DNA of 64,000 nt from Natronomonas gomsonensis (GCF_024300825.1 NZ_CP101323.1:3472001-3536000); one strand, 5' to 3'. Counted from the stretch's first letter, positions 1 to 64,000 are shown. Numbers and translations: made by a program. Notes: a model not told the origin generated them from the sequence alone.

Positions 1-1
1 G

Positions 2-355
2 AGCGAGAACGACTCGGTCAAACTCACCGCCGAACCGGCAGTAACAGAAGACGCCGTCGAAGCATACAGCTGGGACATTGACGGTGATGGGTCCGCCGAC
101 CGACACGGACGAGTCTTGGAACTGCCCGCGAAGACGAGCGAGGAAGCGGCGGTTACGCTCACCATCGAGAGAGCCAACGGAAGCACGGCGCGTGTCACGA
201 GAGTCGTCCCAATCACGGCGAGTCTCGCTGGCCAAACGGTGACTCCCCGAGAGCCAACGGCTGGCATCGGTGGCGGCATCCCGACCGCGGCGCTTTTCGG
301 CCTCGTGGCCATCGCCCTCGCGGTAGTGGTTGCCGCCTGGTCACGGAAGGATTAG
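2..355 (+). CDS. C-terminal part of a surface protein with a PKD-like domain and a C-terminal anchor
   Basis: An open frame enters from the left edge and stops at 353-355, so only the last 117 residues are visible. The first part contains a WDIDGDGSAD stretch, typical of PKD or cadherin-like beta-sandwich domains of archaeal surface proteins. The last 30 residues are a hydrophobic membrane span (around PTAALFGLVAIALAVVV) followed by WSRKD, i.e. a single C-terminal anchor with the bulk outside the cell. This is inferred from residue pattern only; the N-terminus and substrate are unknown. Confidence 0.7.
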   Translation, partial: SENDSVKLTAEPAVTEDAVEAYSWDIDGDGSADRHGRVLELPAKTSEEAAVTLTIERANGSTARVTRVVPITASLAGQTVTPREPTAGIGGGIPTAALFGLVAIALAVVVAAWSRKD

Positions 356-515
356 TTCGCGCCCTCGATTCTGGGTTTCTCGAGTAGGAAGGGGTCGTGG
401 TATGGGGGCTGATACGCTTCTGACACGTCGTCAACGCCTTTTGCCGTCTCCGACGGTGTCTCAGCGGTTGAGAACCACCCAAAACGCTATCGGGGATGTC
501 GCCGATTATCTCTGT

Positions 516-1511
516 ATGGCCCTCCATGCCATCGACGACGTTAGCGACGCGATAGATGTCACACGGGAGTTCCTGTTCCCGTTCGAGTTACGGCGGTGGC
601 TCAAACTCGCCCTCGTCGCCTTTTTCATCGGCGGGTCGACGAGTGCGCCGACGGGGAACTTCAACACCGGCGGGACGCCGAGCGACACGCCGGGGCAACA
701 GCCGGGGCAACTCCCCGACGGCATCCCCTCGACGCTTCCGGACGACTTCCTCCTGATTGTCGGCCTGGTCGTGGCCGCCGTTCTCGTCATCGGCCTCGCG
801 TTCGCGATAATCGGGTCGATAATGGAGTTCGTCTTCATCGAATCGCTCCGCAGCGGCAGGGTGTCGATTCGGCGCTACTGGAATCGACGGTGGAGACAGG
901 GACTTCGCCTGTTCGGCTTCCGTCTCCTTATCGGCCTCCCCTTCCTGTTGCTCGTCGTCGGGTGGTTGGCGCTTCTGTTGGTGCCGCTGCTCACCGGTAA
1001 CGCTGCCCCGGGTATCGCCGCCTTCGTCATCGGGATTCCGCTCATCTTCCTCGCGGCGCTCGTCTACGGGGTCATCGACGGCTTCACGACCGCGTTCGTC
1101 GTTCCGCTCATGATTCAAAACGACAGCGGCGTCCTCGCCGCGTGGGGTCGACTCTGGTCGTCCCTGAAAGCCGAATGGAAGGAGTACCTCGCCTACGCGC
1201 TCGTCGCCTTCGGCCTGGGCATCGTCGCCGCCTTCCTGCTGTCGATTGCGGTCGGTATCGGCGCAGTCATCGTGGCTATCCCGTTTGTCATCTTGGGTGG
1301 CGTTACGTATCTGGCGCTGTCGTTCTCGACGGCCGGCCTCGTCATCATCGGGGTGCTCGCGGCCGTGTTCGTCGTGGCGCTCATCGTCCTCGCGGCGCTC
1401 GCTCAAGTTCCGGTGCTCGCGTACCTGCGGTACTACGCCCTGCTCGTGTTGGGCGATATCGAACCCGACTTCGATCTGATTCCCGACCGCCGTCCCGTCG
1501 AGGACGAGTAG
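516..1511 (+). CDS. Multi-pass membrane protein, DUF7544-like
   Basis: A 331-residue protein. The frame is open upstream, but the ATG at 516 (MALHAIDDVSDA) gives the usual soluble N-terminus of this haloarchaeal family; the residues before it look like intergenic translation. About six hydrophobic segments follow (near residues 25-45, 80-105, 135-160, 165-195, 220-260 and 275-305), with a Gly/Pro/Thr-rich loop at about 48-75. It ends with an acidic tail. No enzymatic motif is visible and the function is unknown. It is tandem with the CPBP protease gene 45 bases downstream and may be co-transcribed. Confidence 0.75.
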   Translation: MALHAIDDVSDAIDVTREFLFPFELRRWLKLALVAFFIGGSTSAPTGNFNTGGTPSDTPGQQPGQLPDGIPSTLPDDFLLIVGLVVAAVLVIGLAFAIIGSIMEFVFIESLRSGRVSIRRYWNRRWRQGLRLFGFRLLIGLPFLLLVVGWLALLLVPLLTGNAAPGIAAFVIGIPLIFLAALVYGVIDGFTTAFVVPLMIQNDSGVLAAWGRLWSSLKAEWKEYLAYALVAFGLGIVAAFLLSIAVGIGAVIVAIPFVILGGVTYLALSFSTAGLVIIGVLAAVFVVALIVLAALAQVPVLAYLRYYALLVLGDIEPDFDLIPDRRPVEDE

Positions 1512-1556
1512 ACCCTGGGCCCTACGTTTTTGAGGTCCGGCGGTCCAGACTCACCA

Positions 1557-2501
1557 ATGTCCTCCAGAACTGCCGCTGAACCGGCGTTCGACGCGGTCGA
1601 CACTCGGAAGGTGGGGGCGTTCCTCGCGCTCGCTTTCGGCATTTCCTGGACGAGTGCGGGCGCTCTCTACGTTGCCGGTGTCGAACTGCAAACCATTGCC
1701 GGGACCGTCCTCGTCGTCGCCCTGTTCATGTGGGCGCCTGCAATCGCCGCGATACTCGTTCAGTACCGCGCCGGCGGATCGATTCGTGACGGCTGTGGTC
1801 TGCGTCTCGGCCGACCTCGGTGGCTGGCCGTTGGCTGGCTCGCCCCCCTCGCTCTCGTCGCCGCGACCATCGGCGTGGGCGCGCTGCTGCCCGGCGTGTC
1901 GGTGACGACCGACTACGCGGCATTTCTCCTTGACCTCGGCCTTCCACAGGCGCAAGTCGAGGAAGCCATCGCCCAACTCGAAGCGTTCCCGGGGCCGCCC
2001 GCACTGTTGTTCGCCGTCCAGGGACTCGGTGCCGGGCTGACGATTAACGCTCTCGCCGCGCTGGGTGAGGAACTCGGATGGCGCGGTCTGTTGCTCGAGG
2101 AACTGTCGCCGCTCGGGTTCTGGAAGGTCTCGGTGCTTACAGGTGCCGTTTGGGGACTCTGGCACGCACCAATCATCCTGCAGGGCCACAACTTTCCGGA
2201 GGCACCGATTGTCGGCGTCTTCGTGATGACCGTCGCGACGGTGGCTGTCTCGCCGGTGTACACCTACCTCACGGTTCGTGCGGAGTCGGTGCTGGCCGCG
2301 GCGTTCTTCCACGGGTCGTTCAACGGGCTCGGGGCGCTCTCGGTGGTGTATCTCGCCGGCGCTGGGAATCTCGTGACGGCCCCGGTGGGAATCGCTGGCA
2401 TCGGCGCCGCCTTGCTCGCCACGGGCGCGTGCGTCGCTCACGACCGCATCGTCGCCGCTGAGGCGGTCACAGGTGGGGAGCCGTTGCGGCCGTTTTTGTG
2501 A
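1557..2501 (+). CDS. CPBP-family intramembrane metalloprotease
   Basis: A 314-residue polytopic protein. The three diagnostic motifs of the CPBP (Abi/CAAX-processing) family are present in order: GEELGWRG with the EE pair, WGLWHAP with the first His, and FFHGSFNG with the second His/Asn. Together they form the metal-dependent active site inside the membrane. Members cleave prenylated or signal-type membrane peptides or act in self-immunity; the substrate here is unknown. The ATG at 1557 is preferred over one at 1530 because the domain starts just after it and 1530 sits directly behind the upstream stop. Confidence 0.9.
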   Translation: MSSRTAAEPAFDAVDTRKVGAFLALAFGISWTSAGALYVAGVELQTIAGTVLVVALFMWAPAIAAILVQYRAGGSIRDGCGLRLGRPRWLAVGWLAPLALVAATIGVGALLPGVSVTTDYAAFLLDLGLPQAQVEEAIAQLEAFPGPPALLFAVQGLGAGLTINALAALGEELGWRGLLLEELSPLGFWKVSVLTGAVWGLWHAPIILQGHNFPEAPIVGVFVMTVATVAVSPVYTYLTVRAESVLAAAFFHGSFNGLGALSVVYLAGAGNLVTAPVGIAGIGAALLATGACVAHDRIVAAEAVTGGEPLRPFL

Positions 2502-2565
2502 TTTTCACGAACACGAAAGCGGGCGAAACGGGGCGGTTTTGTATCGCGAGTACAATCTCTATTCG

Positions 2566-2940
2566 ATGAGCAGTATCCGCCCGAACGAGTTGGCCGACCG
2601 CCTCGACTCCGACACGGATTCCGACCCGTTCCTCCTCGACATCCGCCCGGAACGCTCGTTCCAGTCCGGCGCCATCGAGAACAGTCACAACGTCGCCGTC
2701 TACGACGACCTACGCGGGGGCGACGACGCCACGCTCCGGCGGCACCTCCACGACATCCCGAGCGACCGCGATGTGGTGGTCATCTGTAAGATGGGCGTCG
2801 TCGCGAAACGCGCCACCAGCCTGCTCAACGAGGAAGGATACGATGCGGTGACGTTGCGCGGTGGGATGAGCGGCTGGCGGGGCTACCAGAACGGGTCGTT
2901 GAGTTACAAACTCCGGTCGTTGCTCTGGCGGCTCACTTGA
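2566..2940 (+). CDS. Rhodanese-like domain protein
   Basis: A 124-residue single-domain protein. An N-terminal LLDIRPERSF stretch and the loop VVVICKMGVVAKRA carry the rhodanese fold signature; the Cys of CKMG is the expected sulfur-carrying catalytic residue. GGMSGWRG near the C-terminus matches the family end motif. Such proteins transfer sulfane sulfur in the cytoplasm (thiosulfate or persulfide chemistry, sometimes tRNA thiolation or cofactor synthesis). Its stop codon ends one base before a tnpB element, so its native downstream neighbourhood has probably been displaced. Confidence 0.88.
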   Translation: MSSIRPNELADRLDSDTDSDPFLLDIRPERSFQSGAIENSHNVAVYDDLRGGDDATLRRHLHDIPSDRDVVVICKMGVVAKRATSLLNEEGYDAVTLRGGMSGWRGYQNGSLSYKLRSLLWRLT

Positions 2941-4325
<1,385 letters not shown>

Positions 4326-4349
4326 ATCACCGCATTCTGTGCGGGCTGT

Positions 4350-5180
4350 TCAGCTGTCGGTGTCCACTCGGCCGTTCTCGAACAGCAGTCCGGTGGCCAT
4401 CAGCCGCCGAACGATGGTGACGAGGCCGTTGTCGAATCCGGTCCCGAAAACGCCCTGTTCGTGTGCTCGCCGCTCCGCTTCGGTTTCGGTGAACGAACTC
4501 ACCAGAATCGCTTCTCGGTCGACCATCAACAGCCGACTGATTTCGGTGTCGTCGTCCGGTAGTGGGGACTGACTCAACCACTCCAGTTCCGACACGAACA
4601 CCTCGACTTCGGGGAGCGACCCTTGAATCTCGGTGTGGAGCGCCTCGTCGATGGTGCCGACGATGACGTCGACGCCCCGCCTTTGGGCCGCCCGCAACTG
4701 CTCGGTCAGGTGGTCGGTGAAAATACTCTCGTGGCCGACGACGAGAATCACTTCCTCTTCGGCCTGCTCGATTAATTGCTCCGTCCGACTCGTGATGCCT
4801 TGGTCGTCGGAGAGCATCCACACCCCGTGGGTGACGTCCGTCGATTCTGTGTCCTCGACCGGTTCGAGGCCCCGCAGCGTGTCACGGAGCGATTCGGTGC
4901 GCTCGGTGTACTCCGCCTGAAGGGTGTTGATGGCCTCGTCTATCGAGACGGCTCGAAACACCTGTGGATTGGAGTGTTGGGTCTCGACCAGCCCCTTCTC
5001 TTCGAGGACCCGAATCGCGTCGTAGACGCGCGTCCGGGGAACTTCGGAGGTCTCGCTGATGTCTTTCGCCGTGCCACTCTGCCGGCGCGTGAGTGCCACG
5101 AACGACTTGGCCTCGTACTCCTTGAGCCCAAGTTCCTGGAGCAATCCAATCGCGTGTTCTTGTTTTGACGTATGATCCAT
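4350..5180 (-). CDS. TrmB-family transcriptional regulator (paralogue 1 of 3)
   Basis: A 276-residue protein. The N-terminal winged helix covers about residues 10-80 (LGLKEYEAKSFVAL, then VPRTRVYDAIRVLEEKGLVE as recognition helix and wing). The C-terminal half is the TrmB effector-type domain, with EEVILVVGHESIF and a ISRLLMVDREAILVSS strand. Start: the ATG giving MDHTSK is preferred over one five codons upstream. It is closely related to the proteins at 9650-10453 and 11808-12608. The TrmB family senses sugars or other ligands; the ligand here is unknown. A tnpB element lies immediately downstream and its end almost touches this gene's stop. Confidence 0.88.
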   Translation of the reverse strand: MDHTSKQEHAIGLLQELGLKEYEAKSFVALTRRQSGTAKDISETSEVPRTRVYDAIRVLEEKGLVETQHSNPQVFRAVSIDEAINTLQAEYTERTESLRDTLRGLEPVEDTESTDVTHGVWMLSDDQGITSRTEQLIEQAEEEVILVVGHESIFTDHLTEQLRAAQRRGVDVIVGTIDEALHTEIQGSLPEVEVFVSELEWLSQSPLPDDDTEISRLLMVDREAILVSSFTETEAERRAHEQGVFGTGFDNGLVTIVRRLMATGLLFENGRVDTDS

Positions 5181-5607
5181 TGGTCCCAACCTCAACCGCT
5201 AGCGGTTCGTTCATGTCCTAGGTGTTTAGTACGTCGTTTCGTACTCACGAACTGTCACTCGGATAGTCACGATATTCGCCGATAGCACGGGTTCGAGGCG
5301 TCGAACGACCGCCTCCGTGAGTGGATTAACCCAGTTAATCACAGTACGTCTATGTGGGATTGGCACGCAGGGTAATATGGCGTGTGGCCGCAGACTGGTC
5401 CCAACCTCTCTGTCACTACACGCCGGAACCACCCTGCTCGGTGGTTTTTGAGAACTGTTCGAGACGCGCCTTCGAGTCACCACGAGTGAACGGGGCCCGC
5501 CATCGAACCCGAAGGCGGTTCGTTCGAACTTGAGGTCGTCCCCTCCGGAAGTGGTCGGTTCTCGAGAAGCCCCAGCACGCTGGCGGGTGCGGTGATTTCA
5601 ACTAACA
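5181..5607. other. Intergenic region without a recognised gene
   Basis: There is no convincing coding region. The only short inverted stretch noted is GGATTAACCCAGTTAATC near 5323-5340. The region probably holds the promoter of the TrmB gene on the minus strand (near 5200-5230) and the 3-prime flank of the interrupted DUF7344 gene. Confidence 0.4.
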
Positions 5608-5712
5608 CTACTTCAGTAGCTCCTCGACGATGTCGGTGGCGTGGTACCGAATCGTTTCGCGCTGCGGGTCGTATTCGATGACGCCCGCCTCCTGCAACAG
5701 CGGCAGATGCGT

Positions 5713-7114
5713 ATCACCTACACCCGCCGTGAACGGCGGGGTTTGTCGGTGAACTCCCGGTCTGTCCACTACACTGTGGAAGGCGAGTAGTCGCCGTTCC
5801 CGTTCACTGTTCCCGACTTCAGGGCAAGGTGATAGGTTGCCCCTCCAGAACCAGACTTGCGCCGGTTCTGGATGAATTTGTGTGCAATGTTTCGCGCCGC
5901 GTTGTAGTCACTGTGGAGCTCTTTGCCGCATTTCTGGCACACGAACTCGTCGCCGTCACGGTTGTCTTCATGCGTGAATCCACACCCTGTTTCGGAACAC
6001 CGTTGACTGGTGTAGGCCGGATGGACTGTCTCAACCGTGATTCCTTCTTCGTTCGCTTTGTACTCGACTTGGCGTTTCAGTTCGTTGAATGTCCACTGCT
6101 GGAACTTCGAGGCGTTCGAGATGCGTTCTCGGATGTTCTCCAACTCCTCGAATACGATGGTCGTACAGCCCTGAGAAACCGCTTCTTTGACCAGTTCTTT
6201 CGAGGCGTGATGTAAGAAGTCCTCTGACCAGTTAGCGAAGGTATCACCGATGGACTGGATGGTGAGGTGTGCGCTTCGTGTTCCCTGTTGTTGGAGGCGA
6301 GCGCGGCGACGTTCGTATTCGCGGCGTTTGTGATTTAGCAGGTCTGCGTTCCCGATGAACGCGCCTGTGCTAGTAACGGCAAGATACCCGTCCACGTTCC
6401 GGTCGACGCCAAGAACTGTTTTGTTCTCGGCTTCTGCCGACGTTTCTTCGCGTTCCTGCTTCACAGAAACGTGGAGATAGTAGGTATCAGTCTGATGGTC
6501 GTACCGGAGTTTCGCACCCTGTTTTGTCCACTTGTCGCTTTCCAAATATTCGGCCTGAATCGAGTCCGTGGGGTAGACGTATTCTGCATGAATGCGACTG
6601 CCGCCGTATGCGGTCAACGAACAGTAGCCGTCGAAGTAGGTGATCGCGTTCGTGTTGTACACGGTCGTGTTTGACCTGAACACGGGTTGTGAGACTCGTT
6701 CGCCGTCTTTCATCTTCTCGACCACCGATGTGAGAACGTCTGCGGCATGGTTAGCCGCCCCCACGCACAGGTCAGCGTGGAGGGCAGTATCCTCGCGTAT
6801 GTCGTCGTACACGAGTCGTTGGAGATGATTACCTGATGTAATCACGTACCCGTCGTCGTCCCCCTCCCATCCACGGTCTGCGAACCGCTGTGTTGCGTCC
6901 CGAAACGTATTCATTGTTCGTTTCAGGTCGTCACGACGGTTGCTAGGGACGGAGAGTTTCACGACAGCGGTACGATTGATCTCCATCTATCTGCCACTTG
7001 TGGCGCTATGTTTATATAAAATTGGGGGGTGGCCGGGTTGTTGAATATTGACTGCTTCTCGGAGCTTACGCGATTCCCGCCGCCGTGAACGGCGGGACTC
7101 CCTCGCTGAATTAA
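5713..7114 (-). mobile_element. Solo tnpB element inserted in a DUF7344 gene
   Basis: The boundaries are set by the host reading frame: removing 5713-7114 restores an uninterrupted DUF7344 gene with no added or lost base, so the insertion made no target duplication, as expected for IS200/IS605-type strand transfer. Hairpins with nearly the same stem lie at both ends: CCCGCCGT/ACGGCGGG at 5723-5740 and a slightly imperfect copy at about 7079-7096. On the minus strand the host base run just before the left end is CTTCACCAC. Only tnpB is present, so mobilisation would need tnpA supplied in trans. Confidence 0.85.
5769..6986 (-). CDS. tnpB: TnpB / IS200-IS605 family OrfB (second copy)
   Basis: A 405-residue protein, related to but clearly different from the one at 2942-4195. 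RuvC motif I reads LGVDRNVDGYLAV, motif II IVFEELENIRER, and the last motif HSDYNAARNIAHKF. The zinc finger is CSETGCGFTHEDNR...CQKCG; its first pair has one extra residue (C-x3-C or C-x4-C instead of C-x2-C). Catalytic Asp/Glu/Asp all appear present. Its 3-prime end and the hairpin at 5723-5740 are the expected source of the guide RNA. The gene is the only one in its element. Confidence 0.9.
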   Translation of the reverse strand: MEINRTAVVKLSVPSNRRDDLKRTMNTFRDATQRFADRGWEGDDDGYVITSGNHLQRLVYDDIREDTALHADLCVGAANHAADVLTSVVEKMKDGERVSQPVFRSNTTVYNTNAITYFDGYCSLTAYGGSRIHAEYVYPTDSIQAEYLESDKWTKQGAKLRYDHQTDTYYLHVSVKQEREETSAEAENKTVLGVDRNVDGYLAVTSTGAFIGNADLLNHKRREYERRRARLQQQGTRSAHLTIQSIGDTFANWSEDFLHHASKELVKEAVSQGCTTIVFEELENIRERISNASKFQQWTFNELKRQVEYKANEEGITVETVHPAYTSQRCSETGCGFTHEDNRDGDEFVCQKCGKELHSDYNAARNIAHKFIQNRRKSGSGGATYHLALKSGTVNGNGDYSPSTV

Positions 7115-7554
7115 GTGGTGAAGTCGAATCTCGAGTTGCTCACGCGCCGTTTCCGGGTCGACCGAGGGTGACGTGTCCGTCAGGAGTGCGTCGACGAGTT
7201 GGTCAACCGTCGTGTGTCCGTCTTCGTCAACGACGTGTCGGAGGGCCCTTCGTCGCTGCTCGTGGGCTAATAACTCGAAGGCTGTATCGGTCGACAGCTG
7301 TTGTGGAGGTGCGGTCATGTTTTGTCTCACCATGTCCCGACGGGGCCTCTACTCGCGTGAACGTGGTGTAGATAAAGTCACGGTCTATGCAGAAACCTCT
7401 GCTTTTAACCCGGATTATCAAACAAAGATGCGATAATTTTAACAAATGGATATGCGGGGCTGTTGCTTCGACAACGGGATGTACCGAGGACAGCTCGAAG
7501 TACGTTCATAGTTAGCAATTAACTAAGCCGAAACGAGGGCGACCACTGGGGACG

Positions 7555-8730
7555 ATGAAACTCGCCCTCATCGGCTTCGGGAACGCGGGGTCGAAGATTA
7601 CGGACAAACTCCTCGAATTCGAACGCGAAACCGGTCGGACGCTGACCAGCGCCGCGCTCGCCGTCAACTCCGCTCGGGTCGACCTCGAACGGCTCGAGTA
7701 CGTCCCCGACGAGAATCGAGTTCTCATCGGGCAAACCGACCACCGGTCGAAGGGCCACGGCGCGGGTGGCGACCCCGACCTCGGCGCCGAAATTGCCGAA
7801 CAAGACGCCCACGAAATCGAGCGTGCACTCGACCGAGTCCCGATTTACGCCATCGACGGCTTCCTCATCGTTGCCGGCCTCGGCGGCGGCACGGGCAGCG
7901 GCGGCGCGCCGGTGTTGGCCGAGACGCTCCGAGAGACGTACAACGAACCGGTGTACGGGCTGGGTGTCCTTCCGAGCACCGAGGAGGGTGGCCGACCGGC
8001 GCTGAACGCCGCCCGGTCGTTGCAGTCGTTTGCGGACGCCACCGAGAACCTCATCCTCTTCGATAACGACGCCTGGCGGCAGAGCGGTGACACCGTCGAG
8101 GCGGGCTATGAATCGACGAACGAGGAACTCGCCAAACGCGTGGCGACGCTGCTTTCGGCCGGCGAAATCGACGGCTCACAGGTGTCGGAAAACGCGATGG
8201 ACTCCAGCGACATTCGCCGAACCCTCGCGACCGGCGGCCTCAGCGTCATCGGTTACGCCGAGGCCGACCGCCGCGGCGCCGACCGGACGGGGCTGCTCGA
8301 CCGGCTCCGCGGCACCGCGCCGGCCGACACCGACGGCGCCGATTCAGCGACGAAAATCAGCAGTCTCGTCCAGAAAAGCGTTCAATCCCGGTTGACCTGT
8401 CCGTCGACTGTCTCGTCGGCCGAGCGGTCGCTCATCGTCGTCTCCGGGCCGCCGGAGGTGTTATCCCGAAAGGGAGTCGAAAGCGGTCGGCGCTGGCTCG
8501 AAGGCGAAACCGACAGCAACGAAGTGCTCGCCGGTGACGACCCACGGAGGGCACGCGACGTGATCTCCGTGGCGGTGTTGCTGTCGAACGTGACCGACAT
8601 CCAGCGCGTCAAGGAACTCCAACAGCAGGCCGTCGATGCCAAAGAACGAATCACTGCCGCCGAACAGCGGCGCGACCAGGAGATACAGGACCTCATCACT
8701 GACGACGAGGACGAACTCGACCCGGTGTAG
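7555..8730 (+). CDS. cetZ: CetZ-type tubulin/FtsZ superfamily GTPase
   Basis: A 391-residue protein starting MKLALIGFGNAGSK, the CetZ N-terminal signature (FtsZ has a longer leader). The tubulin signature GGGTGSGGAP binds the nucleotide phosphates at about residues 105-114; GLGVLPSTEEGG and ENLILFDNDAW follow as in the family. The C-terminal third is acidic and ends EDELDPV. CetZ proteins polymerise under the membrane and control haloarchaeal cell shape and motility rather than division. The gene stands alone with a 220-base upstream region; an AT-rich stretch near 7505-7530 may hold the promoter. The subgroup (CetZ1 versus others) cannot be assigned by eye. Confidence 0.9.
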   Translation: MKLALIGFGNAGSKITDKLLEFERETGRTLTSAALAVNSARVDLERLEYVPDENRVLIGQTDHRSKGHGAGGDPDLGAEIAEQDAHEIERALDRVPIYAIDGFLIVAGLGGGTGSGGAPVLAETLRETYNEPVYGLGVLPSTEEGGRPALNAARSLQSFADATENLILFDNDAWRQSGDTVEAGYESTNEELAKRVATLLSAGEIDGSQVSENAMDSSDIRRTLATGGLSVIGYAEADRRGADRTGLLDRLRGTAPADTDGADSATKISSLVQKSVQSRLTCPSTVSSAERSLIVVSGPPEVLSRKGVESGRRWLEGETDSNEVLAGDDPRRARDVISVAVLLSNVTDIQRVKELQQQAVDAKERITAAEQRRDQEIQDLITDDEDELDPV

Positions 8731-8870
8731 GCGGCCGAGGGTGTTCGTTTTTCCCAGTGGTGCTCTCGAATCAACACGGTGGCCGTATGCTCGGCGTCCG
8801 ACCGGGACACGCAATTAGTCACGCAAGCAGTACGCCGGCGTCCGCGAACTGCTGCGGCACAACAGGTGAG

Positions 8871-9119
8871 TCACTCGCCCTGTTCGACTTCGAAGATTTC
8901 GTCCGCAGTGAGGCCGTGGGCTTCTTTGTGGACCTTCTCACCGGCTTCTTTGCTGGGGCCTTCAAAGAGACAAAAGACGGCCCCCTCGTCTTCGTCTACC
9001 CAGTAATTCAGGTATTTCACACCGTGTTTCTCCTGGGTCTCGAGATCCTTCTTGTGAGCTTCTACGACATCCTCAACGCTTGCATCGACATCCCGATGCA
9101 CGTCCATATAGAGTGGCAT
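8871..9119 (-). CDS. DUF4242 / SCO4226-like small protein
   Basis: An 82-residue protein, MPLYMDVHRDVDASVEDV... with YLNYWVDEDEGAVFCLFEGPS and KVHKEAHG. This is the ferredoxin-like DUF4242 pattern, in which conserved His and Asp residues bind nickel or another metal in the one studied family. The ATG at 9119 is chosen over one three codons upstream because the fold begins directly after it and the extra Met-Cys-Thr is not conserved-looking. Function in archaea is unknown. It is a monocistronic gene, convergent with cetZ. Confidence 0.78.
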   Translation of the reverse strand: MPLYMDVHRDVDASVEDVVEAHKKDLETQEKHGVKYLNYWVDEDEGAVFCLFEGPSKEAGEKVHKEAHGLTADEIFEVEQGE

Positions 9120-9323
9120 GGTACACATCGTCGGTGGCGATACCCACGGTTAGTTATTTAGCGCCATTTTCCGGTACGACGCACTTATTTAAGAGACAGA
9201 AGGTGGTCGGACGCTCGCGGAATAGGCACGGCCAATTTCACGGTTTCGACTAGCCTGAAGTACTGTTTTGATAATATGGGTGAAATTCAGGTGCGTTTTC
9301 TTCGTCCACCACGATACGGTAGT

Positions 9324-9623
9324 ATGGAGTACGAGATCGGACCGGAAGAAGCCACGAGTACGGCCGTGGTCCGTGCGGTGAGCGCCGTCGAGGGTCGTGA
9401 CCCCCAGTCACTTCGGCCGCTCGCGGACGTTCTCGAACCCACTGCGTTGGATTCGCTGTTCGAATCGCAGGATGACGGCCGCTCACGAGTGGGCGGCCGT
9501 CTGACGTTCGTCTACAGCAGGTGCTGGGTCACGGTCGACAACGGCGAGTACCTCACGCTCGAACAACTCGAATCCGATATCCGCAACGAGCGTTCGAACG
9601 GGGCCGACGGCGACCTCGGGTGA
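9324..9623 (+). CDS. HalOD1 output-domain protein
   Basis: A 99-residue stand-alone HalOD1 domain. The pattern is typical: TAVVRAVSAVEGRDPQSLRPLADVLEPTALDSLF followed by GGRLTFVYSRCWVTVDNGEYLTLE. HalOD1 is a haloarchaeal output domain found alone or attached to sensor and response regulators; its biochemical activity is not established. The ATG at 9324 is used because it opens the domain; an upstream ATG at 9276 would add 16 unrelated residues. It is convergent with the TrmB gene at 9650-10453, which suggests a shared signalling module. Confidence 0.82.
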   Translation: MEYEIGPEEATSTAVVRAVSAVEGRDPQSLRPLADVLEPTALDSLFESQDDGRSRVGGRLTFVYSRCWVTVDNGEYLTLEQLESDIRNERSNGADGDLG

Positions 9624-9649
9624 CGGGCCAGCGGGCGGCATCCGAGGGC

Positions 9650-10453
9650 CTACGAGGCGGGGTCGCGCTCGGTCAACAGCCCCTGTGACATGAGCCGACG
9701 GGCGATAACGATGAGGCCGTTTCCGAACCCCTCTCCGAAAATCGCTTGTTCCTCTTTCGTCACGGGCATAATCGAACTCACGAGAATCGTCGAGCGGTCG
9801 ATTAGCAACAACCGACCGATGGCGGTTTCCTCTTCGGTGGCGTCCACACCGTGTAACCACTCCAGCCCCGAGATGAATGTCGTAGCGTCAGGGATGGCGG
9901 CTTGAATCTGTTCCTGTAGCGGTTCAGTCAACGCGCCGATGAGTAACTCGGCGCCGCTTTCGACCTCGTTGAGGGTCGTCACGAGGCTATCGGTCAGTAG
10001 CGACTCGTCGCCGATGACGAGTACGATTTCGTCGTCTGCCGTCTCGATGAGCTCTTCGGCTCGATTTTCGATGCCGTCGTTCCCGGACATCGACCACACT
10101 TGTTGAACCGGCTCTTCGTCGTCTTCATCGACGATTTCGACGGTGTCGAGGGCGTCCTGAAGTCGTTCGACGCGGGCCTCGTATTGGTCGCGGAGCGTTT
10201 CGGTCGCTTCTTCGAGTGAAACCGCGCGGAACCGTTGTGGACTCGAATGGTGGATTTCGACCAACCCTTGGGCCTCCAGTACCCGAATCGCGTCGTACAC
10301 CCTGGTTCGAGGCACCTCGGTCAACTCGCTGAGTTTCTTCGCCGTCCCTGTCTCTACCCGTGACAAGCCGACGAAACACCGCGCCTCGTATTCCTTCAAC
10401 CCGAGTTGCTGGAGTACTTCGATTGCCTCTTCGATGTTTTCGGGTGCATTCAT
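9650..10453 (-). CDS. TrmB-family transcriptional regulator (paralogue 2 of 3)
   Basis: A 267-residue protein. The wHTH occupies about residues 8-78 (LGLKEYEARCFVGLSRV, VPRTRVYDAIRVLEAQGLVE), almost the same as paralogue 1. The C-terminal domain carries DEIVLVIGDESLLTDS and AIGRLLLIDRSTILVSS and ends in a GFGNGLIVIARRLMSQGLL segment shared by the paralogues. The pattern EEPVQQVWSMSGNDGI corresponds to the insertion between the two domains. The DNA-binding residues are the most conserved part, so the three proteins could share operators. Ligand unknown. Confidence 0.87.
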   Translation of the reverse strand: MNAPENIEEAIEVLQQLGLKEYEARCFVGLSRVETGTAKKLSELTEVPRTRVYDAIRVLEAQGLVEIHHSSPQRFRAVSLEEATETLRDQYEARVERLQDALDTVEIVDEDDEEPVQQVWSMSGNDGIENRAEELIETADDEIVLVIGDESLLTDSLVTTLNEVESGAELLIGALTEPLQEQIQAAIPDATTFISGLEWLHGVDATEEETAIGRLLLIDRSTILVSSIMPVTKEEQAIFGEGFGNGLIVIARRLMSQGLLTERDPAS

Positions 10454-10737
10454 TGTGTCCCAACCGTCCCGTTTGAACGGGCTAGACTACCAATTGTGCC
10501 GGGATACGGATAGAGGTTGTCACTCGAAACATTACTTCGATGTCACACGGGACGGTTTGTACCTCTCACAAAGCAGACAGTCGCCAGCTGCGGGGGTGAA
10601 TGGCTGGCGTATTGTCACTCAGAAAAGTACAACTACTCTTCGAGAAAACAGACGGACACAACGCGGACTCGTTCGTGCTACTACTGTTTTACTCAACAAC
10701 TCACAATCGCTATCGTAATGCGAACGAATCCCGTCGT

Positions 10738-10998
10738 TCACTCGGTCCGTTCGACGCGCTCGACGGCGGTGCCGCACGTCGAACACGTGTGTTTGTCGGT
10801 GGCCACGTAGATTTGGTCACATGACGAACAGCTGTACAGATACGGTTGCTGGGCGACACCAGACCCCTCCGTGGTGGAGTCGTCCGGCGGCCCGCCATGC
10901 CCGCTAACCGATGTGTGCCCCTGTGGCCACCCGTCACCGACCCCGTCTGCGACCCCCATCTGCAGTCGACCAAGTATGGTCTTGACTTTCCCTAACAT
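10738..10998 (-). CDS. Small zinc-ribbon-like protein
   Basis: An 86-residue protein with a low-complexity Gly/Ser/Thr middle and a C-terminal pair of CxxC motifs: YSCSSCDQIYVA and HTCSTCGTAVERV. These eight-spaced pairs would make one zinc ribbon. Its start codon overlaps the stop of the DUF7344 gene upstream (10992-10998), so the two are translationally coupled on the minus strand. Function is not known; the ribbon could bind a protein partner or nucleic acid. Confidence 0.7.
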   Translation of the reverse strand: MLGKVKTILGRLQMGVADGVGDGWPQGHTSVSGHGGPPDDSTTEGSGVAQQPYLYSCSSCDQIYVATDKHTCSTCGTAVERVERTE

Positions 10999-11303
10999 AT
11001 TCTCCCCTCCTCGGGAAGATAGTCGTCGGGCAGTACGTCACTGCGGGCCTCCAACGCGGTGAGTATGGATTCGGCGGCCTCGAAATCGCTCCCTCGCTTC
11101 ACGGTGCCCGTTTCCTGATTCCACGCGACGAGGTCGTTTTTCTCGAGGAGCGGGAGGTGGACGTGGTGGAGCTGGATAGCTCCGTCTTCTTCGGCCTCGC
11201 CACCGGAGAACGGATGGACTTGCTCCTCCTTGCGGAGTGCGATTAGTATCTGTCGACGGCGCTCGTCCGATAGCGCATGCATCACTCCATCAAGGTCATT
11301 CAT
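10992..11303 (-). CDS. DUF7344 winged-helix regulator
   Basis: A 103-residue protein with the family layout: helix ALSDERRRQILIAL, then the recognition part AIQLHHVHLPLLEKNDLVAWNQETGTVKRG. This small wHTH class is common in haloarchaea, often near HalOD1 and bacterio-opsin-activator-like genes. It overlaps the small zinc-ribbon gene by seven bases and is probably co-expressed with it. It is the intact relative of the tnpB-interrupted gene at 5608-7318 and shows what that gene looked like. Confidence 0.82.
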   Translation of the reverse strand: MNDLDGVMHALSDERRRQILIALRKEEQVHPFSGGEAEEDGAIQLHHVHLPLLEKNDLVAWNQETGTVKRGSDFEAAESILTALEARSDVLPDDYLPEEGRIC

Positions 11304-11401
11304 CTTCCAACGAAATAGGGTGCGCTACCGTTTCAACTCATCAATTTTCACAGGTGATGGAATTTTGATTATCCGAGAGACACGTGGGGCATCAGGCAGT
11401 A

Positions 11402-11722
11402 TCAGCTCTCTTCGTCGATGTGGCGAACGGCGACAGTTCCGCTACCGGTGACGCTCACCTCGTACGCCGAGGCTGTAAACGAGACGGTGGTGACGCCATT
11501 GGTTGGACGTGTCGCACTTGACTCGATGAGGTTGTCTAAGGCATCCGAGTTGACGGAGTCGTACAGCGGCTCGATTTCAGACGGGTCCGTGTTCGCTGCG
11601 ATGGCTATCGTCTCGATAACGGCCGTACTTGGTGCGACCGACTCCCAGTCGAACTCCGTTTGAACTATCGGGTTCTCATCAGGAACTGAATCATCTTCCC
11701 CTGGTCGATTCGGTGTCGTCAT
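11402..11722 (-). CDS. HalOD1 output-domain protein (second copy)
   Basis: A 106-residue protein. After about 25 disordered residues (TTPNRPGEDDSVPDENP) the HalOD1 domain runs as PSTAVIETIAIAANTDPSEIEPLYDSVNSDALDNLIE followed by TTVSFTASAYEVSVTGSGTVAV. The ATG at 11722 is preferred to one 37 codons upstream, which would add a stretch rich in Arg, Pro and Thr unlike haloarchaeal proteins. It lies just downstream of the third TrmB paralogue and in the same direction, so the pair may form an operon. Confidence 0.8.
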   Translation of the reverse strand: MTTPNRPGEDDSVPDENPIVQTEFDWESVAPSTAVIETIAIAANTDPSEIEPLYDSVNSDALDNLIESSATRPTNGVTTVSFTASAYEVSVTGSGTVAVRHIDEES

Positions 11723-11807
11723 GACTGATTTCTCTTCCGTGCGGGTTGGTGTGATTTTGATTGTGGGTTCATATGAAGGATTACACAGAGTGGGGGTTCG
11801 TTGGCGG

Positions 11808-12608
11808 TTATTCCTCTGGGGTCTCTGAATCAAGTCGCCAGGTGAATATCGCCTTCAACACGACGACCAGACTGTTCCTGTCGCCTTCGCCCCAGATGGC
11901 GGTCTCCGAGCGTGGGTCGGATGGCGACGCGTCCGCACCGTTGACGAGTGCGCTCACGAGGGTCTTTCGCCCGTCGATCATCATGAGCCGGCCCGCGGAC
12001 GTGTCCGACCAGACCCACAGCGACTCGAACATCGTCGCCCCAGGGATGTCGTCTTGGATGCGCTCTTGGACAGGTGCCGAGACGCCGCCAAGCTTGATGG
12101 AGACACCACGCGCTGCGGCCTCGCTCAACGCATCGATTAGGTCGTCGGTGAGGAGGTCCTCGACCGTCATGTAGACGATTTCCTCTTCCGCGTTCTCGAA
12201 GAACTCGATGACTCGGTCCGTGACCGACCGCTGTCCATCGACCGTCCAGACGCCCCGCTGTTCGGTTCGTCGTTCGACGGGTTCGAGGTCACTCAGTGCC
12301 ACTCGAAGGATGTCAGTCCGATTTTGGAGTTCGTGTTCGAATGTTCGGCTCGCGGTTTCGGCGGAAATCGCCCAGAACTGCTTGGGTGAGGACTGGAGGA
12401 TATCGACGAGTCCCCGGTCGTGTAATTCGTCGACCGCATCGTACACGCGGGTACGTGGTACGTCTGATACCTGACTGATGTCTCTGGCCGTTCCCGTCCC
12501 CAGACTCGCGAGGGCGACGAACGTCCGTGCGGCGTACGCACTCAACCCGAATCGCTCGAGTTGCTCGATTGCTGCCGACTGGGGGTCTTCGATTGGGTCG
12601 TTGTTCAT
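11808..12608 (-). CDS. TrmB-family transcriptional regulator (paralogue 3 of 3)
   Basis: A 266-residue protein. wHTH at about residues 12-82 (FGLSAYAARTFVALASLGTGTARDIS, VPRTRVYDAVDELHDRGLVD); C-terminal domain with EEIVYMTVEDLLTDD and SAGRLMMIDGRKTLVSALV. The recognition helix VPRTRVYDAV is practically identical in all three TrmB paralogues of this window. It is the most diverged of the three elsewhere. The 220-base upstream region holds a run of short GTGTGCAGGTGAG-like direct sequences but no clear operator. Confidence 0.86.
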   Translation of the reverse strand: MNNDPIEDPQSAAIEQLERFGLSAYAARTFVALASLGTGTARDISQVSDVPRTRVYDAVDELHDRGLVDILQSSPKQFWAISAETASRTFEHELQNRTDILRVALSDLEPVERRTEQRGVWTVDGQRSVTDRVIEFFENAEEEIVYMTVEDLLTDDLIDALSEAAARGVSIKLGGVSAPVQERIQDDIPGATMFESLWVWSDTSAGRLMMIDGRKTLVSALVNGADASPSDPRSETAIWGEGDRNSLVVVLKAIFTWRLDSETPEE

Positions 12609-12829
12609 CGGTTGGGCTGACGGCCGGTAGTAGGAATCCGGTCACGTGAGGTGACCGGGCTGGCACACAGCAGTGCAGTGGTTGGGACACAGTAACTGAC
12701 CTGTGTGCAGGTGAGTAGTCGTGGGCGAGTACATTATCTCTTTTGTGATTAAGAGGGTGACAGTAGTAGCTGGGGCCCTTCCGGAGGCGAATCCCCTAAG
12801 CACTTGGGGGCAGTCGCCGTGGTAGCTCC

Positions 12830-13825
12830 ATGGATACTCTGGTCCCCGGACGGCCGGATAACGGGGACGGCGAAACGGGGCGTGACGAGAGGGGACTCGG
12901 CCGGTGGATTCGCCGGTCTCTTGCAGGCGGCATGCTTGGTTTGGCGCTGTATGCGGGCTACGAATCGGACCGGGAGCCGGAGATACTCCGTGAGCGGTAC
13001 ACGTATCCTGACTCACGGTTCGTGACCGTCGACGGGTTGGCCGTTCACTACCGCGACGTCGGCCCCGAGGACCCCGACGCGCCGACGCTGGTGTGTTGTC
13101 ACGGGGTTTTCGCGTCGCTCCATACCTGGGAGGGGTGGACCGAGGAACTCTCAGATGAGGTGCGAATCGTGAGCCTCGATCTCCCGGGGTTCGGCCTCAC
13201 CGGCCCCCACCCGGAAGGACACAACGGCATCCAGGAGACCGTCGACTTTCTCGCGGCCTTCCTCGACGCCGTTGGCATCGAGCGGGCGTCGCTTGCAGGG
13301 AGCTCCCGGGGCGGCGAGATTGCCTGGCGGTTCGCGGTTGACTACCCCGACCGCGTCGACCGTCTGGTGTTGGTCGGCGCCGCGGGCTATCCACGCACGG
13401 AGACGCGGTGGCTGCGACGGGTCCGGGACCTCGGCCCGCTCTCGTGGCCACTCAGACACCTCACGCCACGAACGTTGACGTTGCTCGCCGTCCGGAAGGC
13501 CTACGGCAACCCTGCGCGGATGGCACCCGAGACGGTGACTCGCTACCACGACTTACTCCTGCGGGCGGGCAACCGCGACGCGATCGCCGATCTGGATGTC
13601 CAGACCGGCGATCGGAGCGCCGACGTCCCGCGGGTCAACACGCCGACGCTCGTGCTGTGGGGCAGCGAGGACGCAATCATCCCGCCGGCACACGGCGAGC
13701 GGTTCGCCCGTGAGATAGCTGGTGCCGAACTCGTCGTCTATGAGGGGTTAGGTCACATCCCGATGGAAGAAGACCCAACGCGGACGGCTCCCGACGTCCG
13801 GTCGTTCCTGCTGGACGGAGAGTGA
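12830..13825 (+). CDS. Alpha/beta-fold hydrolase
   Basis: A 331-residue protein. The oxyanion motif is CCHGVFASLHTW; the nucleophile elbow is LAGSSRGGE (Ser), the acid is in LVLWGSEDAIIP (Asp), and the base is in LGHIPMEE (His). The catalytic triad is therefore complete. Residues 1-60 form an N-terminal extension with a short hydrophobic stretch (SLAGGMLGLALYAGY) that could be a membrane anchor. The substrate is unknown: epoxide hydrolases, haloalkane dehalogenases, esterases and lactonases share this pattern. It is alone with a 220-base upstream region. Confidence 0.87.
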   Translation: MDTLVPGRPDNGDGETGRDERGLGRWIRRSLAGGMLGLALYAGYESDREPEILRERYTYPDSRFVTVDGLAVHYRDVGPEDPDAPTLVCCHGVFASLHTWEGWTEELSDEVRIVSLDLPGFGLTGPHPEGHNGIQETVDFLAAFLDAVGIERASLAGSSRGGEIAWRFAVDYPDRVDRLVLVGAAGYPRTETRWLRRVRDLGPLSWPLRHLTPRTLTLLAVRKAYGNPARMAPETVTRYHDLLLRAGNRDAIADLDVQTGDRSADVPRVNTPTLVLWGSEDAIIPPAHGERFAREIAGAELVVYEGLGHIPMEEDPTRTAPDVRSFLLDGE

Positions 13826-13938
13826 TGCACCCGAACAGCCAGAAAAATCACGTGTAACAGAGACACGCCTTAAGGGAGTCCCTCCACGCGGTGGTCTGAG
13901 CAGTACACTCTTTTCTGTCCGGGTCAAAGTCTCTTCGT

Positions 13939-14367
13939 ATGCCCGAGAACGTTCTCATCGCCTTCGACGGGTCGCCGCTTGCCGAGCGTGCGCTCACGTA
14001 CGCGATAGAGAACTTCTCGGATGCGACCCTCACTGCGATGTACGTCATCAACCCGATTAACTCGGTGATGGACGTAGAGGCCGGCGGTTTATCAGCGGCT
14101 GAGGACTGGTACGACAATGCCAAAGCGCGCGCAACCAGCATCCACGGGACGGCCACGGACATCGCGGCAGGACACGACATTGACCTCAAGACGGTCACCG
14201 AAGTCGGCAGGCCCGCACGAGCGATTCTGAAGTACGCTGACGAAAACGACATCGATCAGATTGTCATGGGCAGTCACGGCCGCTCGGGAATCGACCGGAC
14301 ATTTCTCGGCAGCGTTGCCGAGACCGTCACCCGACGAGCGCGAATTCCAGTTACGATCATCGCATGA
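13939..14367 (+). CDS. Universal stress protein, UspA family
   Basis: A 142-residue single-domain protein. It begins PENVLIAFDGSPLAERAL (strand 1 and ATP-binding Asp) and ends with MGSHGRSGIDRTFLGSVAE, which fits the ATP-binding motif G-2x-G-9x-G(S) of UspA. A nucleotide-binding subtype is therefore likely. These cytoplasmic dimers accumulate under stress. The gene precedes the metal-transporting ATPase by about 100 bases in the same orientation, and the pairing of UspA with an efflux pump suggests a common stress response. Confidence 0.9.
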   Translation: MPENVLIAFDGSPLAERALTYAIENFSDATLTAMYVINPINSVMDVEAGGLSAAEDWYDNAKARATSIHGTATDIAAGHDIDLKTVTEVGRPARAILKYADENDIDQIVMGSHGRSGIDRTFLGSVAETVTRRARIPVTIIA

Positions 14368-14473
14368 TTCAAGCAGAACAGAACGAACACGCGTTCAAGA
14401 GTCTCGAAGGACTCGAGAAACTCGTTAGCGAATCTAAAACGTCAAATCCCGACACGCCAATGGTATAGAGAAC

Positions 14474-16648
14474 GTGGCCGTTACTGAATCTACCCCGCGC
14501 TCTACGTGTACGGTCCGCATTGAACGACGCGGGGGTCGTGGCGAAGCGGGCGCGCGGGCACTCGAAGGCCACCTCAAGGGTATGTCCGGCGTCCACGACG
14601 TTGATGTCTCCTTCCGAACGGGGAGCGCTCGAGTCACCTACGACGAGGAAGTCATCTCCGAGGAGACGATTCGAGACGCGGTCCGCGACCGGAACGTCTC
14701 GATTCAGGACGACCCCGACACGACAACGGACGAGGTGAGTACGCGGTCGGAACTCCGACGCGAGGCGGTGTTCGTCGGGCTGACGCTGTTCGGGATGGTG
14801 ACCGGTCTCCTGACGGGGTGGCTCAATGGACCGCCACTGCTCATGTGGGCCGGCTACGGCGTCGCCTACGTCTTCGGCGGCTGGTACGGACTCAAAGGCG
14901 CAATCGAGACGCTCCGCCACCGCGCCGTCGACATCGACCTCTTGATGATCGTCGCCGCAGTCGGCGCCCTCTCGATTGGAGCCCCGTTCGAGGGCGCGAT
15001 GCTCCTCTTTCTGTTCTCGCTATCGAATACACTCCAGCATTACGCGATTGGCCGGTCGCGCCGGGCAATCAAGTCTCTCATCGAGATGCGGCCGGACGAA
15101 GCTCAGGTACTTCGCGACGGCGAGGAAGTCACCGTCCCTATCGATGATGTCGTCGTTGGCGACGTGTTCGTCGTCCGCCCCGGCGACCGCATCCCGCTCG
15201 ACGGCGTCGTCACGTCCGGCGAAGGGACGGTCGACCAGGCCTCCCTCACCGGCGAGTCCGTGCCCGTGCCGAAGGAGTCCGGCGACGAGGTGTTCGGTGG
15301 GACGATAAACGAGAGCGGAAGTCTCGAAATCGAAGTCACACGACAGGCTCACGAGTCGGCAATCAGCCGCCTCATCGATATGGTCGAAAACGCACAAAGC
15401 GAGAAGGCCCCGACCCAGCGGCTCATCGACCGCCTCGAACAACCGTACGTCCTCGGCGTGTTCGCACTCACGATCGCGGCGATCGGTCTTCCGCTCGCGC
15501 TCGGAAGCGAGTTCACCAGCACGTTCTACCGTGCGATGACGCTCATGGTCGCCGCGTCGCCGTGTGCAGTCATCATCTCGACGCCCGCGGCGGTCCTCTC
15601 GGCGATCGCCTCCGGCGGTCGGCAGGGCGTCCTGTTTAAGGGCGGCGAACACGTGGAAGCGGCAGCGAACATCGACGCGGTCGCCTTCGACAAGACGGGG
15701 ACGCTCACGAAAGGCGATACACAGTTGACGGACGTCTTCGTCCGCGAGACGGCCGCGGAGGCGCTAACCGACGACGGACTGCTCTCGCTTGCGGCCGCAG
15801 TACAGTCCCGCTCGGAACACCACCTCGCTCGTGCGACGGTGGCCGCAGCAGACGAGCGGTCACTCGACGTCCCCGACGCACGGCGCTTTCAGTCCGCTGC
15901 GGGGAAAGGCGTTCGCGCCGAAGTCGAAGGCAGCACCGTCCACATCGGGAATCGAAGTTACTTCAGGACCGTCCTCGAAGACGCAGCGATCGAGGGGCTC
16001 GACGCCGGCCTCGACCGCCTCCAAACGCTGGAGGCAGAGGGAAAAACGAGCGTCATCGTCGCCCGGGAGGACGGCGACACCGTTTCCGTTCTAGGGTGGC
16101 TCGCGTTCACCGACACGGTTCGGCCCGGAGCTGCCGAGATGATCGCCGAACTGCGGTCGCTCGGCGTGGAGCACATCGTGATGCTGACGGGCGACAACGA
16201 GCGCGTCGCACAGCGAATCTCCGACGAGGTCGGTATCGACGAAGTGCAGGCGGAACTGCTGCCCGAGGAGAAAGTGACGACTATCGAAGCTCTCGTCGAC
16301 CGCCACGAGAACGTGGCGATGGTTGGCGACGGCGTCAACGACGCGCCGGCGCTGGCGACGGCGACGCTCGGCATCGCGATGGGCGGTGCCGGAACCGACG
16401 TTGCCCTCGACACTGCCGACGTGGTACTGATGGGCGACGACCTCAGCAAGATTCCCTACGTCCTCGGGCTCGGACGCAAGACCCGCCGGACGCTCACCGT
16501 CAATCTCGCCATCGCGTTCGGCGCGATCGCGCTCATGGTCGGCACGATTCTGCTCTGGGGCATCCCGCTGCCACTTGCAGTAATCGGTCACGAGGGCTCG
16601 ACAGTACTCGTCTCGCTGAACGGGCTTCGGTTGCTTGGGTATCGGTAG
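14474..16648 (+). CDS. Heavy-metal transporting P1B-type ATPase, P1B-4-like
   Basis: A 724-residue pump starting at GTG 14474 (the nearby ATG at 14459 runs into a stop). N-terminal HMA-like fold (residues about 10-75) lacks the CxxC metal site. Actuator TGES at about 259; transmembrane metal motif SPC at about 361; phosphorylated Asp in DKTGT at about 406; hinge GDGVND at about 617. The last membrane segment contains HEGSTVLVSLNGLRLL. SPC plus HEGST is the P1B-4 signature (Co, Fe, Zn or Cd export), not the CPC of copper pumps. The predicted role is export of divalent metal across the cytoplasmic membrane. Confidence 0.88.
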   Translation: MAVTESTPRSTCTVRIERRGGRGEAGARALEGHLKGMSGVHDVDVSFRTGSARVTYDEEVISEETIRDAVRDRNVSIQDDPDTTTDEVSTRSELRREAVFVGLTLFGMVTGLLTGWLNGPPLLMWAGYGVAYVFGGWYGLKGAIETLRHRAVDIDLLMIVAAVGALSIGAPFEGAMLLFLFSLSNTLQHYAIGRSRRAIKSLIEMRPDEAQVLRDGEEVTVPIDDVVVGDVFVVRPGDRIPLDGVVTSGEGTVDQASLTGESVPVPKESGDEVFGGTINESGSLEIEVTRQAHESAISRLIDMVENAQSEKAPTQRLIDRLEQPYVLGVFALTIAAIGLPLALGSEFTSTFYRAMTLMVAASPCAVIISTPAAVLSAIASGGRQGVLFKGGEHVEAAANIDAVAFDKTGTLTKGDTQLTDVFVRETAAEALTDDGLLSLAAAVQSRSEHHLARATVAAADERSLDVPDARRFQSAAGKGVRAEVEGSTVHIGNRSYFRTVLEDAAIEGLDAGLDRLQTLEAEGKTSVIVAREDGDTVSVLGWLAFTDTVRPGAAEMIAELRSLGVEHIVMLTGDNERVAQRISDEVGIDEVQAELLPEEKVTTIEALVDRHENVAMVGDGVNDAPALATATLGIAMGGAGTDVALDTADVVLMGDDLSKIPYVLGLGRKTRRTLTVNLAIAFGAIALMVGTILLWGIPLPLAVIGHEGSTVLVSLNGLRLLGYR

Positions 16649-16972
16649 TCGGGACGCGTCGACGAGCATCCGCATCGCATCGAGGGGTGATTCCTCGTCG
16701 CCGTTCGAGATTACGGTCGCGTTATAGCATTCGCCGCTGTCACCGCGGTAGCTGTATTCGTCGCGACTTAAACAAGCTAGTGCGTACGGCGCAATTCAGT
16801 CCGCGGTAGCGGGTCTCCATCTAGATATGTGGTTCGACGAAAACGACTCGATGGAAGCCGGTGGGAGTCGCGCCGAGCGGGCGAACGCTTTCCCCGAGCG
16901 TGGCGGTTCGATGTGGTCACCTTCGACAGCTGGTGTGTCGACCGAGACGTTCGACGAGGGACGGTGATAGAG
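16649..16972. other. Intergenic region
   Basis: There is no convincing gene. An open frame reaches in from 16829 towards the zinc-protein gene, but its residues are Arg/Trp rich and unlike the coding bias, so it is treated as the leader region of that gene. Confidence 0.4.
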
Positions 16973-17272
16973 ATGGGACGCTGGAACACCACTGACGCCG
17001 ACGACGATTCGGTCGTTTGTATCGCCTGTGGCGACACCGTCTCGCGGTCGGCGGCGCGGGAGTACGACAAGTACGGCGACCGTTGGAATCGCGACGGCAA
17101 GCGATTCGAGTACCTCTGTAAGCCCTGCGACAAAGAGCGATGCAATCACTCACGAGACGGCTTAGAGGCGTTGCTCGTCGAAGCTGAGGCGGGTGACACC
17201 GACGAGAAGACGTTTTTGCGGAACTTCGCGGAACTCGTTGAAGAGGACGCTGGCGCGGAATCGAGGCCCTGA
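16973..17272 (+). CDS. Haloarchaeal zinc-binding protein, DUF7562-like
   Basis: A 99-residue protein. The ATG at 16973 starts MGRWNTTDADDDSVVCIACGDTV; upstream codons are out of character. CIAC near residue 17 and CKPCDKERCNH near residues 52-62 form a likely zinc site. The C-terminal half is helical and acidic (GLEALLVEAEAGDTDEKTFLRNFAELVEEDA). The presence of two cysteine pairs separated by a YDKYGDRWNRDGKRFEYL linker suggests a small structural zinc domain. Role unknown. It is convergent with the methyltransferase gene downstream. Confidence 0.72.
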   Translation: MGRWNTTDADDDSVVCIACGDTVSRSAAREYDKYGDRWNRDGKRFEYLCKPCDKERCNHSRDGLEALLVEAEAGDTDEKTFLRNFAELVEEDAGAESRP

Positions 17273-17320
17273 CTGGCGACGTTCCTCGGCCGTTGTTCGA
17301 ATGCCGGTCGGTGACGGGGT

Positions 17321-17947
17321 CTACTGCTCGTCGTCGTCACCGCCAGCGTCGGCTGTACGGTCGGCGAAGACGAACGTGGCGGTGCTGCCCAGCGGGTCGG
17401 ATACCTCCGCTGTTCGCAGGTTCTCGAAGCCAGCGTCGGCCAGCTGCGAGCGGGTTCGCTCGGGGCCGGGCGCCGAAAACAGCATCCGTCCGCCCATCCA
17501 CCCTTCCCGGACGGTGTGGAACCGTCCGCTCGGTAGCGTCATCAACAGCGTCCCGCCGGGGCGCAACACTCTGGCGAACTCGCAGTACACCGTCGGGTGG
17601 TCCTCGCGGTGGACGTGAAACACGGCGTGGTAGGCGGTGATGGCGTCGACAGAGGCGTCGGCCACTGGCAGCGCGGTCATATCGCCCTGGAGCAGTCGCG
17701 CCTCCGGGACGTTCTGGCGAGCCAGCCTCAAGCCCTCCCGAGAGAAGTCAAGCCCAACGCTGCCTGGCGGCAGGTTCGAAAGCGTCCGCGCGCCGTCACC
17801 GCAACCGACATCGAGGACCGTCGCCTCCGGCGGGAGCGATGCTGCCAACTCACCGACCAGCGCCGCATCGGAGCCGTCGGCATCCCGGCGGTCGGCGTAC
17901 GTCGCTGCGATGGCCTCCCAAGCGTCCCTGACCTCCCTTCGATTCAT
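17321..17947 (-). CDS. Class I SAM-dependent methyltransferase
   Basis: A 208-residue protein with the Rossmann SAM motifs: motif I VLDVGCGDGART at about residues 41-52, motif II GLDFSREGLRLARQN, and post-II RVLRPGGTLLMTLPSG. ITAYHAVFHVHREDHP corresponds to motif III, and its HxH could touch substrate. The substrate (small molecule, quinone or tRNA) cannot be told from the sequence; family members are often annotated as UbiE-like. It ends with a short acidic tail. The gene stands alone on the minus strand. Confidence 0.87.
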   Translation of the reverse strand: MNRREVRDAWEAIAATYADRRDADGSDAALVGELAASLPPEATVLDVGCGDGARTLSNLPPGSVGLDFSREGLRLARQNVPEARLLQGDMTALPVADASVDAITAYHAVFHVHREDHPTVYCEFARVLRPGGTLLMTLPSGRFHTVREGWMGGRMLFSAPGPERTRSQLADAGFENLRTAEVSDPLGSTATFVFADRTADAGGDDDEQ

Positions 17948-18058
17948 GTCTTTAGTAAGTGTTTGCGCCAGTTAATGTCTCGCTCTCGGTGGCATCTGGT
18001 TTCGCCCCCGTCGTAATACTACTACAGTTTTATTTCGGGGGAACTGAATTGTGGACGT

Positions 18059-18325
18059 ATGTTTGAAGCATTTGAACGCGGCGACCGTGTCGAAATCTCG
18101 TATCTGTCTGACCGCTCCGGCGGTGAGGTCTCACGGACGGGCACCGTCCTTCAGGTGCCCGAGTCGGAGGGCAAGCGTGGCTTCTTCGTCCAGACCGACG
18201 AGGACCAGTTGACCGGCGTCATGGGTGGGCGCGTGTACAGCCTCTCGGTGGGGACCGAAGACGGCGACCGAACCGTCCAGCGGAAGACCTACCTCGGCGA
18301 CCTCGAAGACGTCACGGCAGCGTAG
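18059..18325 (+). CDS. Small conserved haloarchaeal protein, SH3-like
   Basis: An 88-residue protein, beta-rich throughout: GDRVEISYLSDRSGGEVSRTGTVLQVPES, FFVQTDEDQLTGVMGGRVYSL, TVQRKTYLGDLEDV. The spacing of strands and Gly turns resembles a small SH3-like or Tudor-like barrel. A TATA-like TTTTATTT lies at about 18029-18036, about 25 bases before the start, in keeping with leaderless expression. No function known. An IS6-type element sits 44 bases after its stop. Confidence 0.65.
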   Translation: MFEAFERGDRVEISYLSDRSGGEVSRTGTVLQVPESEGKRGFFVQTDEDQLTGVMGGRVYSLSVGTEDGDRTVQRKTYLGDLEDVTAA

Positions 18326-18369
18326 TTCGGGCTCTTTCGCACGGCCTTCAATTTTGGGTGGGAGCAAGA

Positions 18370-19066
18370 CATCGTGTTTAGTTAAGTGAATTCCACCAGA
18401 CGGCGAAGGCTTGCAGCCATGTTTCTGCCGTCGTCGGCTGCACGTGGCTAAAGCTATTACTAAACGAAGAAGTTCGTCGTTTTATCTCTCTAAAGATACG
18501 TTCGACAGCATTCCGATTTCCATGCCGGATCGTCTGAAATCGGAGCCCTGCTCGGCGGAGTGCTGCCGCTAAATGTTTGGCGTAATCGACGAGAAACACG
18601 GCGTCAGAGACGTCGTGTTTCTCACGAAGTTCCTGCAGAAATCGCTGTGTCAATGCAGTTGTAGTGGTCGTAAACAGCCGTACGTGCAGGAATTTGTTTG
18701 TCTCTGGATCGACAGCGGCGTACAGCCAAAACTGCTGACCGTTGATTTGGATCACCGTTTCGTCAAGCGCAACGTGATCCGGACTGGTATCGTCGGCTGG
18801 CTGTAGATCGGCTTTCTGCACCCAATCGTGAACGGCTTTTCGTGACCGTTCGACACCGAACTTCTCAAGTTCTCGAATGGTATTCGAAAGTGATAGACCA
18901 GCCAGATGGAGTCGAATACCGAGCTTCATCAGCTCGCTCGGTGTCCGCTCTCGCTCCACAAAATCTAACTCGATCCAGTCGCTACAACCGCTGAGGCGTG
19001 TGATTTCTGCCATAGACACTCAGAAAATCACCACGCCTCACTCTTCATCCTTAACTAAACACGACC
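18370..19066 (-). mobile_element. IS6-type insertion sequence with 8-base target duplication
   Basis: A 697-base element. Terminal inverted repeats: the left end and the reverse complement of the right end share TCGTGTTTAGTTAAG, 15 of 17 bases counting the outermost two. The directly repeated GAGCAAGA lies at 18362-18369 and 19067-19074, exactly abutting both ends; 8-base duplications are normal for IS6. One transposase gene fills the element. The perfect duplications show this copy arrived by simple transposition and has not recombined since. Confidence 0.88.
18378..19013 (-). CDS. IS6-family DDE transposase
   Basis: A 211-residue protein. An N-terminal HTH-like part (GIRLHLAGLSLSNTIRELEKFGVERSRKAVHDWVQKA) is followed by the DDE core: first Asp in DHVALDETVIQINGQQFWLYAAVD, second Asp in VSDAVFLVDYA, and Glu in RHGNRNAVERIFREIKRRTSSF. 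The arrangement and the short length match haloarchaeal IS6 transposases. The start at 19013 is the second ATG of the frame (19019 is a possible alternative). All catalytic acids are present, so it may be active. Confidence 0.9.
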   Translation of the reverse strand: MAEITRLSGCSDWIELDFVERERTPSELMKLGIRLHLAGLSLSNTIRELEKFGVERSRKAVHDWVQKADLQPADDTSPDHVALDETVIQINGQQFWLYAAVDPETNKFLHVRLFTTTTTALTQRFLQELREKHDVSDAVFLVDYAKHLAAALRRAGLRFQTIRHGNRNAVERIFREIKRRTSSFSNSFSHVQPTTAETWLQAFAVWWNSLN

Positions 19067-19108
19067 GAGCAAGAACGGGACAAATCCTACGTCTCTAGCC
19101 GTGGGTAA

Positions 19109-19498
19109 TCACCGGCGTTTTCGGAGGGTGAGCCACGCGATGTTGCCGAGTGTCGTAACGAGGAAGGCGGCGGTACTGGCAATGAGCGAGGAGGGGGCTC
19201 CGATTTCGACACTGACCAGATAGATGCCAGTGAATTCGATGGCCGCCACCGTACAGCCGACAACCACCCAGCCGATGGCTTTCCACGTCTGTTCGTACTG
19301 CGGCCACAGTTCGTTGTATGCCGTGGGGACCACGACGGCGAGCGTAATCAAGAAGAGGAAACTTCCGGAGGAATCGGACACGGCCGTATTGAACGCGTAC
19401 AACAACGGGAGCGCGACGAGGATTGCCGTGAAGACGGTGACGTTCTGCTGGGCCGTCATCCAGTCGGTAACCTTTCCAGTGGTGCTTGTGGAGGGCAT
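19109..19498 (-). CDS. Small membrane protein with four hydrophobic segments
   Basis: A 129-residue protein. After about 18 polar residues there are hydrophobic segments near residues 20-36, 47-62, 75-96 and 100-120, ending in a basic LTLRKRR tail that would remain in the cytoplasm. No motif is recognised. The gene is alone, with an AT-containing upstream region (CATAAAAC near 19527). Function unknown. Confidence 0.6.
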   Translation of the reverse strand: MPSTSTTGKVTDWMTAQQNVTVFTAILVALPLLYAFNTAVSDSSGSFLFLITLAVVVPTAYNELWPQYEQTWKAIGWVVVGCTVAAIEFTGIYLVSVEIGAPSSLIASTAAFLVTTLGNIAWLTLRKRR

Positions 19499-19699
19499 CG
19501 CACAGAACTACTCCGTTTGGAATCATAAAACTGTGTGATTCGGCTTGTCTCGGTAGCATTGGCGGTCATTCGGCCGTTGATTCCTTCGATTCTGAACGAG
19601 CGACCCACTCCATTTCATAACGATTAGGCGACAACATCAGCAACACGGACGCGTCCGATACCCTCCCATAACGCAGACGAGCGAGAGTTCTGGGGGACG

Positions 19700-19897
19700 G
19701 TGACTGTCGTGCCCTCGACGATTGTGATGCTCGTGTATCTCTTCGTGGTCGCCGGCGGTATCGTAATCGGGTTGCTGACGACCTGGTACGGACTCTCCGG
19801 TCACTTCGCCGCCGCACCCTTGGTACTTGTCGGCCTCGGCATGTATCTCACCGTGACGTTCGGCGTATCGTACGGATCGTATCGGTATGCCGTCTGA
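19700..19897 (+). CDS. Small two-span membrane protein
   Basis: A 65-residue protein starting at GTG 19700 (GTG 19709 is also possible). Two hydrophobic helices (STIVMLVYLFVVAGGIVIGLL and AAAPLVLVGLGMYLTVTFG) are joined by a short TWYGLSGHF turn. No known family. The composition and codon use look genuine, but the size makes the call uncertain. Confidence 0.5.
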   Translation: MTVVPSTIVMLVYLFVVAGGIVIGLLTTWYGLSGHFAAAPLVLVGLGMYLTVTFGVSYGSYRYAV

Positions 19898-20160
19898 TGC
19901 TACCAGCGCTATACGTTGCCGTAGCGTTCTAGAGAAGCTCTGTTGAAATCATCAGAAAGAGACAGGTTCTATCTCGGTCCGGTCAATACAGTCGCTTTAC
20001 TTATCGATTTAAATTCTTAAATGTAATTCTGGTTATAAATATGGGACTGAGTGAAGAAACTGCGCTGGCAACTCCTGAAAAAGACGCACAAACCGTGGGG
20101 TAGCCTCGAAAAAATTCAGCCTATCGGTACTATTAATATTTATCACGAAAATGCCAGATT

Positions 20161-20640
20161 GTGAATCGGAGACGATACCTTCTCGGGGTGGCTGCGGCGG
20201 TAACTAGTGTCGCAGGCTGCTCTCAGGCATCTGATGGTAACAATAGACAAGGCTCCACAGCGACCCCTACGCCATCTCCTACAGCACAACCAGAAACAGC
20301 CACGTCCCAGACTGCCGCAGAAACTCCCAAAGAAGCTGTTCGATCATACTTGACCGCGATATTCGCCGGCCAAGTGCAGGAGGCGAACGCCCTCATCCAC
20401 CCTGATGGGGAGGTTAGTGAGTACACCGAGGACGCGGCCGAACGAAATGAGGCTCTCAATCTGACAATCCAATCGCTTGAGATTACCGAAGAAAGTGAGA
20501 CCACCGCCACGGTTGACACGGTGGTCACCCTTGAAAATCCAGAAGCCGATGAGGAATCAACGAGATCTCAAATCTACTACCTCCAAACAGATGACGGCAC
20601 TTGGAAAATCTATAGTGCTGAGGAAGACGAAGCCGCATAG
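20161..20640 (+). CDS. Predicted Tat lipoprotein
   Basis: A 159-residue protein starting at GTG 20161. The N-terminus has twin arginines followed by a hydrophobic stretch and a lipobox (NRRRYLLGVAAAVTSVAGCS), so Tat export and lipid attachment at Cys20 are expected. A Ser/Thr/Pro-rich linker follows to about residue 55. The rest (KEAVRSYLTAIFAGQVQEANALIHPDG...) resembles the NTF2-like or DUF4878-like fold of small export-associated domains. Upstream TATTAATATTTAT at 20132-20144 suits a leaderless promoter. Function unknown. Confidence 0.72.
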   Translation: MNRRRYLLGVAAAVTSVAGCSQASDGNNRQGSTATPTPSPTAQPETATSQTAAETPKEAVRSYLTAIFAGQVQEANALIHPDGEVSEYTEDAAERNEALNLTIQSLEITEESETTATVDTVVTLENPEADEESTRSQIYYLQTDDGTWKIYSAEEDEAA

Positions 20641-20910
20641 CCGAGCACATCGGTAGTCGCAGTTGCCGATACGATTTCTCTATCCAAATTCATGGGTGAA
20701 ATAGCCGGCCAGTTCGCACCCTCATCGACCGACTGTTTCAGGCGGGAATTTATCTGAAGAATGGGATTCCAATAGAGCCTCTCGAGACGTATTCCTACGG
20801 GCGGCCCAGAAACTTCGGGATTTGCCCACGGGACGGCTTGTCCAAGGGGTAGAACATGCTCCGACGCTGCCGTAATCAAGCGACGCTACGTCTCAGCGAA
20901 AATCGACTCA

Positions 20911-21849
20911 CTAATCGTCGTCGATGTAGAGCCCGTATCGATAGAACTGCTCGTCGTACCAGAGTTGTTTCCCGGTCGCTGCGCTGTCGACTGCTTTGAG
21001 CCCGAGAGCGCCAAGGAGGGCGTCCAATGACTCCGAAATCGGCGCCGATTCCGTATACGTACCACGTGCAATCGCCTGTGCAAGCAGCTCTTGGGCGTCG
21101 CTCGAAAGCGCTGCTGGCGTGAGTTCGGCATCGACTCGGGAACCGAACACGACCGACCGAAACTGCGAGCGGGAGGCAGCGACCTTGATGGCGAGTGCCG
21201 TGTGTGCTGGTTCGCGGAGTTCTTCTTCGGTGACATCGACGCGATACGCCCAATTTCCGCTGTCGGTCATCGTGACGACTCGTCCGTCGAGATCGCCGGT
21301 TGCAAGTCGACTCTCGCGTTCTGCTGGCCGCCGCAATACGTAGCCGTCCCCACGGAGTACTTCGGCGGTACTCGCCTCGCCATCACTCTGGGTGTGGGTG
21401 TGGAGGATTTTGAGCACGCGGGCACTCGGCTGTGCAAGCGTGTCGGTTAAAACGGCGTCCTCGGGAACGTCTTCTTTGGAGACCGAGTCCACGCGAACGA
21501 TTTGGCGGGATTGTTTCGACCGCCCGGTGACGATGTATTTCGTCTGGTAGTACGCATCGTCGTGCTCGACGTAGGCATCCTCCGGGAGCGGTCGGTAGCC
21601 GTACGTCGTATGGCGCCCGTCCGGAAGAATCGCGGCAAGTGCAGTCCGGGCTGGCGCTCCGAATACTGCTCCATCGTCGGGCTCGTAGAGAGCGTGTTCG
21701 ATTGGGTCAACCTCGATTGAATCGATACTGAGGGTGTATTCAGTCGTCGGTTCGTTCGACCCGAACAGATCGCCGGCCGTACAGCCGGCCAGCGCGGGCA
21801 GGATCGCTGCCCCGCCGACTTGGAGGAGGCGTCGTCGTGTGGGGACCAT
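20911..21849 (-). CDS. Predicted Tat lipoprotein, 312 residues
   Basis: The N-terminus VPTRRRLLQVGGAAILPALAGC has the twin-arginine signal and a lipobox, with Cys23 as the lipidated residue. The mature protein is acidic and about 290 residues; two regions alternate strands and short helices without a recognised domain (ALYEPDDGAVFGAPARTALAAILP, TMTDSGNWAYRVDVTEEELREP). The latter part has WAYRVDVTEEEL followed by an Ala-rich helix. It lies outside the cell on the membrane surface. Substrate or partner is unknown. Confidence 0.75.
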   Translation of the reverse strand: MVPTRRRLLQVGGAAILPALAGCTAGDLFGSNEPTTEYTLSIDSIEVDPIEHALYEPDDGAVFGAPARTALAAILPDGRHTTYGYRPLPEDAYVEHDDAYYQTKYIVTGRSKQSRQIVRVDSVSKEDVPEDAVLTDTLAQPSARVLKILHTHTQSDGEASTAEVLRGDGYVLRRPAERESRLATGDLDGRVVTMTDSGNWAYRVDVTEEELREPAHTALAIKVAASRSQFRSVVFGSRVDAELTPAALSSDAQELLAQAIARGTYTESAPISESLDALLGALGLKAVDSAATGKQLWYDEQFYRYGLYIDDD

Positions 21850-22400
21850 GTCGGCCGATTCGGCTCCAATAAGTTGGAGGTGGTGATTTCAGTGGAATAG
21901 GTGACAATAAGTAATTATTCAGACACAAGTATGCCGACCTGCGTCGAAATCCCGGAGTCCGCATGAGAGATGCGGCGGCCGAAAGCGGGAGTGTGAAAAC
22001 CCACTGATTCGTTAGCAGTTCGATGGCGCGAACGATGCCTACGAAGGGTGCAACGACTCCGGGATATCTGCGTGTTCAGCAACGGTGTTGCACCCAAGGT
22101 AGGATCTCTCATACAGGGCTATTACTGTTGGGGAAGACTGTCATTTACCTTCGCGACGTAGCTGCCTCGTGGGCAGCCACGCCAGCGATTGTTATCGCAA
22201 TCATGGTCTGTTCGTTCCTGCTCGCGCTGTGTGGACTGTCCGGGCGACTTGGCGGGTTCGTCGGGAGTTGGCTAGCGACGACATTCGGTGGCCAATCGAC
22301 GGCTTCGGCTGGAGGCTGAGTGCTTGGAGGTAATCCATTGCGGAGCTAGTGCCTGAAAATCGGCAAAAAATGAATAGTGAGGGAATACACCCACGCCACG
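21850..22400. other. Intergenic region with one doubtful small ORF
   Basis: About 550 bases without a firm gene. A single open frame (22023-22319) is listed separately. The rest shows no repeats or RNA structure that I can support. Confidence 0.4.
22023..22319 (+). CDS. Doubtful small membrane protein
   Basis: The frame codes 98 residues. The first 40 (MARTMPTKGATTPGYLRVQQ...) look non-coding, but the remainder contains a plausible membrane helix (TPAIVIAIMVCSFLLALCGL) and a Gly/Ser-rich tail. If real, the start is probably a non-ATG codon near 22130-22155. There is no recognised family. Confidence 0.25.
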   Translation: MARTMPTKGATTPGYLRVQQRCCTQGRISHTGLLLLGKTVIYLRDVAASWAATPAIVIAIMVCSFLLALCGLSGRLGGFVGSWLATTFGGQSTASAGG

Positions 22401-23258
22401 ATGAAGCGGAATCGGCTCCTGAAAGCCGGCCTCGCCGTTCTCGTGGTGACGGTTGTGGTGGTTGCGGGCCTGTGGTTTCTGTTCGTTGCTACGCCGTCAC
22501 CGACTGAAAGCGACCTGAATGCAACCACGCCGGATCCAAACCTCTCGACAGCGCCACCAGAATTCACGATGACTGCGGCGGTAACGACCCAAGCTATCGA
22601 GGAGCCGTCCGATACGACGAACTGGTCGGCCAGAGTTATGTACGATTCCGACGCGGAGGAGCGTCTCGGGTGGCTCAACTCCACGATCGAGGACGGCGAG
22701 GTATCTATGGGGCAGTATCAGCGGTACTCTCAAAACGCAACTCAAGAGTACAATCGGTATCACCATCCCGAATCGGACGCCTTCGACTCCAGAGTCGATT
22801 CCATTCGTGACGACTTGGACCCGGAGACGGAGTCGCTCTCCGTCAACGACACGTCGCAAACGTACGTCCACTACCGAAAGCGACCACAAAGCCCCTTTGA
22901 GGTCGTCCCTGAGTTGATGCCTCCGCTTGGATTCATCGACCGAGTGCCGTTCGAGCACGATGGGTCGACAACGTTCAGAGGTAATCGTGTCGAGAGATAC
23001 GTACCCACCTCCGGTTGGGTTCAGACACCGGGAACTGTCGATGACGACCCCGACTGGTACATCTCGAATACGAGTGGCGAACTGTACGTGAACAAGGCAA
23101 CCGGGCATATCGTTCACGTGAACGTGTCGCTGACATCGAAACGCACTGCGATTCGCGCAGGCAAGTGGTTCGCTGAGGGCGGGGACCGAATCCAGATTCG
23201 GCTCACCGTCCGTGAGGATGTTCGGGACGATGACCTCCGGCCAGCGTGGGCGACCTAG
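22401..23258 (+). CDS. Membrane-anchored extracellular protein
   Basis: A 285-residue protein. The ATG at 22401 gives MKRNRLLK and then a single hydrophobic span (AGLAVLVVTVVVVAGLWFLF); the remainder is outside the cell. A Thr/Pro-rich linker follows, then a beta-rich region with many N-x-S/T sites (NWSAR, NSTIEDG, NATQEY, NDTSQ, NTSGEL, NVSLT), i.e. probable N-glycosylation. TSGELYVNKATGHIVHVNVSLTSK resembles the end of DUF-type outer domains of haloarchaeal lipoproteins. No enzyme motif. It is convergent with the enoyl-CoA hydratase gene. Confidence 0.65.
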   Translation: MKRNRLLKAGLAVLVVTVVVVAGLWFLFVATPSPTESDLNATTPDPNLSTAPPEFTMTAAVTTQAIEEPSDTTNWSARVMYDSDAEERLGWLNSTIEDGEVSMGQYQRYSQNATQEYNRYHHPESDAFDSRVDSIRDDLDPETESLSVNDTSQTYVHYRKRPQSPFEVVPELMPPLGFIDRVPFEHDGSTTFRGNRVERYVPTSGWVQTPGTVDDDPDWYISNTSGELYVNKATGHIVHVNVSLTSKRTAIRAGKWFAEGGDRIQIRLTVREDVRDDDLRPAWAT

Positions 23259-23264
23259 GTCGCT

Positions 23265-24023
23265 TTAGTACTCGAACTCGGGGTCGCGATCCTCTAGAAA
23301 AGCCGCTGCGGCCTCCTCTGCGTTCTCGCCGGCCCGGAGTTCGGCGTTGTACTCGCGTTCTTGGGCGTACTCCTCGACTGGCCATTCGGGTTGTCCCTCG
23401 ATGGCCGACTCTTTGGCCGCGCGGACGGCGTCGGGGCTCTTCGCGGCGATGTCGGCGGCGATAGCCTGGGCTGCAGCAGTCGGGTCGTCGGCCAGTTCTT
23501 CGACCATCCCTACCTCGTAGGCTCGTTCGGCCGAGACTGAATCGCCGGTGTAGGCCATCCGCCGGGCGATCCCGTCGGGGAAGACACGCTTCATGGGGCC
23601 GAGACCGCCGATGACGCCGACGTTTATTTCCGTGACGGCGAAATGGGCGTCCGGACTCGCGACGCGGATGTCACAAAGCGAGGGGAGGATGCACCCCGCG
23701 CCCACGGCAGGACCGTCGACGGCGGCGATGATTGGCAGGGGGAATTCATAGACCGTATCGAGCAACGAGAGGTACGTCTCGGTGTGTGCGGGTTCCTCTT
23801 CGAGGTCGTAGTCTAAGAACTCGTTGACGTCGTGGCCGGCCATGAACGTCTTCTCGCCAGCCGTCTCGAAGACGATAGCGAGTTCCTCACCACGTGGGAG
23901 CTCAGAGAGGAAGTCATCGAGCGCGCCGAGGTCCTCATAGCGCATCGCGTTCACGGGCGGTCGCGAGAGCGTGAGCGTTCCGATCCCGTCTTCTACTTCG
24001 TAGTCGATGATCGCGTCCGTCAT
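23265..24023 (-). CDS. Enoyl-CoA hydratase/isomerase family protein
   Basis: A 252-residue crotonase-fold protein. The first oxyanion-hole segment is FMAGHDVNEF, and the second GPAVGAGCILPSLCDIRVASPDAHFAVTEINVGVIGG. The Glu of TEINVG takes the position of the general acid/base. The length is standard for a single-domain crotonase. It would hydrate, isomerise or otherwise process a CoA thioester in the cytoplasm; the exact reaction is not readable. No other CoA gene is next to it, so its pathway partners are elsewhere. Confidence 0.85.
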   Translation of the reverse strand: MTDAIIDYEVEDGIGTLTLSRPPVNAMRYEDLGALDDFLSELPRGEELAIVFETAGEKTFMAGHDVNEFLDYDLEEEPAHTETYLSLLDTVYEFPLPIIAAVDGPAVGAGCILPSLCDIRVASPDAHFAVTEINVGVIGGLGPMKRVFPDGIARRMAYTGDSVSAERAYEVGMVEELADDPTAAAQAIAADIAAKSPDAVRAAKESAIEGQPEWPVEEYAQEREYNAELRAGENAEEAAAAFLEDRDPEFEY

Positions 24024-25174
24024 GAGACTCCCGTGGGTGTAGCGAATAATAAGTTTGAGCTACGATTCCGCATCGATGCTGATCAGCCGGTCGTCGTACC
24101 TGACAAACGGCATGTGAGTATCCAACATTTGGAGCGCCTTTGACATCCCTCCCTGAAGGGGTTGGCTTCCGCTCGCTATGTGTCTGCATTCAGGCCGGGT
24201 ATCTCTGCATGGTTCGTGGAGGCGTTGTCGGATCCCCTCCCGTCCTGAAGGCGGAATTTCCGCCTTGTAGAACGAAAATTGTGGATTCTGGCCGACTCCG
24301 AGCCTGGCTGCGGAACAGTGGCGAGTGCGGCCGAGGCCATCTGCACACTCGTTTATATCGGCGGACGGTCGTGTACGCACGGCGTATGGGCTGATTTCGG
24401 CCGTGTACACTCATTCGAACGCCCGCAACGTGAAGCACGTGCGATGCTGTAGGCGGGCAGTGCTCGCTGAGTCAGCTTTGAGGTACGTGGATGGTACTGT
24501 TGAGTCGCTTTTGCTGGCCTCTGTTTCTTGTCGCATGAGGCGTCAACGGCCAGCATTCGATAGCTGCGATGACACGCGTTTCGACAAGGTGTCCACTCGT
24601 TGGACGCTGGCTGATGCACTCATTTTTGATTATCTGAAACCCGCGTACACCCCCGGAAGTATGGGGGTGTATCCGCCGATTTCCAATTCTGGGATGTACG
24701 ATAATTGGGGGATATGCTTGATCGACTTCTTCTACTGTCTCCGCTTAGACGGTCTCTCTCCCCGATGGCTGATTGCAGCCTGTTTGTCTTGGCCGTACTA
24801 GTACCGCAGGCGTTCACCGTACGCACACTGCGGATGCTCGAATGAGTGTACACCTCCGTACAACCGACGTAAATGGTCTCCACCGATCAATTCCTACCTA
24901 GTAAGACTGTACAGAAGCCACGCTACTCTCGACTGAGATACTGGTCGAAGACGACCGCATGCCAATACAATCAGCTCCAGCCGTGTTCGTCGACACGCTG
25001 TGGCCCCCACGTCCAGCGGTCCGCTGTGCGGACGGAAACGGGTCTGCCCTAGGTACCGGTGGATCCCCATCATGTTGGTCGCTCACAGTTGGTTGGCTTG
25101 GGTGGAAGCCCACGTCTTGAGCCGTGGGTCACCGACGTGGACAGGTATTTCTGGGAGAGGAGTTGTTTCTGCAT
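24024..25174. other. 1.15-kb non-coding stretch with transposon-end-like and inverted-repeat elements
   Basis: No gene is supported. The stretch contains a perfect 9-base-arm hairpin (AAGGCGGAA-t-TTCCGCCTT, 24248-24266), the inverted-repeat element 24403-24853, and near 25090-25125 a run (AGCCCACGTCTTGAGCCGTGGG) that looks like the subterminal hairpin of an IS605-type end. This suggests a place of repeated insertions and deletions just upstream of the STAND gene. Confidence 0.5.
24403..24853. repeat. MITE-like element with 25-base terminal inverted repeats
   Basis: The 25 bases at 24403-24427 and the reverse complement of 24829-24853 agree at 22 positions, with the outer 16 (GTGTACACTCATTCGA) identical. 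The 400 bases between them have no credible ORF but include a perfect hairpin (TACACCCCC at 24646-24654 and GGGGGTGTA at 24663-24671). Size, lack of coding potential and long inverted ends fit a miniature inverted-repeat element. I see no clear target duplication. Confidence 0.6.
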
Positions 25175-28100
25175 ATGGTCGAAGAGCAGGCTGTCTCGCT
25201 TTTCGTCAATCTCGCTGCGACCGGCATTACAGCGGGGTCAGGGGTGGCGTCACGGAAGGCCCAGAACGTGCTTCGGCGACGGGCTCATCAAGAGGACCTC
25301 GAACATGTCGCAACCGAGTTCAGCAAAGCACTGCGGCAGTCGATTGCCGACGTCGATGCACGAACGGAGACGAACGAACTGGCTAATGTCGCCAACAATT
25401 GGGAGACAGTTATCACCGAACTTGCGGAGCTCTCAGAAGACGCCAGCCACGAAGTCCACACCCCGAGCGAGCGTGACCAACTCGACTTCTTGCTCCGATC
25501 CGATACCGAGACGGATGCAGTGCAGGAAATCGCCGAAGCAATCGCGACGGCGAAGGGCTTCGAACTCGCACAGACCCCGCAGTTGCGCGAGGAACTGACC
25601 GACGCCGTCGCCGAGGCCTACTGTGAGGCGCTGGTGGACTTCCAGCACCGCATCGCCGGGACTGACCTCGCTGACGTGTTCCAGCAGGAACTCGGATTGC
25701 ATCTCTCCGAGCAGCTTGCGGGCGCCCAGCAACGACTGACGACGCTCACCGAAATCGGCGAGCAGTTGCTGACACAGGCCGCTCGCAACGAAGGATTCCG
25801 CCAGCTGTCACCCACATACTTCCAGCGGACACCGGTCACCCCCGAGTTGTCTTGGCGGACGACGTTCAGTCTCGCTGATGTCGCCGCAGACATTCCGGCA
25901 CAGCGGACAGGTCTCGACGCAGATGTCGCCAGTCAAGAGCTGCTGGAGTCGCTTAAATCGGGGACTGACCGACTGGTTATTGGCCGGGCTGGCAGCGGCA
26001 AAAGTACGCTCTGCAAACAGGTCGCAGTCGAGTGGTACCGGGATGACGAGACTGGACCAGTATTTTATCGAGACACCGACCGGGCCGGGAGTCCGTTCGA
26101 AAGTCGCGACTCTCTCCGACAGGCGATCGAGCAAGCACAGGGCCACGTCCTCGTTGGGGTCGAAGATGTGGTGCGTTCGGATGCAAGAGCCGTGCTGCGG
26201 GTGGTGGAAGAATACGACGACGACCCGGACGTGAGCTTTCTGCTGGACGCTCGCGGCTCGGAACTGGACGAGGAGATGGGCGCACGCGCCTACGACGAGT
26301 CCATGGCACGTCGAACGCGAGCAATCATCGACGATGTGGCGCCATATCGCCTGCCGACCGTTTCGAAACCCGACGTCCAACGGGTCGTCGACGCGTTCGA
26401 GGATGCGACCGGGCGAACAGTGTCGCAGTCAGCCACAGAATTGTACGAGACGGTCCGTAGCGAAGACATCGACGGGTTCGGCGCGTTCATGCTGCTGGCA
26501 TTTCACCTGCCACTGGGGGACGACTCGGTGGACGGCGACGGACGAGCCGAAACCGGCTTGGAGGGACACGTCAGATCGCGGTATGAGACAATCCAACGGC
26601 CAACTGCTGAGCAGGCCCTCCGGGACCTCTCGCAGTTCGATCCTGACCTCTTGGCTGACGTAGCCGTGATGGTGAATCTGTTGAACGCCAGCGGCATCGG
26701 CATCTCTCCCGAGTTGGTCCACGCACTCGGGTACGAGTACGGCCACGATATCGACACGCACGATGAGATTGCCGCGATTCGCGAGGCACTGACGGGCTGG
26801 TTTCTCTATCCTGTCGAGACGGGTGAGCAGGCCCACACAACCCATCCCCTGTGGTCGACGCTGTATCTGCGTGTGCTGGCCCAAGACCATGCTGACCAAC
26901 AGGCTGATAGTCGGCGCCGGAGGCGTTCTGAGCCACGGACCGGTCGGTGTTTGGATGCCCTGTTTCGGCTCTTCGACGACACCGACCACTACGAGTCGAC
27001 AGCGCGAGAGTTTCCGCAGTCATCGGTGGTGGCGGAGATTGAAACCCACTCGACCGAGACGGCCGACGACTACGTCAGGTCGGTGATGGACCTCAGCCGT
27101 GAATGGCCGATTTTGGGTCCACTCGTTGGAACATCGGCGACGGCTCGCTATGCGTTGCCGGCGTGTTGTCCGGACAGCAGTCACCAACAGGCCCGCCTCA
27201 GTCGGGCATGGACCCACCTCCAGAACGGCTCGGTCGATCGCGCAAAATCGGAGTATGAGACGGCCCTCGAACGGTCGGACATTCTCACCCCGGGAGACAA
27301 GGTCACTGCGCTTGCCGGGCTCGGCGCCATCGCCCATCGACGGGGCGACACCGGGCAGGCAAACGAGATTCAGGAGGAGCGACTCGAGATATGCCGTCGA
27401 GCTGGGTACGCCATCGGTGAAGCCGATGCCTTAGACAGCCTCGGGAACATCGCCCTCGTGCGTGGAGAATATCAGACAGCCGAACGGTATTATCACCAAA
27501 GTCTCGAACGGTTTCAGGAGATTGGGTTTTCTATCGGTGAAGCGCAGAGCCTCAACAATTTGGGCGTCCTCGCACAGGAGTTGCGTGAGTACGAGCGAGC
27601 CCGAGACTACCACAGCCGCAGCCTCGACATCTATCGTGAAACAGGGTCGCGTCAAATGCAGGCCCGCCTCATCAGTGCGCTCGGCAGCGTCGCCAAGTCG
27701 CTTGCGGAACTTGAATCGGCACGAGAGTACTATCAGCAAAGCCTCGCCATCTGTCGTGACATCGGTGACCGCTTGGGTGAAGCGAAAAGCTTCGAAGGGC
27801 TTGGAACAGTGCGCAAGCAGGCTGGAGACAACCAGCAAGCCGAACAGTATTTCGAACGGAGCCTCGACTTGTTCGAAGCGGTTGACGACCCACGCGGACA
27901 AGCCTCGAGTCTCAACAATCTCGGCGATATCGCCAAGCAACATGAGAATCTTGAGCAGGCAGCATCGTATTACCGGAAGAGTCTCTCTCTGTGTCGTGAA
28001 GCCGGTGACCGCCGCGGTGAGGCGGGCAGCCTCAACAGCCTCGGGATTCTCGCACGGTCGCGCGGGAATTTTGAGGCGGCAAATGAGTTCTATCACGAGA

Positions 28101-29254
28101 GTCTCGACATCTTCCGAGACATCAACAAGCGTGGAGACGAGGCGATGGTGCTCGCAAATCTCGGGAATCTTGCGCAAGAACGTGGAGATCTTGCAGAAGC
28201 GATGTCCTACCACGAACAGCGACTCGACATCTATCGCGATCTCGACGACAGCCAAGAGGTAGCGAAAAGTCTTGGCAGTCTCGCCGAGGTTGCACTGGCT
28301 CGTGGACAGCTGGAGACCGCTACCGAGCACTTTCAGCAGAGTCTCGAAACCTTTCGTGACGTCGGTGATCGGGAGGCCGAAGGGGCGCTCCTTGAGCGTC
28401 TCGGTGAGATTGCCGGCGACCGTGGTCAATTCACGCGGGCCAAGCGCTACTATCAAGCGAGTCTCGATATTTTCCAAGATATTGGTACTCCGGCCGATAC
28501 GGTCTCTATTCGAGTCCAGCTCGGAACGCTCGGGCTTCTCCTCGGCGAGTACCACCAAGCGAGAACGCATCTCCAAGAGAGTCTTGCAATCGCGAGAGAT
28601 GTCGACCACGCACCCGTTGAGGGGGTCAGCCTCACTCTCCTCGGGGAAGTGGCTCACCGACTGGGCAATGACGAGGCAGCCACTGAATATCTCAACCAGA
28701 GTCTGGACATCGCCCGCGAAATCGGATACAAGCAGGGAGAAGCCAGTGTGCTCAGAACGCTTGGAAACGTGGCTCGAAGCCAACAGGCGTACGCGGATGC
28801 AAAGAGCCACCTGAGACAGAGTCTCAACAGTTACCGAGCGCTCGACGACGAGCAGAACCAAGCCGAGGTGCTGAGAGACCTCGGAACGACGCTGCTACTG
28901 GAGGGTCGTCTCGCCGACGCCCGGAGCCACTTCGAGGAGAGCCTCGATATCGATGTGGATGTCAAGAATCCTCGGCAGGAGGCGCTGTCTCAAGGTACAC
29001 TCGCAGCTATCGATATCGCTGAAGGGGAGACTATCACAGCGAGAGCCCAACGGGATGAAGCGATTTCGTCGCTTCGCGAGATGGACCTCCTCCCTGATGA
29101 ACTCCGAGTGCTCCGTCTCCACGTCCACATCGAACGCGAGTATGGCGACGACGAGATGGCCAAAACGCTCTATCAGCAAGCATGTGAGCGAATCGAGAAC
29201 GCTGACCTCCCTCTGGACCACCACCACGAACGGCTTGACGCCGTCTACCGTTGA
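25175..29254 (+). CDS. STAND-like P-loop NTPase with fifteen TPR repeats
   Basis: A 1359-residue protein; the ATG at 25175 (MVEEQAVSLF) is preferred over one 17 codons upstream in the inverted-repeat-rich leader. Residues 1-260 are mostly helical (possible effector or signalling part). The NTPase follows: Walker A GRAGSGKST at about 270-278, Walker B HVLVGVED at about 323-331, and FLLDARGSEL at about 355. A helical arm runs to about 700. Residues about 710-1312 are fifteen uninterrupted 40-residue TPRs of the LG.IA...G....A..YY.QSL type. In STAND proteins, repeats sense a ligand and the NTPase oligomerises. Role unknown; antiviral or signalling functions are the obvious candidates. Confidence 0.82.
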   Translation: MVEEQAVSLFVNLAATGITAGSGVASRKAQNVLRRRAHQEDLEHVATEFSKALRQSIADVDARTETNELANVANNWETVITELAELSEDASHEVHTPSERDQLDFLLRSDTETDAVQEIAEAIATAKGFELAQTPQLREELTDAVAEAYCEALVDFQHRIAGTDLADVFQQELGLHLSEQLAGAQQRLTTLTEIGEQLLTQAARNEGFRQLSPTYFQRTPVTPELSWRTTFSLADVAADIPAQRTGLDADVASQELLESLKSGTDRLVIGRAGSGKSTLCKQVAVEWYRDDETGPVFYRDTDRAGSPFESRDSLRQAIEQAQGHVLVGVEDVVRSDARAVLRVVEEYDDDPDVSFLLDARGSELDEEMGARAYDESMARRTRAIIDDVAPYRLPTVSKPDVQRVVDAFEDATGRTVSQSATELYETVRSEDIDGFGAFMLLAFHLPLGDDSVDGDGRAETGLEGHVRSRYETIQRPTAEQALRDLSQFDPDLLADVAVMVNLLNASGIGISPELVHALGYEYGHDIDTHDEIAAIREALTGWFLYPVETGEQAHTTHPLWSTLYLRVLAQDHADQQADSRRRRRSEPRTGRCLDALFRLFDDTDHYESTAREFPQSSVVAEIETHSTETADDYVRSVMDLSREWPILGPLVGTSATARYALPACCPDSSHQQARLSRAWTHLQNGSVDRAKSEYETALERSDILTPGDKVTALAGLGAIAHRRGDTGQANEIQEERLEICRRAGYAIGEADALDSLGNIALVRGEYQTAERYYHQSLERFQEIGFSIGEAQSLNNLGVLAQELREYERARDYHSRSLDIYRETGSRQMQARLISALGSVAKSLAELESAREYYQQSLAICRDIGDRLGEAKSFEGLGTVRKQAGDNQQAEQYFERSLDLFEAVDDPRGQASSLNNLGDIAKQHENLEQAASYYRKSLSLCREAGDRRGEAGSLNSLGILARSRGNFEAANEFYHESLDIFRDINKRGDEAMVLANLGNLAQERGDLAEAMSYHEQRLDIYRDLDDSQEVAKSLGSLAEVALARGQLETATEHFQQSLETFRDVGDREAEGALLERLGEIAGDRGQFTRAKRYYQASLDIFQDIGTPADTVSIRVQLGTLGLLLGEYHQARTHLQESLAIARDVDHAPVEGVSLTLLGEVAHRLGNDEAATEYLNQSLDIAREIGYKQGEASVLRTLGNVARSQQAYADAKSHLRQSLNSYRALDDEQNQAEVLRDLGTTLLLEGRLADARSHFEESLDIDVDVKNPRQEALSQGTLAAIDIAEGETITARAQRDEAISSLREMDLLPDELRVLRLHVHIEREYGDDEMAKTLYQQACERIENADLPLDHHHERLDAVYR

Positions 29255-29401
29255 TAGAATCCCACTGTTTACGGTGTGGAAGGTGTCATCACCCGAAAAC
29301 AGACAACGGTGGCTGACCGACTTCTACGTCAATTGAACTCCCTAGAAGGCGTCTGATACTCCCGCCCGACGATTTATACTGCTACCTGCTGACCCAAGTT
29401 T

Positions 29402-30004
29402 ATGGGCGGTATCGAACTTCGGGACGGGACCCTCATCGTTGAGCGTGCACCGAACCAGCTCGACGAGTTGGCGATTGGGTTCTCCGAGATTCTCGACCAA
29501 TTCGAGATTGAACACGTCTACATCGCAGGGTACGTCTCGATCCTCGCTGGTCGGGCACGATCTACCGAAGACGTTGATGTTCTCATCGAACGAATCGACG
29601 CCGAGACTGCCGACAAACTTGCCACGACACTGGAAGAGGCGGGCTATTGGGGCCCAGCAATGCCGCTGGAATCGATGTATGAGATGCTTGATGGCGGTGA
29701 TAACATCTGGGTCGCTCCAGAAGACCAAATTACACCACATCTCGAAGTCAAGTTCGTGCGCGATGAGTTCGACCGTGCGTCTTTGAAAAACGCGATTACG
29801 GCCCGAATCGGCGGCGAAGTGATTCCGATTGGGCCACTGGAACTCCAGATTGCGTATAAACTCCATCTGGGCGCCCAGAAAGACGTTGAGGATGCGGTCC
29901 ACCTGTACACGCTTTTCGAGGAAACGCTTAGTGTGTCCCGCCTCGAAGACTGGGTCACGCGACTTGCTGTCGAGACCGAATATGAGCGACTCAAACGCGC
30001 CTGA
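29402..30004 (+). CDS. Nucleotidyltransferase-like protein, DUF6036-type
   Basis: A 200-residue protein. The segment VYIAGYVSILAGRARSTEDVDVLIE has the layout of the nucleotidyltransferase active-site loop with its Asp pair (D-x-D), although the usual GGxS is changed to AGYVS. The rest (DKLATTLEEAGYWGP, QITPHLEVKFVRDEFDRASL, PLELQIAYKLHLGAQKDVEDAVHL) matches AbiEii/DUF6036-like proteins. These are often toxin-like partners or RNA-modifying enzymes. It overlaps the next gene by 23 bases and lies 147 bases behind the STAND gene. Confidence 0.72.
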   Translation: MGGIELRDGTLIVERAPNQLDELAIGFSEILDQFEIEHVYIAGYVSILAGRARSTEDVDVLIERIDAETADKLATTLEEAGYWGPAMPLESMYEMLDGGDNIWVAPEDQITPHLEVKFVRDEFDRASLKNAITARIGGEVIPIGPLELQIAYKLHLGAQKDVEDAVHLYTLFEETLSVSRLEDWVTRLAVETEYERLKRA

Positions 30005-30242
30005 CCACCTCGCCACGAAACACGAACGCAACCGCAAACAGCGGATTGCGGGCATCAAGCGATGGGTCGAATACATCACGTCTGAGCCACCGGAGACGTG
30101 GGGGCCACAGCAGAATGCGGTCGTCAATGACCAACTCGAGGCCGCCCAAAGCGTCGACACATCGGCCTCTCACCACCAACACGTGAAGACAGTTGCAAAA
30201 GACATTCTCGAAGAGAACGACTCCGACGACGAGTCGAGCTAA
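29982..30242 (+). CDS. Small partner protein of the nucleotidyltransferase
   Basis: An 86-residue hydrophilic protein (MSDSNAPDHLATKHERNRKQRIAGIKRWVEYITSEPPETWGPQQNAVVNDQLEAAQ...). It starts 23 bases before the end of the nucleotidyltransferase, so translation is coupled. The composition (a basic helix followed by an acidic C-terminus) would suit a protein-protein partner or an antitoxin-like role, but no family is recognised. Confidence 0.65.
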   Translation: MSDSNAPDHLATKHERNRKQRIAGIKRWVEYITSEPPETWGPQQNAVVNDQLEAAQSVDTSASHHQHVKTVAKDILEENDSDDESS

Positions 30243-30260
30243 GTGCGGCTTTTTTGAGCG

Positions 30261-30404
30261 TCATTGCCGTGGTTTTGACGTTGTCATCACGTCCACGGCC
30301 GACCGCGGCTGCCCGGCGAGTTCACAGAACTGCTCGCTGTGGTTGATGCGCTCAAACAGCTCTCCCAAGAGCTCGGGCGCAACCATCTCGTTGTCGTCGA
30401 ACAC
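30261..30404 (-). CDS. Short ORF or frame-shifted tail of the HTH gene
   Basis: The frame reads VFDDNEMVAPELLGELFERINHSEQFCELAGQPRSAVDV... from GTG 30404 (ATG 30386 also possible). It lies just behind the HTH gene, in another frame, and continues open upstream into that gene. Composition is typical of coding sequence. Either it is a coupled small gene, or the HTH gene once ended here and a frameshift near 30430 separated the two. Confidence 0.4.
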   Translation of the reverse strand: MFDDNEMVAPELLGELFERINHSEQFCELAGQPRSAVDVMTTSKPRQ

Positions 30405-30429
30405 CGCTCGTGCCTCGTCGGTCAGGTAG

Positions 30430-30771
30430 TCACTCGCTGCCGGTGTTGTTGAGCGCGCTGTTCAACTCGAAGAGTTCGCGAACGACGTCGCTGTCTGCGA
30501 CACGGTACCGGCTCGGGGACGTATTCGGGACTTCTTCGATGAGCTCGACCTCAAGCAGAAGGTCAGTGTAGTTACCGACTGTTTGCCGCGTGACGCCGGC
30601 GTGCTCGGCAAATTCGCTTTTGTTGAACTCGCGGTTCGGCGGGAGATCGAGCAATGCGTCGACGAGAATCGGGGTGGCGTCGTGTTGAGTGAGGTAGAGC
30701 CACCCGCTGGGATGTTCCTTTCGGAGTTCCTTCTTTTCCCCACGGTCAACCGCGTGTTCCATGCTGTTCAT
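30430..30771 (-). CDS. Helix-turn-helix regulator
   Basis: A 113-residue protein. HTH region: REFNKSEFAEHAGVTRQTVGNYTDLLLEVELIEEVPNTSPSRYRVADSDVV, which is a winged helix (recognition helix TRQTVGNYTDLLLEV, then the wing). The stretch SGWLYLTQHDATPILVDALLDLPP is the preceding helix pair. ATG 30771 is one of several close starts (30762 possible). It lies on the minus strand downstream of the TROVE/tRNA locus and may be its regulator, but that is only inferred from position. Confidence 0.72.
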   Translation of the reverse strand: MNSMEHAVDRGEKKELRKEHPSGWLYLTQHDATPILVDALLDLPPNREFNKSEFAEHAGVTRQTVGNYTDLLLEVELIEEVPNTSPSRYRVADSDVVRELFELNSALNNTGSE

Positions 30772-30820
30772 ACAGAGAGACATCCGGATAAATCGTCGGG
30801 AGTGGCGTGTTCATGACGTT

Positions 30821-31114
30821 TCATTTGATCCGCTCAATCGATTCAAGACCGGGAACCTCGGCAAGCCAGCATCTCACTTCTGCATCGGTCATCGCCGCGG
30901 TCCACCGAAGCGTGATACCGACGGTGACGACCGTGGCCGAAAGCTTCGGGTCGAGACTGTGCAGCTCGTCAATCGAGACCCCATCGATATCTTCGCCCCG
31001 CGAGAGGCGCTCTTCGGCGTCGGTGACGATATCGCTGTCTGCGCCACATGGGATCCGGATCGTGACGACAGCAGCCGTAGTCGATTCGGTGTCGTTGTCA
31101 CTGGTGATTGCCAT
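30821..31114 (-). CDS. Small conserved-looking protein downstream of the TROVE gene
   Basis: A 97-residue protein (MAITSDNDTESTTAAVVTIRIPCGADSDIVTDAEERLSRGEDIDGVSIDELHSLDPKLSATVVTVGITLRW...). The alternation of strands (AVVTIRIP, ATVVTVGITLRW) and helices suggests a small alpha/beta fold of ferredoxin type. ATG 31114 is chosen because the domain starts soon afterwards. It follows the tRNA-Gly gene and TROVE gene on the same strand and may belong to the locus. Function unknown. Confidence 0.6.
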   Translation of the reverse strand: MAITSDNDTESTTAAVVTIRIPCGADSDIVTDAEERLSRGEDIDGVSIDELHSLDPKLSATVVTVGITLRWTAAMTDAEVRCWLAEVPGLESIERIK

Positions 31115-31175
31115 AGTGTCACCTCTGTTGAAGAGCGTCGCTCGGGCTGTTTGGTCCACGAGCTGCGCTCCGAGT

Positions 31176-31247
31176 GCGCGAGGGGCGATTCGAACGCCCG
31201 TCTCGGTCGTGGCACGACCGCGTGATACCGAACTACACTACTCGCGC
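31176..31247 (-). tRNA. tRNA-Gly (GCC)
   Basis: 72 nt. Acceptor stem GCGCGAG/CTCGCGC pairs fully. Anticodon stem CGGTC/GACCG encloses loop GTGCCAC, giving anticodon GCC with U33. T arm is GGGCG-TTCGAAT-CGCCC. It lies between the TROVE gene and the small downstream ORF, and is the only tRNA of the array on the 3-prime side of TROVE. The structure is regular, so it should be functional. Confidence 0.88.
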
Positions 31248-31274
31248 GTGACGAAGAAAGATGAGAAGACCGCG

Positions 31275-32804
31275 CTATGCAGGCTCAAAGGCTTCGATTT
31301 CATCGATGACCTGCTTCGGATTCTCGGCGTGTTCGATGAACGGGAGAACGTTCTCCGACCACCCGGAGACGTTGTAGACGTTCTCGTAGCCTTCCGGCGT
31401 CACGAGATCGCCGTAGGACGCAAGATCGACGAGATACAGCGCGGTGTCCGCAGACACTTCGTCACGATACGTATCGAACGCGTCTTTGACCGTGTGGGTA
31501 TCGCGCGCCGTGGATGGCGTGCTGTCCCAGATCTGCATGTCGGTGAAGACGACGACTCGCTCAACGGGTTCTCCTCGGTCGCGGAGATACTCGAACGCCC
31601 TCCAGCCGTTCGTCGAGTTCCCGACGTCCTCGTCGATGGCCAGTAACGCACCTTGACGCTGCAGTACTGGCGTGTCGACGTGCATCGGAACGGTCTGGAA
31701 GTCGTCACCGAACCCGCCGACTTCGGCACCTTGGTCAGCCAGAATCGCACCGAACAACGCACCGATTTCCTTCAGCCTGAGCGTGCTGTTCGTGGATAGC
31801 GCTATGTCCATCGACCCTGAGAGGTCCACGGCGATGAACGTGTCTCCGAGTCCGTCAGGCACCGTCTCGACAGCGACGTCGATTGCGTCTTCGAGCCACT
31901 GCTCGACCGCCGGTGCCTGGACATCCGTGTCTTGCAGCGCGGTGTAGGCCTGGTAGTACCGGAACGGGTACAGCGGCGCGTGCCGGACGGCCTCTAAGTC
32001 GAGGTGATTCACGACGGTGTCCTCCGGAACGCCGGCTTCGAGCATGTTCCGGAGGTTCCGGATCGACGCGAAGATGGGCAGCGTGTACTCGTCGTCCTCG
32101 ATGAGCAGTTCCCAGGCGTCTTGGGTGTTGCCGCGCTCGGAAATGACCGTCTCCCACGTATTCGGCGCCGGCAACGGGTCGACGTCGGGATAGTCGTCGA
32201 GGCCGCCACGCATGAACCGCTCGAAGAGCGCTTCCTGCTCGGCGTCGACAGGCGTGGGGTGGACACGGTTGAAGACGTCGTGTAGCGTCACCTCGCGCCG
32301 CGACAGCTCGTACTTGCCCAGCGTGTAGGCGTCGGCCATCTCCACCAGCGCGTCCTCGATCCCACGTCGAAGCGGCCACGGCGCAGTCCCGCCGAACAGC
32401 TGATCGTGGACCGCGAGCGCGGTGGCTGTCTCGTCCATCCGCTGGATGATCGCCGGCGCGCATTCGCGGATGAGCGACTCGGGGGAGTCGTCCTTGAACC
32501 GATCGTCGTTGGCTGCCAACACGAGCAGTACTTGCGGGATGTCTCGCAAGTAGAGCTCCTGGCGCGCATAGGCCGCGAGCTTCAGGACGAACTCCGGGTT
32601 GTCGTTTGCGGCGGCATCGAACTGGCGAACGACAGCAGCCAGCTGCTCGTCATCGGACTCGTAGAACGAGCCCTCCAGCAGTTGGTTGATTGTGCGCTTG
32701 TACAGTGCGAGTCGAGGGTCGACAGGCTCGAACGCTTCTCCACCTTCGTAGTTGGTGGTCCGCGTTGCCTCCGCGACCGTTTGCTTTGGCGTGTTGAATT
32801 CCAT
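31275..32804 (-). CDS. TROVE-domain protein, Ro60/Rsr family
   Basis: A 509-residue protein, the size of bacterial Rsr and eukaryotic Ro60. The N-terminal 300 residues are HEAT-like helices of the TROVE ring (VDPRLALYKRTINQLLEGSFYESDDEQLAAV, FVLKLAAYARQELYLRDIPQVLLVLAAND), which bind RNA ends. The C-terminal von Willebrand A domain has a complete MIDAS: DLSGSM at about residue 327, and the later VVVFTDMQIWD. Family proteins bind Y RNAs and defective RNAs. Here it sits inside a tRNA array with odd tRNA-like RNAs. That such RNAs are its partners is inferred from position. Confidence 0.9.
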   Translation of the reverse strand: MEFNTPKQTVAEATRTTNYEGGEAFEPVDPRLALYKRTINQLLEGSFYESDDEQLAAVVRQFDAAANDNPEFVLKLAAYARQELYLRDIPQVLLVLAANDDRFKDDSPESLIRECAPAIIQRMDETATALAVHDQLFGGTAPWPLRRGIEDALVEMADAYTLGKYELSRREVTLHDVFNRVHPTPVDAEQEALFERFMRGGLDDYPDVDPLPAPNTWETVISERGNTQDAWELLIEDDEYTLPIFASIRNLRNMLEAGVPEDTVVNHLDLEAVRHAPLYPFRYYQAYTALQDTDVQAPAVEQWLEDAIDVAVETVPDGLGDTFIAVDLSGSMDIALSTNSTLRLKEIGALFGAILADQGAEVGGFGDDFQTVPMHVDTPVLQRQGALLAIDEDVGNSTNGWRAFEYLRDRGEPVERVVVFTDMQIWDSTPSTARDTHTVKDAFDTYRDEVSADTALYLVDLASYGDLVTPEGYENVYNVSGWSENVLPFIEHAENPKQVIDEIEAFEPA

Positions 32805-32918
32805 CCTATCACCCGGAGCCGCAACAGGCGACTCCGATCGCAGCTGCCCACACGCTCTGTGAGCAGCGAGTATCGGGAGAGAAACTTCCCGAACCAGCCT
32901 CGCATCGCTCGGCTGGAC

Positions 32919-33048
32919 GTTCCCGGCACGATTCGAACGTGCGACACCCGGCTTCGAAGGCCGGTGTCCTCGTGAGGGTCGAAGACCCGAACGAGGGCTC
33001 GTCAGAGTTCACTCTGACGGTGCTCTGTCCTGACTGAGCTACGGGAAC
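32919..33048 (-). tRNA. tRNA-Arg (TCG) with a two-hairpin insertion
   Basis: 130 nt. Acceptor GTTCCCG/CGGGAAC, a canonical D arm (TAGCTCAGTCAGGACAGAGCA), anticodon arm CCGGC-CTTCGAA-GCCGG (anticodon TCG), variable loop GTGTC and T arm GCACG-TTCGAAT-CGTGC are all intact. Between the D arm and the anticodon arm are about 57 extra nt that fold as two perfect or near-perfect hairpins (CGTCAGAG/CTCTGACG, and CCTCGT...ACGAGG with inner GGGTC/GACCC). It is either an intron at an unusual position or a permanent two-arm insertion. It is the tRNA nearest to the TROVE start codon. Confidence 0.75.
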
Positions 33049-33067
33049 ACGAGTGGCCGGACAATTT

Positions 33068-33122
33068 CTGGAGCGAACGACGGGAGTCGAACCCGTAGAG
33101 TGCCATCGACGTAGCGCTCCAG
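33068..33122 (-). ncRNA. Mini tRNA-like RNA (acceptor stem plus T arm only)
   Basis: 55 nt that can fold as an 8-bp stem CTGGAGCG/CGCTCCAG enclosing a perfect T arm ACGGG-TTCGACT-CCCGT. Only 18 nt lie between 5-prime stem and T arm, so there is no room for D and anticodon arms. A 4-nt CGTT spacer separates T arm and 3-prime stem strand. It resembles the acceptor/T half of a tRNA. Alternatives are a degenerate tRNA whose 5-prime half was deleted. No direct evidence of transcription. Confidence 0.5.
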
Positions 33123-33224
33123 ATCGACGGCCACTGGCGACACGGCGACCGGAAAACTGTCGGAGCGGGACCGGTGTCGAGCGTCCTCTCGTACGCTCTT
33201 TGTCCGGGATGTTCTCGATGGACT

Positions 33225-33315
33225 GCGCCACCGACAGGATTTGAACCTGCGAGTTCCTGGCGAAGCAACGCTCCGACTCGACGGTCGCCACGTGCGGTCG
33301 GGCAACCGGTGGTGC
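33225..33315 (-). ncRNA. tRNA-like RNA with acceptor and T arm, body degenerate
   Basis: 91 nt. The 3-prime portion has a T arm GCAGG-TTCAAAT-CCTGT followed directly by CGGTGGCGC, which pairs with GCACCACCG at the 5-prime end in 8 of 9 positions. A possible D arm (GCC...GGC) is present, but no standard 5-7-5 anticodon arm can be drawn. The 3-prime region resembles class II (Leu-type) tRNAs. It is either a decayed tRNA or a tRNA-like RNA used for something other than translation. Confidence 0.45.
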
Positions 33316-33472
33316 GACGGGCTATGACTCCCGTTGGTGTGCTTTGCGGGCGAAGAAACGCACCACCTCGACGACCACACGCTTGGGGAAAGCCGACCAT
33401 GACAGCGTCACGGATCCGTGGCTGCCCGCTATGTCAGACACGGGAAAACGCTGTCAGAGCCAGCCCCCGAGT

Positions 33473-33547
33473 GCTCCCGAGGGGAATCGAACCCCTGGCC
33501 TCCAGTGTGAAAAACTGGTGTCTCTCGCCAACGGAGACTCCGGGAGC
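33473..33547 (-). tRNA. tRNA-Glu (TTC)
   Basis: 75 nt. Acceptor GCTCCCG/CGGGAGC; anticodon arm CCAGT-TTTTCAC-ACTGG with anticodon TTC; T arm AGGGG-TTCGATT-CCCCT. The D arm (GTCTCCGTTGGCGAGAGAC) is almost the same as that of the Gln tRNA at 34938-35010, so the two may share an origin. All stems pair, so function in translation is possible. Confidence 0.85.
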
Positions 33548-33594
33548 GCAGTAGGGACGAAATCAAGCGCTGAGGTGCGGCGGACACGCACGGA

Positions 33595-33999
33595 TTATTG
33601 CAAGCGCTCGAAGCCCTCGAGTTGCCCGTGCGTGAACGTTACTTGATACGTGACGAGTGTATCGAGGTCCTTGAAGGAGTGTGTGAGCTTGAAGCGGCCG
33701 TGGTAGTCGTCTCGTTCGATCCAGTCGTCGTGGACTCGGTTCAGACTGCCGGCCATGTAGCGGAAATCGTCCTCGTCGACGTCGTCACGGCTCGCGTATG
33801 GCCGGTCTTCCGGCGGGACCGCTTCGGTGTGCCACTCCTCTTCGAGGAGCCGACCGTCCGTCGTAATCCGAAATGTGGTCATGCTTGGCCGTTCGATGCC
33901 TTTCGTCTGCCAGTCGACGTCCTCGGCCGGCGTAATCCCTTCGGGGTACTCCGGTAGGTGGACGTCGTCGTAGAGTTCGACTGTATCGAATAGTCCCAT
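33595..33999 (-). CDS. Protein of unknown function embedded in the tRNA array
   Basis: A 134-residue protein starting MGLFDTVELYDDVHLPEYPEGI. The pattern VDWQTKGIERPSMTTFRITTDGRLLEEEWHTEAVPPEDRP and HGRFKLTHSFKDLDTLVTYQVTFTHGQLEGFERL is regular and acidic, clearly coding. ATG 33999 is preferred over one 29 codons upstream, whose residues come from the tRNA-Met region. It lies between two tRNA genes on the same strand. It has no recognised domain; it could be an RNA-binding or accessory protein of the locus. Confidence 0.78.
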   Translation of the reverse strand: MGLFDTVELYDDVHLPEYPEGITPAEDVDWQTKGIERPSMTTFRITTDGRLLEEEWHTEAVPPEDRPYASRDDVDEDDFRYMAGSLNRVHDDWIERDDYHGRFKLTHSFKDLDTLVTYQVTFTHGQLEGFERLQ

Positions 34000-34012
34000 A
34001 TTTGTCCTCCAT

Positions 34013-34082
34013 TGCGGGACCAGGAGTCGAACCTGGACCTCGGGGATATGAGCCCCGTGGACTGCCATTACCCTATCCCGCA
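34013..34082 (-). tRNA. tRNA with CAT anticodon (Met, or Ile if modified)
   Basis: 70 nt, a little short. Acceptor TGCGGGA/TCCCGCA; anticodon arm CGGGG-CTCATAT-CCCCG with anticodon CAT; T arm CCAGG-TTCGACT-CCTGG. It does not begin with the AGCGGG typical of archaeal initiator tRNA. It could be elongator Met or the Ile tRNA with modified C34; the sequence alone does not decide. No intron, although elongator Met genes of haloarchaea often have one. Confidence 0.82.
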
Positions 34083-34186
34083 GCACACAATTCGGAACTC
34101 ACTCATGGGTATCTCTCAGTTCTCCACAGCTGTCCGTCCCTCAGTCTCGTCGGTTGGAAGTGAGAGGTCTCGGACTGTTGGAGAAT

Positions 34187-34258
34187 GCTCCAGCCCGGAT
34201 TCGAACCGGGGGCTCGGCCGTGAGAGGGCCGTGAGTTTGGCCGCTACTCCACTGGAGC
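34187..34258 (-). tRNA. tRNA-Glu (CTC)
   Basis: 72 nt. Acceptor GCTCCAG/CTGGAGC; anticodon arm CGGCC-CTCTCAC-GGCCG with anticodon CTC; T arm CCCGG-TTCGAAT-CCGGG. Second Glu tRNA of the array, with a different D arm (TGGAGTAGCGGCCAAACTCA) from the TTC one, so it is not a recent copy of it. Confidence 0.87.
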
Positions 34259-34306
34259 GGGGTGGCCTCGTCTGGAACGGGTCATCGGCCAGTGGATGGA
34301 TGGCGG

Positions 34307-34447
34307 TCACCTCGTTCCGTGGAAGTACGCGCCGTCGCCGGTGACGCAGATTCTCACACTTCCAATCGTGTCGATGGACGTTGTTTCGCCGAGCGGGACG
34401 TGGCGGAACGCTTCCTCCTCGCAGTCAGGGCAGACATTCTTTGGCAT
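34307..34447 (-). CDS. 46-residue protein between tRNA-Ser and tRNA-Glu
   Basis: MPKNVCPDCEEEAFRHVPLGETTSIDTIGSVRICVTGDGAYFHGTR. A CxxC pair and a further Cys are visible, and the codons look genuine. The ATG at 34447 begins three bases after the tRNA-Ser gene end on the same strand. It could be a small zinc-knuckle protein. Only size and position support it; the open frame continues upstream through tRNA-Ser and tRNA-Pro, which argues that longer versions are artefacts. Confidence 0.5.
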   Translation of the reverse strand: MPKNVCPDCEEEAFRHVPLGETTSIDTIGSVRICVTGDGAYFHGTR

Positions 34448-34450
34448 CAC

Positions 34451-34532
34451 GCCGTGTCCCGGAGTCGAACCGGGAACCCGTCGTCGGGGCTGGCATAGCA
34501 GGCCAGTGGGGTCTCCATTCCCCAGACACGGC
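34451..34532 (-). tRNA. tRNA-Ser (GCT)
   Basis: 82 nt class II tRNA. Acceptor GCCGTGT/ACACGGC; anticodon arm CTGGC-CTGCTAT-GCCAG (anticodon GCT); long variable region CCCCGACGACGGGTT; T arm CCCGG-TTCGACT-CCGGG. The long variable arm and anticodon agree on serine. The gene is separated by five bases from tRNA-Pro, so the two are surely cut from one transcript. Confidence 0.88.
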
Positions 34533-34537
34533 ACACT

Positions 34538-34609
34538 GAGCCGACAAGGGTTCGAACCTCGGTCCTGTGCGCCCGATGCACAGATCGTCGTCCGCTGGAC
34601 CATCGGCTC
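34538..34609 (-). tRNA. tRNA-Pro (CGG)
   Basis: 72 nt. Acceptor GAGCCGA/TCGGCTC; anticodon arm TGTGC-ATCGGGC-GCACA, anticodon CGG; T arm CGAGG-TTCGAAC-CCTTG with one G-T wobble. The D arm is short (GTCCAGCGGAC). It lies five bases upstream of tRNA-Ser. Confidence 0.86.
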
Positions 34610-34859
34610 ACGGGACTGCCGAGCGTTCGGCAGTTGATTATCTATCTGTACGACTTTCCAACTGCGCAACCGCGACCTCTCGGTCGTTATTGCGCGTCTC
34701 TACGCGGGGGCGTGCTTCGGGATCTCCCGGGAATACCACACCGGCTCATATAGGTTGCAGACCCTGCTGGGCCCAGCATCGTCGGAACGATCCAACTGAT
34801 CGCACCAACGAGCTGCCTACCTCGATGGGTATCCCCACGTGGCCACGCCACGCGTCCAC
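34610..34859. other. Spacer of the tRNA array with a weak tRNA-like fold
   Basis: No conventional gene. On the minus strand there is a run (TGCTGGGCCCAGCA palindrome at about 34767-34780) flanked by stretches that vaguely resemble a D arm, but no TTCGA-type T loop. CCTATATGAG near 34745-34755 on that strand could be a promoter for tRNA-Pro and the genes after it. Confidence 0.35.
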
Positions 34860-34932
34860 GCCGACGCCGGGATTCGAACCCGGATCACGGCCGTGACAGG
34901 ACCGTATGCTCGCCGGATTACACCACGTCGGC
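34860..34932 (-). tRNA. tRNA-Asp (GTC)
   Basis: 73 nt. Acceptor GCCGACG/CGTCGGC; anticodon arm CGGTC-CTGTCAC-GGCCG with anticodon GTC; T arm CCGGG-TTCGAAT-CCCGG. Five bases separate it from tRNA-Gln upstream, suggesting a joint precursor. Confidence 0.9.
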
Positions 34933-34937
34933 ATGTC

Positions 34938-35010
34938 GCCCCGGCCGGAATCGAACCGGCGACCTCCGGATTCAAAGTCCGGCGTCCCTCGCCAGCGGAG
35001 ACTCCGGGGC
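34938..35010 (-). tRNA. tRNA-Gln (TTG)
   Basis: 73 nt. Acceptor GCCCCGG/CCGGGGC; anticodon arm CCGGA-CTTTGAA-TCCGG (anticodon TTG); T arm GCCGG-TTCGATT-CCGGC. The D arm (GTCTCCGCTGGCGAGGGAC) closely matches that of tRNA-Glu(TTC) in the same array. This is the first tRNA in transcription order. Confidence 0.87.
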
Positions 35011-35242
35011 TCGACGTAGCCGCAGCTCTCGCTGCGGGTGATGTGTGCTAGCGACTCCTCGTACGCTCAGCGCGTACGGAATCGCTCGTTCGTCCCACTG
35101 TCAGGAACGAACGCAGACCAAACTGCCACGAGCTTCAGTCGCCGTACTCGCGTGACGCTGTGAGCTAAGCGAGTCCTAGGCGAAAGCAGGCGGCACTCCC
35201 GTGTTCCCCAGCCCCTGACGGGTAGTCCGCGTGGGAGCCGGG

Positions 35243-35425
35243 TTATGCGGGTGAGAGTGTCCGGAGGTCGCCGGAGTGCGTCGCACTCTCGTATTCGATG
35301 GCGACGCAGGCCCGACGATTTTCGTCCGGTTCCTCCGCACGCTGGTCTTGTAGGTACTCGCTGAACACGCGACCCGCGACTAAGCGAGAACGAGCACGCC
35401 GCGGTTTGAAGCGAGTATCGACCAT
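35243..35425 (-). CDS. 60-residue ORF at the head of the tRNA array
   Basis: MVDTRFKPRRARSRLVAGRVFSEYLQDQRAEEPDENRRACVAIEYESATHSGDLRTLSPA. The mixture of a basic N-terminus and acidic C-terminus and the third-base GC bias are compatible with a real gene. It is the most upstream minus-strand frame of the locus and could be a leader peptide or small RNA-binding protein. The stretch after its stop (35180-35240) is rich in short stems (CCCGT/ACGGG, CTCCC/GGGAG) but no known RNA is recognised. Confidence 0.45.
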   Translation of the reverse strand: MVDTRFKPRRARSRLVAGRVFSEYLQDQRAEEPDENRRACVAIEYESATHSGDLRTLSPA

Positions 35426-35665
35426 GTTGCGGAATTTTCCGTTTACGAGGTTTGTTTCGGACGTCAGTTACGGATTATCGTGGCAACTGTATTAAAGTTA
35501 GTCAGGGTGTGGTAATCATAGGCACTGTTTTGGCGAGTGTAGTTCGCGGTCCGATCATTGAAACAACAATCTCTTTTCTCAAGCTGTAGTCCAGAGGTAG
35601 ATCTGTGATGACAGGGATGGCACGTCACAACATCTATTGCTGTAGGGAACAAACGAGTAGATAAG

Positions 35666-35974
35666 ATGGCGACCAACAACGACAAAATCCAGTTCCGGGG
35701 GGAAGCTGAGAAGGAAGCAACGCAGGTCGTCGACCAGATGCGTCTCGGGGGAATAAACATTAGTGAGCTTGCCCGACAGGGGCTCCGAGAGAAACTTCGA
35801 GAAGCCCTTTCGGACGAAGAGAAAATCACTCTTCACCAGCGGTACAAGCAGGGAGATATCTCTGAAGATGTTGCAGAGATTCTTCTCGATGATGGCTTAG
35901 AGGAGATCGAGCGCGAGCGGAATGCCTTTGAGGAAGCTTCAGAACTTGATACGACTGGGGTATTCCAAGAGTAG
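35666..35974 (+). CDS. Antitoxin-like protein of a PIN-toxin pair
   Basis: A 102-residue protein. The N-terminal MATNNDKIQFRGEAEKEATQVVDQMRLGGINISELARQGLREKLREAL resembles a ribbon-helix-helix-type DNA-binding start followed by helices, and the rest is a long charged helix (LDDGLEEIERERNAFEEASEL). The gene stops two bases before the PIN-like ORF, the usual arrangement of antitoxin then toxin. The region before it (35580-35660) has no other gene. Family assignment is by arrangement. Confidence 0.6.
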   Translation: MATNNDKIQFRGEAEKEATQVVDQMRLGGINISELARQGLREKLREALSDEEKITLHQRYKQGDISEDVAEILLDDGLEEIERERNAFEEASELDTTGVFQE

Positions 35975-35976
35975 CG

Positions 35977-36300
35977 ATGGCGGACAATGAAGTACGCTAT
36001 CCAATTATCGTCGATACTGATGCACTGATCGCTGTCGCAAACACCAATCTCTGGTCTCGTCTCACGGAGACGCTGAATCTGACGACAACGAACGTCTGTT
36101 ACCAAGAACTCGAACGGCATGTTCGAGAGAACTCTGAGTATGCGCCCGAAGGGACGAGGGAGCAATGGATCCATCACGGGAGCAAAAAGGCACTTGAGCC
36201 GTTCGCTAAATCTGCTAGATTGAAGAGCCGCACATCCCCGCGCGTGTCAGCGACCTGTTGGAGGTCGTCGGTAAATCCGGAGCGGCTGAACAGTACGTAG
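35977..36300 (+). pseudogene. Truncated PIN-like toxin
   Basis: The ORF begins PIIVDTDALIAVANTNLWSRL, a PIN-domain start with its first catalytic Asp, followed by NVCYQELERHV with the conserved Glu. From about residue 66 (36175 on) it is antisense to the 3-prime end of the ATPase gene at 36174-37565 and reads as non-coding sequence. Full PIN toxins need further Asp residues about 90-120 residues in, which are absent. The toxin was probably cut by arrival of the ATPase gene. Confidence 0.6.
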
Positions 36301-37565
36301 AGCGGGTTCCCATCTGCTGGGGCCTCCGACCACTGTACTTCCGATGCTGTTCGTTCAAGATCGGCGAGGACGCCTTCACTCACCGGCTGACTGGTGAACT
36401 TACACTCGCCGGCGACGAGTCCTTCACTGGTGAGACCGAGAACGTCGAGTTCGTGTTCTTTGAACCACCATTGGCCGACGTTCCGAAATCGCCGGTCGAT
36501 GAGCCCTGGGAGCGCCTCTTGGCAGAGGCGCTCGAACAGCGGACTGACGTAATCCGGAAGATCGGGCGCAACGAGTTCCTCGTAGGCGTCGGCTCCGAGT
36601 AGCCCGAGTTGGTCTTGTTTCCCGTAGACGAACCGGAACCAGAATCGGAACAGCGGTGCTGCGATTCGATACCGACCGCGTTTTGAGGCCGTTGGCGATG
36701 CCGTCACGGGGATGTGGCGTTCGACGAGACGCAGCCGACGAAGCGTCTGGAGGTACGTGCTGAGCGACCCGGACTCGACGCCAGCCATGCCCGCGATTTC
36801 GTTGGGTGTCCGTCGTCCGTGGGCGAGGGCGCGGAGAATACTGAAATACGTATTCGGTTGTCGGAGTTCGATTCGGAGCAGGAACTCCGGTTCGGAGTAC
36901 AACAGCCCCTGTTCTGAGAGAATCGTCTCTTGGACGTTCGATTCCAATGGCTCGTCGGGATCGATCGTTTGGAGATAATACGGCGTCCCACCGTAGATTG
37001 ACCATGCGGTGATTGCGGTCTCGGGGTCGTACGCCGGGAAGAACTGACGTGCATTGGCAACGGAGAGCGGTTTGAGGTCGATCGTTGCTGTTCGGCGGCC
37101 ATACAGCGGTGCGCTCCCGGAGAGGACCTTGTCTTCCATGACGCTAATCGACGAGCCAACGAGGACCAGTGTCATCCCGGTCTCCTGTAACGCCGTGTCC
37201 CAGACGCGCTGGATTCGCGAGGGCAGTGACTCATCCTCCTCGATGAGAAAGGGGAACTCGTCGATGATCACGATCGCGTCTTGTCCACCGAGGGCTTCGA
37301 GCAGTATCTCCCAGTCGCGACGGACGGTTTCCAGCGAGGGGAACTGTGTGGTGGCGGCGTCGACGAACTGTTCGAGCTGGTTCTCGGCGGTCGATTCGAC
37401 GGCTTGGTAGTAGATCGCGTCGTCCCGATCGGTAATCGACTGGCGGACGAGTTCGCTCTTCCCGAGACGCCGCCGGCCGTACAGCACGACGAAGTCTGCC
37501 GTCTCGGACTCATAGCAGCCGGTGAGTTGCTCGAGTTCGGTTTCCCGATCGACGAATCGCTCCAT
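36174..37565 (-). CDS. Archaeal ATPase with C-terminal DUF234 nuclease-like domain
   Basis: A 463-residue protein. Walker A is YGRRRLGKSEL (about residues 29-39), Walker B IVIIDEFPF, and sensor LVLVGSSISVMED. A winged helix follows (RTPNEIAGMAGVESGSLSTYLQTLRRLRLVERHIP). The DUF234 end has EHELDVLGLTSEGLVAGECKF, i.e. the D...E-x-K order of a PD-(D/E)XK nuclease. Such MoxR-like archaeal ATPases are common in plasmids and proviruses and may act in DNA maintenance or defence; the true role is not established. Its promoter region carries a 22-base palindrome. Confidence 0.85.
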   Translation of the reverse strand: MERFVDRETELEQLTGCYESETADFVVLYGRRRLGKSELVRQSITDRDDAIYYQAVESTAENQLEQFVDAATTQFPSLETVRRDWEILLEALGGQDAIVIIDEFPFLIEEDESLPSRIQRVWDTALQETGMTLVLVGSSISVMEDKVLSGSAPLYGRRTATIDLKPLSVANARQFFPAYDPETAITAWSIYGGTPYYLQTIDPDEPLESNVQETILSEQGLLYSEPEFLLRIELRQPNTYFSILRALAHGRRTPNEIAGMAGVESGSLSTYLQTLRRLRLVERHIPVTASPTASKRGRYRIAAPLFRFWFRFVYGKQDQLGLLGADAYEELVAPDLPDYVSPLFERLCQEALPGLIDRRFRNVGQWWFKEHELDVLGLTSEGLVAGECKFTSQPVSEGVLADLERTASEVQWSEAPADGNPLYVLFSRSGFTDDLQQVADTRGDVRLFNLADLANGSSAFLLP

Positions 37566-37603
37566 GGCTACCGTACCACGTCCATCAGTGTAGAACTTTT
37601 GAT

Positions 37604-37625
37604 TTCGGAAATCTAGATTTCCGAA
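37604..37625. promoter_or_regulatory. 22-base perfect palindrome upstream of the ATPase gene
   Basis: The half-site TTCGGAAATCT is followed directly by its complement around a central CTAG, 40-60 bases before the ATPase start codon. A perfect 22-base palindrome in a promoter is a typical operator for a dimeric regulator, possibly the ATPase's own winged helix. Confidence 0.55.
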
Positions 37626-38754
37626 TTTTTGATTTCTTTACTAGGCTTCCGTTTGCGGCCAAGCGCATTCCCGTCGGAAACGGTCTCAGGGTCAAGTGGA
37701 CGCTTCGAGTAGTTGGCAAATTGGGTGTCGTCCCGCTAGGAAAATGGTACTCTGAAATTGCATACTCAAAAGTATGATTATCTAGGGTATAATCTTCCAC
37801 AATCTGGATGCTCCACTCGATACATTCCGGTCAGTGGCTGATTCGCCCTGTGTAGAAATCATACTCGTAGAAATTCAGGTGTGCGAAATCGGAAATTCCA
37901 TCACACGAACCGCTACTACAGCGAACAAACCAGCGGTTAGCAGCCTTTTGATGCTGATTCTACCGGTTGAGACTTAACCTATTCACCACTCCCCCATGAC
38001 AAAGCCCGATATCGACGATATTTCGGACAATTTCAGCTGGTTGTCTCTACAGAGAGTCGCTTAACCGCAATAATACAGGTGGTTACAGGCTGTAGTTCGG
38101 GGCCAAAATTAGCATTATGGATGGTGAAGGTGCGTATGGAGATGGAATGTGTCGCATAGTGGTGAACGTGAGTATGTCGGACTGTGCTGTGATGTTCGGG
38201 GTTCGGGAGTGAGGTCCCGGGGGTTGGGTTGCTCTAATTCGAGGTGTCCTGGAACGGTACAGGCGGCCGCTTGCTGGTGGTTCGCTGGGTATCGACGCGG
38301 TGTTGGTGCGAGCAGGCTTGTGTACTCGAATCGAGGCGGAAACGAACTCATATGCTCGATATCGGGCGTCTGGGCTACGTTCGGTTGATGGGAGATACAA
38401 CTTCGTTTTGATAATTATGGAATCTATACCGCCATGTAGTTAGCTACACCGTTGCGCTTGCTGTCGGTTTCATGGATATCGTTCTTGTTATCGTTTTACT
38501 GATACCATCCGTAACCGTTCTGCAAACCTGCGTTGAGACGCGCTCTATCGCTTGATTGAGACTTCGATCTTTTGCCCGCTATTCGTTCACTCGTGGGTCC
38601 CGCCTGGCGTCTGTACAGAATCCCCGTTTCACGTATTCTTCCGGGAGATTCGGCGCTGTAGTATTTTGGAGGGTGCAGGTGGCGCGCTGATGTCTCCACT
38701 GGGTGGCTGTTGACCAAGGCAGTTCGAGGAGTGCCCGGGTGGGTCATGGCAGTG
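37626..38754. other. 1.1-kb stretch without a recognised gene
   Basis: The region is less GC-rich than its surroundings. No ORF in it looks coding; those present are rich in Ser, Arg and Pro. I see no repeats beyond short AT-rich runs. It may be remnant sequence between the ATPase gene and the IS605 element. Confidence 0.4.
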
Positions 38755-38766
38755 AACTACCCTACC

Positions 38767-40011
38767 CTACTCACTCGCCGCTAACGCGGCTCGTTCCTTG
38801 AGGGTAGGGCTTCCTGCTTCCATGACGCGCTTTGCAGACACCGAATCGGTGTCCGTAGGGAGCGCAGTCTCCACAGGCGTTTTTTCGGAGTGTCCCACTC
38901 CTACATCTTGTAGACCGCGAGAAAGGATATTGTATGCCGCGTTCGCGTCTCTGTCCGCCTCGAACCCGCAAGCTGGACAGGAGTGTTCACGGACCCACAA
39001 CGGCTTGTCGGTCGAAACGCCGCACGACGCGCACTCTTTGGTTGTCCCTCTCGGGTTGACCGCGACGAAGTGCGTTCCCTCCCGCTCGCACTTGTATTCG
39101 AGCAACGAGAGAAACGTTCGCCACGCGGCAGACGCCGTGTTGCGACTGTTCGACGGACTTTCCATCATCCCCTTCACGTTCAGGTCTTCGACCGCCACGA
39201 GGTCGTACTCCCGAGCGTAGTACGCCGAGAGCTTGTGCAAGAAGTCGCGGCGCTTCCGACGGAGGTCGGCGTGACACTCCGCAACGCGCCGTCGTTGCTT
39301 CTCGTAGTTGTTCGACCCGTGTTGCTTGCGCGAGAGTTCCCGTTGCTCGCGCTCCAAGCGTTCACGCTCGTCTGAGAGGTTGAGCGACCCGACCGCCGTG
39401 CCGTCGGTGTCGTGGGCGTACGTGAGAATCCCAACGTCGATACCGACGCACTTCTCGGGGTTCTCAGGCGTTTCAGGCGGTTCGCGGTCCATTTGGACGC
39501 CGAAGGTGGCGAACCACTCGCCCGTCGGTTCCTTCTTGATCGTGACCTGCTTGAGTGTGGCGTCGTCGGGGATGGCGCGGTGAAGCCGAATCGGTATGTC
39601 CGCGAGTTTCGAGAGTGATAGGACAGTCTGACCGCCCTTCTTGTCGAGCTTGAAGCCAGACTGACTGTACGTGAAACTGCGGAACTCCCGTGGCGGCTTC
39701 CATTTGAGCTGGCCGACACCGTAGCCGTTCTCCTTGAGCTTGGAAAGTCCGTTGAGGTTGTCGAACAGCCGTTCCACGACGGTTTGGAGAACTTTCGAGT
39801 ACACGTCGGACAGGCCATCCCACCACACCTTGAGGTCAGGTAGCTCCGACCGCAAGGCGGTCATGGACGGCAATTCACCGTGTTCGTCTTGGTACTCGTT
39901 GAGGCGGTAGAGCGTGTGGTTGTACAGTTGCCTACAAATGTTCCGGTGGCGGTCCAACTCCTCGCGGTGGGCGTCGGACGGCTTGAGTCGGTACTTGTAG
40001 GCGTAGTACAT
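38767..40011 (-). CDS. tnpB: TnpB of the IS605 element
   Basis: A 414-residue protein, a different TnpB subfamily from the other two in the window. It begins YYAYKYRLKPSDAHREELDRH. RuvC motif I is CVGIDVGILTYA, motif II LVAVEDLNVKGMM, and the last motif is DRDANAAYNILSRG. The zinc finger is CASCGVSTDKPLWVREHSCPACG. The catalytic acids are intact. Its final codons run into the right-end hairpin, as expected for a guide-RNA-producing end. Confidence 0.92.
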   Translation of the reverse strand: MYYAYKYRLKPSDAHREELDRHRNICRQLYNHTLYRLNEYQDEHGELPSMTALRSELPDLKVWWDGLSDVYSKVLQTVVERLFDNLNGLSKLKENGYGVGQLKWKPPREFRSFTYSQSGFKLDKKGGQTVLSLSKLADIPIRLHRAIPDDATLKQVTIKKEPTGEWFATFGVQMDREPPETPENPEKCVGIDVGILTYAHDTDGTAVGSLNLSDERERLEREQRELSRKQHGSNNYEKQRRRVAECHADLRRKRRDFLHKLSAYYAREYDLVAVEDLNVKGMMESPSNSRNTASAAWRTFLSLLEYKCEREGTHFVAVNPRGTTKECASCGVSTDKPLWVREHSCPACGFEADRDANAAYNILSRGLQDVGVGHSEKTPVETALPTDTDSVSAKRVMEAGSPTLKERAALAASE

Positions 40012-40418
40012 CAGCTCTCCCGCTGGTCTTCGACGTACTGTTTTAGCACATCCAGAGACACCTGCCCCGTCGAGATGAGGCAGTACGAATCGTTCCAGAA
40101 CGAGTCACCCCACAGTTCGGTCTTCAGTTCATCCTCGTACTCGTTTCGGATACGGCGGGCGGTCGCGCCCTTGACCGTGTTGATGAACTTCACGAGGTCT
40201 GTGGTGGGTTTCGCTCGGAACAGAATGTGAGCGTGGTCGTCCTCTCCGTCGAGGTTCGTCAGTTCGACACCGTAGTTGTCCGTGAACCCGCTGATGACCT
40301 CGTGAATGAATTGGGTTCGCTCCTCGGTTAGCACTCCGCGCCGATACTTCGTGGTGAGTATCAGGTGGTAGTGTAGGGAAAACGTCGAGTGCGCTCCCGA
40401 GTCGAGGTCGTACTCCAT
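40011..40418 (-). CDS. tnpA: TnpA, HUH-type single-strand transposase (IS200/IS605)
   Basis: A 135-residue protein. The HUH motif is HAHILF at about residues 62-67; a conserved Tyr lies in LKQYVEDQ at about residue 130, and TVKGATARRIRNEY is the family's substrate-binding helix. It cuts and joins single-stranded element ends using the Tyr. The stop overlaps the ATG of tnpB by one base. Intact, so the element may be active. Confidence 0.93.
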   Translation of the reverse strand: MEYDLDSGAHSTFSLHYHLILTTKYRRGVLTEERTQFIHEVISGFTDNYGVELTNLDGEDDHAHILFRAKPTTDLVKFINTVKGATARRIRNEYEDELKTELWGDSFWNDSYCLISTGQVSLDVLKQYVEDQRES

Positions 40419-40722
40419 TGGGTTCGGTCAATATTATACTACCCCACTGAAAAAACGTTGTGATTGCGTGGGTCTGTGGGCCTGCCACCGAATCGTGTAT
40501 GAGAACTGTGCGGCGCTGTATCCCCTCCCTGCTCGCGTCTCCCGTTCGGTCGGTGCTCGCTGAGGAAGGGGGCTTAGCGCCTCAATTCAGCTAAAGCCGT
40601 GGGCTTTCGCCTCGCTACCTCTGTAAATCGGTCACGTTGCCATTCATCCATCGGTGCTCATGATTCATCGCGAGGAACGTTCGCCGAACGCTTATACGGC
40701 CCGTCACCCAATAACATCCGAA

Positions 40723-40992
40723 ATGGCCAGTTCGACCCAAGACGGGGAGTTCCACGACGGAGAGATCCGACTCTGGCAGGAGGACGACTGGTGGATCGCC
40801 AAGGACGTTGAGACGGGCGTCACCACCCAAGGTGACTCCCGGGAGGCAGCCTTGGAGAACCTCGACGACGCTGTTGGGTTGTACAACGGCGAGCGCGGTC
40901 GGGCGCCGAGCGACGATGAACTTCGGGCGGCGGGCCTCGATCCGGCAGAGAACGCCACGGGCGACCAAGATCCTCCGGACGTACTCGACTGA
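40723..40992 (+). CDS. hicB: HicB-type antitoxin
   Basis: An 89-residue protein. The partial RNase-H-like HicB fold is visible: FHDGEIRLWQEDDWWIAKDVETGVTTQGDSREAALENLDDAVGLYNGERG. The ATG at 40723 lies about 30 bases after GCTTATACG (TATA-like) and is therefore the preferred start; an upstream ATG is at 40654. It stops four bases before hicA. Antitoxin-first order is as usual in haloarchaeal hicBA. It starts 110 bases from the IS605 element end. Confidence 0.85.
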   Translation: MASSTQDGEFHDGEIRLWQEDDWWIAKDVETGVTTQGDSREAALENLDDAVGLYNGERGRAPSDDELRAAGLDPAENATGDQDPPDVLD

Positions 40993-40995
40993 TCG

Positions 40996-41247
40996 ATGGG
41001 GCGGCGGACGTTCTCCGGAATGGAAATTGTGAAAGTACTCGTGAATACAGGAGGCTTCGAGTGGCGACGGACGACCGGTGACCACGCGCAACTGTACTAC
41101 GAACACCCGTCAAACGAAGACGACCGCCGGCAAGTGACGGTCCCACTGCACGACGAACTCCGTACCGGGACACTTCGCGACATCGCCGAGAGTGCGGGGG
41201 CACACGACTTCGACGCATTCTGTGAGTGGATCGACCGGAACGCCTGA
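40996..41247 (+). CDS. hicA: HicA-type mRNA interferase toxin
   Basis: An 83-residue protein with the dsRBD-like fold: FSGMEIVKVLVNTGGFEWRRTTGDHAQLYYEHP, where the His of GDHAQL is the expected catalytic residue. The C-terminal ELRTGTLRDIAESAG is the conserved HicA end. Together with hicB this makes a complete type II system; HicA cleaves mRNA independently of ribosomes unless bound by HicB. Confidence 0.87.
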   Translation: MGRRTFSGMEIVKVLVNTGGFEWRRTTGDHAQLYYEHPSNEDDRRQVTVPLHDELRTGTLRDIAESAGAHDFDAFCEWIDRNA

Positions 41248-41489
41248 CAGGGACGTGTCTCATTGCGTGGACTCTCGCTCTGGCCGAACAACTCTCACGG
41301 TGGGTTACCTCCGGCGTTCAACGGCAGATAAGAGTCCATATGATACGCAACCCGCCATAGTTTGAGTAAGGCGCGAGCGACTAACACTTCGGGCGTCTGG
41401 GTAATACAGGACTTTTCGACCTCGTCAGGCGTTGAGCTCGCAGTGGGTGGCGGGTGGTAGTGTTCGAGTCCGGGAACGTGAATGTAGTC

Positions 41490-41777
41490 TCATCTATGTG
41501 GATGCGCTCCCCAGCGAAGATTCACACCCTCCGTGTCGGTATAGTGGAATTTGTAGTCGTTCTCTGTTGTCCACTGGATGTCGAATCGAGCCTCACCGGC
41601 ATCACACAGCCCGTCGTTGAGCGAAACTGCAACGACCGATGGATTGAGATACTCGTCAAGTTCGGCTGTCGCAAGCGGCTCCATCTCTTCGATGGTATCA
41701 CGAATCGTGAGCAGCGCCGGACGATCCGTCGCTCCGCGGAGTGTATGTGCTTCGGATTCGTTCGGCGATCCCAGCAT
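41490..41777 (-). CDS. Small protein paired with a winged-helix gene
   Basis: A 95-residue protein (MLGSPNESEAHTLRGATDRPALLTIRDTIEEMEPLATAELDEYLNPSVVAVSLNDGLCDAGEARFDIQWTTENDYKFHYTDTEG...). The beta-rich C-terminus (FDIQWTTENDYKFHYTD) resembles TumE-like toxin folds. It starts three bases behind the stop of the wHTH gene, so the two are one operon. Its position as the partner of a DNA-binding protein suggests a toxin-antitoxin-like pair. Confidence 0.65.
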   Translation of the reverse strand: MLGSPNESEAHTLRGATDRPALLTIRDTIEEMEPLATAELDEYLNPSVVAVSLNDGLCDAGEARFDIQWTTENDYKFHYTDTEGVNLRWGAHPHR

Positions 41778-41780
41778 CGC

Positions 41781-42371
41781 TTAGACCGGGACGCTATCGT
41801 CGCTTGAGCGGCGGTCGCCGTCGACGAATCGTTCTGCATTCCTGATTGAGAGGGCAGCGTTCGCGAATGCGAGATTGCGACGGAGGGTTTTCAACTCACG
41901 AATCGTCTCCGAATCAATCTCGCGATCTGGGGACTCGGAGTCGGAGAGTGTTTGATTCGTCTGGTCGACAGCAAGCGCTTCCGGGGAGTCGACACCGAAT
42001 TCGGACCGATACTCGTTGAGCTGGGCTCGCATCTCTCGAATCCGCGTGGCGAGTTCGTCAGTCGAAAGCTGCTCAAGGATATCCGCAGCCTGTTCGACGA
42101 CCAACGATTCGGGAGACCGGCGATACAGCATTCCCCCGTTCTCGCCGGTCGTCGTCTTTACGAAGCCCTCATCCACGAGGGTATTCAGGTGCTTACGGGC
42201 CGTTTTTGGAGCCGTTCGTGCGGCGTCAGCAACTGTATCGGCCGACGTCGGGCTGTAGGTGTGGGCGATGACGTGACGAATACGCTCGTACGGTGTCGTC
42301 TCCGATGCCCACTCTTCACCGACCGCCTCATTGATGTCTTTGAACTCCTCTGGCGGCGTTCGGTCGTTCAT
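41781..42371 (-). CDS. Winged-helix DNA-binding protein, DUF7342-like
   Basis: A 196-residue protein. The ATG at 42371 opens MNDRTPPEEFKDINEAVGEEWASETTPYERIRHVI, the normal start for this family; 64 codons in front are unlike haloarchaeal protein. HTH: ADTVADAARTAPKTARKHLNTLVDEGFVKTTTGENGGMLYRRSPES. The C-terminal half is helical. The gene is followed by the 95-residue protein, the arrangement of an antitoxin-regulator and effector. Confidence 0.75.
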   Translation of the reverse strand: MNDRTPPEEFKDINEAVGEEWASETTPYERIRHVIAHTYSPTSADTVADAARTAPKTARKHLNTLVDEGFVKTTTGENGGMLYRRSPESLVVEQAADILEQLSTDELATRIREMRAQLNEYRSEFGVDSPEALAVDQTNQTLSDSESPDREIDSETIRELKTLRRNLAFANAALSIRNAERFVDGDRRSSDDSVPV

Positions 42372-42557
42372 ACAGTTACAGAAGACGTAGAGTAATATAG
42401 TACTTTGGCGACGTATTATTTTCCTAAATAAGGTGTGGGCGGCTGCGTTGCCATCCACCTGGCGCTGATAAAGATTCGGCGCGTGACGTACTGGTTCCGT
42501 TTTGTCGTGCGCCCGACGGGCGGGCGCAGGCGAGTCCAGCCCTGCACCCGTGATTCC

Positions 42558-43061
42558 ATGCAAAGAGACGAACTAGACAGCCAAGACGACATCAAGAAGC
42601 GGACTAAACGAGCACGAACGGAGGATATGACGGTCACCCTCCGTCGAACGGGCGGCATATACACGGTGCAGTCGGAATCCGGAAACGTGTATCGCGTCGA
42701 TGTACTCCGTAAGGGGTGCACCTGCCCGGATCAACAGAAAACAGCTGTCGAACGGTGTAAACATCTCCGGCGGGTCGACATGGAAATCAAAAACCGAACA
42801 GTTCCAACACCGGATGGCAGACTTCCAGAACGCCCACGTGCGGATGGTGGCGTGAAGGAATCTGTGAGAGATCCTTCCCAAGCACCCACCAGTGGCCGGA
42901 TCGAAGGCCCGCTGCAGGAACTCGACAAGCATGGGAATCCCACCGGGGAGTCGTACGTTCGGTGTCGGGCCTGTGGACGAGAGGCGATGCGCGAGAAGGA
43001 TCTCGAAGACTGCTGTCCGGAAATCTCTCAGACCGGCGAAAACACGTCGAGAACTCGGTAA
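42558..43061 (+). CDS. SWIM zinc-finger protein
   Basis: A 167-residue protein. The SWIM motif is GCTCPDQQKTAVERCKHLRRVDMEI (C-x-C...C-x-H). A second cysteine cluster, CRACGREAM with CC at the end, lies near the C-terminus. ATG 42558 begins MQRDELDSQDD. SWIM fingers bind DNA or proteins and are frequent in haloarchaeal mobile regions. Next to it on the right is the first copy of the TTAACCAAC palindrome. Confidence 0.8.
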   Translation: MQRDELDSQDDIKKRTKRARTEDMTVTLRRTGGIYTVQSESGNVYRVDVLRKGCTCPDQQKTAVERCKHLRRVDMEIKNRTVPTPDGRLPERPRADGGVKESVRDPSQAPTSGRIEGPLQELDKHGNPTGESYVRCRACGREAMREKDLEDCCPEISQTGENTSRTR

Positions 43062-43091
43062 GAGCCGCAGCGGGGGTCTGTGGCTAACAAA

Positions 43092-43123
43092 TTAACCAAC
43101 ATAGTGGCTGTTTTGTTGGTTAA
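43092..43123. repeat. Palindromic element copy 1 (TTAACCAAC-N14-GTTGGTTAA)
   Basis: Perfect 9-base inverted arms at 43092-43100 and 43115-43123, spaced 14 bases, i.e. about two helical turns between centres. It lies between convergent genes. Two more copies are at 47193-47223 and 49177-49208. Confidence 0.75.
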
Positions 43124-43195
43124 CACGGAGAGATTGATTCCAGCCGCTTTCAGAGAGAACAGGACAGCAAAACGAATAGTGGTGTCGGCGCGTGG

Positions 43196-44614
43196 CTAGC
43201 GACTGGAATCGTTGTATCGCTCGCGAGCCCGTGATTTTGATTCCTCGGGCACCGTTTGTAACTCTCCGCCGTAGCGATCGATGCTTCGTGTGATCGCCGC
43301 GGCGACAGCCTCCTGGCCGCGCCGGGTGTCTGGCGGGTCGGGAGCCAGCGCCGGCCGCATCGACTGCTGTGCCCCCTCGGGTCCAACCAATCGCCCGGCG
43401 GCGTTCGTCCGGAGCCAACAGAGCGGGCCGTCCCCAACCGTTCCGGTCTCCTCCTGTTCGAAGTAGTGTTCGACGGCGTCCAGCGACCCGTTCGAGAGGG
43501 CGGCTTTGATCTCCTGATTTCGGTCCCGTGATTCAGATCCGTTTCCGGCGCCGCCCGTGACGACAACGCGGGTCTCGGCGTGTTCCTCGACACTGATGTG
43601 GACCGGCTCTGCAAGCGTCCTTGCTGGGGGGCCGGCGTAGACAGGAGCTAGCGACACGGGGTCGGCGAGGAGCTTCCGGAACAGATCACCGTCCCCGGGA
43701 ACCAGTGTATCGACACCATCGACGACGACCGGAAAGGTGCTGTCGGTCGCTGTCGTTTGGGCGCCCTCCCAGAGCCGACAGCAAACAGCCGCCGCCAAGA
43801 GGTGGGTGCTGAGAGTGCCATCAATCGTTGGATTCGTCTCTTTGAACGGGTCGATGTCACCTGTAATCAAGATGATCTCGTTCTCCGTGAGAGCCCGAGC
43901 CGGATCGTAGGTCGAGTCACCGAGCAGTGGATTGCTTGGGGCGGGGTCGAGCGGCCCGCTGATGAGCGACGCTGCAAGCCGTAAAGGTTGGCCTTCGCGT
44001 GTTTGGGCCAGCTCGAACGGTGTCAACGAATCCAGGGCTTCGAGTTCCTCGAGGGCTTCGAAGGAATCCCTGAGATCGGGCTCCCTGAGCGCCTTCGTAT
44101 ACTCGTAATGCGGCTCCTTACCCTCGAACAACGCGGGCAGGATCGCCGAGAGGATGGGAGCGACAGCGGTGTCGAACCGGTCCCACACTGTTGCCGCATC
44201 CATGTACGCATTCACTCTGGTGGCGACCGGATCGGTCGTGAACGCGTCCCGATCTGGCGGTGCCTCGAATGGGTTGATCGCCACGCGCGCTACTGCTGGC
44301 ACATCTAACTGCGAGGCCACTTGCCATCGACCTACGTCGATCCAGACGACGTCTTCGAGGCGTTCCTGGGGAAGTCGAGCCAGAAGGTCGCGTGGCGTTG
44401 GGTCAGACGGATGGATGTAACAAAACCCGCGTCCCGCTGCAGCCAATTCGACACACCACCGCTGAACGATGGCAGTCCGCCGGTCGCGGTTGCCGGCGAC
44501 GTAACAGCCGCCATCGAGCGCGCCAGGCGGCAGCGACACCGTTTTATCGAGAGCATCGGGATCCCGACCGAGTGTGAGTTCCGGCGCTGTGTCACCGCTG
44601 TCAGTGGACGACAT
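43196..44614 (-). CDS. VirD4/TraD-like coupling-protein relative without a P-loop
   Basis: A 472-residue protein. The layout (YVAGNRDRRTAIVQRWCVELAAAGRGFCYIHPSDPTPRDLLARLPQERLEDVVWIDVG, INPFE, then a large central domain, ILITGDIDPF, PVVVDGVDTL) recalls VirD4/TraD/HerA-type ATPases at the positions of the P-loop, the DP and the Walker B. But the P-loop lysine position reads AGNRDRRTAI, and the Walker-B-like VVVDGVD lacks Glu. It is probably a non-catalytic family member of integrative or conjugative elements. Confidence 0.6.
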   Translation of the reverse strand: MSSTDSGDTAPELTLGRDPDALDKTVSLPPGALDGGCYVAGNRDRRTAIVQRWCVELAAAGRGFCYIHPSDPTPRDLLARLPQERLEDVVWIDVGRWQVASQLDVPAVARVAINPFEAPPDRDAFTTDPVATRVNAYMDAATVWDRFDTAVAPILSAILPALFEGKEPHYEYTKALREPDLRDSFEALEELEALDSLTPFELAQTREGQPLRLAASLISGPLDPAPSNPLLGDSTYDPARALTENEIILITGDIDPFKETNPTIDGTLSTHLLAAAVCCRLWEGAQTTATDSTFPVVVDGVDTLVPGDGDLFRKLLADPVSLAPVYAGPPARTLAEPVHISVEEHAETRVVVTGGAGNGSESRDRNQEIKAALSNGSLDAVEHYFEQEETGTVGDGPLCWLRTNAAGRLVGPEGAQQSMRPALAPDPPDTRRGQEAVAAAITRSIDRYGGELQTVPEESKSRARERYNDSSR

Positions 44615-44759
44615 CGTTGGGCGAAACCTTCAGGCCATTATACTAATCGTTTATCGTTGAAAGAAATGATGCCCCCACATCGCTCGTGCTTCGCGTCTCG
44701 CCCCTCAGGTTGTGGGTGCCACCGGCGATGTGTTGATATTGCAGCCTAGAGATGCGAAG
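44615..44759. other. Intergenic region upstream of the TraD-like gene
   Basis: Holds the promoter of the minus-strand gene, with AT-rich sequence at about 44640-44660. No gene seen. Confidence 0.35.
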
Positions 44760-44888
44760 AGCCGCACCGATCCATCGCACAAATTGTACTATGCTAGTAA
44801 CTGGGAGGATCAACAAAAGATGGACCGGGACGTCGGGGAATTCGCGGATTTGTATGAAGTGCTCGCCGACGAATCCGACGAGGAGTAA
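44760..44888 (+). pseudogene. C-terminal remnant of an unidentified gene
   Basis: The frame ending at 44886-44888 reads RTDPSHKLYYASNWEDQQKMDRDVGEFADLYEVLADESDEE. It has the acidic composition of haloarchaeal coding sequence but no start codon or 5-prime region. It is probably the tail of a deleted gene. Confidence 0.4.
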
Positions 44889-44972
44889 CCACTGTTCTCT
44901 TGATAATCCCATCCCGACCTCTGATTCCGGTGATAGGACTCCTGTTTCGGCCTTTGTACCTATGTTTTAGGG

Positions 44973-45010
44973 TCCATAGGTTTATTGCTATGGAGAGAAT
45001 ACCATAGGGT
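44973..45010. promoter_or_regulatory. Operator-like inverted repeats before the TumE-type pair
   Basis: TCCATAG (44973-44979) and its complement CTATGGA (44988-44994) form an inverted repeat with an 8-base spacer. A third half-site CCATAGGGT is at 45003-45010, directly before the start codon at 45016. This would suit autoregulation by the HVO_A0114-type DNA-binding partner. Confidence 0.55.
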
Positions 45011-45015
45011 AACGG

Positions 45016-45321
45016 ATGGCGTCCTACACGTCGATCGCGGACTGGCAGGATGTCAATGATGGCTACGTTGTCGATGTGACCATCCGACAGACGGCGGATG
45101 ACACGTACCCGAGTGGCTGGGACTATGCCCTCCATCTTGGGGAAGTCGGTGGCGACACCATCCTCCGATATGACAACGCCCACGAACGGACGAAGGGTCA
45201 CGAGCGCCACACGCGAAACGATATCGAAACCATCCAGTTTCCAGGTATGCTGGCACTCTACGACCGATTCAAACACGAAACGGAGGAGATGGCACCCGTT
45301 TCGTGGGACTGGCCGGAGTAG
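45016..45321 (+). CDS. TumE-type toxin-like protein (DUF6516)
   Basis: A 101-residue protein. It reads MASYTSIADWQDVNDGYVVDVTIRQTADDTYPSGWDYALHLGEVGGDTILRYDNAHERTKGHERHT..., the DUF6516/TumE pattern, with YDNAHERTKGHERH as conserved core. It precedes a gene for an HVO_A0114-family DNA-binding protein by 22 bases, a common haloarchaeal arrangement regarded as a toxin-antitoxin-like pair. Confidence 0.8.
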   Translation: MASYTSIADWQDVNDGYVVDVTIRQTADDTYPSGWDYALHLGEVGGDTILRYDNAHERTKGHERHTRNDIETIQFPGMLALYDRFKHETEEMAPVSWDWPE

Positions 45322-45343
45322 GACGTCTCCAGGAGGAATACAC

Positions 45344-45748
45344 ATGCCCACGCTCAAAGTCACCGTCGGTGAACGTAACCGCCTCGACGAGCACACACGC
45401 AACCGTCTCAAGGCCGCTCAAGAAGGAGTGGACCTCGAGGATGCCCAGCCGGTGCTGAACTTTGAGACGTACGCCGAGCTCAGTCGGCTGCTCAGCCCGA
45501 AGAACTTGGAACTGCTAGAGGCAATCGCTGAACAGGGCCCCGAGAGCATCCGTGAAGCCGCCGAACTGGTGGCTCGGGACTACAAGCAGGTCCACCGGAA
45601 TCTCTCCGAACTCGAAGACATCGGTGTCATCGAATTCGAAGGGGGTGGGGCGGGCAAAGCGAAGAAACCGAAACTAGCCTACGATGGCCTTGAAATAGAC
45701 ATTCCATTCGCAGGCTCGAACGAGCGCGTCGGGGCTGCCACCCCGTGA
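45344..45748 (+). CDS. HVO_A0114-family winged-helix DNA-binding protein
   Basis: A 134-residue protein. ATG 45344 follows a good Shine-Dalgarno-like AGGAGGA at 45331, unusual among the otherwise leaderless genes here. The HTH is LSPKNLELLEAIAEQGPESIREAAELVARDYKQVHRNLSELEDIGVIEFEGGG, of MarR/ArsR-like type. It is the partner, and probably the antitoxin and autorepressor, of the TumE-like gene before it. Confidence 0.82.
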   Translation: MPTLKVTVGERNRLDEHTRNRLKAAQEGVDLEDAQPVLNFETYAELSRLLSPKNLELLEAIAEQGPESIREAAELVARDYKQVHRNLSELEDIGVIEFEGGGAGKAKKPKLAYDGLEIDIPFAGSNERVGAATP

Positions 45749-45829
45749 CTACTCCCACGGATACATTCGGAGACTGAGACCTTCTGATCGTCGTATACCA
45801 TGAGTCCCGAGTGGCGGTAGTCATCGTGC

Positions 45830-46020
45830 AATCGGAGAACGTCTGTATCGTTGGTCAGTCGCAAGAATTCATTCCGCGAGTCGACGGTCCCGCTTTCTGA
45901 CGCCGAAAAACGACGCATGCAAGAAGGCCATGTCAGTTCCGGCACTGAAACGGACGAAGACGATATCGACGAGGTCCTGTATAGGTGCGTCTGCTGATCG
46001 ATACGGGCGTTCTCTACGCA
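45830..46020 (+). pseudogene. Remnant of a VapBC-type pair
   Basis: A short frame (NSFRESTVPLSDAEKRRMQEGHVSSGTETDEDDIDEVLY...) of antitoxin-like composition ends at 45996. Overlapping it, GTG 45985 opens RLLIDTGVLYAGT, the N-terminus of a PIN toxin with the first Asp. The toxin frame loses PIN character after about 12 residues. This fits a broken vapBC locus. Confidence 0.4.
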
Positions 46021-46186
46021 GGAACGTTCTCGGGCTTCAGCCGGTCGGCCTGGTGGGCAGCAGTCAGATATGACTGGGTCGTCGGAGTGGGTACTGTTTG
46101 CGATCCCACTCTCTCAATCTCAAGTGCGAAGTCGCGCCAGAACGGACGGCCAAACACTCAAGAATCATGTAATCCAATATTTATCT

Positions 46187-46432
46187 ATGGCCACCATCGA
46201 AATTGACGATGAGGTGTATGACGCATTGCGAATTCCTGAAGGAGAGCGATCGAAGGCGATGAAGCAGGAGTTAGCAGTGTCACTCTACGCACGCGATATT
46301 CTCTCGTTCGGCAAAGCCCGAGCGTTAGCCGAGATGTCTAAACGCGAGTTCCATACGCTCCTCGGCGAACGAGAAATCCCTCGACACTACACCGAAGCTG
46401 AACTTGCTGAAGACTTCGAATATGCCCAGTAG
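46187..46432 (+). CDS. UPF0175-family antitoxin
   Basis: An 81-residue protein. ATIEIDDEVYDALRIPEGERSKAMKQELAVSLYARDILSFGKARALAEMSKREFHTLLGEREIPRHYTEAELAEDFEYAQ follows the UPF0175 pattern throughout (the KARALAEMSKREFHTLL core is diagnostic). ATG 46187 is used because the domain starts there. It overlaps the PIN toxin gene by 11 bases, so the two are translated together. Confidence 0.85.
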   Translation: MATIEIDDEVYDALRIPEGERSKAMKQELAVSLYARDILSFGKARALAEMSKREFHTLLGEREIPRHYTEAELAEDFEYAQ

Positions 46433-46898
46433 TGATCTTGTGGTCTCGGATACATCACCGCTCTTGAATCTCGCGCTCATCGATCAACTCGACCTTCTCA
46501 AAGCTCAATTTAGCGGTATTTCGATTCCGGACCAGGTTTGGGGTGAACTCACTGAAGGAGATGCTGGGTTGAACGCTATCCGTGAACTGCGAGAAGAGGG
46601 GTTCCTAAACGTGGTTGAGGTGGAGCGCTCGGACCTGTTCATCGAAATACGTCGGCAATTGGATCGTGGTGAAACAGCCGCGATTTGTTACGCGATTGGG
46701 CAGGATGCCGAACTCATCCTCTTAGATGAGAAAGAAGGCCGACGCGTCGCTCGCGATCATGACTTGACTGTCACGGGAGTAATCGGTGTATTTCTCAAGG
46801 GAGCTAACGCCGGCAACGTGGACTTAGAGCGAGAGCTTGCCGCCCTCCGTGAAGCAGGTTTCTGGATTTCTGATGCGCTCTATTCGCAGGTCCTATAG
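46422..46898 (+). CDS. PIN-domain toxin, DUF3368
   Basis: A 158-residue protein. LVVSDTSPLLNLALIDQL has the first Asp; IPDQVWGELTEGD the conserved Glu; LDRGETAAICYAIGQDAELILLDEKEGRRVA the later acidic residues. All four expected acidic positions are filled, so it may be an active nuclease. The partner antitoxin is the UPF0175 gene immediately in front, and the pair is intact, unlike the vapBC remnant 200 bases upstream. Confidence 0.85.
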   Translation: MPSSDLVVSDTSPLLNLALIDQLDLLKAQFSGISIPDQVWGELTEGDAGLNAIRELREEGFLNVVEVERSDLFIEIRRQLDRGETAAICYAIGQDAELILLDEKEGRRVARDHDLTVTGVIGVFLKGANAGNVDLERELAALREAGFWISDALYSQVL

Positions 46899-47192
46899 AA
46901 CGCTGAAAAGTAATCAACTCGTTAGACATCGTTCGATGGCAGCTCAGGTAACCAACTGCGGCGATTCACATTAAAATACAGGGGAAAATTCATGAAACTC
47001 GCTGTGGGGGGTGTCCTACGGAACTAGGTAAATAATTTCCGCAGACTGTTTACTCATATGGCCGATGTGGCCGCTAATTAAACAGGGTCCGAAAGGTTTT
47101 GATATTCTACTCTGTTGCAAAATTTGATATGTAACGAACGGGAGTCCGTTCATCCCGTGAAACTCCGACTATATTGGTTGTTATCCCTCGTC

Positions 47193-47223
47193 TTAACCAA
47201 CAGTATTCCTGAACGTTGGTTAA
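47193..47223. repeat. Palindromic element copy 2 (TTAACCAAC-N13-GTTGGTTAA)
   Basis: Perfect arms at 47193-47201 and 47215-47223. It lies at the left of the hairpin array, about 520 bases before the TFB gene, in the 0.85-kb gap between PIN toxin and TFB. Same arms as the copies at 43092 and 49177. Confidence 0.75.
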
Positions 47224-47746
47224 TTCGCCAAGCGGTTCATAGGAGAGCTCCTGTTCGTCAACCGGTCGGGCACAAGCATTGGTTCGCTCGGTGAGTAGCT
47301 CTCGGTTCGCCGCGCTCGGCGCTGCTAGCGGTGCGCTCTCGCGACCGACCATTCCGGGCATGCGGGCGCTCTCCGCACCGCCCGCGCCCGTTCCGGGCTG
47401 AAATGAATATGGTCTCGACGCCAGCGGGTAAGCGCCGGGGGTTGCGCAAATGCTCACCCCCGACGCTTACTCCGCTGGACGAGCGCACCGCTCAGGTCGC
47501 CGGAAGACTCACTTCGTTCGTCTTCCGAGCCCTGCCTCGCTTCACTCGGCAGGACGCACGCGCGCGGCTTGTATCCTCCCCGTCTGTGGCGCGCTCTCGC
47601 TCGCGCCCAAAGGGGCGCTCGCGAAGGCGCGAGCGAGAGCGCGCAGTCCAGTCGTGACTAGTCGGGTCGGTTGTGTAGAAAATCCCCGTGCTGGAACACG
47701 GGGGCGTCGGGCGCTCAGTGAGCGCCTTCGGAGTTGAAGTACTCCA
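47224..47746. repeat. Array of strong hairpins upstream of the TFB gene
   Basis: Four successive inverted repeats: 47421-47478 (about 22-base arms, one mismatch and one bulge), 47501-47527 (CGGAAGAC/GTCTTCCG), 47531-47553 (CCTGCC/GGCAGG) and 47589-47644 (perfect 19-base arms with an 18-base loop). A further GCGGGCG/CGCCCGC hairpin lies at about 47365-47385. There is no ORF of coding appearance. The nearest is the TFB gene starting at 47747. Confidence 0.7.
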
Positions 47747-48811
47747 ATGAGTTCTAAGGGAATTATCGAACTTGAAGATTCGGTCGAACAGAATGCAACT
47801 GAAAGCGACGATGCGGTCGTCGTCGACGTGCGTGGTGCGGAGTGGCAGTCGACGTGTCCGGAGTGTGACGGCCGGGTGCGGAAGCGGGGTCACGAGTCGA
47901 TGTGTGCGGACTGTGGATTGGTCGTGCGCGTCGAGACGCTGGATCGGACGCCGACGCTGAAAGACCATGCACCGACGGCGGACGATCGAAGCGGTGAGTG
48001 GGCGTGTGAGCCAACGAATCAGCTCCGGGTCGATAAGGGCCTCGTGACGACGTTCTTCCTCTCGACGGACGGAAAGGGCAACACGTTATCGCCGGAGCGG
48101 AAGGACAAGATGGAGCGACTGCGGCGGCGGCACAAGCGCTTCACGATGCACGACCGGCGTGACCAACGGCTGAACGAGGGGATGCGCGATATCGGGATGC
48201 TCGGTGCCAACCTCGGGCTGCCGGAGCACGTCCAGACCGAAGCCGGCTGGTACCTGAAGGCAGCCAAGCGTGAGCGATTGCCCGCTGGCCGGATGCCCTG
48301 GGAGGCGCTGGCGGCGGGGGCCGTGCAGTTAGCAGCCCGCAAGGCCGGCATCGAGCGCGACCCTGTGGATGTCGCCCAGTACGCGAAGGCGTCGCTGGAT
48401 CGAGTGTGTGCCGGCGCGCGGAAGATTCGCATCGAGACGGATGTGGATGCCCCACCGGTGCGTGACCGGGCGGTCGATCGGGTCGTCGCAGCGCTCGATG
48501 ATGTCCTCGATGTCGAGGCGGCGATCGAGCTGGTGCGAGTCGGTGAGCGGTTGTTGGCCGTGGCTGATAGCGAGGGCATTGGGCCGGGCACGCATCGGAT
48601 GGCGATGGCCGGTGCGGCCGTGTATGCGGCCGATCGGCTGACGAGCGAGAAACATCTGACCCAAGCCGAGGTGGTCGAGGCGGCGTCGGCGGTCGTGCCC
48701 ACGTCGACGAGCCAGATTCGGAGCTACTCGCGAGAAGTCCACGACATCGGGCAGGCGCGGTTCCAGTCGCTGTCGAATGACACGCTACCGGGGCTGGTGC
48801 AGGCCGACTGA
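47747..48811 (+). CDS. tfb: Transcription initiation factor IIB paralogue
   Basis: A 354-residue protein. Zinc ribbon at about residues 34-58: CPECDGRVRKRGHESMCADCG. The B-finger/linker segment carries KGNTLSPERKDKMERLRRRHKR. Two cyclin folds follow, at about 120-215 and 225-330 (AAGAVQLAARKAGIERDPVDVAQYAKASLDRVC; AGAAVYAADRLTSEKHLTQAEVVEAASAVVPTSTSQIRSYSREV), the second with a typical recognition helix. Haloarchaea have many TFBs with specialised promoters; a TFB carried next to an origin may direct genes of the replicon. Confidence 0.88.
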   Translation: MSSKGIIELEDSVEQNATESDDAVVVDVRGAEWQSTCPECDGRVRKRGHESMCADCGLVVRVETLDRTPTLKDHAPTADDRSGEWACEPTNQLRVDKGLVTTFFLSTDGKGNTLSPERKDKMERLRRRHKRFTMHDRRDQRLNEGMRDIGMLGANLGLPEHVQTEAGWYLKAAKRERLPAGRMPWEALAAGAVQLAARKAGIERDPVDVAQYAKASLDRVCAGARKIRIETDVDAPPVRDRAVDRVVAALDDVLDVEAAIELVRVGERLLAVADSEGIGPGTHRMAMAGAAVYAADRLTSEKHLTQAEVVEAASAVVPTSTSQIRSYSREVHDIGQARFQSLSNDTLPGLVQAD

Positions 48812-49176
48812 GGGGACCTCTCCCTCGTTTTTTCGCGACCACCACGCCACGCCCACCGCCCCACCCTCCGCTCCGTGCTCGCTCACTCCGTTCGCTGTGC
48901 GCGCAGCCACGACCTACATACTTGAATGTTGAGATACAGAATACCTATGCCAACCGGCTCACGATGCGTGGTATTGGCCCTACCGATTGAGTATCCACTC
49001 GAACGGAGTGTGGGGATGCACATACTCGGGACGTGTTCATCAGTGCAGAAGCACCCCGTCACTGAGCTGGTACTGGTGGCTGGAGCGCATCGGTTCCGAG
49101 TTCGGCTTCCAGTTCCGCCCACTCGCGTCGGAGTGTCTGCATCTCCTCTGGATCGTCGTGATTGTCCTCGTTCTTC
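48812..49176. other. Intergenic region after TFB
   Basis: No gene. It contains the GC-rich, CGCTC-type run near 48870-48910 common in haloarchaeal intergenic DNA, then unremarkable sequence up to the third TTAACCAAC palindrome. Confidence 0.35.
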
Positions 49177-49208
49177 TTAACCAACGGAGTGCTCCAAATG
49201 TTGGTTAA
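49177..49208. repeat. Palindromic element copy 3 (TTAACCAAC-N14-GTTGGTTAA)
   Basis: Perfect arms at 49177-49185 and 49200-49208 with a 14-base spacer. It stands between the TFB gene and the ORB-like repeats of the origin. Confidence 0.75.
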
Positions 49209-49401
49209 GACAACTCCCTAGTTCGATCGGTCGCACTCTTCCATCAGCTACTCGGATTCTGGCGGTCGGCGTTTCGGTGGGGATGGTTCTTTTGCCGAAT
49301 TCGAAGCTACTGACCTCTACACTCTTCCCAATCGAGTACTACAGCAGAGTCCCGGTGGTTCGTTTGGGATAGCTGAAAGTGGAGACCACGGTTTGAAACA
49401 C

Positions 49402-49860
49402 AGAGACACTCCAGTGTTTCAACTGAAGCTGCCCCAGTGTAGTGGTGTGGCTCTGGTACGTGGACTTTCACGAGGCATTCCATATCCGGTGGTGCCTGAT
49501 GGGGAGTATAAGCAGAGACACCCCACGCTTTCAAGTGAAGCTGACTTGTGGAGAGGCCGTTGGGAAAGCCAGGGGCCGAGTATGAGGATTGACGGATTCG
49601 ATCGTCTCTTGGGCCATCGCTTCTGAGAACACACGACATAGTGGGGTGTTTCCCGATTTCGAATACTCCCAATTCGTGGTAGGCATCGCAATATACCATC
49701 GCTTCACTCGAAATGGTGGGGTGTCTTGGGACTGCAACAACTGAGTACACCAACGATATTACTACGACCACCCCACCGCTACAAGTGAAGTATTTATTGC
49801 GATTTCCGCTTACTAAGCAGAGGGTATTGGTTGGAACACCCCACCATTTCGAGTGAAACT
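49402..49860. repeat. ORB-like repeat cluster, upstream side (six copies)
   Basis: Six copies of a 22-26-base repeat (CACCCCAC, then about five variable bases, then TTTC-AGTGAA): 49404-49429, 49515-49541, 49766-49791 and 49835-49860 in one direction, 49628-49651 and 49702-49727 in the other. The run of G on one strand next to a TTCACT-GAAA part fits archaeal origin recognition boxes. No gene lies inside the cluster. AT-rich DNA at 49788-49830 between two copies could be the unwinding element. Confidence 0.72.
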
Positions 49861-49901
49861 TTGAGAAGAATTTTTGAGCAGAACAGCTGTACAGAGCCCG
49901 T

Positions 49902-50430
49902 TTATAGGAGACCGTTCATTGATGCAATCTCTCGAATTGTCTGGATTTCAGCCTCCAGATGGAGAACGTCGGACATCGCATCGACGGCGCTGGTAAATGG
50001 AACGTTGAGTTCGTAGCTGTAGTAGTTCCCACGAGAACCAATCCGATTCTCCTAGGCCGAGAGAATCCCGAGCATTCGGAGCTCGGAGAGGTGATTGTGC
50101 ACCGAGCGTTGGGTTAGTGAATCGGATTCAGCGGACTCACACAGCGAGACGTACTCCTCGTAACACTCGCGAGTTCGAGCCGGTGTTTCCTCCTTCGCCG
50201 CTTTCGACACGACGGCCAACAGTGCGAGCTGCCCGTGGGTCGTGAGTTGCCGCATTCCCTCTTCGACGCGCTCCTGTTCTAATTTCGCTCGTGCAGCCTC
50301 GACGTGGTCTCGCTCGATTGTATCGAGGTTCCGATTTTCAGCCAGCTCTCCCGCGAGTCGAAGTAGATCAAGTGCCTGTCGAGCACTCCCACTATAGAAT
50401 AAGTGTATATCCCGTACAAGCCTCCGATCT
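49902..50430 (-). pseudogene. orc1/cdc6 remnant with an internal stop
   Basis: Reading the minus strand: ARQALDLLRLAGELAENRNLDTIERDHVEAARAKLE...MRQLTTHGQLALLAVV...RSVHNHLSELRMLGILSA, then a TAG at 50052-50054, then GSRGNYYSYELNVPFTSAV... to a stop at 49902. This is the end of the AAA+ lid and the C-terminal winged helix of Orc1/Cdc6. The N-terminal two-thirds with the P-loop are missing (frame fades near 50430). So it is a truncated, nonsense-mutated second orc1. Confidence 0.78.
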
Positions 50431-50529
50431 CTCTCTCAAGGGGTGTATGGTGGAACTGGCCTTTGAGGAGTGTCTCTGTTCTCCTGGATGACGATACTCG
50501 ACGACGTCGGCCGGCTTGCAGGGTCGGTA

Positions 50530-50668
50530 AGGGAGAGTACGTTTCGTGTGCTTTTGCAGAGCGATAGCCGCGGGAGCATCACAGAGAGAGTGGATTTCTT
50601 GTGCTTGCCACGCTGGTTGTGATGACGCGATTGGCTCGGAGTGAGAGAGGACGTTTCGTGTGCTTTCC
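50530..50668 (+). repeat. Second origin repeat family, upstream pair
   Basis: Two copies of GAGAG-ACGTTTCGTGTGCTTT in the same direction at 50530-50555 and 50640-50668. The matching pair in the opposite direction lies just after orc1 at 51990-52011 and 52045-52075. The four copies face each other around the orc1 gene. Different from the ORB-like family. Confidence 0.7.
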
Positions 50669-50757
50669 TATGTGTCCTTCACAAAATGAGGGCGACGTAA
50701 CCGATATTTCTGGCTTCAATCGATTTCAACAGTAGCATACGAAACAAACAACGCTTG

Positions 50758-50793
50758 GCTTTATATATCTATGTCGAATTGGATACGGTATCC
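50758..50793 (+). promoter_or_regulatory. orc1 promoter
   Basis: GCTTTATATATC at 50758-50769 is a good archaeal TATA box about 27 bases before ATG 50794. This supports leaderless transcription and a start at 50794 instead of the earlier in-frame ATG 50755, which lies upstream of the box. Confidence 0.7.
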
Positions 50794-51990
50794 ATGGGTG
50801 GCCCGTTCGACGATCTCACTGAGACGGTATTTGCGGACAAGGCGGTTCTCACAGAAAGCTACCAACCGGAGACGATTCTCGAACGAGACGAAGAGATCAA
50901 GGCGTACAGCCACGCACTTCAGGACGTGCTGTTCGGCCGGGAGCCAGAGAACATCTTCGTGTACGGGAAGGCCGGACTCGGGAAGACGGCAGTCACGAAG
51001 TACATGATGGACGAGCTTCGCGAAGAGGTAACGACGCGAGAGGCGGCAGACGACCTCCACATCCATACGATCAACTGTAACGGCCGGACGCTGTTCATGG
51101 TCGTTCGTGGCCTCGTCAACGAACTGCTCCCCGAGCATGCCAGTCGCTTCCCGAAGCGAGGGCTCGGGACTGGGGACGCCTTCGACGAGTTGTACCGACA
51201 GTTCGACCGTTTGGGGGGGACACATCTCGTTGTCTTCGACGAAATCGATCATCTGGAGGAGGCGAACACGCTATTGTACGAACTGCCTCGTGCGCGAGCG
51301 AACGGTCACGTCTTGGACGCGAAGGTCGGTGTGGTCGGGATCAGTAACGACTACACCTTTCGGCGAACGCTCTCGCCGAAGGTCAAAGATACGCTGATGG
51401 AGACCGAAATCTCCTTTAGCCCGTACGATGCCCAAGAGTTGCGGGAGATCTTAGAGCATCGCGCGGAACGAGCCTTCGTGGAGGGGGCCTGTGACACGTC
51501 GGCGATTGCAAAGGCGGCCGCGCTGGCCGCACAGGACATGGGAAATGCCCGGCAGGCGCTCGATTTACTCCGCGTCGGTGCGGAGTTAGCCGAACAAAAC
51601 GGTGAGACGCTGGTCACGGACGACCATATTGAGGCTGCACGGGAACGGGTACAGCGCGGTCGGTTAGAGAACAAAATTCGCGACCAGACCGAGCACGCCC
51701 AGTACATTCTGGAAGCGATTGCGAACCTCCAGACCAGCGGTGCGGTCCCGGCCCGCTCGAAAGAGATTCAACGAACGTACGAGCAGGTCGCTGACTCTCA
51801 TGCCGCCACACCGCTATCGACCCTGAAAAGCATCCAAGACCACCTCTCGGATCTCCACATGCTGGGATTTCTCCACCGACATGAGCAGAACAAAGGGCTG
51901 AGTGGTGGCCAGTACTACGAATACGAGTTGGATCTCGACCCGGGAATCGTGTTAGAGACCCGGACGGAGATCGCCGAACACACGGGATGA
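50794..51990 (+). CDS. orc1: Orc1/Cdc6 family replication initiator
   Basis: A 398-residue protein. Walker A is VYGKAGLGKTAVT at about residues 54-66, Walker B LVVFDEIDHL, sensor I VGISNDYTF, and sensor II region MGNARQALDLLRVGAEL. The C-terminal winged helix ends with STLKSIQDHLSDLHMLGFLHRHEQNKGLSGGQYYEYEL. It would bind ORB repeats and load the MCM helicase. The start follows from the TATA box (see promoter). It is surrounded by two repeat families and two orc1 remnants, as expected for its own origin. Confidence 0.92.
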   Translation: MGGPFDDLTETVFADKAVLTESYQPETILERDEEIKAYSHALQDVLFGREPENIFVYGKAGLGKTAVTKYMMDELREEVTTREAADDLHIHTINCNGRTLFMVVRGLVNELLPEHASRFPKRGLGTGDAFDELYRQFDRLGGTHLVVFDEIDHLEEANTLLYELPRARANGHVLDAKVGVVGISNDYTFRRTLSPKVKDTLMETEISFSPYDAQELREILEHRAERAFVEGACDTSAIAKAAALAAQDMGNARQALDLLRVGAELAEQNGETLVTDDHIEAARERVQRGRLENKIRDQTEHAQYILEAIANLQTSGAVPARSKEIQRTYEQVADSHAATPLSTLKSIQDHLSDLHMLGFLHRHEQNKGLSGGQYYEYELDLDPGIVLETRTEIAEHTG

Positions 51991-52077
51991 AAGCACACGA
52001 AATGTACTCTCCGTGAGTTCGTTTGGGTCCGGGGAGTGTGAGCGGAAAAGCACACGAAACGTACTCTCTCACTCCGG
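51990..52077 (-). repeat. Second origin repeat family, downstream pair
   Basis: AAAGCACACGAAATGTACTC at 51990-52009 (overlapping the last base of the orc1 stop) and AAAAGCACACGAAACGTACT at 52047-52066, with flanking matches. These are the reverse complement of the repeats at 50530 and 50640. Confidence 0.7.
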
Positions 52078-52181
52078 TCAAATCTCTCGACTACTGGGCG
52101 CGTAACGAGGGGCGTGCTAGTGGGCAGTATTCCGAGTATGAACTCAAGGTCGACTTGATGACAATGTGTGGTTGCTGGTGA
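52078..52181 (+). pseudogene. Tail of another orc1 gene
   Basis: The frame reads VKSLDYWARNEGRASGQYSEYELKVDLM and stops at 52179-52181. NEGRASGQYSEYEL matches the end of the intact Orc1 (NKGLSGGQYYEYEL). Only this C-terminal tail remains, immediately after a repeat, so a recombination between repeats probably replaced or duplicated orc1. Confidence 0.65.
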
Positions 52182-52241
52182 TTTTGAGGGGATTTCGCTT
52201 CCCGATACTGTGGCTCGGCACACCTGAGTTGGAACTTGGCA

Positions 52242-52384
52242 GAACACTCAACATGGTGGGGTGTGGCTGGTGGTTTGGTGGATAGCATTTGACAGAGTGG
52301 GGTGATTCGGAATATTTCTATGTAGTCAGCCATGGAAGGGTATCTTCAGACGGGAGAACACTCGACACGGTGGGGTGTCTCTGG
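52242..52384. repeat. ORB-like repeats, downstream side (three copies)
   Basis: Copies at 52242-52266, 52289-52306 (partial) and 52354-52384, all with the G run on the right (GGTGGGGTGT), i.e. the orientation facing back toward orc1. They match the six copies at 49402-49860. AT-rich sequence at 52308-52325 and 52400-52425 lies next to them. Confidence 0.68.
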
Positions 52385-52419
52385 AGGCTCAGGGTTGCTT
52401 GACAATATATAGTCCTCTA

Positions 52420-53355
52420 TTATGAGTTAGTTTCCGACTCTAGATAGTACTCAACAGCCTGCTGGAGTCCCTCTTCGAAGGTCCAAGAGGGCTTCCACCC
52501 CAGTGCCTCGAGTTTGGAGTTGTCGAGTGCATATCGCTGGTCGTGTCCTGGTCGGTCTTCGACGAATTCGATGAGATCCGCATTTGCATCGACCGCGTCA
52601 AGAACTTCGTGAGCGACTTCTAGGTTCGTTCGTTCGTCACCACTCCCGATGTTGTACACCTCGCCGATATTACCGTCTTTCCGAACCGTCTCGATGGCCC
52701 GACAGTTGTCCTCAACGTAAATCCACTCCCGAATGTTTGAACCATCACCATAGATTGGGAGTGACTTCTCCTCCGAGGCGCGTTGAATCAACTTCGGGAT
52801 GAGTTTCTCCGGGTGTTGGCGAGGGCCGAAGTTATTCGAAGATCTCGTAATCACGACGGGAACGTTGTGCGTCGTGTAGTAGCTTTGTGCCAAGTGATCA
52901 GCCCCTGCCTTTGTCGCTGCATACGGATTCCGTGGGCTGAGGCTATCGTCCTCGGTAAATTTCTCTTCGAGAATTTCACCGTACACCTCGTCTGTCGACA
53001 CTTGGATGAATCGCTCTAACTCGGTATCGGCTGCCGCATCCAGTAAGGCACACGTCCCGCCGACGTTCGTGGACACGAATGGGTCGGCGCCGTCGATTGA
53101 CCGGTCGACGTGTGATTCGGCGGCGAAATTTACGACGATATCGGCATCGTCGACGAGATCGTTGACGAGCTCTCGGTTACGGATGTCGCCTTCGATGAAC
53201 TGGTGGCGAGGGCTGTCGATGTCTGTGAGGTTCGCTTTGCTTCCAGCGTAGGTCAACGCGTCGAGTGTGGTTACGTCAGCGTCCGTCCTTTTGAGGACGT
53301 GCCGGACGTAGTTCGATCCGATAAAGCCAGCGCCGCCTGTGACTAGAAGCCGCAT
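52420..53355 (-). CDS. rmlB: dTDP-glucose 4,6-dehydratase
   Basis: A 311-residue extended SDR. NAD-binding GGAGFIGSNYV is at about residues 7-17; the active site has STDEVYGE (Thr/Asp/Glu) and NPYAATKAG (Tyr-x3-Lys). This set makes the second step of dTDP-L-rhamnose synthesis (dTDP-glucose to the 4-keto-6-deoxy form). It is divergently transcribed from rmlD with 53 bases between; ORB-like repeats and orc1 lie on the other side, so the sugar cluster begins here. Confidence 0.92.
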   Translation of the reverse strand: MRLLVTGGAGFIGSNYVRHVLKRTDADVTTLDALTYAGSKANLTDIDSPRHQFIEGDIRNRELVNDLVDDADIVVNFAAESHVDRSIDGADPFVSTNVGGTCALLDAAADTELERFIQVSTDEVYGEILEEKFTEDDSLSPRNPYAATKAGADHLAQSYYTTHNVPVVITRSSNNFGPRQHPEKLIPKLIQRASEEKSLPIYGDGSNIREWIYVEDNCRAIETVRKDGNIGEVYNIGSGDERTNLEVAHEVLDAVDANADLIEFVEDRPGHDQRYALDNSKLEALGWKPSWTFEEGLQQAVEYYLESETNS

Positions 53356-53408
53356 ATCGGTTGGTGGCCACCGGCAGGGATTTAGTTTGCGCTCTGTATC
53401 TGGTTTCT

Positions 53409-54284
53409 ATGGATGTACTGGTGACCGGGGCTGGTGGGCTTCTCGGGAGTAACGTTGCTGCGGTAGCGGCTGATCGTGGATATTCTGTTCTCGGCACCTA
53501 TCATAATCGGGAACCGGAACTCGACGTTGAGACTGCACAGCTCGATATTACGGATGCCGACCAGTTCGCGGAGTTGTTCGCAACCCATGCGTTCGATGCT
53601 GTGATTAATTGTGCAGCGATGACTGATGTCGATGGGTGTGAACAGCATTCGGAGCAAGCACGGCGTGTAAATGGGAATGCACCCGGAGAGATGGCGAGTA
53701 TTGCAGCCCAGCATGGGATCGATTTCGTCCAAATATCGACGGATTACGTGTTTGACGGCCGGCGAGACGGCCGATATGCTCCCGGTGACGAGACGAACCC
53801 CATACAGGAGTATGGGCGTTCGAAAGCACTCGGAGAGGAAACAGTCCGGGATGGACATCCGGAGGCGCTTATTGTCCGGCTGTCGTTCGTATACGGTCGC
53901 AACAACCAGGGGACGATTGAGGGATTCCCGGCGTGGGTGTTGGATCGGCTTGCACGCGAGGAGTCAACACCACTCTTCACCGACCAGTTTATTACACCGA
54001 CGAGAGCGGGCTCCGCTGCTGAAACGACTCTTGATCTCTCCCGTGAAGCCACGACAGGAACAGTTCACGTCGCGGCACAGGACTGTGTGACGCCGTTCGA
54101 ACTGGGGACGACACTTGCAGAACTGGCTGGTGAGCCTGTTGATTTGTTGGAGGAGGGCCGAATGGCAGATGTTGATCGGCCTGCTGTCCGCCCGAAGAAT
54201 ACCTGTCTCGCTGTAGAGCAAACCGAGTCATTGCTCGGGCGAGCACAACCCACTCTCGAAGAAGATTTACTAGCTCTGCTCTAG
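53409..54284 (+). CDS. rmlD: dTDP-4-dehydrorhamnose reductase
   Basis: A 291-residue SDR starting MDVLVTGAGGLLGSNV (GxxGxxG) at ATG 53409; an upstream ATG at 53361 lies in the divergent promoter. The reductase motifs are FVQISTDYVFDGR and IQEYGRSKALGE (Tyr-x3-Lys). It performs the last, NADPH-dependent step to dTDP-L-rhamnose. It is convergent with the small zinc-finger gene and overlaps its last bases. Confidence 0.9.
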   Translation: MDVLVTGAGGLLGSNVAAVAADRGYSVLGTYHNREPELDVETAQLDITDADQFAELFATHAFDAVINCAAMTDVDGCEQHSEQARRVNGNAPGEMASIAAQHGIDFVQISTDYVFDGRRDGRYAPGDETNPIQEYGRSKALGEETVRDGHPEALIVRLSFVYGRNNQGTIEGFPAWVLDRLAREESTPLFTDQFITPTRAGSAAETTLDLSREATTGTVHVAAQDCVTPFELGTTLAELAGEPVDLLEEGRMADVDRPAVRPKNTCLAVEQTESLLGRAQPTLEEDLLALL

Positions 54285-54463
54285 TCCATCTGGTAGGCGT
54301 CGCGATTCTCTTCGTAGTGTCCCTGTGTGTCTTCAGGTAGGTCCGCGAATTCGTGGACGCGGTCGCAATCGAGGCCTGGACACGTGATTGCACGCTCAAC
54401 GAGTAACACGTTGCCAGCGATGACGGTGCCACAGTCGGGACAGGTGTAGGTTTCGATGCGCAT
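54281..54463 (-). CDS. Small zinc-finger protein in the rhamnose cluster
   Basis: A 60-residue protein: TYTCPDCGTVIAGNVLLVERAITCPGLDCDRVHEFADLPEDTQGHYEENRDAYQMD. CPDC plus CPGLDC make a zinc ribbon with an unusual C-x4-C second pair. It starts two bases behind the rmlA stop on the same strand, so it is the third gene of the rmlC-rmlA operon. Function unknown. Confidence 0.75.
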   Translation of the reverse strand: MRIETYTCPDCGTVIAGNVLLVERAITCPGLDCDRVHEFADLPEDTQGHYEENRDAYQMD

Positions 54464-54465
54464 GA

Positions 54466-55539
54466 TTATAATCGGAGTTGTGAGTTCTCGCCGACAATCA
54501 GTCGTTGGCCGGCCGGTAGGAGGTCGTCGGCGCTCCCGATGGTCGCACCGCGCCCGATGAGACTATCGACGAATCGACCATCGGCGGTCAGCTCGCAGTC
54601 GCCGACGATGACGCTGCTTTCGACGTGGGCGTTCACTATGGTACAGTTCGGACCGATTGAGGTGTAGGGGCCAACGTAGGTTCCTTCGGCTATCGTCGTC
54701 CCGCTACCGATGCTCACGGGCCCCCGGACGACTGCACCCGCTTCGATACGAGCGTTCTCGTGGAGGTCGACGTGACCACGGACGTCGGCGTTTTCCTCGA
54801 CAGTACCGTTACGGCTGCCCGGCTGTTCTTCGAGCACGAGTCGGTTCGCATCGAGGATGTCTTCGGGCTTCCCGGTGTCCTTCCACCACCCTTCCACGAC
54901 GTGGGAATCGATTGCTTCGCCGTCGTCGAGTAGGTGCTGAATGGCATCGGTTATTTCGAGTTCACCGCGCCACGAGGGTTCTAACCGTTCTATCGCATCG
55001 AAGATGGTCGGCGAGAAGACGTAGATACCGATTAGCGCGAGATTGCTTTCCGGTTCGTTGGGCTTCTCGACGAGTTCGGTGACCGTTCCATCGTCGTCGA
55101 CCGTGGCGATGCCGAACTGTTCGGGATTGTCGACGTGCTGAAGGGCGATGCCAGCGGCGTAGTCTCCATCCTCAAAGCTCTGGACGAATTGCTTGATGCC
55201 CTGTTTGAGGATGTTATCCCCAAGGTACATCACGAAGTCGTCGTCACCGACGAAATCGCGTGCACATCCCGCGGCGTGGGCGAGGCCGAGCGGTTCGCCC
55301 TGGATGATGTACGTGATTTCGACGTTGAATTCCGAGCCGTCACCGAGGAATCGTTGGATGTCGCCACGGCCCTTTTCGCCAAGGACGACCCCGATATCAG
55401 TGATGCCGGCGTCTCGAAGGTCTTCGATAGCGTACTGGATTACTGGCTTGTTCGCGACGGGGACGAGTTGCTTGGGCCCTGTGTGCGTAATGGGGCGGAG
55501 TCGAGATCCCGTCCCGCCAGCGAGGATGAGCCCCTTCAT
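54466..55539 (-). CDS. rmlA: Glucose-1-phosphate thymidylyltransferase, long form
   Basis: A 357-residue protein. The nucleotidyltransferase domain begins LILAGGTGSRLRPITHTGPKQLVPV with the Mg-binding GGxGxRLxP signature; EKP and GWWKDTGKPEDIL follow. The last 110 residues are a left-handed beta helix (IEAGAVVRGPVSIGSGTTIAEGTYVG), as in archaeal long RmlA and acetyl-sugar enzymes. Makes dTDP-glucose from glucose-1-phosphate. Its ATG overlaps the rmlC stop (ATGA), so translation is coupled. Confidence 0.92.
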   Translation of the reverse strand: MKGLILAGGTGSRLRPITHTGPKQLVPVANKPVIQYAIEDLRDAGITDIGVVLGEKGRGDIQRFLGDGSEFNVEITYIIQGEPLGLAHAAGCARDFVGDDDFVMYLGDNILKQGIKQFVQSFEDGDYAAGIALQHVDNPEQFGIATVDDDGTVTELVEKPNEPESNLALIGIYVFSPTIFDAIERLEPSWRGELEITDAIQHLLDDGEAIDSHVVEGWWKDTGKPEDILDANRLVLEEQPGSRNGTVEENADVRGHVDLHENARIEAGAVVRGPVSIGSGTTIAEGTYVGPYTSIGPNCTIVNAHVESSVIVGDCELTADGRFVDSLIGRGATIGSADDLLPAGQRLIVGENSQLRL

Positions 55540-56000
55540 TCGCGGGGGTCAGCCTCCCAGTCAAGCGGGATTTTGTCTGTATCGTGTGGAAGTCGCTCTT
55601 CGTCTGGGTCATCGTAATCGTAGAGGTTCGTCGGGAAGTTGATGAGCAAGGCCTGTTCGTCCCCAACGACCTTGAAGCCGTGCCAACAGTCACCCGGAAT
55701 TCGGATGGCCTGCTGGTTGTGTTCGCCGATGACGAACGTGTTCAGTTCGCCCTGTGTGGGTGAATCGTCTCTGTCGTCGTAGATCCCGACCTTGATTCGC
55801 CCCTGTGGGCAGATGAAGTGGTCAATCTGTCCACGGATGTGTTTGTGCCACGCTCGGATGATCCCTGGATAGGAAAGGGAGTAATACGACATTGCGGGTT
55901 CTGGGTCGTACATCTCCCAGTCCTCCCGGAAAATTTCGACGAGATGGCCGCGTTCGTCTACGTTAACCTGTAGGCCGCGTACTTGTACACCATTAATCAT
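55536..56000 (-). CDS. rmlC: dTDP-4-dehydrorhamnose 3,5-epimerase
   Basis: A 154-residue cupin. IIRAWHKHIRGQIDHFICPQG carries the catalytic His pair region; ALRIPGDCWHGF-like IRIPGDCWHGFKVVGDEQALLINFPTNLYD is the RmlC/cupin end. It epimerises C3 and C5 of the 4-keto sugar. It is the first gene of a minus-strand operon (rmlC, rmlA, zinc-finger protein). Sequence is somewhat short of usual RmlC (about 180), so a FdtA-like isomerase is an alternative. Confidence 0.85.
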   Translation of the reverse strand: MINGVQVRGLQVNVDERGHLVEIFREDWEMYDPEPAMSYYSLSYPGIIRAWHKHIRGQIDHFICPQGRIKVGIYDDRDDSPTQGELNTFVIGEHNQQAIRIPGDCWHGFKVVGDEQALLINFPTNLYDYDDPDEERLPHDTDKIPLDWEADPRE

Positions 56001-56148
56001 GAATAATCAACTTCTCCTTATTTTGATAAGCAACGGTCATCGTATGTAGGAAACATTATGACAGACAAAAAGGTAAGGCATTCCTGAATCAAGTATCGAT
56101 AGATTTTGATACTAAAATGCTTAATGTCTGTGTCTGTCTGGTGTTCAT

Positions 56149-57561
56149 ATGAACCTTGCCCGATCTAGCGTTCGGGTTTTTGTGGCAAATTCCGGGAGCA
56201 GTTTTGTTTCTTTCTTGGGAATAGCTTTTTTCGCACGAGAGCTCGGTGCTCATCAGATAGGAATTTTCTTTCTTTTTCAGGCATTGCTTGGTGTGGTAGC
56301 TATTCCTGCCGATTTTGGTATCAGAAGTGGACTCACTAAAAGAATTAGTGAAGGCGGCCCCTCTGGTTCAGTCCTTTCAACAGCAGTACTACTAAAAATA
56401 GTATTACTAACTCCATTTATTGCAGCTATTTTACTTCTGGAGAGTATTATTAATGAATATCTCGGTGCAGAGTTAGCACTATATCTTGTAGTGGCACTTA
56501 TTTTACAGGAATCATCAAATTTAACGATACATGTATTAAAAGGAGAACTCAGGGTTGGCGAAACTGCCGGCCCGGTATTCTTGCAAAGAGTTGTATATAT
56601 TGGTTCTGCTTCGCTTCTTATCATTGAAGGATTCGGAGTAAGAGGAATCATTTGTGGGTTATTTGCGGGTTTAGCTGTTACAATAATTTGGGCCGGAAGT
56701 AAATGCTCGATAAATTTAGGGGTTCCATCTCTTGAGCAAGCTCGATCGCTTTTTGATTATTCAAAGTATGCCTTCATCTCGTCTATTGGGGGGTATTTTT
56801 ACAGCTGGATGGATGTCGCCATCATTGGTTTTTTTCTTTCACAGTCGTCGGTTGGGATTTACGAAGTAGCGTGGCGAGTAACCGCAGTAGTAATGCTGTT
56901 TAGCACAGCTATTTCCACTACAATTTTTCCACAAGTGAGTCAATGGGATTCTGAGGGGGCGATGAACCGAATTGAGTCTATGTTATCTGAAGCAATTGCA
57001 CCGGCACTGTTTATTGCAATCCCCGCATTCTTCGGTGTAGTATTATTTTCCGAAGAAATTCTCGGGTTTGTGTTTGGAGCAGAATATTCGGCTGGGTGGC
57101 TTGTTCTTGTTATTCTGATGGGAGAAAAAGTTATACAGTCTGTTCACACTATACTGGGTCGTTCTCTTCAAGGTATTAACCGCCCTGATTTGGCAGCTAG
57201 AGCGGGTATCATCGCAATAATAATAAACTTCTTTTTGAATATCATACTTATCCTTGAGTATGGAATAGTTGGAGCAGCAGTCGCTACAACCATCTCCTTC
57301 GTGGTTAACAGTATACTTCATGCATACTATCTGTCAAATTTTGTAACTTTCCAGTTTCCGTTTGAGCAGATTGCTGGGTGTGTGGTAGCCTCGGTCGGGA
57401 TGACTCTCACACTTTTGATACTCGAGTCAATGGTGGTTATTAATAACCTCCCAAAATTAGTAATGGTTATTTTATTTGGAGTAGTAATATATTTTGGGTT
57501 CGTGCTTACTATCCCTTCTTCCCGTAAGGTTGTCTTCAAAAATATTCGCCGAGTAGTTTGA
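56149..57561 (+). CDS. Wzx-type polysaccharide flippase
   Basis: A 470-residue protein with about 12-14 membrane segments. It begins LARSSVRVFVANSGSSFVSFLGIAFFARELGAHQIGIFF, typical of the MOP/PST exporters that flip lipid-linked oligosaccharide to the outer side. Central FDYSKYAFISSIGGYFYSWMDVAIIGFFLS is a family hallmark. Base composition drops here: codons with A/T at the third place are frequent, unlike the upstream rml genes. Confidence 0.85.
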   Translation: MNLARSSVRVFVANSGSSFVSFLGIAFFARELGAHQIGIFFLFQALLGVVAIPADFGIRSGLTKRISEGGPSGSVLSTAVLLKIVLLTPFIAAILLLESIINEYLGAELALYLVVALILQESSNLTIHVLKGELRVGETAGPVFLQRVVYIGSASLLIIEGFGVRGIICGLFAGLAVTIIWAGSKCSINLGVPSLEQARSLFDYSKYAFISSIGGYFYSWMDVAIIGFFLSQSSVGIYEVAWRVTAVVMLFSTAISTTIFPQVSQWDSEGAMNRIESMLSEAIAPALFIAIPAFFGVVLFSEEILGFVFGAEYSAGWLVLVILMGEKVIQSVHTILGRSLQGINRPDLAARAGIIAIIINFFLNIILILEYGIVGAAVATTISFVVNSILHAYYLSNFVTFQFPFEQIAGCVVASVGMTLTLLILESMVVINNLPKLVMVILFGVVIYFGFVLTIPSSRKVVFKNIRRVV

Positions 57562-57614
57562 TGAGCATTTTACGAAACGATTACAGTATTTCAACGATAG
57601 AGTTTAACTAGTTA

Positions 57615-58370
57615 ATGCGGAGATTATTCCAGGAAGCAACAACGATTTGGCAGGAAGATGGTTTAGTGAAATTGGTAAGGAAAACCACTAAATTCGGGTA
57701 TGATAATTTCATTCGACCTTTGCTCCCAACTCATGTAGTTCGGTACAATGGTGTACTTGTACGCGCTTCTCGTGTTGGGGATTCGTTTATCCCTTGGCGC
57801 GCCACCGATATCCCAAACTATGAAGACGCACTAGTTTGTGGTATCCGCCGATATGTAGAGAAAAATGACACAGTTGTTATTATCGGTGGGGGCTGGGGTG
57901 TTTCTACGGTGGTAGCGGCCGAGCAAGTAGGAAAACGTGGTCGTGTCATCACATATGAAGGAGGCGAAAGGACCGTCGAAAAAATTAAAGAGACGGTACA
58001 ACTGAATGGCCTAAGTGACCGTATTTCCATTCAACATTCCGTTGTTGGACAAGCAATATCTCTTCGAGATGATAGCGGTGGAGCAAAAGTAGTTTGTCCT
58101 ATAGAAATTCCGAATTGTGATGTTCTCGTGCTGGATTGTGAAGGGGCTGAAACACAAATCTTGGAGCAGATGGAAATATTCCCGAGAAATGTTGTTGTCG
58201 AAACGCATGGTATATACGATGCGCCAAAAGCAACTGTTCTAAGTAAGCTTTCCGACGCAGGGTATGATTTGATTGAAACCAGGGTAGCTGAAAGGCGATT
58301 GCTTGAAGAATGTATGAGGAACGGGATCTATGTAGTATATGCAAAAAGATCTGATGAAATAGATTGTTGA
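57615..58370 (+). CDS. FkbM-family methyltransferase
   Basis: A 251-residue protein. VVIIGGGWGVSTVVAAEQVGKRGRVITYEGG is the SAM-binding region, NCDVLVLDCEGAETQILEQ the FkbM hallmark (DxEGxE), and RNVVVETHGIYD follows. It probably O-methylates a sugar of the glycan or a lipid. It lies 54 bases behind the flippase in the same direction, i.e. in one operon. Also AT-rich. Confidence 0.83.
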   Translation: MRRLFQEATTIWQEDGLVKLVRKTTKFGYDNFIRPLLPTHVVRYNGVLVRASRVGDSFIPWRATDIPNYEDALVCGIRRYVEKNDTVVIIGGGWGVSTVVAAEQVGKRGRVITYEGGERTVEKIKETVQLNGLSDRISIQHSVVGQAISLRDDSGGAKVVCPIEIPNCDVLVLDCEGAETQILEQMEIFPRNVVVETHGIYDAPKATVLSKLSDAGYDLIETRVAERRLLEECMRNGIYVVYAKRSDEIDC

Positions 58371-58527
58371 TGTATAGTTCTTTGTGAATTGTTAAAATGA
58401 AATGTCTACTGCTCAATCGGTATTGCTGCTATTTTGCGTAGATGGACCAATTCTCCGTAGGCGATTATACCGATAGTGATTGATACACAAGCAATCATAA
58501 TAGTATCTCTGGAATAGTAATAAAATA

Positions 58528-59454
58528 TTATTCGTTTACAAAAATATCCATAATAACTAGTAGTTCGGCCAAACATATCTTTTGTCTTTTATCCCATAAT
58601 TCTGCATCTGTGACTGATGATATTATTGAATACGCAATGAGTCGTTCTAGTGTGGCGAAAAATTTCAAAATTAAATACAAGTTTGTGTACATCCTGCCGT
58701 GGTGCTTTTCCAAATATTGAGTTCTCGCTTTATATAATTGGCTCGTAAGATTCTTACTTATATTATTAGATGCACCTCCACCTATGTGGACTAATTTTGA
58801 TGAAAAATCGATATATAATTGGTAGTTGTTCTGAGATGCACGGTAACAAAAGTCAACATCCTCCCCATAGAAATTGAAACGTTCATCAAATCCGCCGATA
58901 TCATTGAATGTTGACTTCTCCATAATTAAAAATGCGCCAATCAAATAACCATCAATTGATTGAATGCCGCCCGATCGAAACTCATATTTATCCGATTTAA
59001 AATGTTTGGGAATAATGATTTCTTTCGAAACTTTCCAAATATTATGGAACTCATGCCAATTTTTTTGATTATCTCCGTTCGGATAGACGAGCTTTGGTGA
59101 TATAATATCTACGTCGTTATTTTGAACCTCCCTGATAGCAGTTGAGATCGACTCGCCGCTTATCCATTCAATGTCATTATTTGATAGTGCGATTATATCT
59201 TCCTCGGACTCCTTTACACCACGGTTAACGGCACTCGAATAAGTGTTTTTATCATTTTTGATAAACTTCTTTTTAACCCCACTACAATACTGTTGACAGT
59301 TATGGATCTGCTGTTCAGAGAATTGCTCGCCGTTATTAACGATAATTATTTCTGAGATTAAATTAGAATCTTTGTGTCCGTCCAAAGAATCTAGCATTGA
59401 GTAAAGAAAATTAAGCTCACCGTATTGAATAACGACTAACGATACGTCTTCCAT
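58528..59454 (-). CDS. Family 2 glycosyltransferase
   Basis: A 308-residue protein. GT-A fold: SLVVIQYGELNFLYSMLDSL and SEIIIVNNGE, acidic motif IALSNNDIEW (equivalent of DxD), then GGFDERFNFYGEDVDFCYRAS (ED active-site motif of rhamnosyl-type GT2). A C-terminal helical tail may touch the membrane. Adds a sugar to the growing glycan; a rhamnose donor would fit the neighbouring rml genes. Divergent from the next GT2. Confidence 0.87.
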   Translation of the reverse strand: MEDVSLVVIQYGELNFLYSMLDSLDGHKDSNLISEIIIVNNGEQFSEQQIHNCQQYCSGVKKKFIKNDKNTYSSAVNRGVKESEEDIIALSNNDIEWISGESISTAIREVQNNDVDIISPKLVYPNGDNQKNWHEFHNIWKVSKEIIIPKHFKSDKYEFRSGGIQSIDGYLIGAFLIMEKSTFNDIGGFDERFNFYGEDVDFCYRASQNNYQLYIDFSSKLVHIGGGASNNISKNLTSQLYKARTQYLEKHHGRMYTNLYLILKFFATLERLIAYSIISSVTDAELWDKRQKICLAELLVIMDIFVNE

Positions 59455-59612
59455 CTTAGTGACTACTTGCCCTATATCGTTTAAATACTATCGGAAGTCG
59501 ATGATTCCTACTATCGATTAGTATCCCTGTTTTTTATGAGCTTCTGCGATAACTTCTTATGATCAATCCACAAAAGATACCGTTTTATACTGCAATCTAT
59601 ATGGATTAATAT

Positions 59613-60509
59613 ATGTGCAAGGTTAGTGTGGTTATACCAACATATAACCGAGCAGATGTTCTTCCCCGGGCAATTAGAAGTGTGCTCAATCAAACGTATA
59701 CTGACTACGAGATCGTTATTGTTGATGATGGCTCAACTGATGAAACAGAAAATGTAGTCCAATCTTTTAATAATGAAAAAATAAAGTATATAAATCATAA
59801 GACGAACAAGGGGCAAAATGTAGCTAGAAATACTGGAATAAAAAACGCTAATGGTGAATACATTTCATACTTAGATTCTGATGACATGTTTCTAGAAAAC
59901 CATTTACAAAAAGCCGTCAATATTCTTGATAACCTATCTGAAGAGTATGGGGGGGTACATACAGCTCGCGAGGATGTGATTAATGGTGACGTTGTAAGAC
60001 ATGAAGTGAAGGATGGCGAATTAACACTTGAGGAATTGTTTTCATCTGGCAATGCTTATAGGCACTTAGCAGGCTCTATATCACTTACTTATCGAAAAAA
60101 AATTATCAGGAGTATTGGACTACACGACGAAGATGTCATTCTTGGCACTGATTTAGACTTTTTTATTCAAATACTTGAAGAATACAAACTATATGGTATT
60201 AACGAACCACTAAGTCGAGTCTTTAGACAAAGTAATAGCGTGACTATGGATCCAGAGTACCTTATAGAAGGCCAGAAACAATTATTGGAGAAACATGGCG
60301 AGATATTCAATCCAGGGACAAAGGCGAGAAGGTTATATAATATCGGGCTAGGGTATGCGACAGTAGGAAACATGGCTGATGCCCGGAAATATTTCATAAA
60401 GAGTATCAAAACAGATCCAACGGAAATAGGGCCGATTTATCACTTGTTTGTATCAATACTCGGTAAGACTGCGTTTGATAAGTTCAATATGACTGATATT
60501 GAGGGATGA
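59613..60509 (+). CDS. Family 2 glycosyltransferase
   Basis: A 298-residue protein. VSVVIPTYNRADVLPRAIRSVLNQTYTDYEIVIVDDGSTD is the classic GT2 start and YLDSDDMFLENHL contains the DxD-like metal site. LGTDLDFFIQILEEYKLYGINEPLSRVFR is the acceptor side. The sugar is not known. It lies alone on the plus strand between two minus-strand genes, and is AT-rich like its neighbours. Confidence 0.9.
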   Translation: MCKVSVVIPTYNRADVLPRAIRSVLNQTYTDYEIVIVDDGSTDETENVVQSFNNEKIKYINHKTNKGQNVARNTGIKNANGEYISYLDSDDMFLENHLQKAVNILDNLSEEYGGVHTAREDVINGDVVRHEVKDGELTLEELFSSGNAYRHLAGSISLTYRKKIIRSIGLHDEDVILGTDLDFFIQILEEYKLYGINEPLSRVFRQSNSVTMDPEYLIEGQKQLLEKHGEIFNPGTKARRLYNIGLGYATVGNMADARKYFIKSIKTDPTEIGPIYHLFVSILGKTAFDKFNMTDIEG

Positions 60510-60525
60510 GTTGAATATAGTGCAT

Positions 60526-61689
60526 TTACACGCTATTTATGTTCCGTCCAATAATTATAAAATTAAGAACTAATAATACTGCCACGAAACCCATATCATT
60601 AGGCAAAATAACAAGAAAACAACAAAGAAAGATAAGACTCCATTGATATGTGTCTTTGCTGGTGATAACTGATTTAAATGCAGATATAAGTATAGCTATG
60701 AACATAAAAAGGCCTATAACACCTAATTCTACAAGAATAGACAAATACACGCTATGCGCGGTAATGCCAACCTCAAGAGGAAAATGACCACTCCCGATTC
60801 CGAATATTGGATTTTCAATAAACAGATGGTAACCCGATAACCAGATCTCTTGCCTATTACCTAAGTCGCCATCTTGAATCAGTTGTGGAACAGTCATAAT
60901 TCGAGATTGTATTTTTGGAGGTAAAAGTAACCAGCTGAAAATGGTGGTAATGCCAACTATGATAGATGAAACGTATTTATCTCTTTGATTATTGAGCTGA
61001 GATGTGGATATTCCCAGAATAGCTGCCATCACTACTGTTAAAACGACTATGGCTGTCCTTGATCCTGAAATAAATGCTGTCAAAATAGCGAAAAAGATGA
61101 AGATATAGTTAATAAATTTTTGGTATTCTGTAGTGAGGTTTGACCTGATTAAGTAATACGCGATAGGAACCCCAAGTACCACATGGCTTCCTAATTCATT
61201 CGGATTCAAACCAAATGGAGTTGCTCTTGAATAACTGGAAATGACGAAATAATCTACGATGGAGGCAGTCATAAGAATGAATACCCCTATTATATAAGAT
61301 TGAAAACCAAAATTCAATCTTCTTTCTGATCTATATACATCCCAAAAAGCGATGATAACACCAAATATGTATAGATATCGAACAATATCTTCCACAACTA
61401 GAGATATTTTGCTAGCCCAAATGATAGAAACGATAACCCATAGAGTGAATAAGAAGAATAGAATATGGAAAGTATCGGGCTTCCTTATGGATTTTTTTAA
61501 ATATATGGATATTAACCACGAGATACCTAACATGAGGCCAAAAAGCCAACCAATCGTAATGCTTGTTCCTACGTCTACTATAACGAGAGCATTTCGCCAT
61601 GGTAGCACAAAAAGGAATATCAGTGAAAAATAAAACGTAATATTTGTCCATATATCTATTCTGTTTGAGAAGTTATGGAAATGTGACAT
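60526..61689 (-). CDS. O-antigen ligase/polymerase-like membrane protein
   Basis: A 387-residue protein with about 11 hydrophobic segments. ATG 61689 is preferred over one 27 codons upstream. The large periplasmic-type loop contains NRQEIWLSGYHLFIENPIFGIGSGHFPLEVG, the signature region of the O-antigen ligase/WaaL-Wzy family (GxGxG...). It would polymerise or transfer glycan units outside the membrane. The order with flippase, glycosyltransferases and rml genes supports this. Confidence 0.82.
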   Translation of the reverse strand: MSHFHNFSNRIDIWTNITFYFSLIFLFVLPWRNALVIVDVGTSITIGWLFGLMLGISWLISIYLKKSIRKPDTFHILFFLFTLWVIVSIIWASKISLVVEDIVRYLYIFGVIIAFWDVYRSERRLNFGFQSYIIGVFILMTASIVDYFVISSYSRATPFGLNPNELGSHVVLGVPIAYYLIRSNLTTEYQKFINYIFIFFAILTAFISGSRTAIVVLTVVMAAILGISTSQLNNQRDKYVSSIIVGITTIFSWLLLPPKIQSRIMTVPQLIQDGDLGNRQEIWLSGYHLFIENPIFGIGSGHFPLEVGITAHSVYLSILVELGVIGLFMFIAILISAFKSVITSKDTYQWSLIFLCCFLVILPNDMGFVAVLLVLNFIIIGRNINSV

Positions 61690-61869
61690 ACTGGATTGGT
61701 GGGCTATACCGTAATTAACAGTATTGCGCCCACATAAACAATGCCCATTACCCCTGAGCCCCTCATCCAATCTGTATGTTCCCTATTCTCCTACGACGCG
61801 ATTAAGTTTTGTATAACAAGATTTCGACCCTATTCGTCTTGTTACTCCAAGATTTGACTGCAACCCATA

Positions 61870-62073
61870 TCAATCAAGATATCCAAGGGCTCTCAGCTGA
61901 CCTTCCGAGTGTTTTTGGTCTCGTTCTCCGGCGATATTGTCTTCGTCAACTGAGGCGGCTTCCGAGACGATGAAGGCAATGTATTCCTCAGTGGAGTCGA
62001 AAGCTGTCTCTTGAACCTGTCGCTCACAGCTAGCAATAACTTCATCTTCGAGTTTGATTGTAATCTCTTTCAT
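61870..62073 (-). CDS. Small ribbon-helix-helix-like protein
   Basis: A 67-residue protein: MKEITIKLEDEVIASCERQVQETAFDSTEEYIAFIVSEAASVDEDNIAGERDQKHSEGQLRALGYLD. The KEITIKLEDEVIASCERQVQE start is CopG-like, and the C-terminal RALGYLD motif is frequent in haloarchaeal proteins associated with glycan or nucleotidyl genes. Function not known. Divergent from the GT4 gene. Confidence 0.7.
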   Translation of the reverse strand: MKEITIKLEDEVIASCERQVQETAFDSTEEYIAFIVSEAASVDEDNIAGERDQKHSEGQLRALGYLD

Positions 62074-62173
62074 ACTGGACCATCTCCATAAAAACGCAAA
62101 TCACTGTTGGTCCTCTATTGATTCACCGTTCCTTAATCGAACGATTCATGCCCCAACATTAAGAAGACAACCT

Positions 62174-63301
62174 GTGACGTCCATCTGCGTACTCTCTACT
62201 GTCCATGGGCCGACGAACACTCGGGTGTTCCACAAAGAGGCAAAAGCAGCGTCTGCTGCAGGTTTCGACGTCTCTTACGTTGTTCACGATCCACCTGCTG
62301 AGCACGACTCTATTGTTAAATTCCATTCATTAGGAACTAGCCAGTCTCGAATGCAACGGTGGTCTCACCTTCCTCGTACATATAGAATCGCTCAGTCGCT
62401 CGACAGCGACATCTACCACTTTCATGATCCAGAACTCTTACCAGTCGGCATCTTACTTCAGACGACGACGGATGCCAGCGTAATCTATGACGCACATGAG
62501 GATTACGGATATAATGCCATTGAGTATCGTGAGTGGATTCCTACCGCGATCCGGCCGAGTATAGCTCGGTCGTTCCCCAAAATCCAGTCTGCATTTGCGA
62601 ACCGACTTGACATGGTTATCACTACAACGGAATCTATTGCGAAGCAGTTTCGGGAACTTGGTCATACGAATGTCGAAGTCATCCACAATTTCCCGAAGAC
62701 AAAAAATATCACAATTAGCGATTCTCCAGTTGAGCAATCGAAGGATATCACGCTTGTATATGTCGGGAGTTTTGAACACATTCACGGCCTAATTCCAATG
62801 CTGCAGCTGGTTGATGAACTCAACCAGCGTGATTATGAGGTCGAACTATGGATGCTTGGAACCTTCGCTGATGATAAAAATGAGGAACGTGCTGCACAAT
62901 TCATTGCGCAAAATAACCTCTCCGAAGCCGTCCAATTTTTTGGACGAATCCCGTACGAGGATATCTTCCCCTACCTTGCCGAAGCTGATATCGGTCTCTG
63001 TTTGGTAGATAAGGAACGTTGCGAGCACGCCTTGCCAACAAAAATATTTGAGTATATGTATTCGAAAACACCTGTACTAGCGACAGATGCCCACTCGATT
63101 CGGCCGTATGTGACCGATGATGTCGGTCGGAGAGTGTCTCAAACGAACCCAAGTGAACAGGCGGATGCCGTTCTAAATCTAGTATCCGATGATGAACAAC
63201 TTGAACAGATGGGTGAGCAGGGGCGGTCACTGGTCATGCAGAAGTACAATTGGGAGCAAGAGGCTCAACGGCTCATCGAGATTTACAACTCATTGATATA
63301 G
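62174..63301 (+). CDS. Family 4 glycosyltransferase
   Basis: A 375-residue GT-B protein starting at GTG 62174 (VTSICVLSTVHGPTNTRVFHKEAKAASAAG); the ATG at 62054 lies within the divergent promoter and gives unlikely residues. HFHDPELLPVGILLQ is the N-terminal domain; VGSFEHIHGL, FGRIPYEDIFPYLAEADIGLCL and LPTKIFEYMYSKTPVLATD (Glu-x7-Glu-like region) the donor-binding domain. It transfers a nucleotide-activated sugar in the cytoplasm. Its last bases overlap the next gene on the other strand. Confidence 0.9.
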   Translation: MTSICVLSTVHGPTNTRVFHKEAKAASAAGFDVSYVVHDPPAEHDSIVKFHSLGTSQSRMQRWSHLPRTYRIAQSLDSDIYHFHDPELLPVGILLQTTTDASVIYDAHEDYGYNAIEYREWIPTAIRPSIARSFPKIQSAFANRLDMVITTTESIAKQFRELGHTNVEVIHNFPKTKNITISDSPVEQSKDITLVYVGSFEHIHGLIPMLQLVDELNQRDYEVELWMLGTFADDKNEERAAQFIAQNNLSEAVQFFGRIPYEDIFPYLAEADIGLCLVDKERCEHALPTKIFEYMYSKTPVLATDAHSIRPYVTDDVGRRVSQTNPSEQADAVLNLVSDDEQLEQMGEQGRSLVMQKYNWEQEAQRLIEIYNSLI

Positions 63302-64000
63302 GAGTGCGTCAACAAAGAACTTCGCAGCCCAGTTCGGGTAGCGGAACCACATATACCGTTGCCAGACTGGGTGAGACCCCTTGATGCCACCATTGAGATC
63401 TGGGGATGAGCTGTCGATGATTTGGAATTTTTTCAAGTCCTCTATCGTAGTTTTGATGCTTCGCATATAGCGTTGATGTTGCTCAATTGAAGATAGTCGG
63501 GACCATACGATAACCATCTGTGCCTCCCCAGTCAGGCAACGGTAGCTACTGCTCTCCCAAGCTTCGTCATAGGTTGCCTTCAAGGAGCCGTCTGACTTCC
63601 AAGCTTCGTTCAGTATGTCTGAGGTTCTCTCTGCCGCATCGATGTAACGGTCGATGCCTAATAACAAACCACTCTCTAACAGCCCTCTTATTGTGTAAGC
63701 AATCGTATGGAGATAGGGTATCTCTCTTGGGGAGAAGCCAGCGTGCTTGAACCAACCGTTTTCCGCCTGTTGAGACAGAACCCAATCTAAGTGAGCTTTT
63801 GCGGCAGAGCGGTAACGCTCTTTTGAAATAATTTGGCTGGCCTCGATCAACGCCCAAGCAACACGTGAGCAGTAGACGTGTCGTTCACCACGATAATCGT
63901 ATTTGTCCCAGTATCCGTTTTTATGTTGAACAGAAGTCAACCAATCTGCCGCACTTGATGCTGCTCGACGGAAGGCCACATCCGATGTCTCCCTGTACGC
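63290..64000 (-). CDS. Partial alpha/alpha-toroid protein near the glycan cluster
   Basis: The visible 236 residues are the C-terminal part of a gene whose start lies beyond the right edge. Repeated helix pairs with W and G (AADWLTSVQHKNGYWDKYDYRG, AHLDWVLSQQAENGWFKHAGF, YLHTIAYTIRGLLESG) look like a six-hairpin or terpenoid-cyclase-like toroid, often called prenyltransferase-like in glycan clusters. A role in sugar processing is inferred. It overlaps the GT4 stop by 12 bases. Confidence 0.6.
   Translation of the reverse strand, partial: AYRETSDVAFRRAASSAADWLTSVQHKNGYWDKYDYRGERHVYCSRVAWALIEASQIISKERYRSAAKAHLDWVLSQQAENGWFKHAGFSPREIPYLHTIAYTIRGLLESGLLLGIDRYIDAAERTSDILNEAWKSDGSLKATYDEAWESSSYRCLTGEAQMVIVWSRLSSIEQHQRYMRSIKTTIEDLKKFQIIDSSSPDLNGGIKGSHPVWQRYMWFRYPNWAAKFFVDALLYQ

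Follow-up and report, generated by a model that had tools for sequence, protein, structure and literature searches.

The locus analysed here raises the question of which of the repeats around an intact orc1/cdc6 gene serve its product as recognition boxes. The window, that is, the whole stretch of 64,000 nucleotides analysed (C1:3472001–3536000), belongs to a genome of two contigs that has nine Cdc6_C loci. An earlier note had proposed that a replication origin with nine G-run ORB-like repeats surrounds orc1. The gene between the repeat groups (50794–51990, plus strand) is indeed intact, as that note had stated: it encodes 398 amino acids with an AAA+ domain, a lid, and a C-terminal winged helix, and scored 407 bits against TIGR02928 (cut-off, 181). 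The locus thereby has the intact orc/cdc6, with AAA+ and winged-helix domains, of an orc/cdc6-adjacent origin. Window Orc1 does not belong to the family of oriC1, the universal archaeal origin; it is 30% identical to L011/L001, which we take to be the oriC1-type orc of this genome, and falls in a separate clade. The nearest named genome by window Orc1 is Natronomonas gomsonensis (L018, 98% identity), and the phage records searched for Orc1 relatives gave distant ones only (best identity, 27%).

All nine G-run ORBs are present, six on the left and three on the right of orc1. The left group consists of 49406–49427 (minus strand, degenerate, GGAGTGT), 49518–49539 (minus, TTCACTTGAAAGCGTGGGGTGT), 49628–49649 (plus, AACAC-CGACA type), 49703–49724 (plus, TTCACTCGAAATGGTGGGGTGT), 49768–49789 (minus, TTCACTTGTAGCGGTGGGGTGG), and 49836–49857 (minus), the last being a perfect inverted partner of 49703–49724. 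The right group, entirely on the plus strand, consists of 52243–52264 (AACACTCAACATGGTGGGGTGT), ~52286–52307, and 52357–52378 (AACACTCGACACGGTGGGGTGT). Two of the nine, 49406–49427 and ~52286–52307, are weak. Six sites in the window match CACTCGAAATGGTGGGGTGT with three or fewer mismatches, compared with none in 100 dinucleotide shuffles, and these six are the only such sites in the 3.65 Mb genome. The earlier note could not assign this family to the chromosomal type, and the repeats are indeed not of the chromosomal oriC1 type.

Matches to the G-run ORBs were found beside Orc1s of other families, which are 43–46% identical to window Orc1, and the ORB sequence is not conserved at the flanks of window Orc1's own relatives. 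Boxes of the right-hand type (AACACTCGACACGGTGGGGTGT) flank a different Orc1 family (L042, L058, and L113). A second orc, truncated and with a TAG in frame, had escaped the earlier note; it lies on the minus strand at 50055–50420 (wider span, 49989–50420). It retains a C-terminal part, mostly 73–83% identical to intact plasmid and chromosomal Orc1s, and the stop codon stands just beyond this part. The boxes of these intact Orc1s are TTCACTTGCAACAGTGGTGTGT. Because the left cluster (TTCACTtGAAA..GTGGGGTGT) is close to these boxes but not identical, the truncated orc can be regarded only as the probable former partner of that cluster. A remnant-family orc in genome G064 is preceded by eight exact 29-bp tandem repeats (L089, 282–504). 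In regards to the other orcs of the window genome, the flanks examined carried different repeats, or none resolved by the repeat finder. The orc on the second contig (C2, L017) has long-G-string boxes, TACAACTCGAAAACGGGGGG, on both sides.

A second repeat family, M2 (GAGAGTACGTTTCGTGTGCTTT), likewise absent from the earlier description, directly brackets orc1. Three upstream copies are on the plus strand, at 50533–50554 (exact), 50586–50607 (weak), and 50645–50666 (one mismatch), and two downstream copies are on the minus strand, at 51990–52011, which takes in the final base of the orc1 stop codon, and at 52047–52068 (exact). M2 thus forms orc-specific inverted repeats in the adjacent intergenic regions. 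The halophile-specific G-string is absent from M2, which has the tail TACTCTC; the G-run ORBs carry a G-string but without linkage to window Orc1. Four M2 copies have one mismatch or none, against 0 expected by shuffling, and these are the sole sites of that strength in the whole genome.

The M2 copy at 50645 marks the upstream edge of an AT-rich stretch (50668–50793; 60% AT compared with 43% for the window), which is a candidate unwinding region and candidate promoter of orc1. A TATA-like box (TTTATATATC) was located at 50760–50769 on the plus strand. An ACGAAACa-ACGAA element is conserved just upstream of this box in the aligned clade; the window version, AGCATACGAAACAAACAAC (50734–50752, minus strand), consists of inverted M2-like half-sites ~8 bases upstream of the TATA-like box, within the AT-rich stretch. 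The promoter element points the opposite way to the upstream M2 boxes and can therefore serve as an inner origin box, an operator, or both. Across the AT-rich stretch, the main part of the clade has this half-site element as the inverted counterpart instead of a full box; full inverted boxes at that place were found only in the sub-branches with L081, L082, and L084.

We compared the flanks of Orc1 relatives at 32 loci from named genomes, together with plasmid and whole-genome relatives, using a simple de novo repeat finder. Orc1s with at least 56% identity to window Orc1 were nearly all flanked by M2-type boxes, plus upstream and minus downstream where an array exists. The exceptions were a G-string sub-branch and a small number of loci with another repeat at the top of the finder's ranking. 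Orc1s with 52% identity or less had other repeats, most of them with G-rich tails (CACTTGCAACAGTGGTGTGT, CACTCGACAtGGTGGGGTGT, ACGACGGAAACGTGGGGTGG, and TTTCACCGGAAACGCGGTGT). The 54 scored Orc1 relatives (56–98% identity) have 288 M2-type sites with the tail G-T-A-C-T-C-T-C, and GGGG was found on the GAAA strand of none of the 288. GAAA is on the minus strand in 158 of the 170 upstream sites, and 111 of the 118 downstream sites are inverted; up to 11 inverted boxes follow the gene in L083. M2 occurs beside Orc1 relatives in many genera, on chromosomes and plasmids alike. Of the five M2-bearing plasmids examined, every one has at least one other orc besides that of the M2 clade. An M2-clade orc of Halobellus salinus is directly preceded by nine consecutive GTGGGGTG ORBs that belong to another family (L020, 4071–4407; the same locus as L154).

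The Orc1 clade is present in 59 of 293 haloarchaeal genomes and in 26 of the 78 genera sampled. The M2 pattern was found in 56 of the 59 genomes with a clade orc, compared with 44 of the 234 without one (Fisher p ~1e-28, uncorrected for the kinship of genomes), and the reversed-pattern control was near zero. Eight M2 sites were retrieved from genomes in which no clade orc had been scored. One was accompanied by a frameshifted copy, one by a 91%-identical remnant, and one by an Orc1 of another family; the remaining four arrays and one single site had no clade orc in the fetched stretch. The four arrays, of 3–7 copies, are L200 1849–2279, L202 2274–2955, L203 1904–2459, and L206 1341–1464, and no Orc1-like frame was found in the 3–5.5 kb fetched around them. 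These orphan arrays may be either remnants or sites used in trans. In L204, an M2 array (1532–1639) lies upstream of an other-family Orc1 (2142–3260, 44% identity), so that the mosaic seen in the window is reversed.

On the GAAA strand, M2 reads AGCACACGAAAC-GTACTCTC and the canonical box TTCACTCGAAAT-GGTGGGGTGT; one half is common and the tails differ. A sister sub-branch (L055, L180, L185, and L193–L198; 58–62% identity) combines the common half-site with a real G-string (AACAGACGAAAT-GAGGGGTG), and its boxes occupy the same places. In these members, GGGG was present in 43 of 45 sites at 8 loci, and the G-string of L055 was located in the repeat CACCCCTCATTTCGTCTGTT. Because of this sister sub-branch, M2 is, judged by its sequence, an origin recognition box with the ordinary half-site CACACGAAAC in which the G-string is replaced by TACTCTC. 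A maximum-likelihood tree gave two changes of tail type, and the no-G group of 56 rows received support of 100/98. A few members have a purine tract on the other strand (GAGGGG in L080, a divergent member on plasmid pHME132 of Haloferax mediterranei, and GGGTAG in L083).

The comparison of the window with N. gomsonensis bears on which repeats are maintained. The M2 sites differ at 3 of 88 bases, compared with 43 of 227 in the spacers (p 0.0003). The remaining left ORBs differ at 10 of 88, compared with 73 of 337 in the spacers (p 0.03). N. gomsonensis retains all M2 sites; two left ORBs and the orc remnant are deleted, and the right-hand ORBs were not found in this genome. By these differences and deletions, M2 is clearly under constraint and the G-run ORBs less so. 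Homology between the two genomes ends ~16 bases past the last M2 copy, and on the left it extends beyond M2. In three left ORBs of N. gomsonensis (L018, 4301, 4413, and 4577), GTGGAGTG stands in place of GTGGGGTG; the change looks concerted and unlike random decay.

In the protein, residue 122 follows the tail type. Beside the Gly-Leu of the initiator-specific motif (ISM), threonine occupies this position in all nine G-string members, and arginine or lysine in all 61 no-G members. Window Orc1 is a member of the M2 clade, with R122 beside the ISM and L344 at the start of the recognition helix. Threonine is also found at this position in Aeropyrum pernix Orc1 and Sulfolobus solfataricus Orc1-1, whose DNA-bound structures were aligned, and in 43 of 53 Orc1 rows outside the no-G clade (the 53 include one G-string member). 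Nine Orc1s outside the clade also have arginine or lysine at 122, and those with a resolved box mostly have short GGTGT tails. The ISM residues mutated in Orc1-2 were G127-L128, and in A. pernix Orc1 the motif is stated to touch the G-tract (PMC9738581); sequence recognition has been credited to the ISM (PMC5538431). Gly123-Leu124 of window Orc1 would be the equivalents of G127-L128. Since there were only one or two evolutionary switches, the coincidence of the tail swap with the change from threonine to arginine or lysine beside the ISM is a lead and not proof. Furthermore, the whole clade, with both tail types, has one extra residue (L344) in the first turn of the predicted recognition helix (344–356). 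The structure of window Orc1, predicted from an alignment from which plasmid-record rows were left out, had a mean pLDDT of 90, and its closest folds were 2QBY and 2V1U.

A TFB gene with a single recognised TFIIB repeat lies upstream of orc1 (47747–48811), and a TFB gene likewise precedes the M2-type orc of Halorussus (L081). Farther away are a UPF0175 and DUF3368 pair that resembles a toxin-antitoxin module (46070–46898), an IS605 OrfB/TnpB-like gene with OrfB_IS605 and Cas12f1-like_TNB domains (38767–40011), and a cluster of seven tRNA genes on the minus strand (33471–35011). A low-GC stretch extends from ~3475000 of C1 to the contig end and on into 1–60000; it carries surface polysaccharide genes and has mostly 51–60% GC (39% at 3530001–3535000), compared with ~65%. 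The cumulative GC skew over ~220 kb around the locus peaks near 3.525–3.530 Mb, inside this low-GC polysaccharide island, and the oriC1-region control gave no signal.

Four other readings of the locus were weighed. The nine G-run ORBs could be the recognition boxes of orc1 and jointly its active origin, as in the earlier note: they lie on both sides of the gene, they are specific to this locus in the window genome, and described haloarchaeal origins are marked by G-strings (PMC3528665, PMC3936714). The relatives of orc1, however, keep M2 at their flanks instead, the G-run ORBs match the families beside other Orc1s, and the nearest relative has lost ORBs and kept every M2 site. We consider this assignment quite improbable; of the earlier proposal, an origin-type locus around orc1 stands, and the nine repeats as its boxes do not. 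Two live systems, with orc1 acting on M2 and the G-run ORBs used by an Orc in trans as a second origin or a sink, form a possible though doubtful alternative. The slower change of the remaining left ORBs relative to their spacers and the apparently concerted GTGGAGTG copies fit this alternative, as do the other-family ORB arrays that adjoin an M2 orc in Halobellus and Halorubrum coriense and the report of two ORB types beside one orc (Wu 2012, PMC3528665). Against it, the probable partner gene is truncated and contains a stop, the G-run ORB sequence was absent from the examined flanks of other orcs in the window genome, and an ORB at 3 mismatches was found at no other orc of the genome.

M2 might also consist of operators only, with Orc1 regulating the transcription of its own or other genes and not acting as an initiator. 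Such a role is known for Orc1-2 of Sulfolobus islandicus, a non-initiator regulator (PMC9738581), and would suit the half-site element conserved just upstream of the TATA-like box. The long downstream array of L083, the G-string ORBs at the same places in sister members, and the confinement of strong M2 sites to this locus in the window genome argue against operators alone, and we regard this reading as unlikely. Finally, the inverted M2 copies that close in on the gene, and the end of homology shortly after the last of them, could be taken as the ends of a mobile cassette carrying orc1. This is very improbable: M2 copy number and spacing vary between loci, the arrays are tandem, homology on the left continues past M2, and there is no transposase between the repeats.

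The locus is most likely a live M2-orc1 origin, its replication activity being predicted, beside older and partly decayed origin material. We have good though not full confidence in an initiator-origin pair in which an Orc1 from a distinct clade has M2 boxes of its own, with the G-run ORBs as remains of earlier origins. This pair may have spread horizontally. Orc1 would bind at the M2 boxes upstream and at the inverted half-site element beside its own promoter, the AT-rich stretch between them would open, and MCM would be loaded. Binding at the promoter element could let Orc1 repress its own gene. The downstream inverted boxes would bind more Orc1 and restrain firing by titration, like the ORB-rich sequence that follows Haloarcula hispanica cdc6E. 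The nine G-run ORBs would be leftovers of one or two earlier origins that belonged to other Orc1 families, of which one truncated orc persists.

With somewhat less confidence, we favour the broader proposal that a widespread Orc1 clade fires from origins in which the boxes of most members have lost the supposedly universal and essential G-string of haloarchaea, and that the TACTCTC swap, together with the threonine-to-arginine/lysine change at the ISM, is a natural recoding of origin recognition. If true, such recoding was excluded by design from published origin searches. G-strings have been described in haloarchaeal origins and are essential at oriC1 of H. hispanica (PMC3936714). The published searches took only G-string repeats (PMC3528665, PMC4595724), and boxes of the M2 type would have been filtered out by this requirement. 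Wu 2012 gave G-string ORBs to 102 of 154 orcs and left 52, about one third, without an origin (PMC3528665); the M2 type may account for some of the orcs left in this way. We found no description of M2 in open-access papers, where sequence strings are rarely searchable; looking for the M2 sequences in their text gave two hits, both unrelated. Close sisters that share the half-site but differ in the presence of the G-string are matched pairs for the function of the G-string and the ISM. Moreover, the locus is a caution that a G-run repeat beside an orc gene need not be the binding site of that gene's product.

The M2 locus resembles the G-string ORB origins (oriC1, oriCa, oriCb, and others) in that an orc gene is accompanied by its own inverted-repeat family, the Orc family is linked to the ORB sequence, and the repeats are two-sided, as in some of those families; it differs from them in that the M2 boxes have no G-string (PMC3528665). 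H. hispanica oriC2-cdc6E, with the downstream ORB cluster oriC2D, likewise has boxes on both sides of the orc, but these are recorded as G-string ORBs (PMC3936714). Downstream titration is supported in oriC2D (PMC3936714) and would be expected by analogy at the window locus. Two ORB types beside a single intact orc were also reported in Halorubrum lacusprofundi and Haloquadratum (Wu 2012, Fig. 3); both types were recorded with G-strings there, whereas in the window one type is G-less and the other lies beside a truncated orc. In regards to the initiator, A. pernix ORC1 (2V1U) and S. solfataricus Orc1-1/Orc1-3 (2QBY) have the same fold, with TM-scores of 0.83 and 0.80 (query length), respectively, and a common ISM and winged-helix layout. 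Window Orc1 differs from both in the arginine/lysine that replaces threonine at the ISM and in having one residue more where the recognition helix begins.
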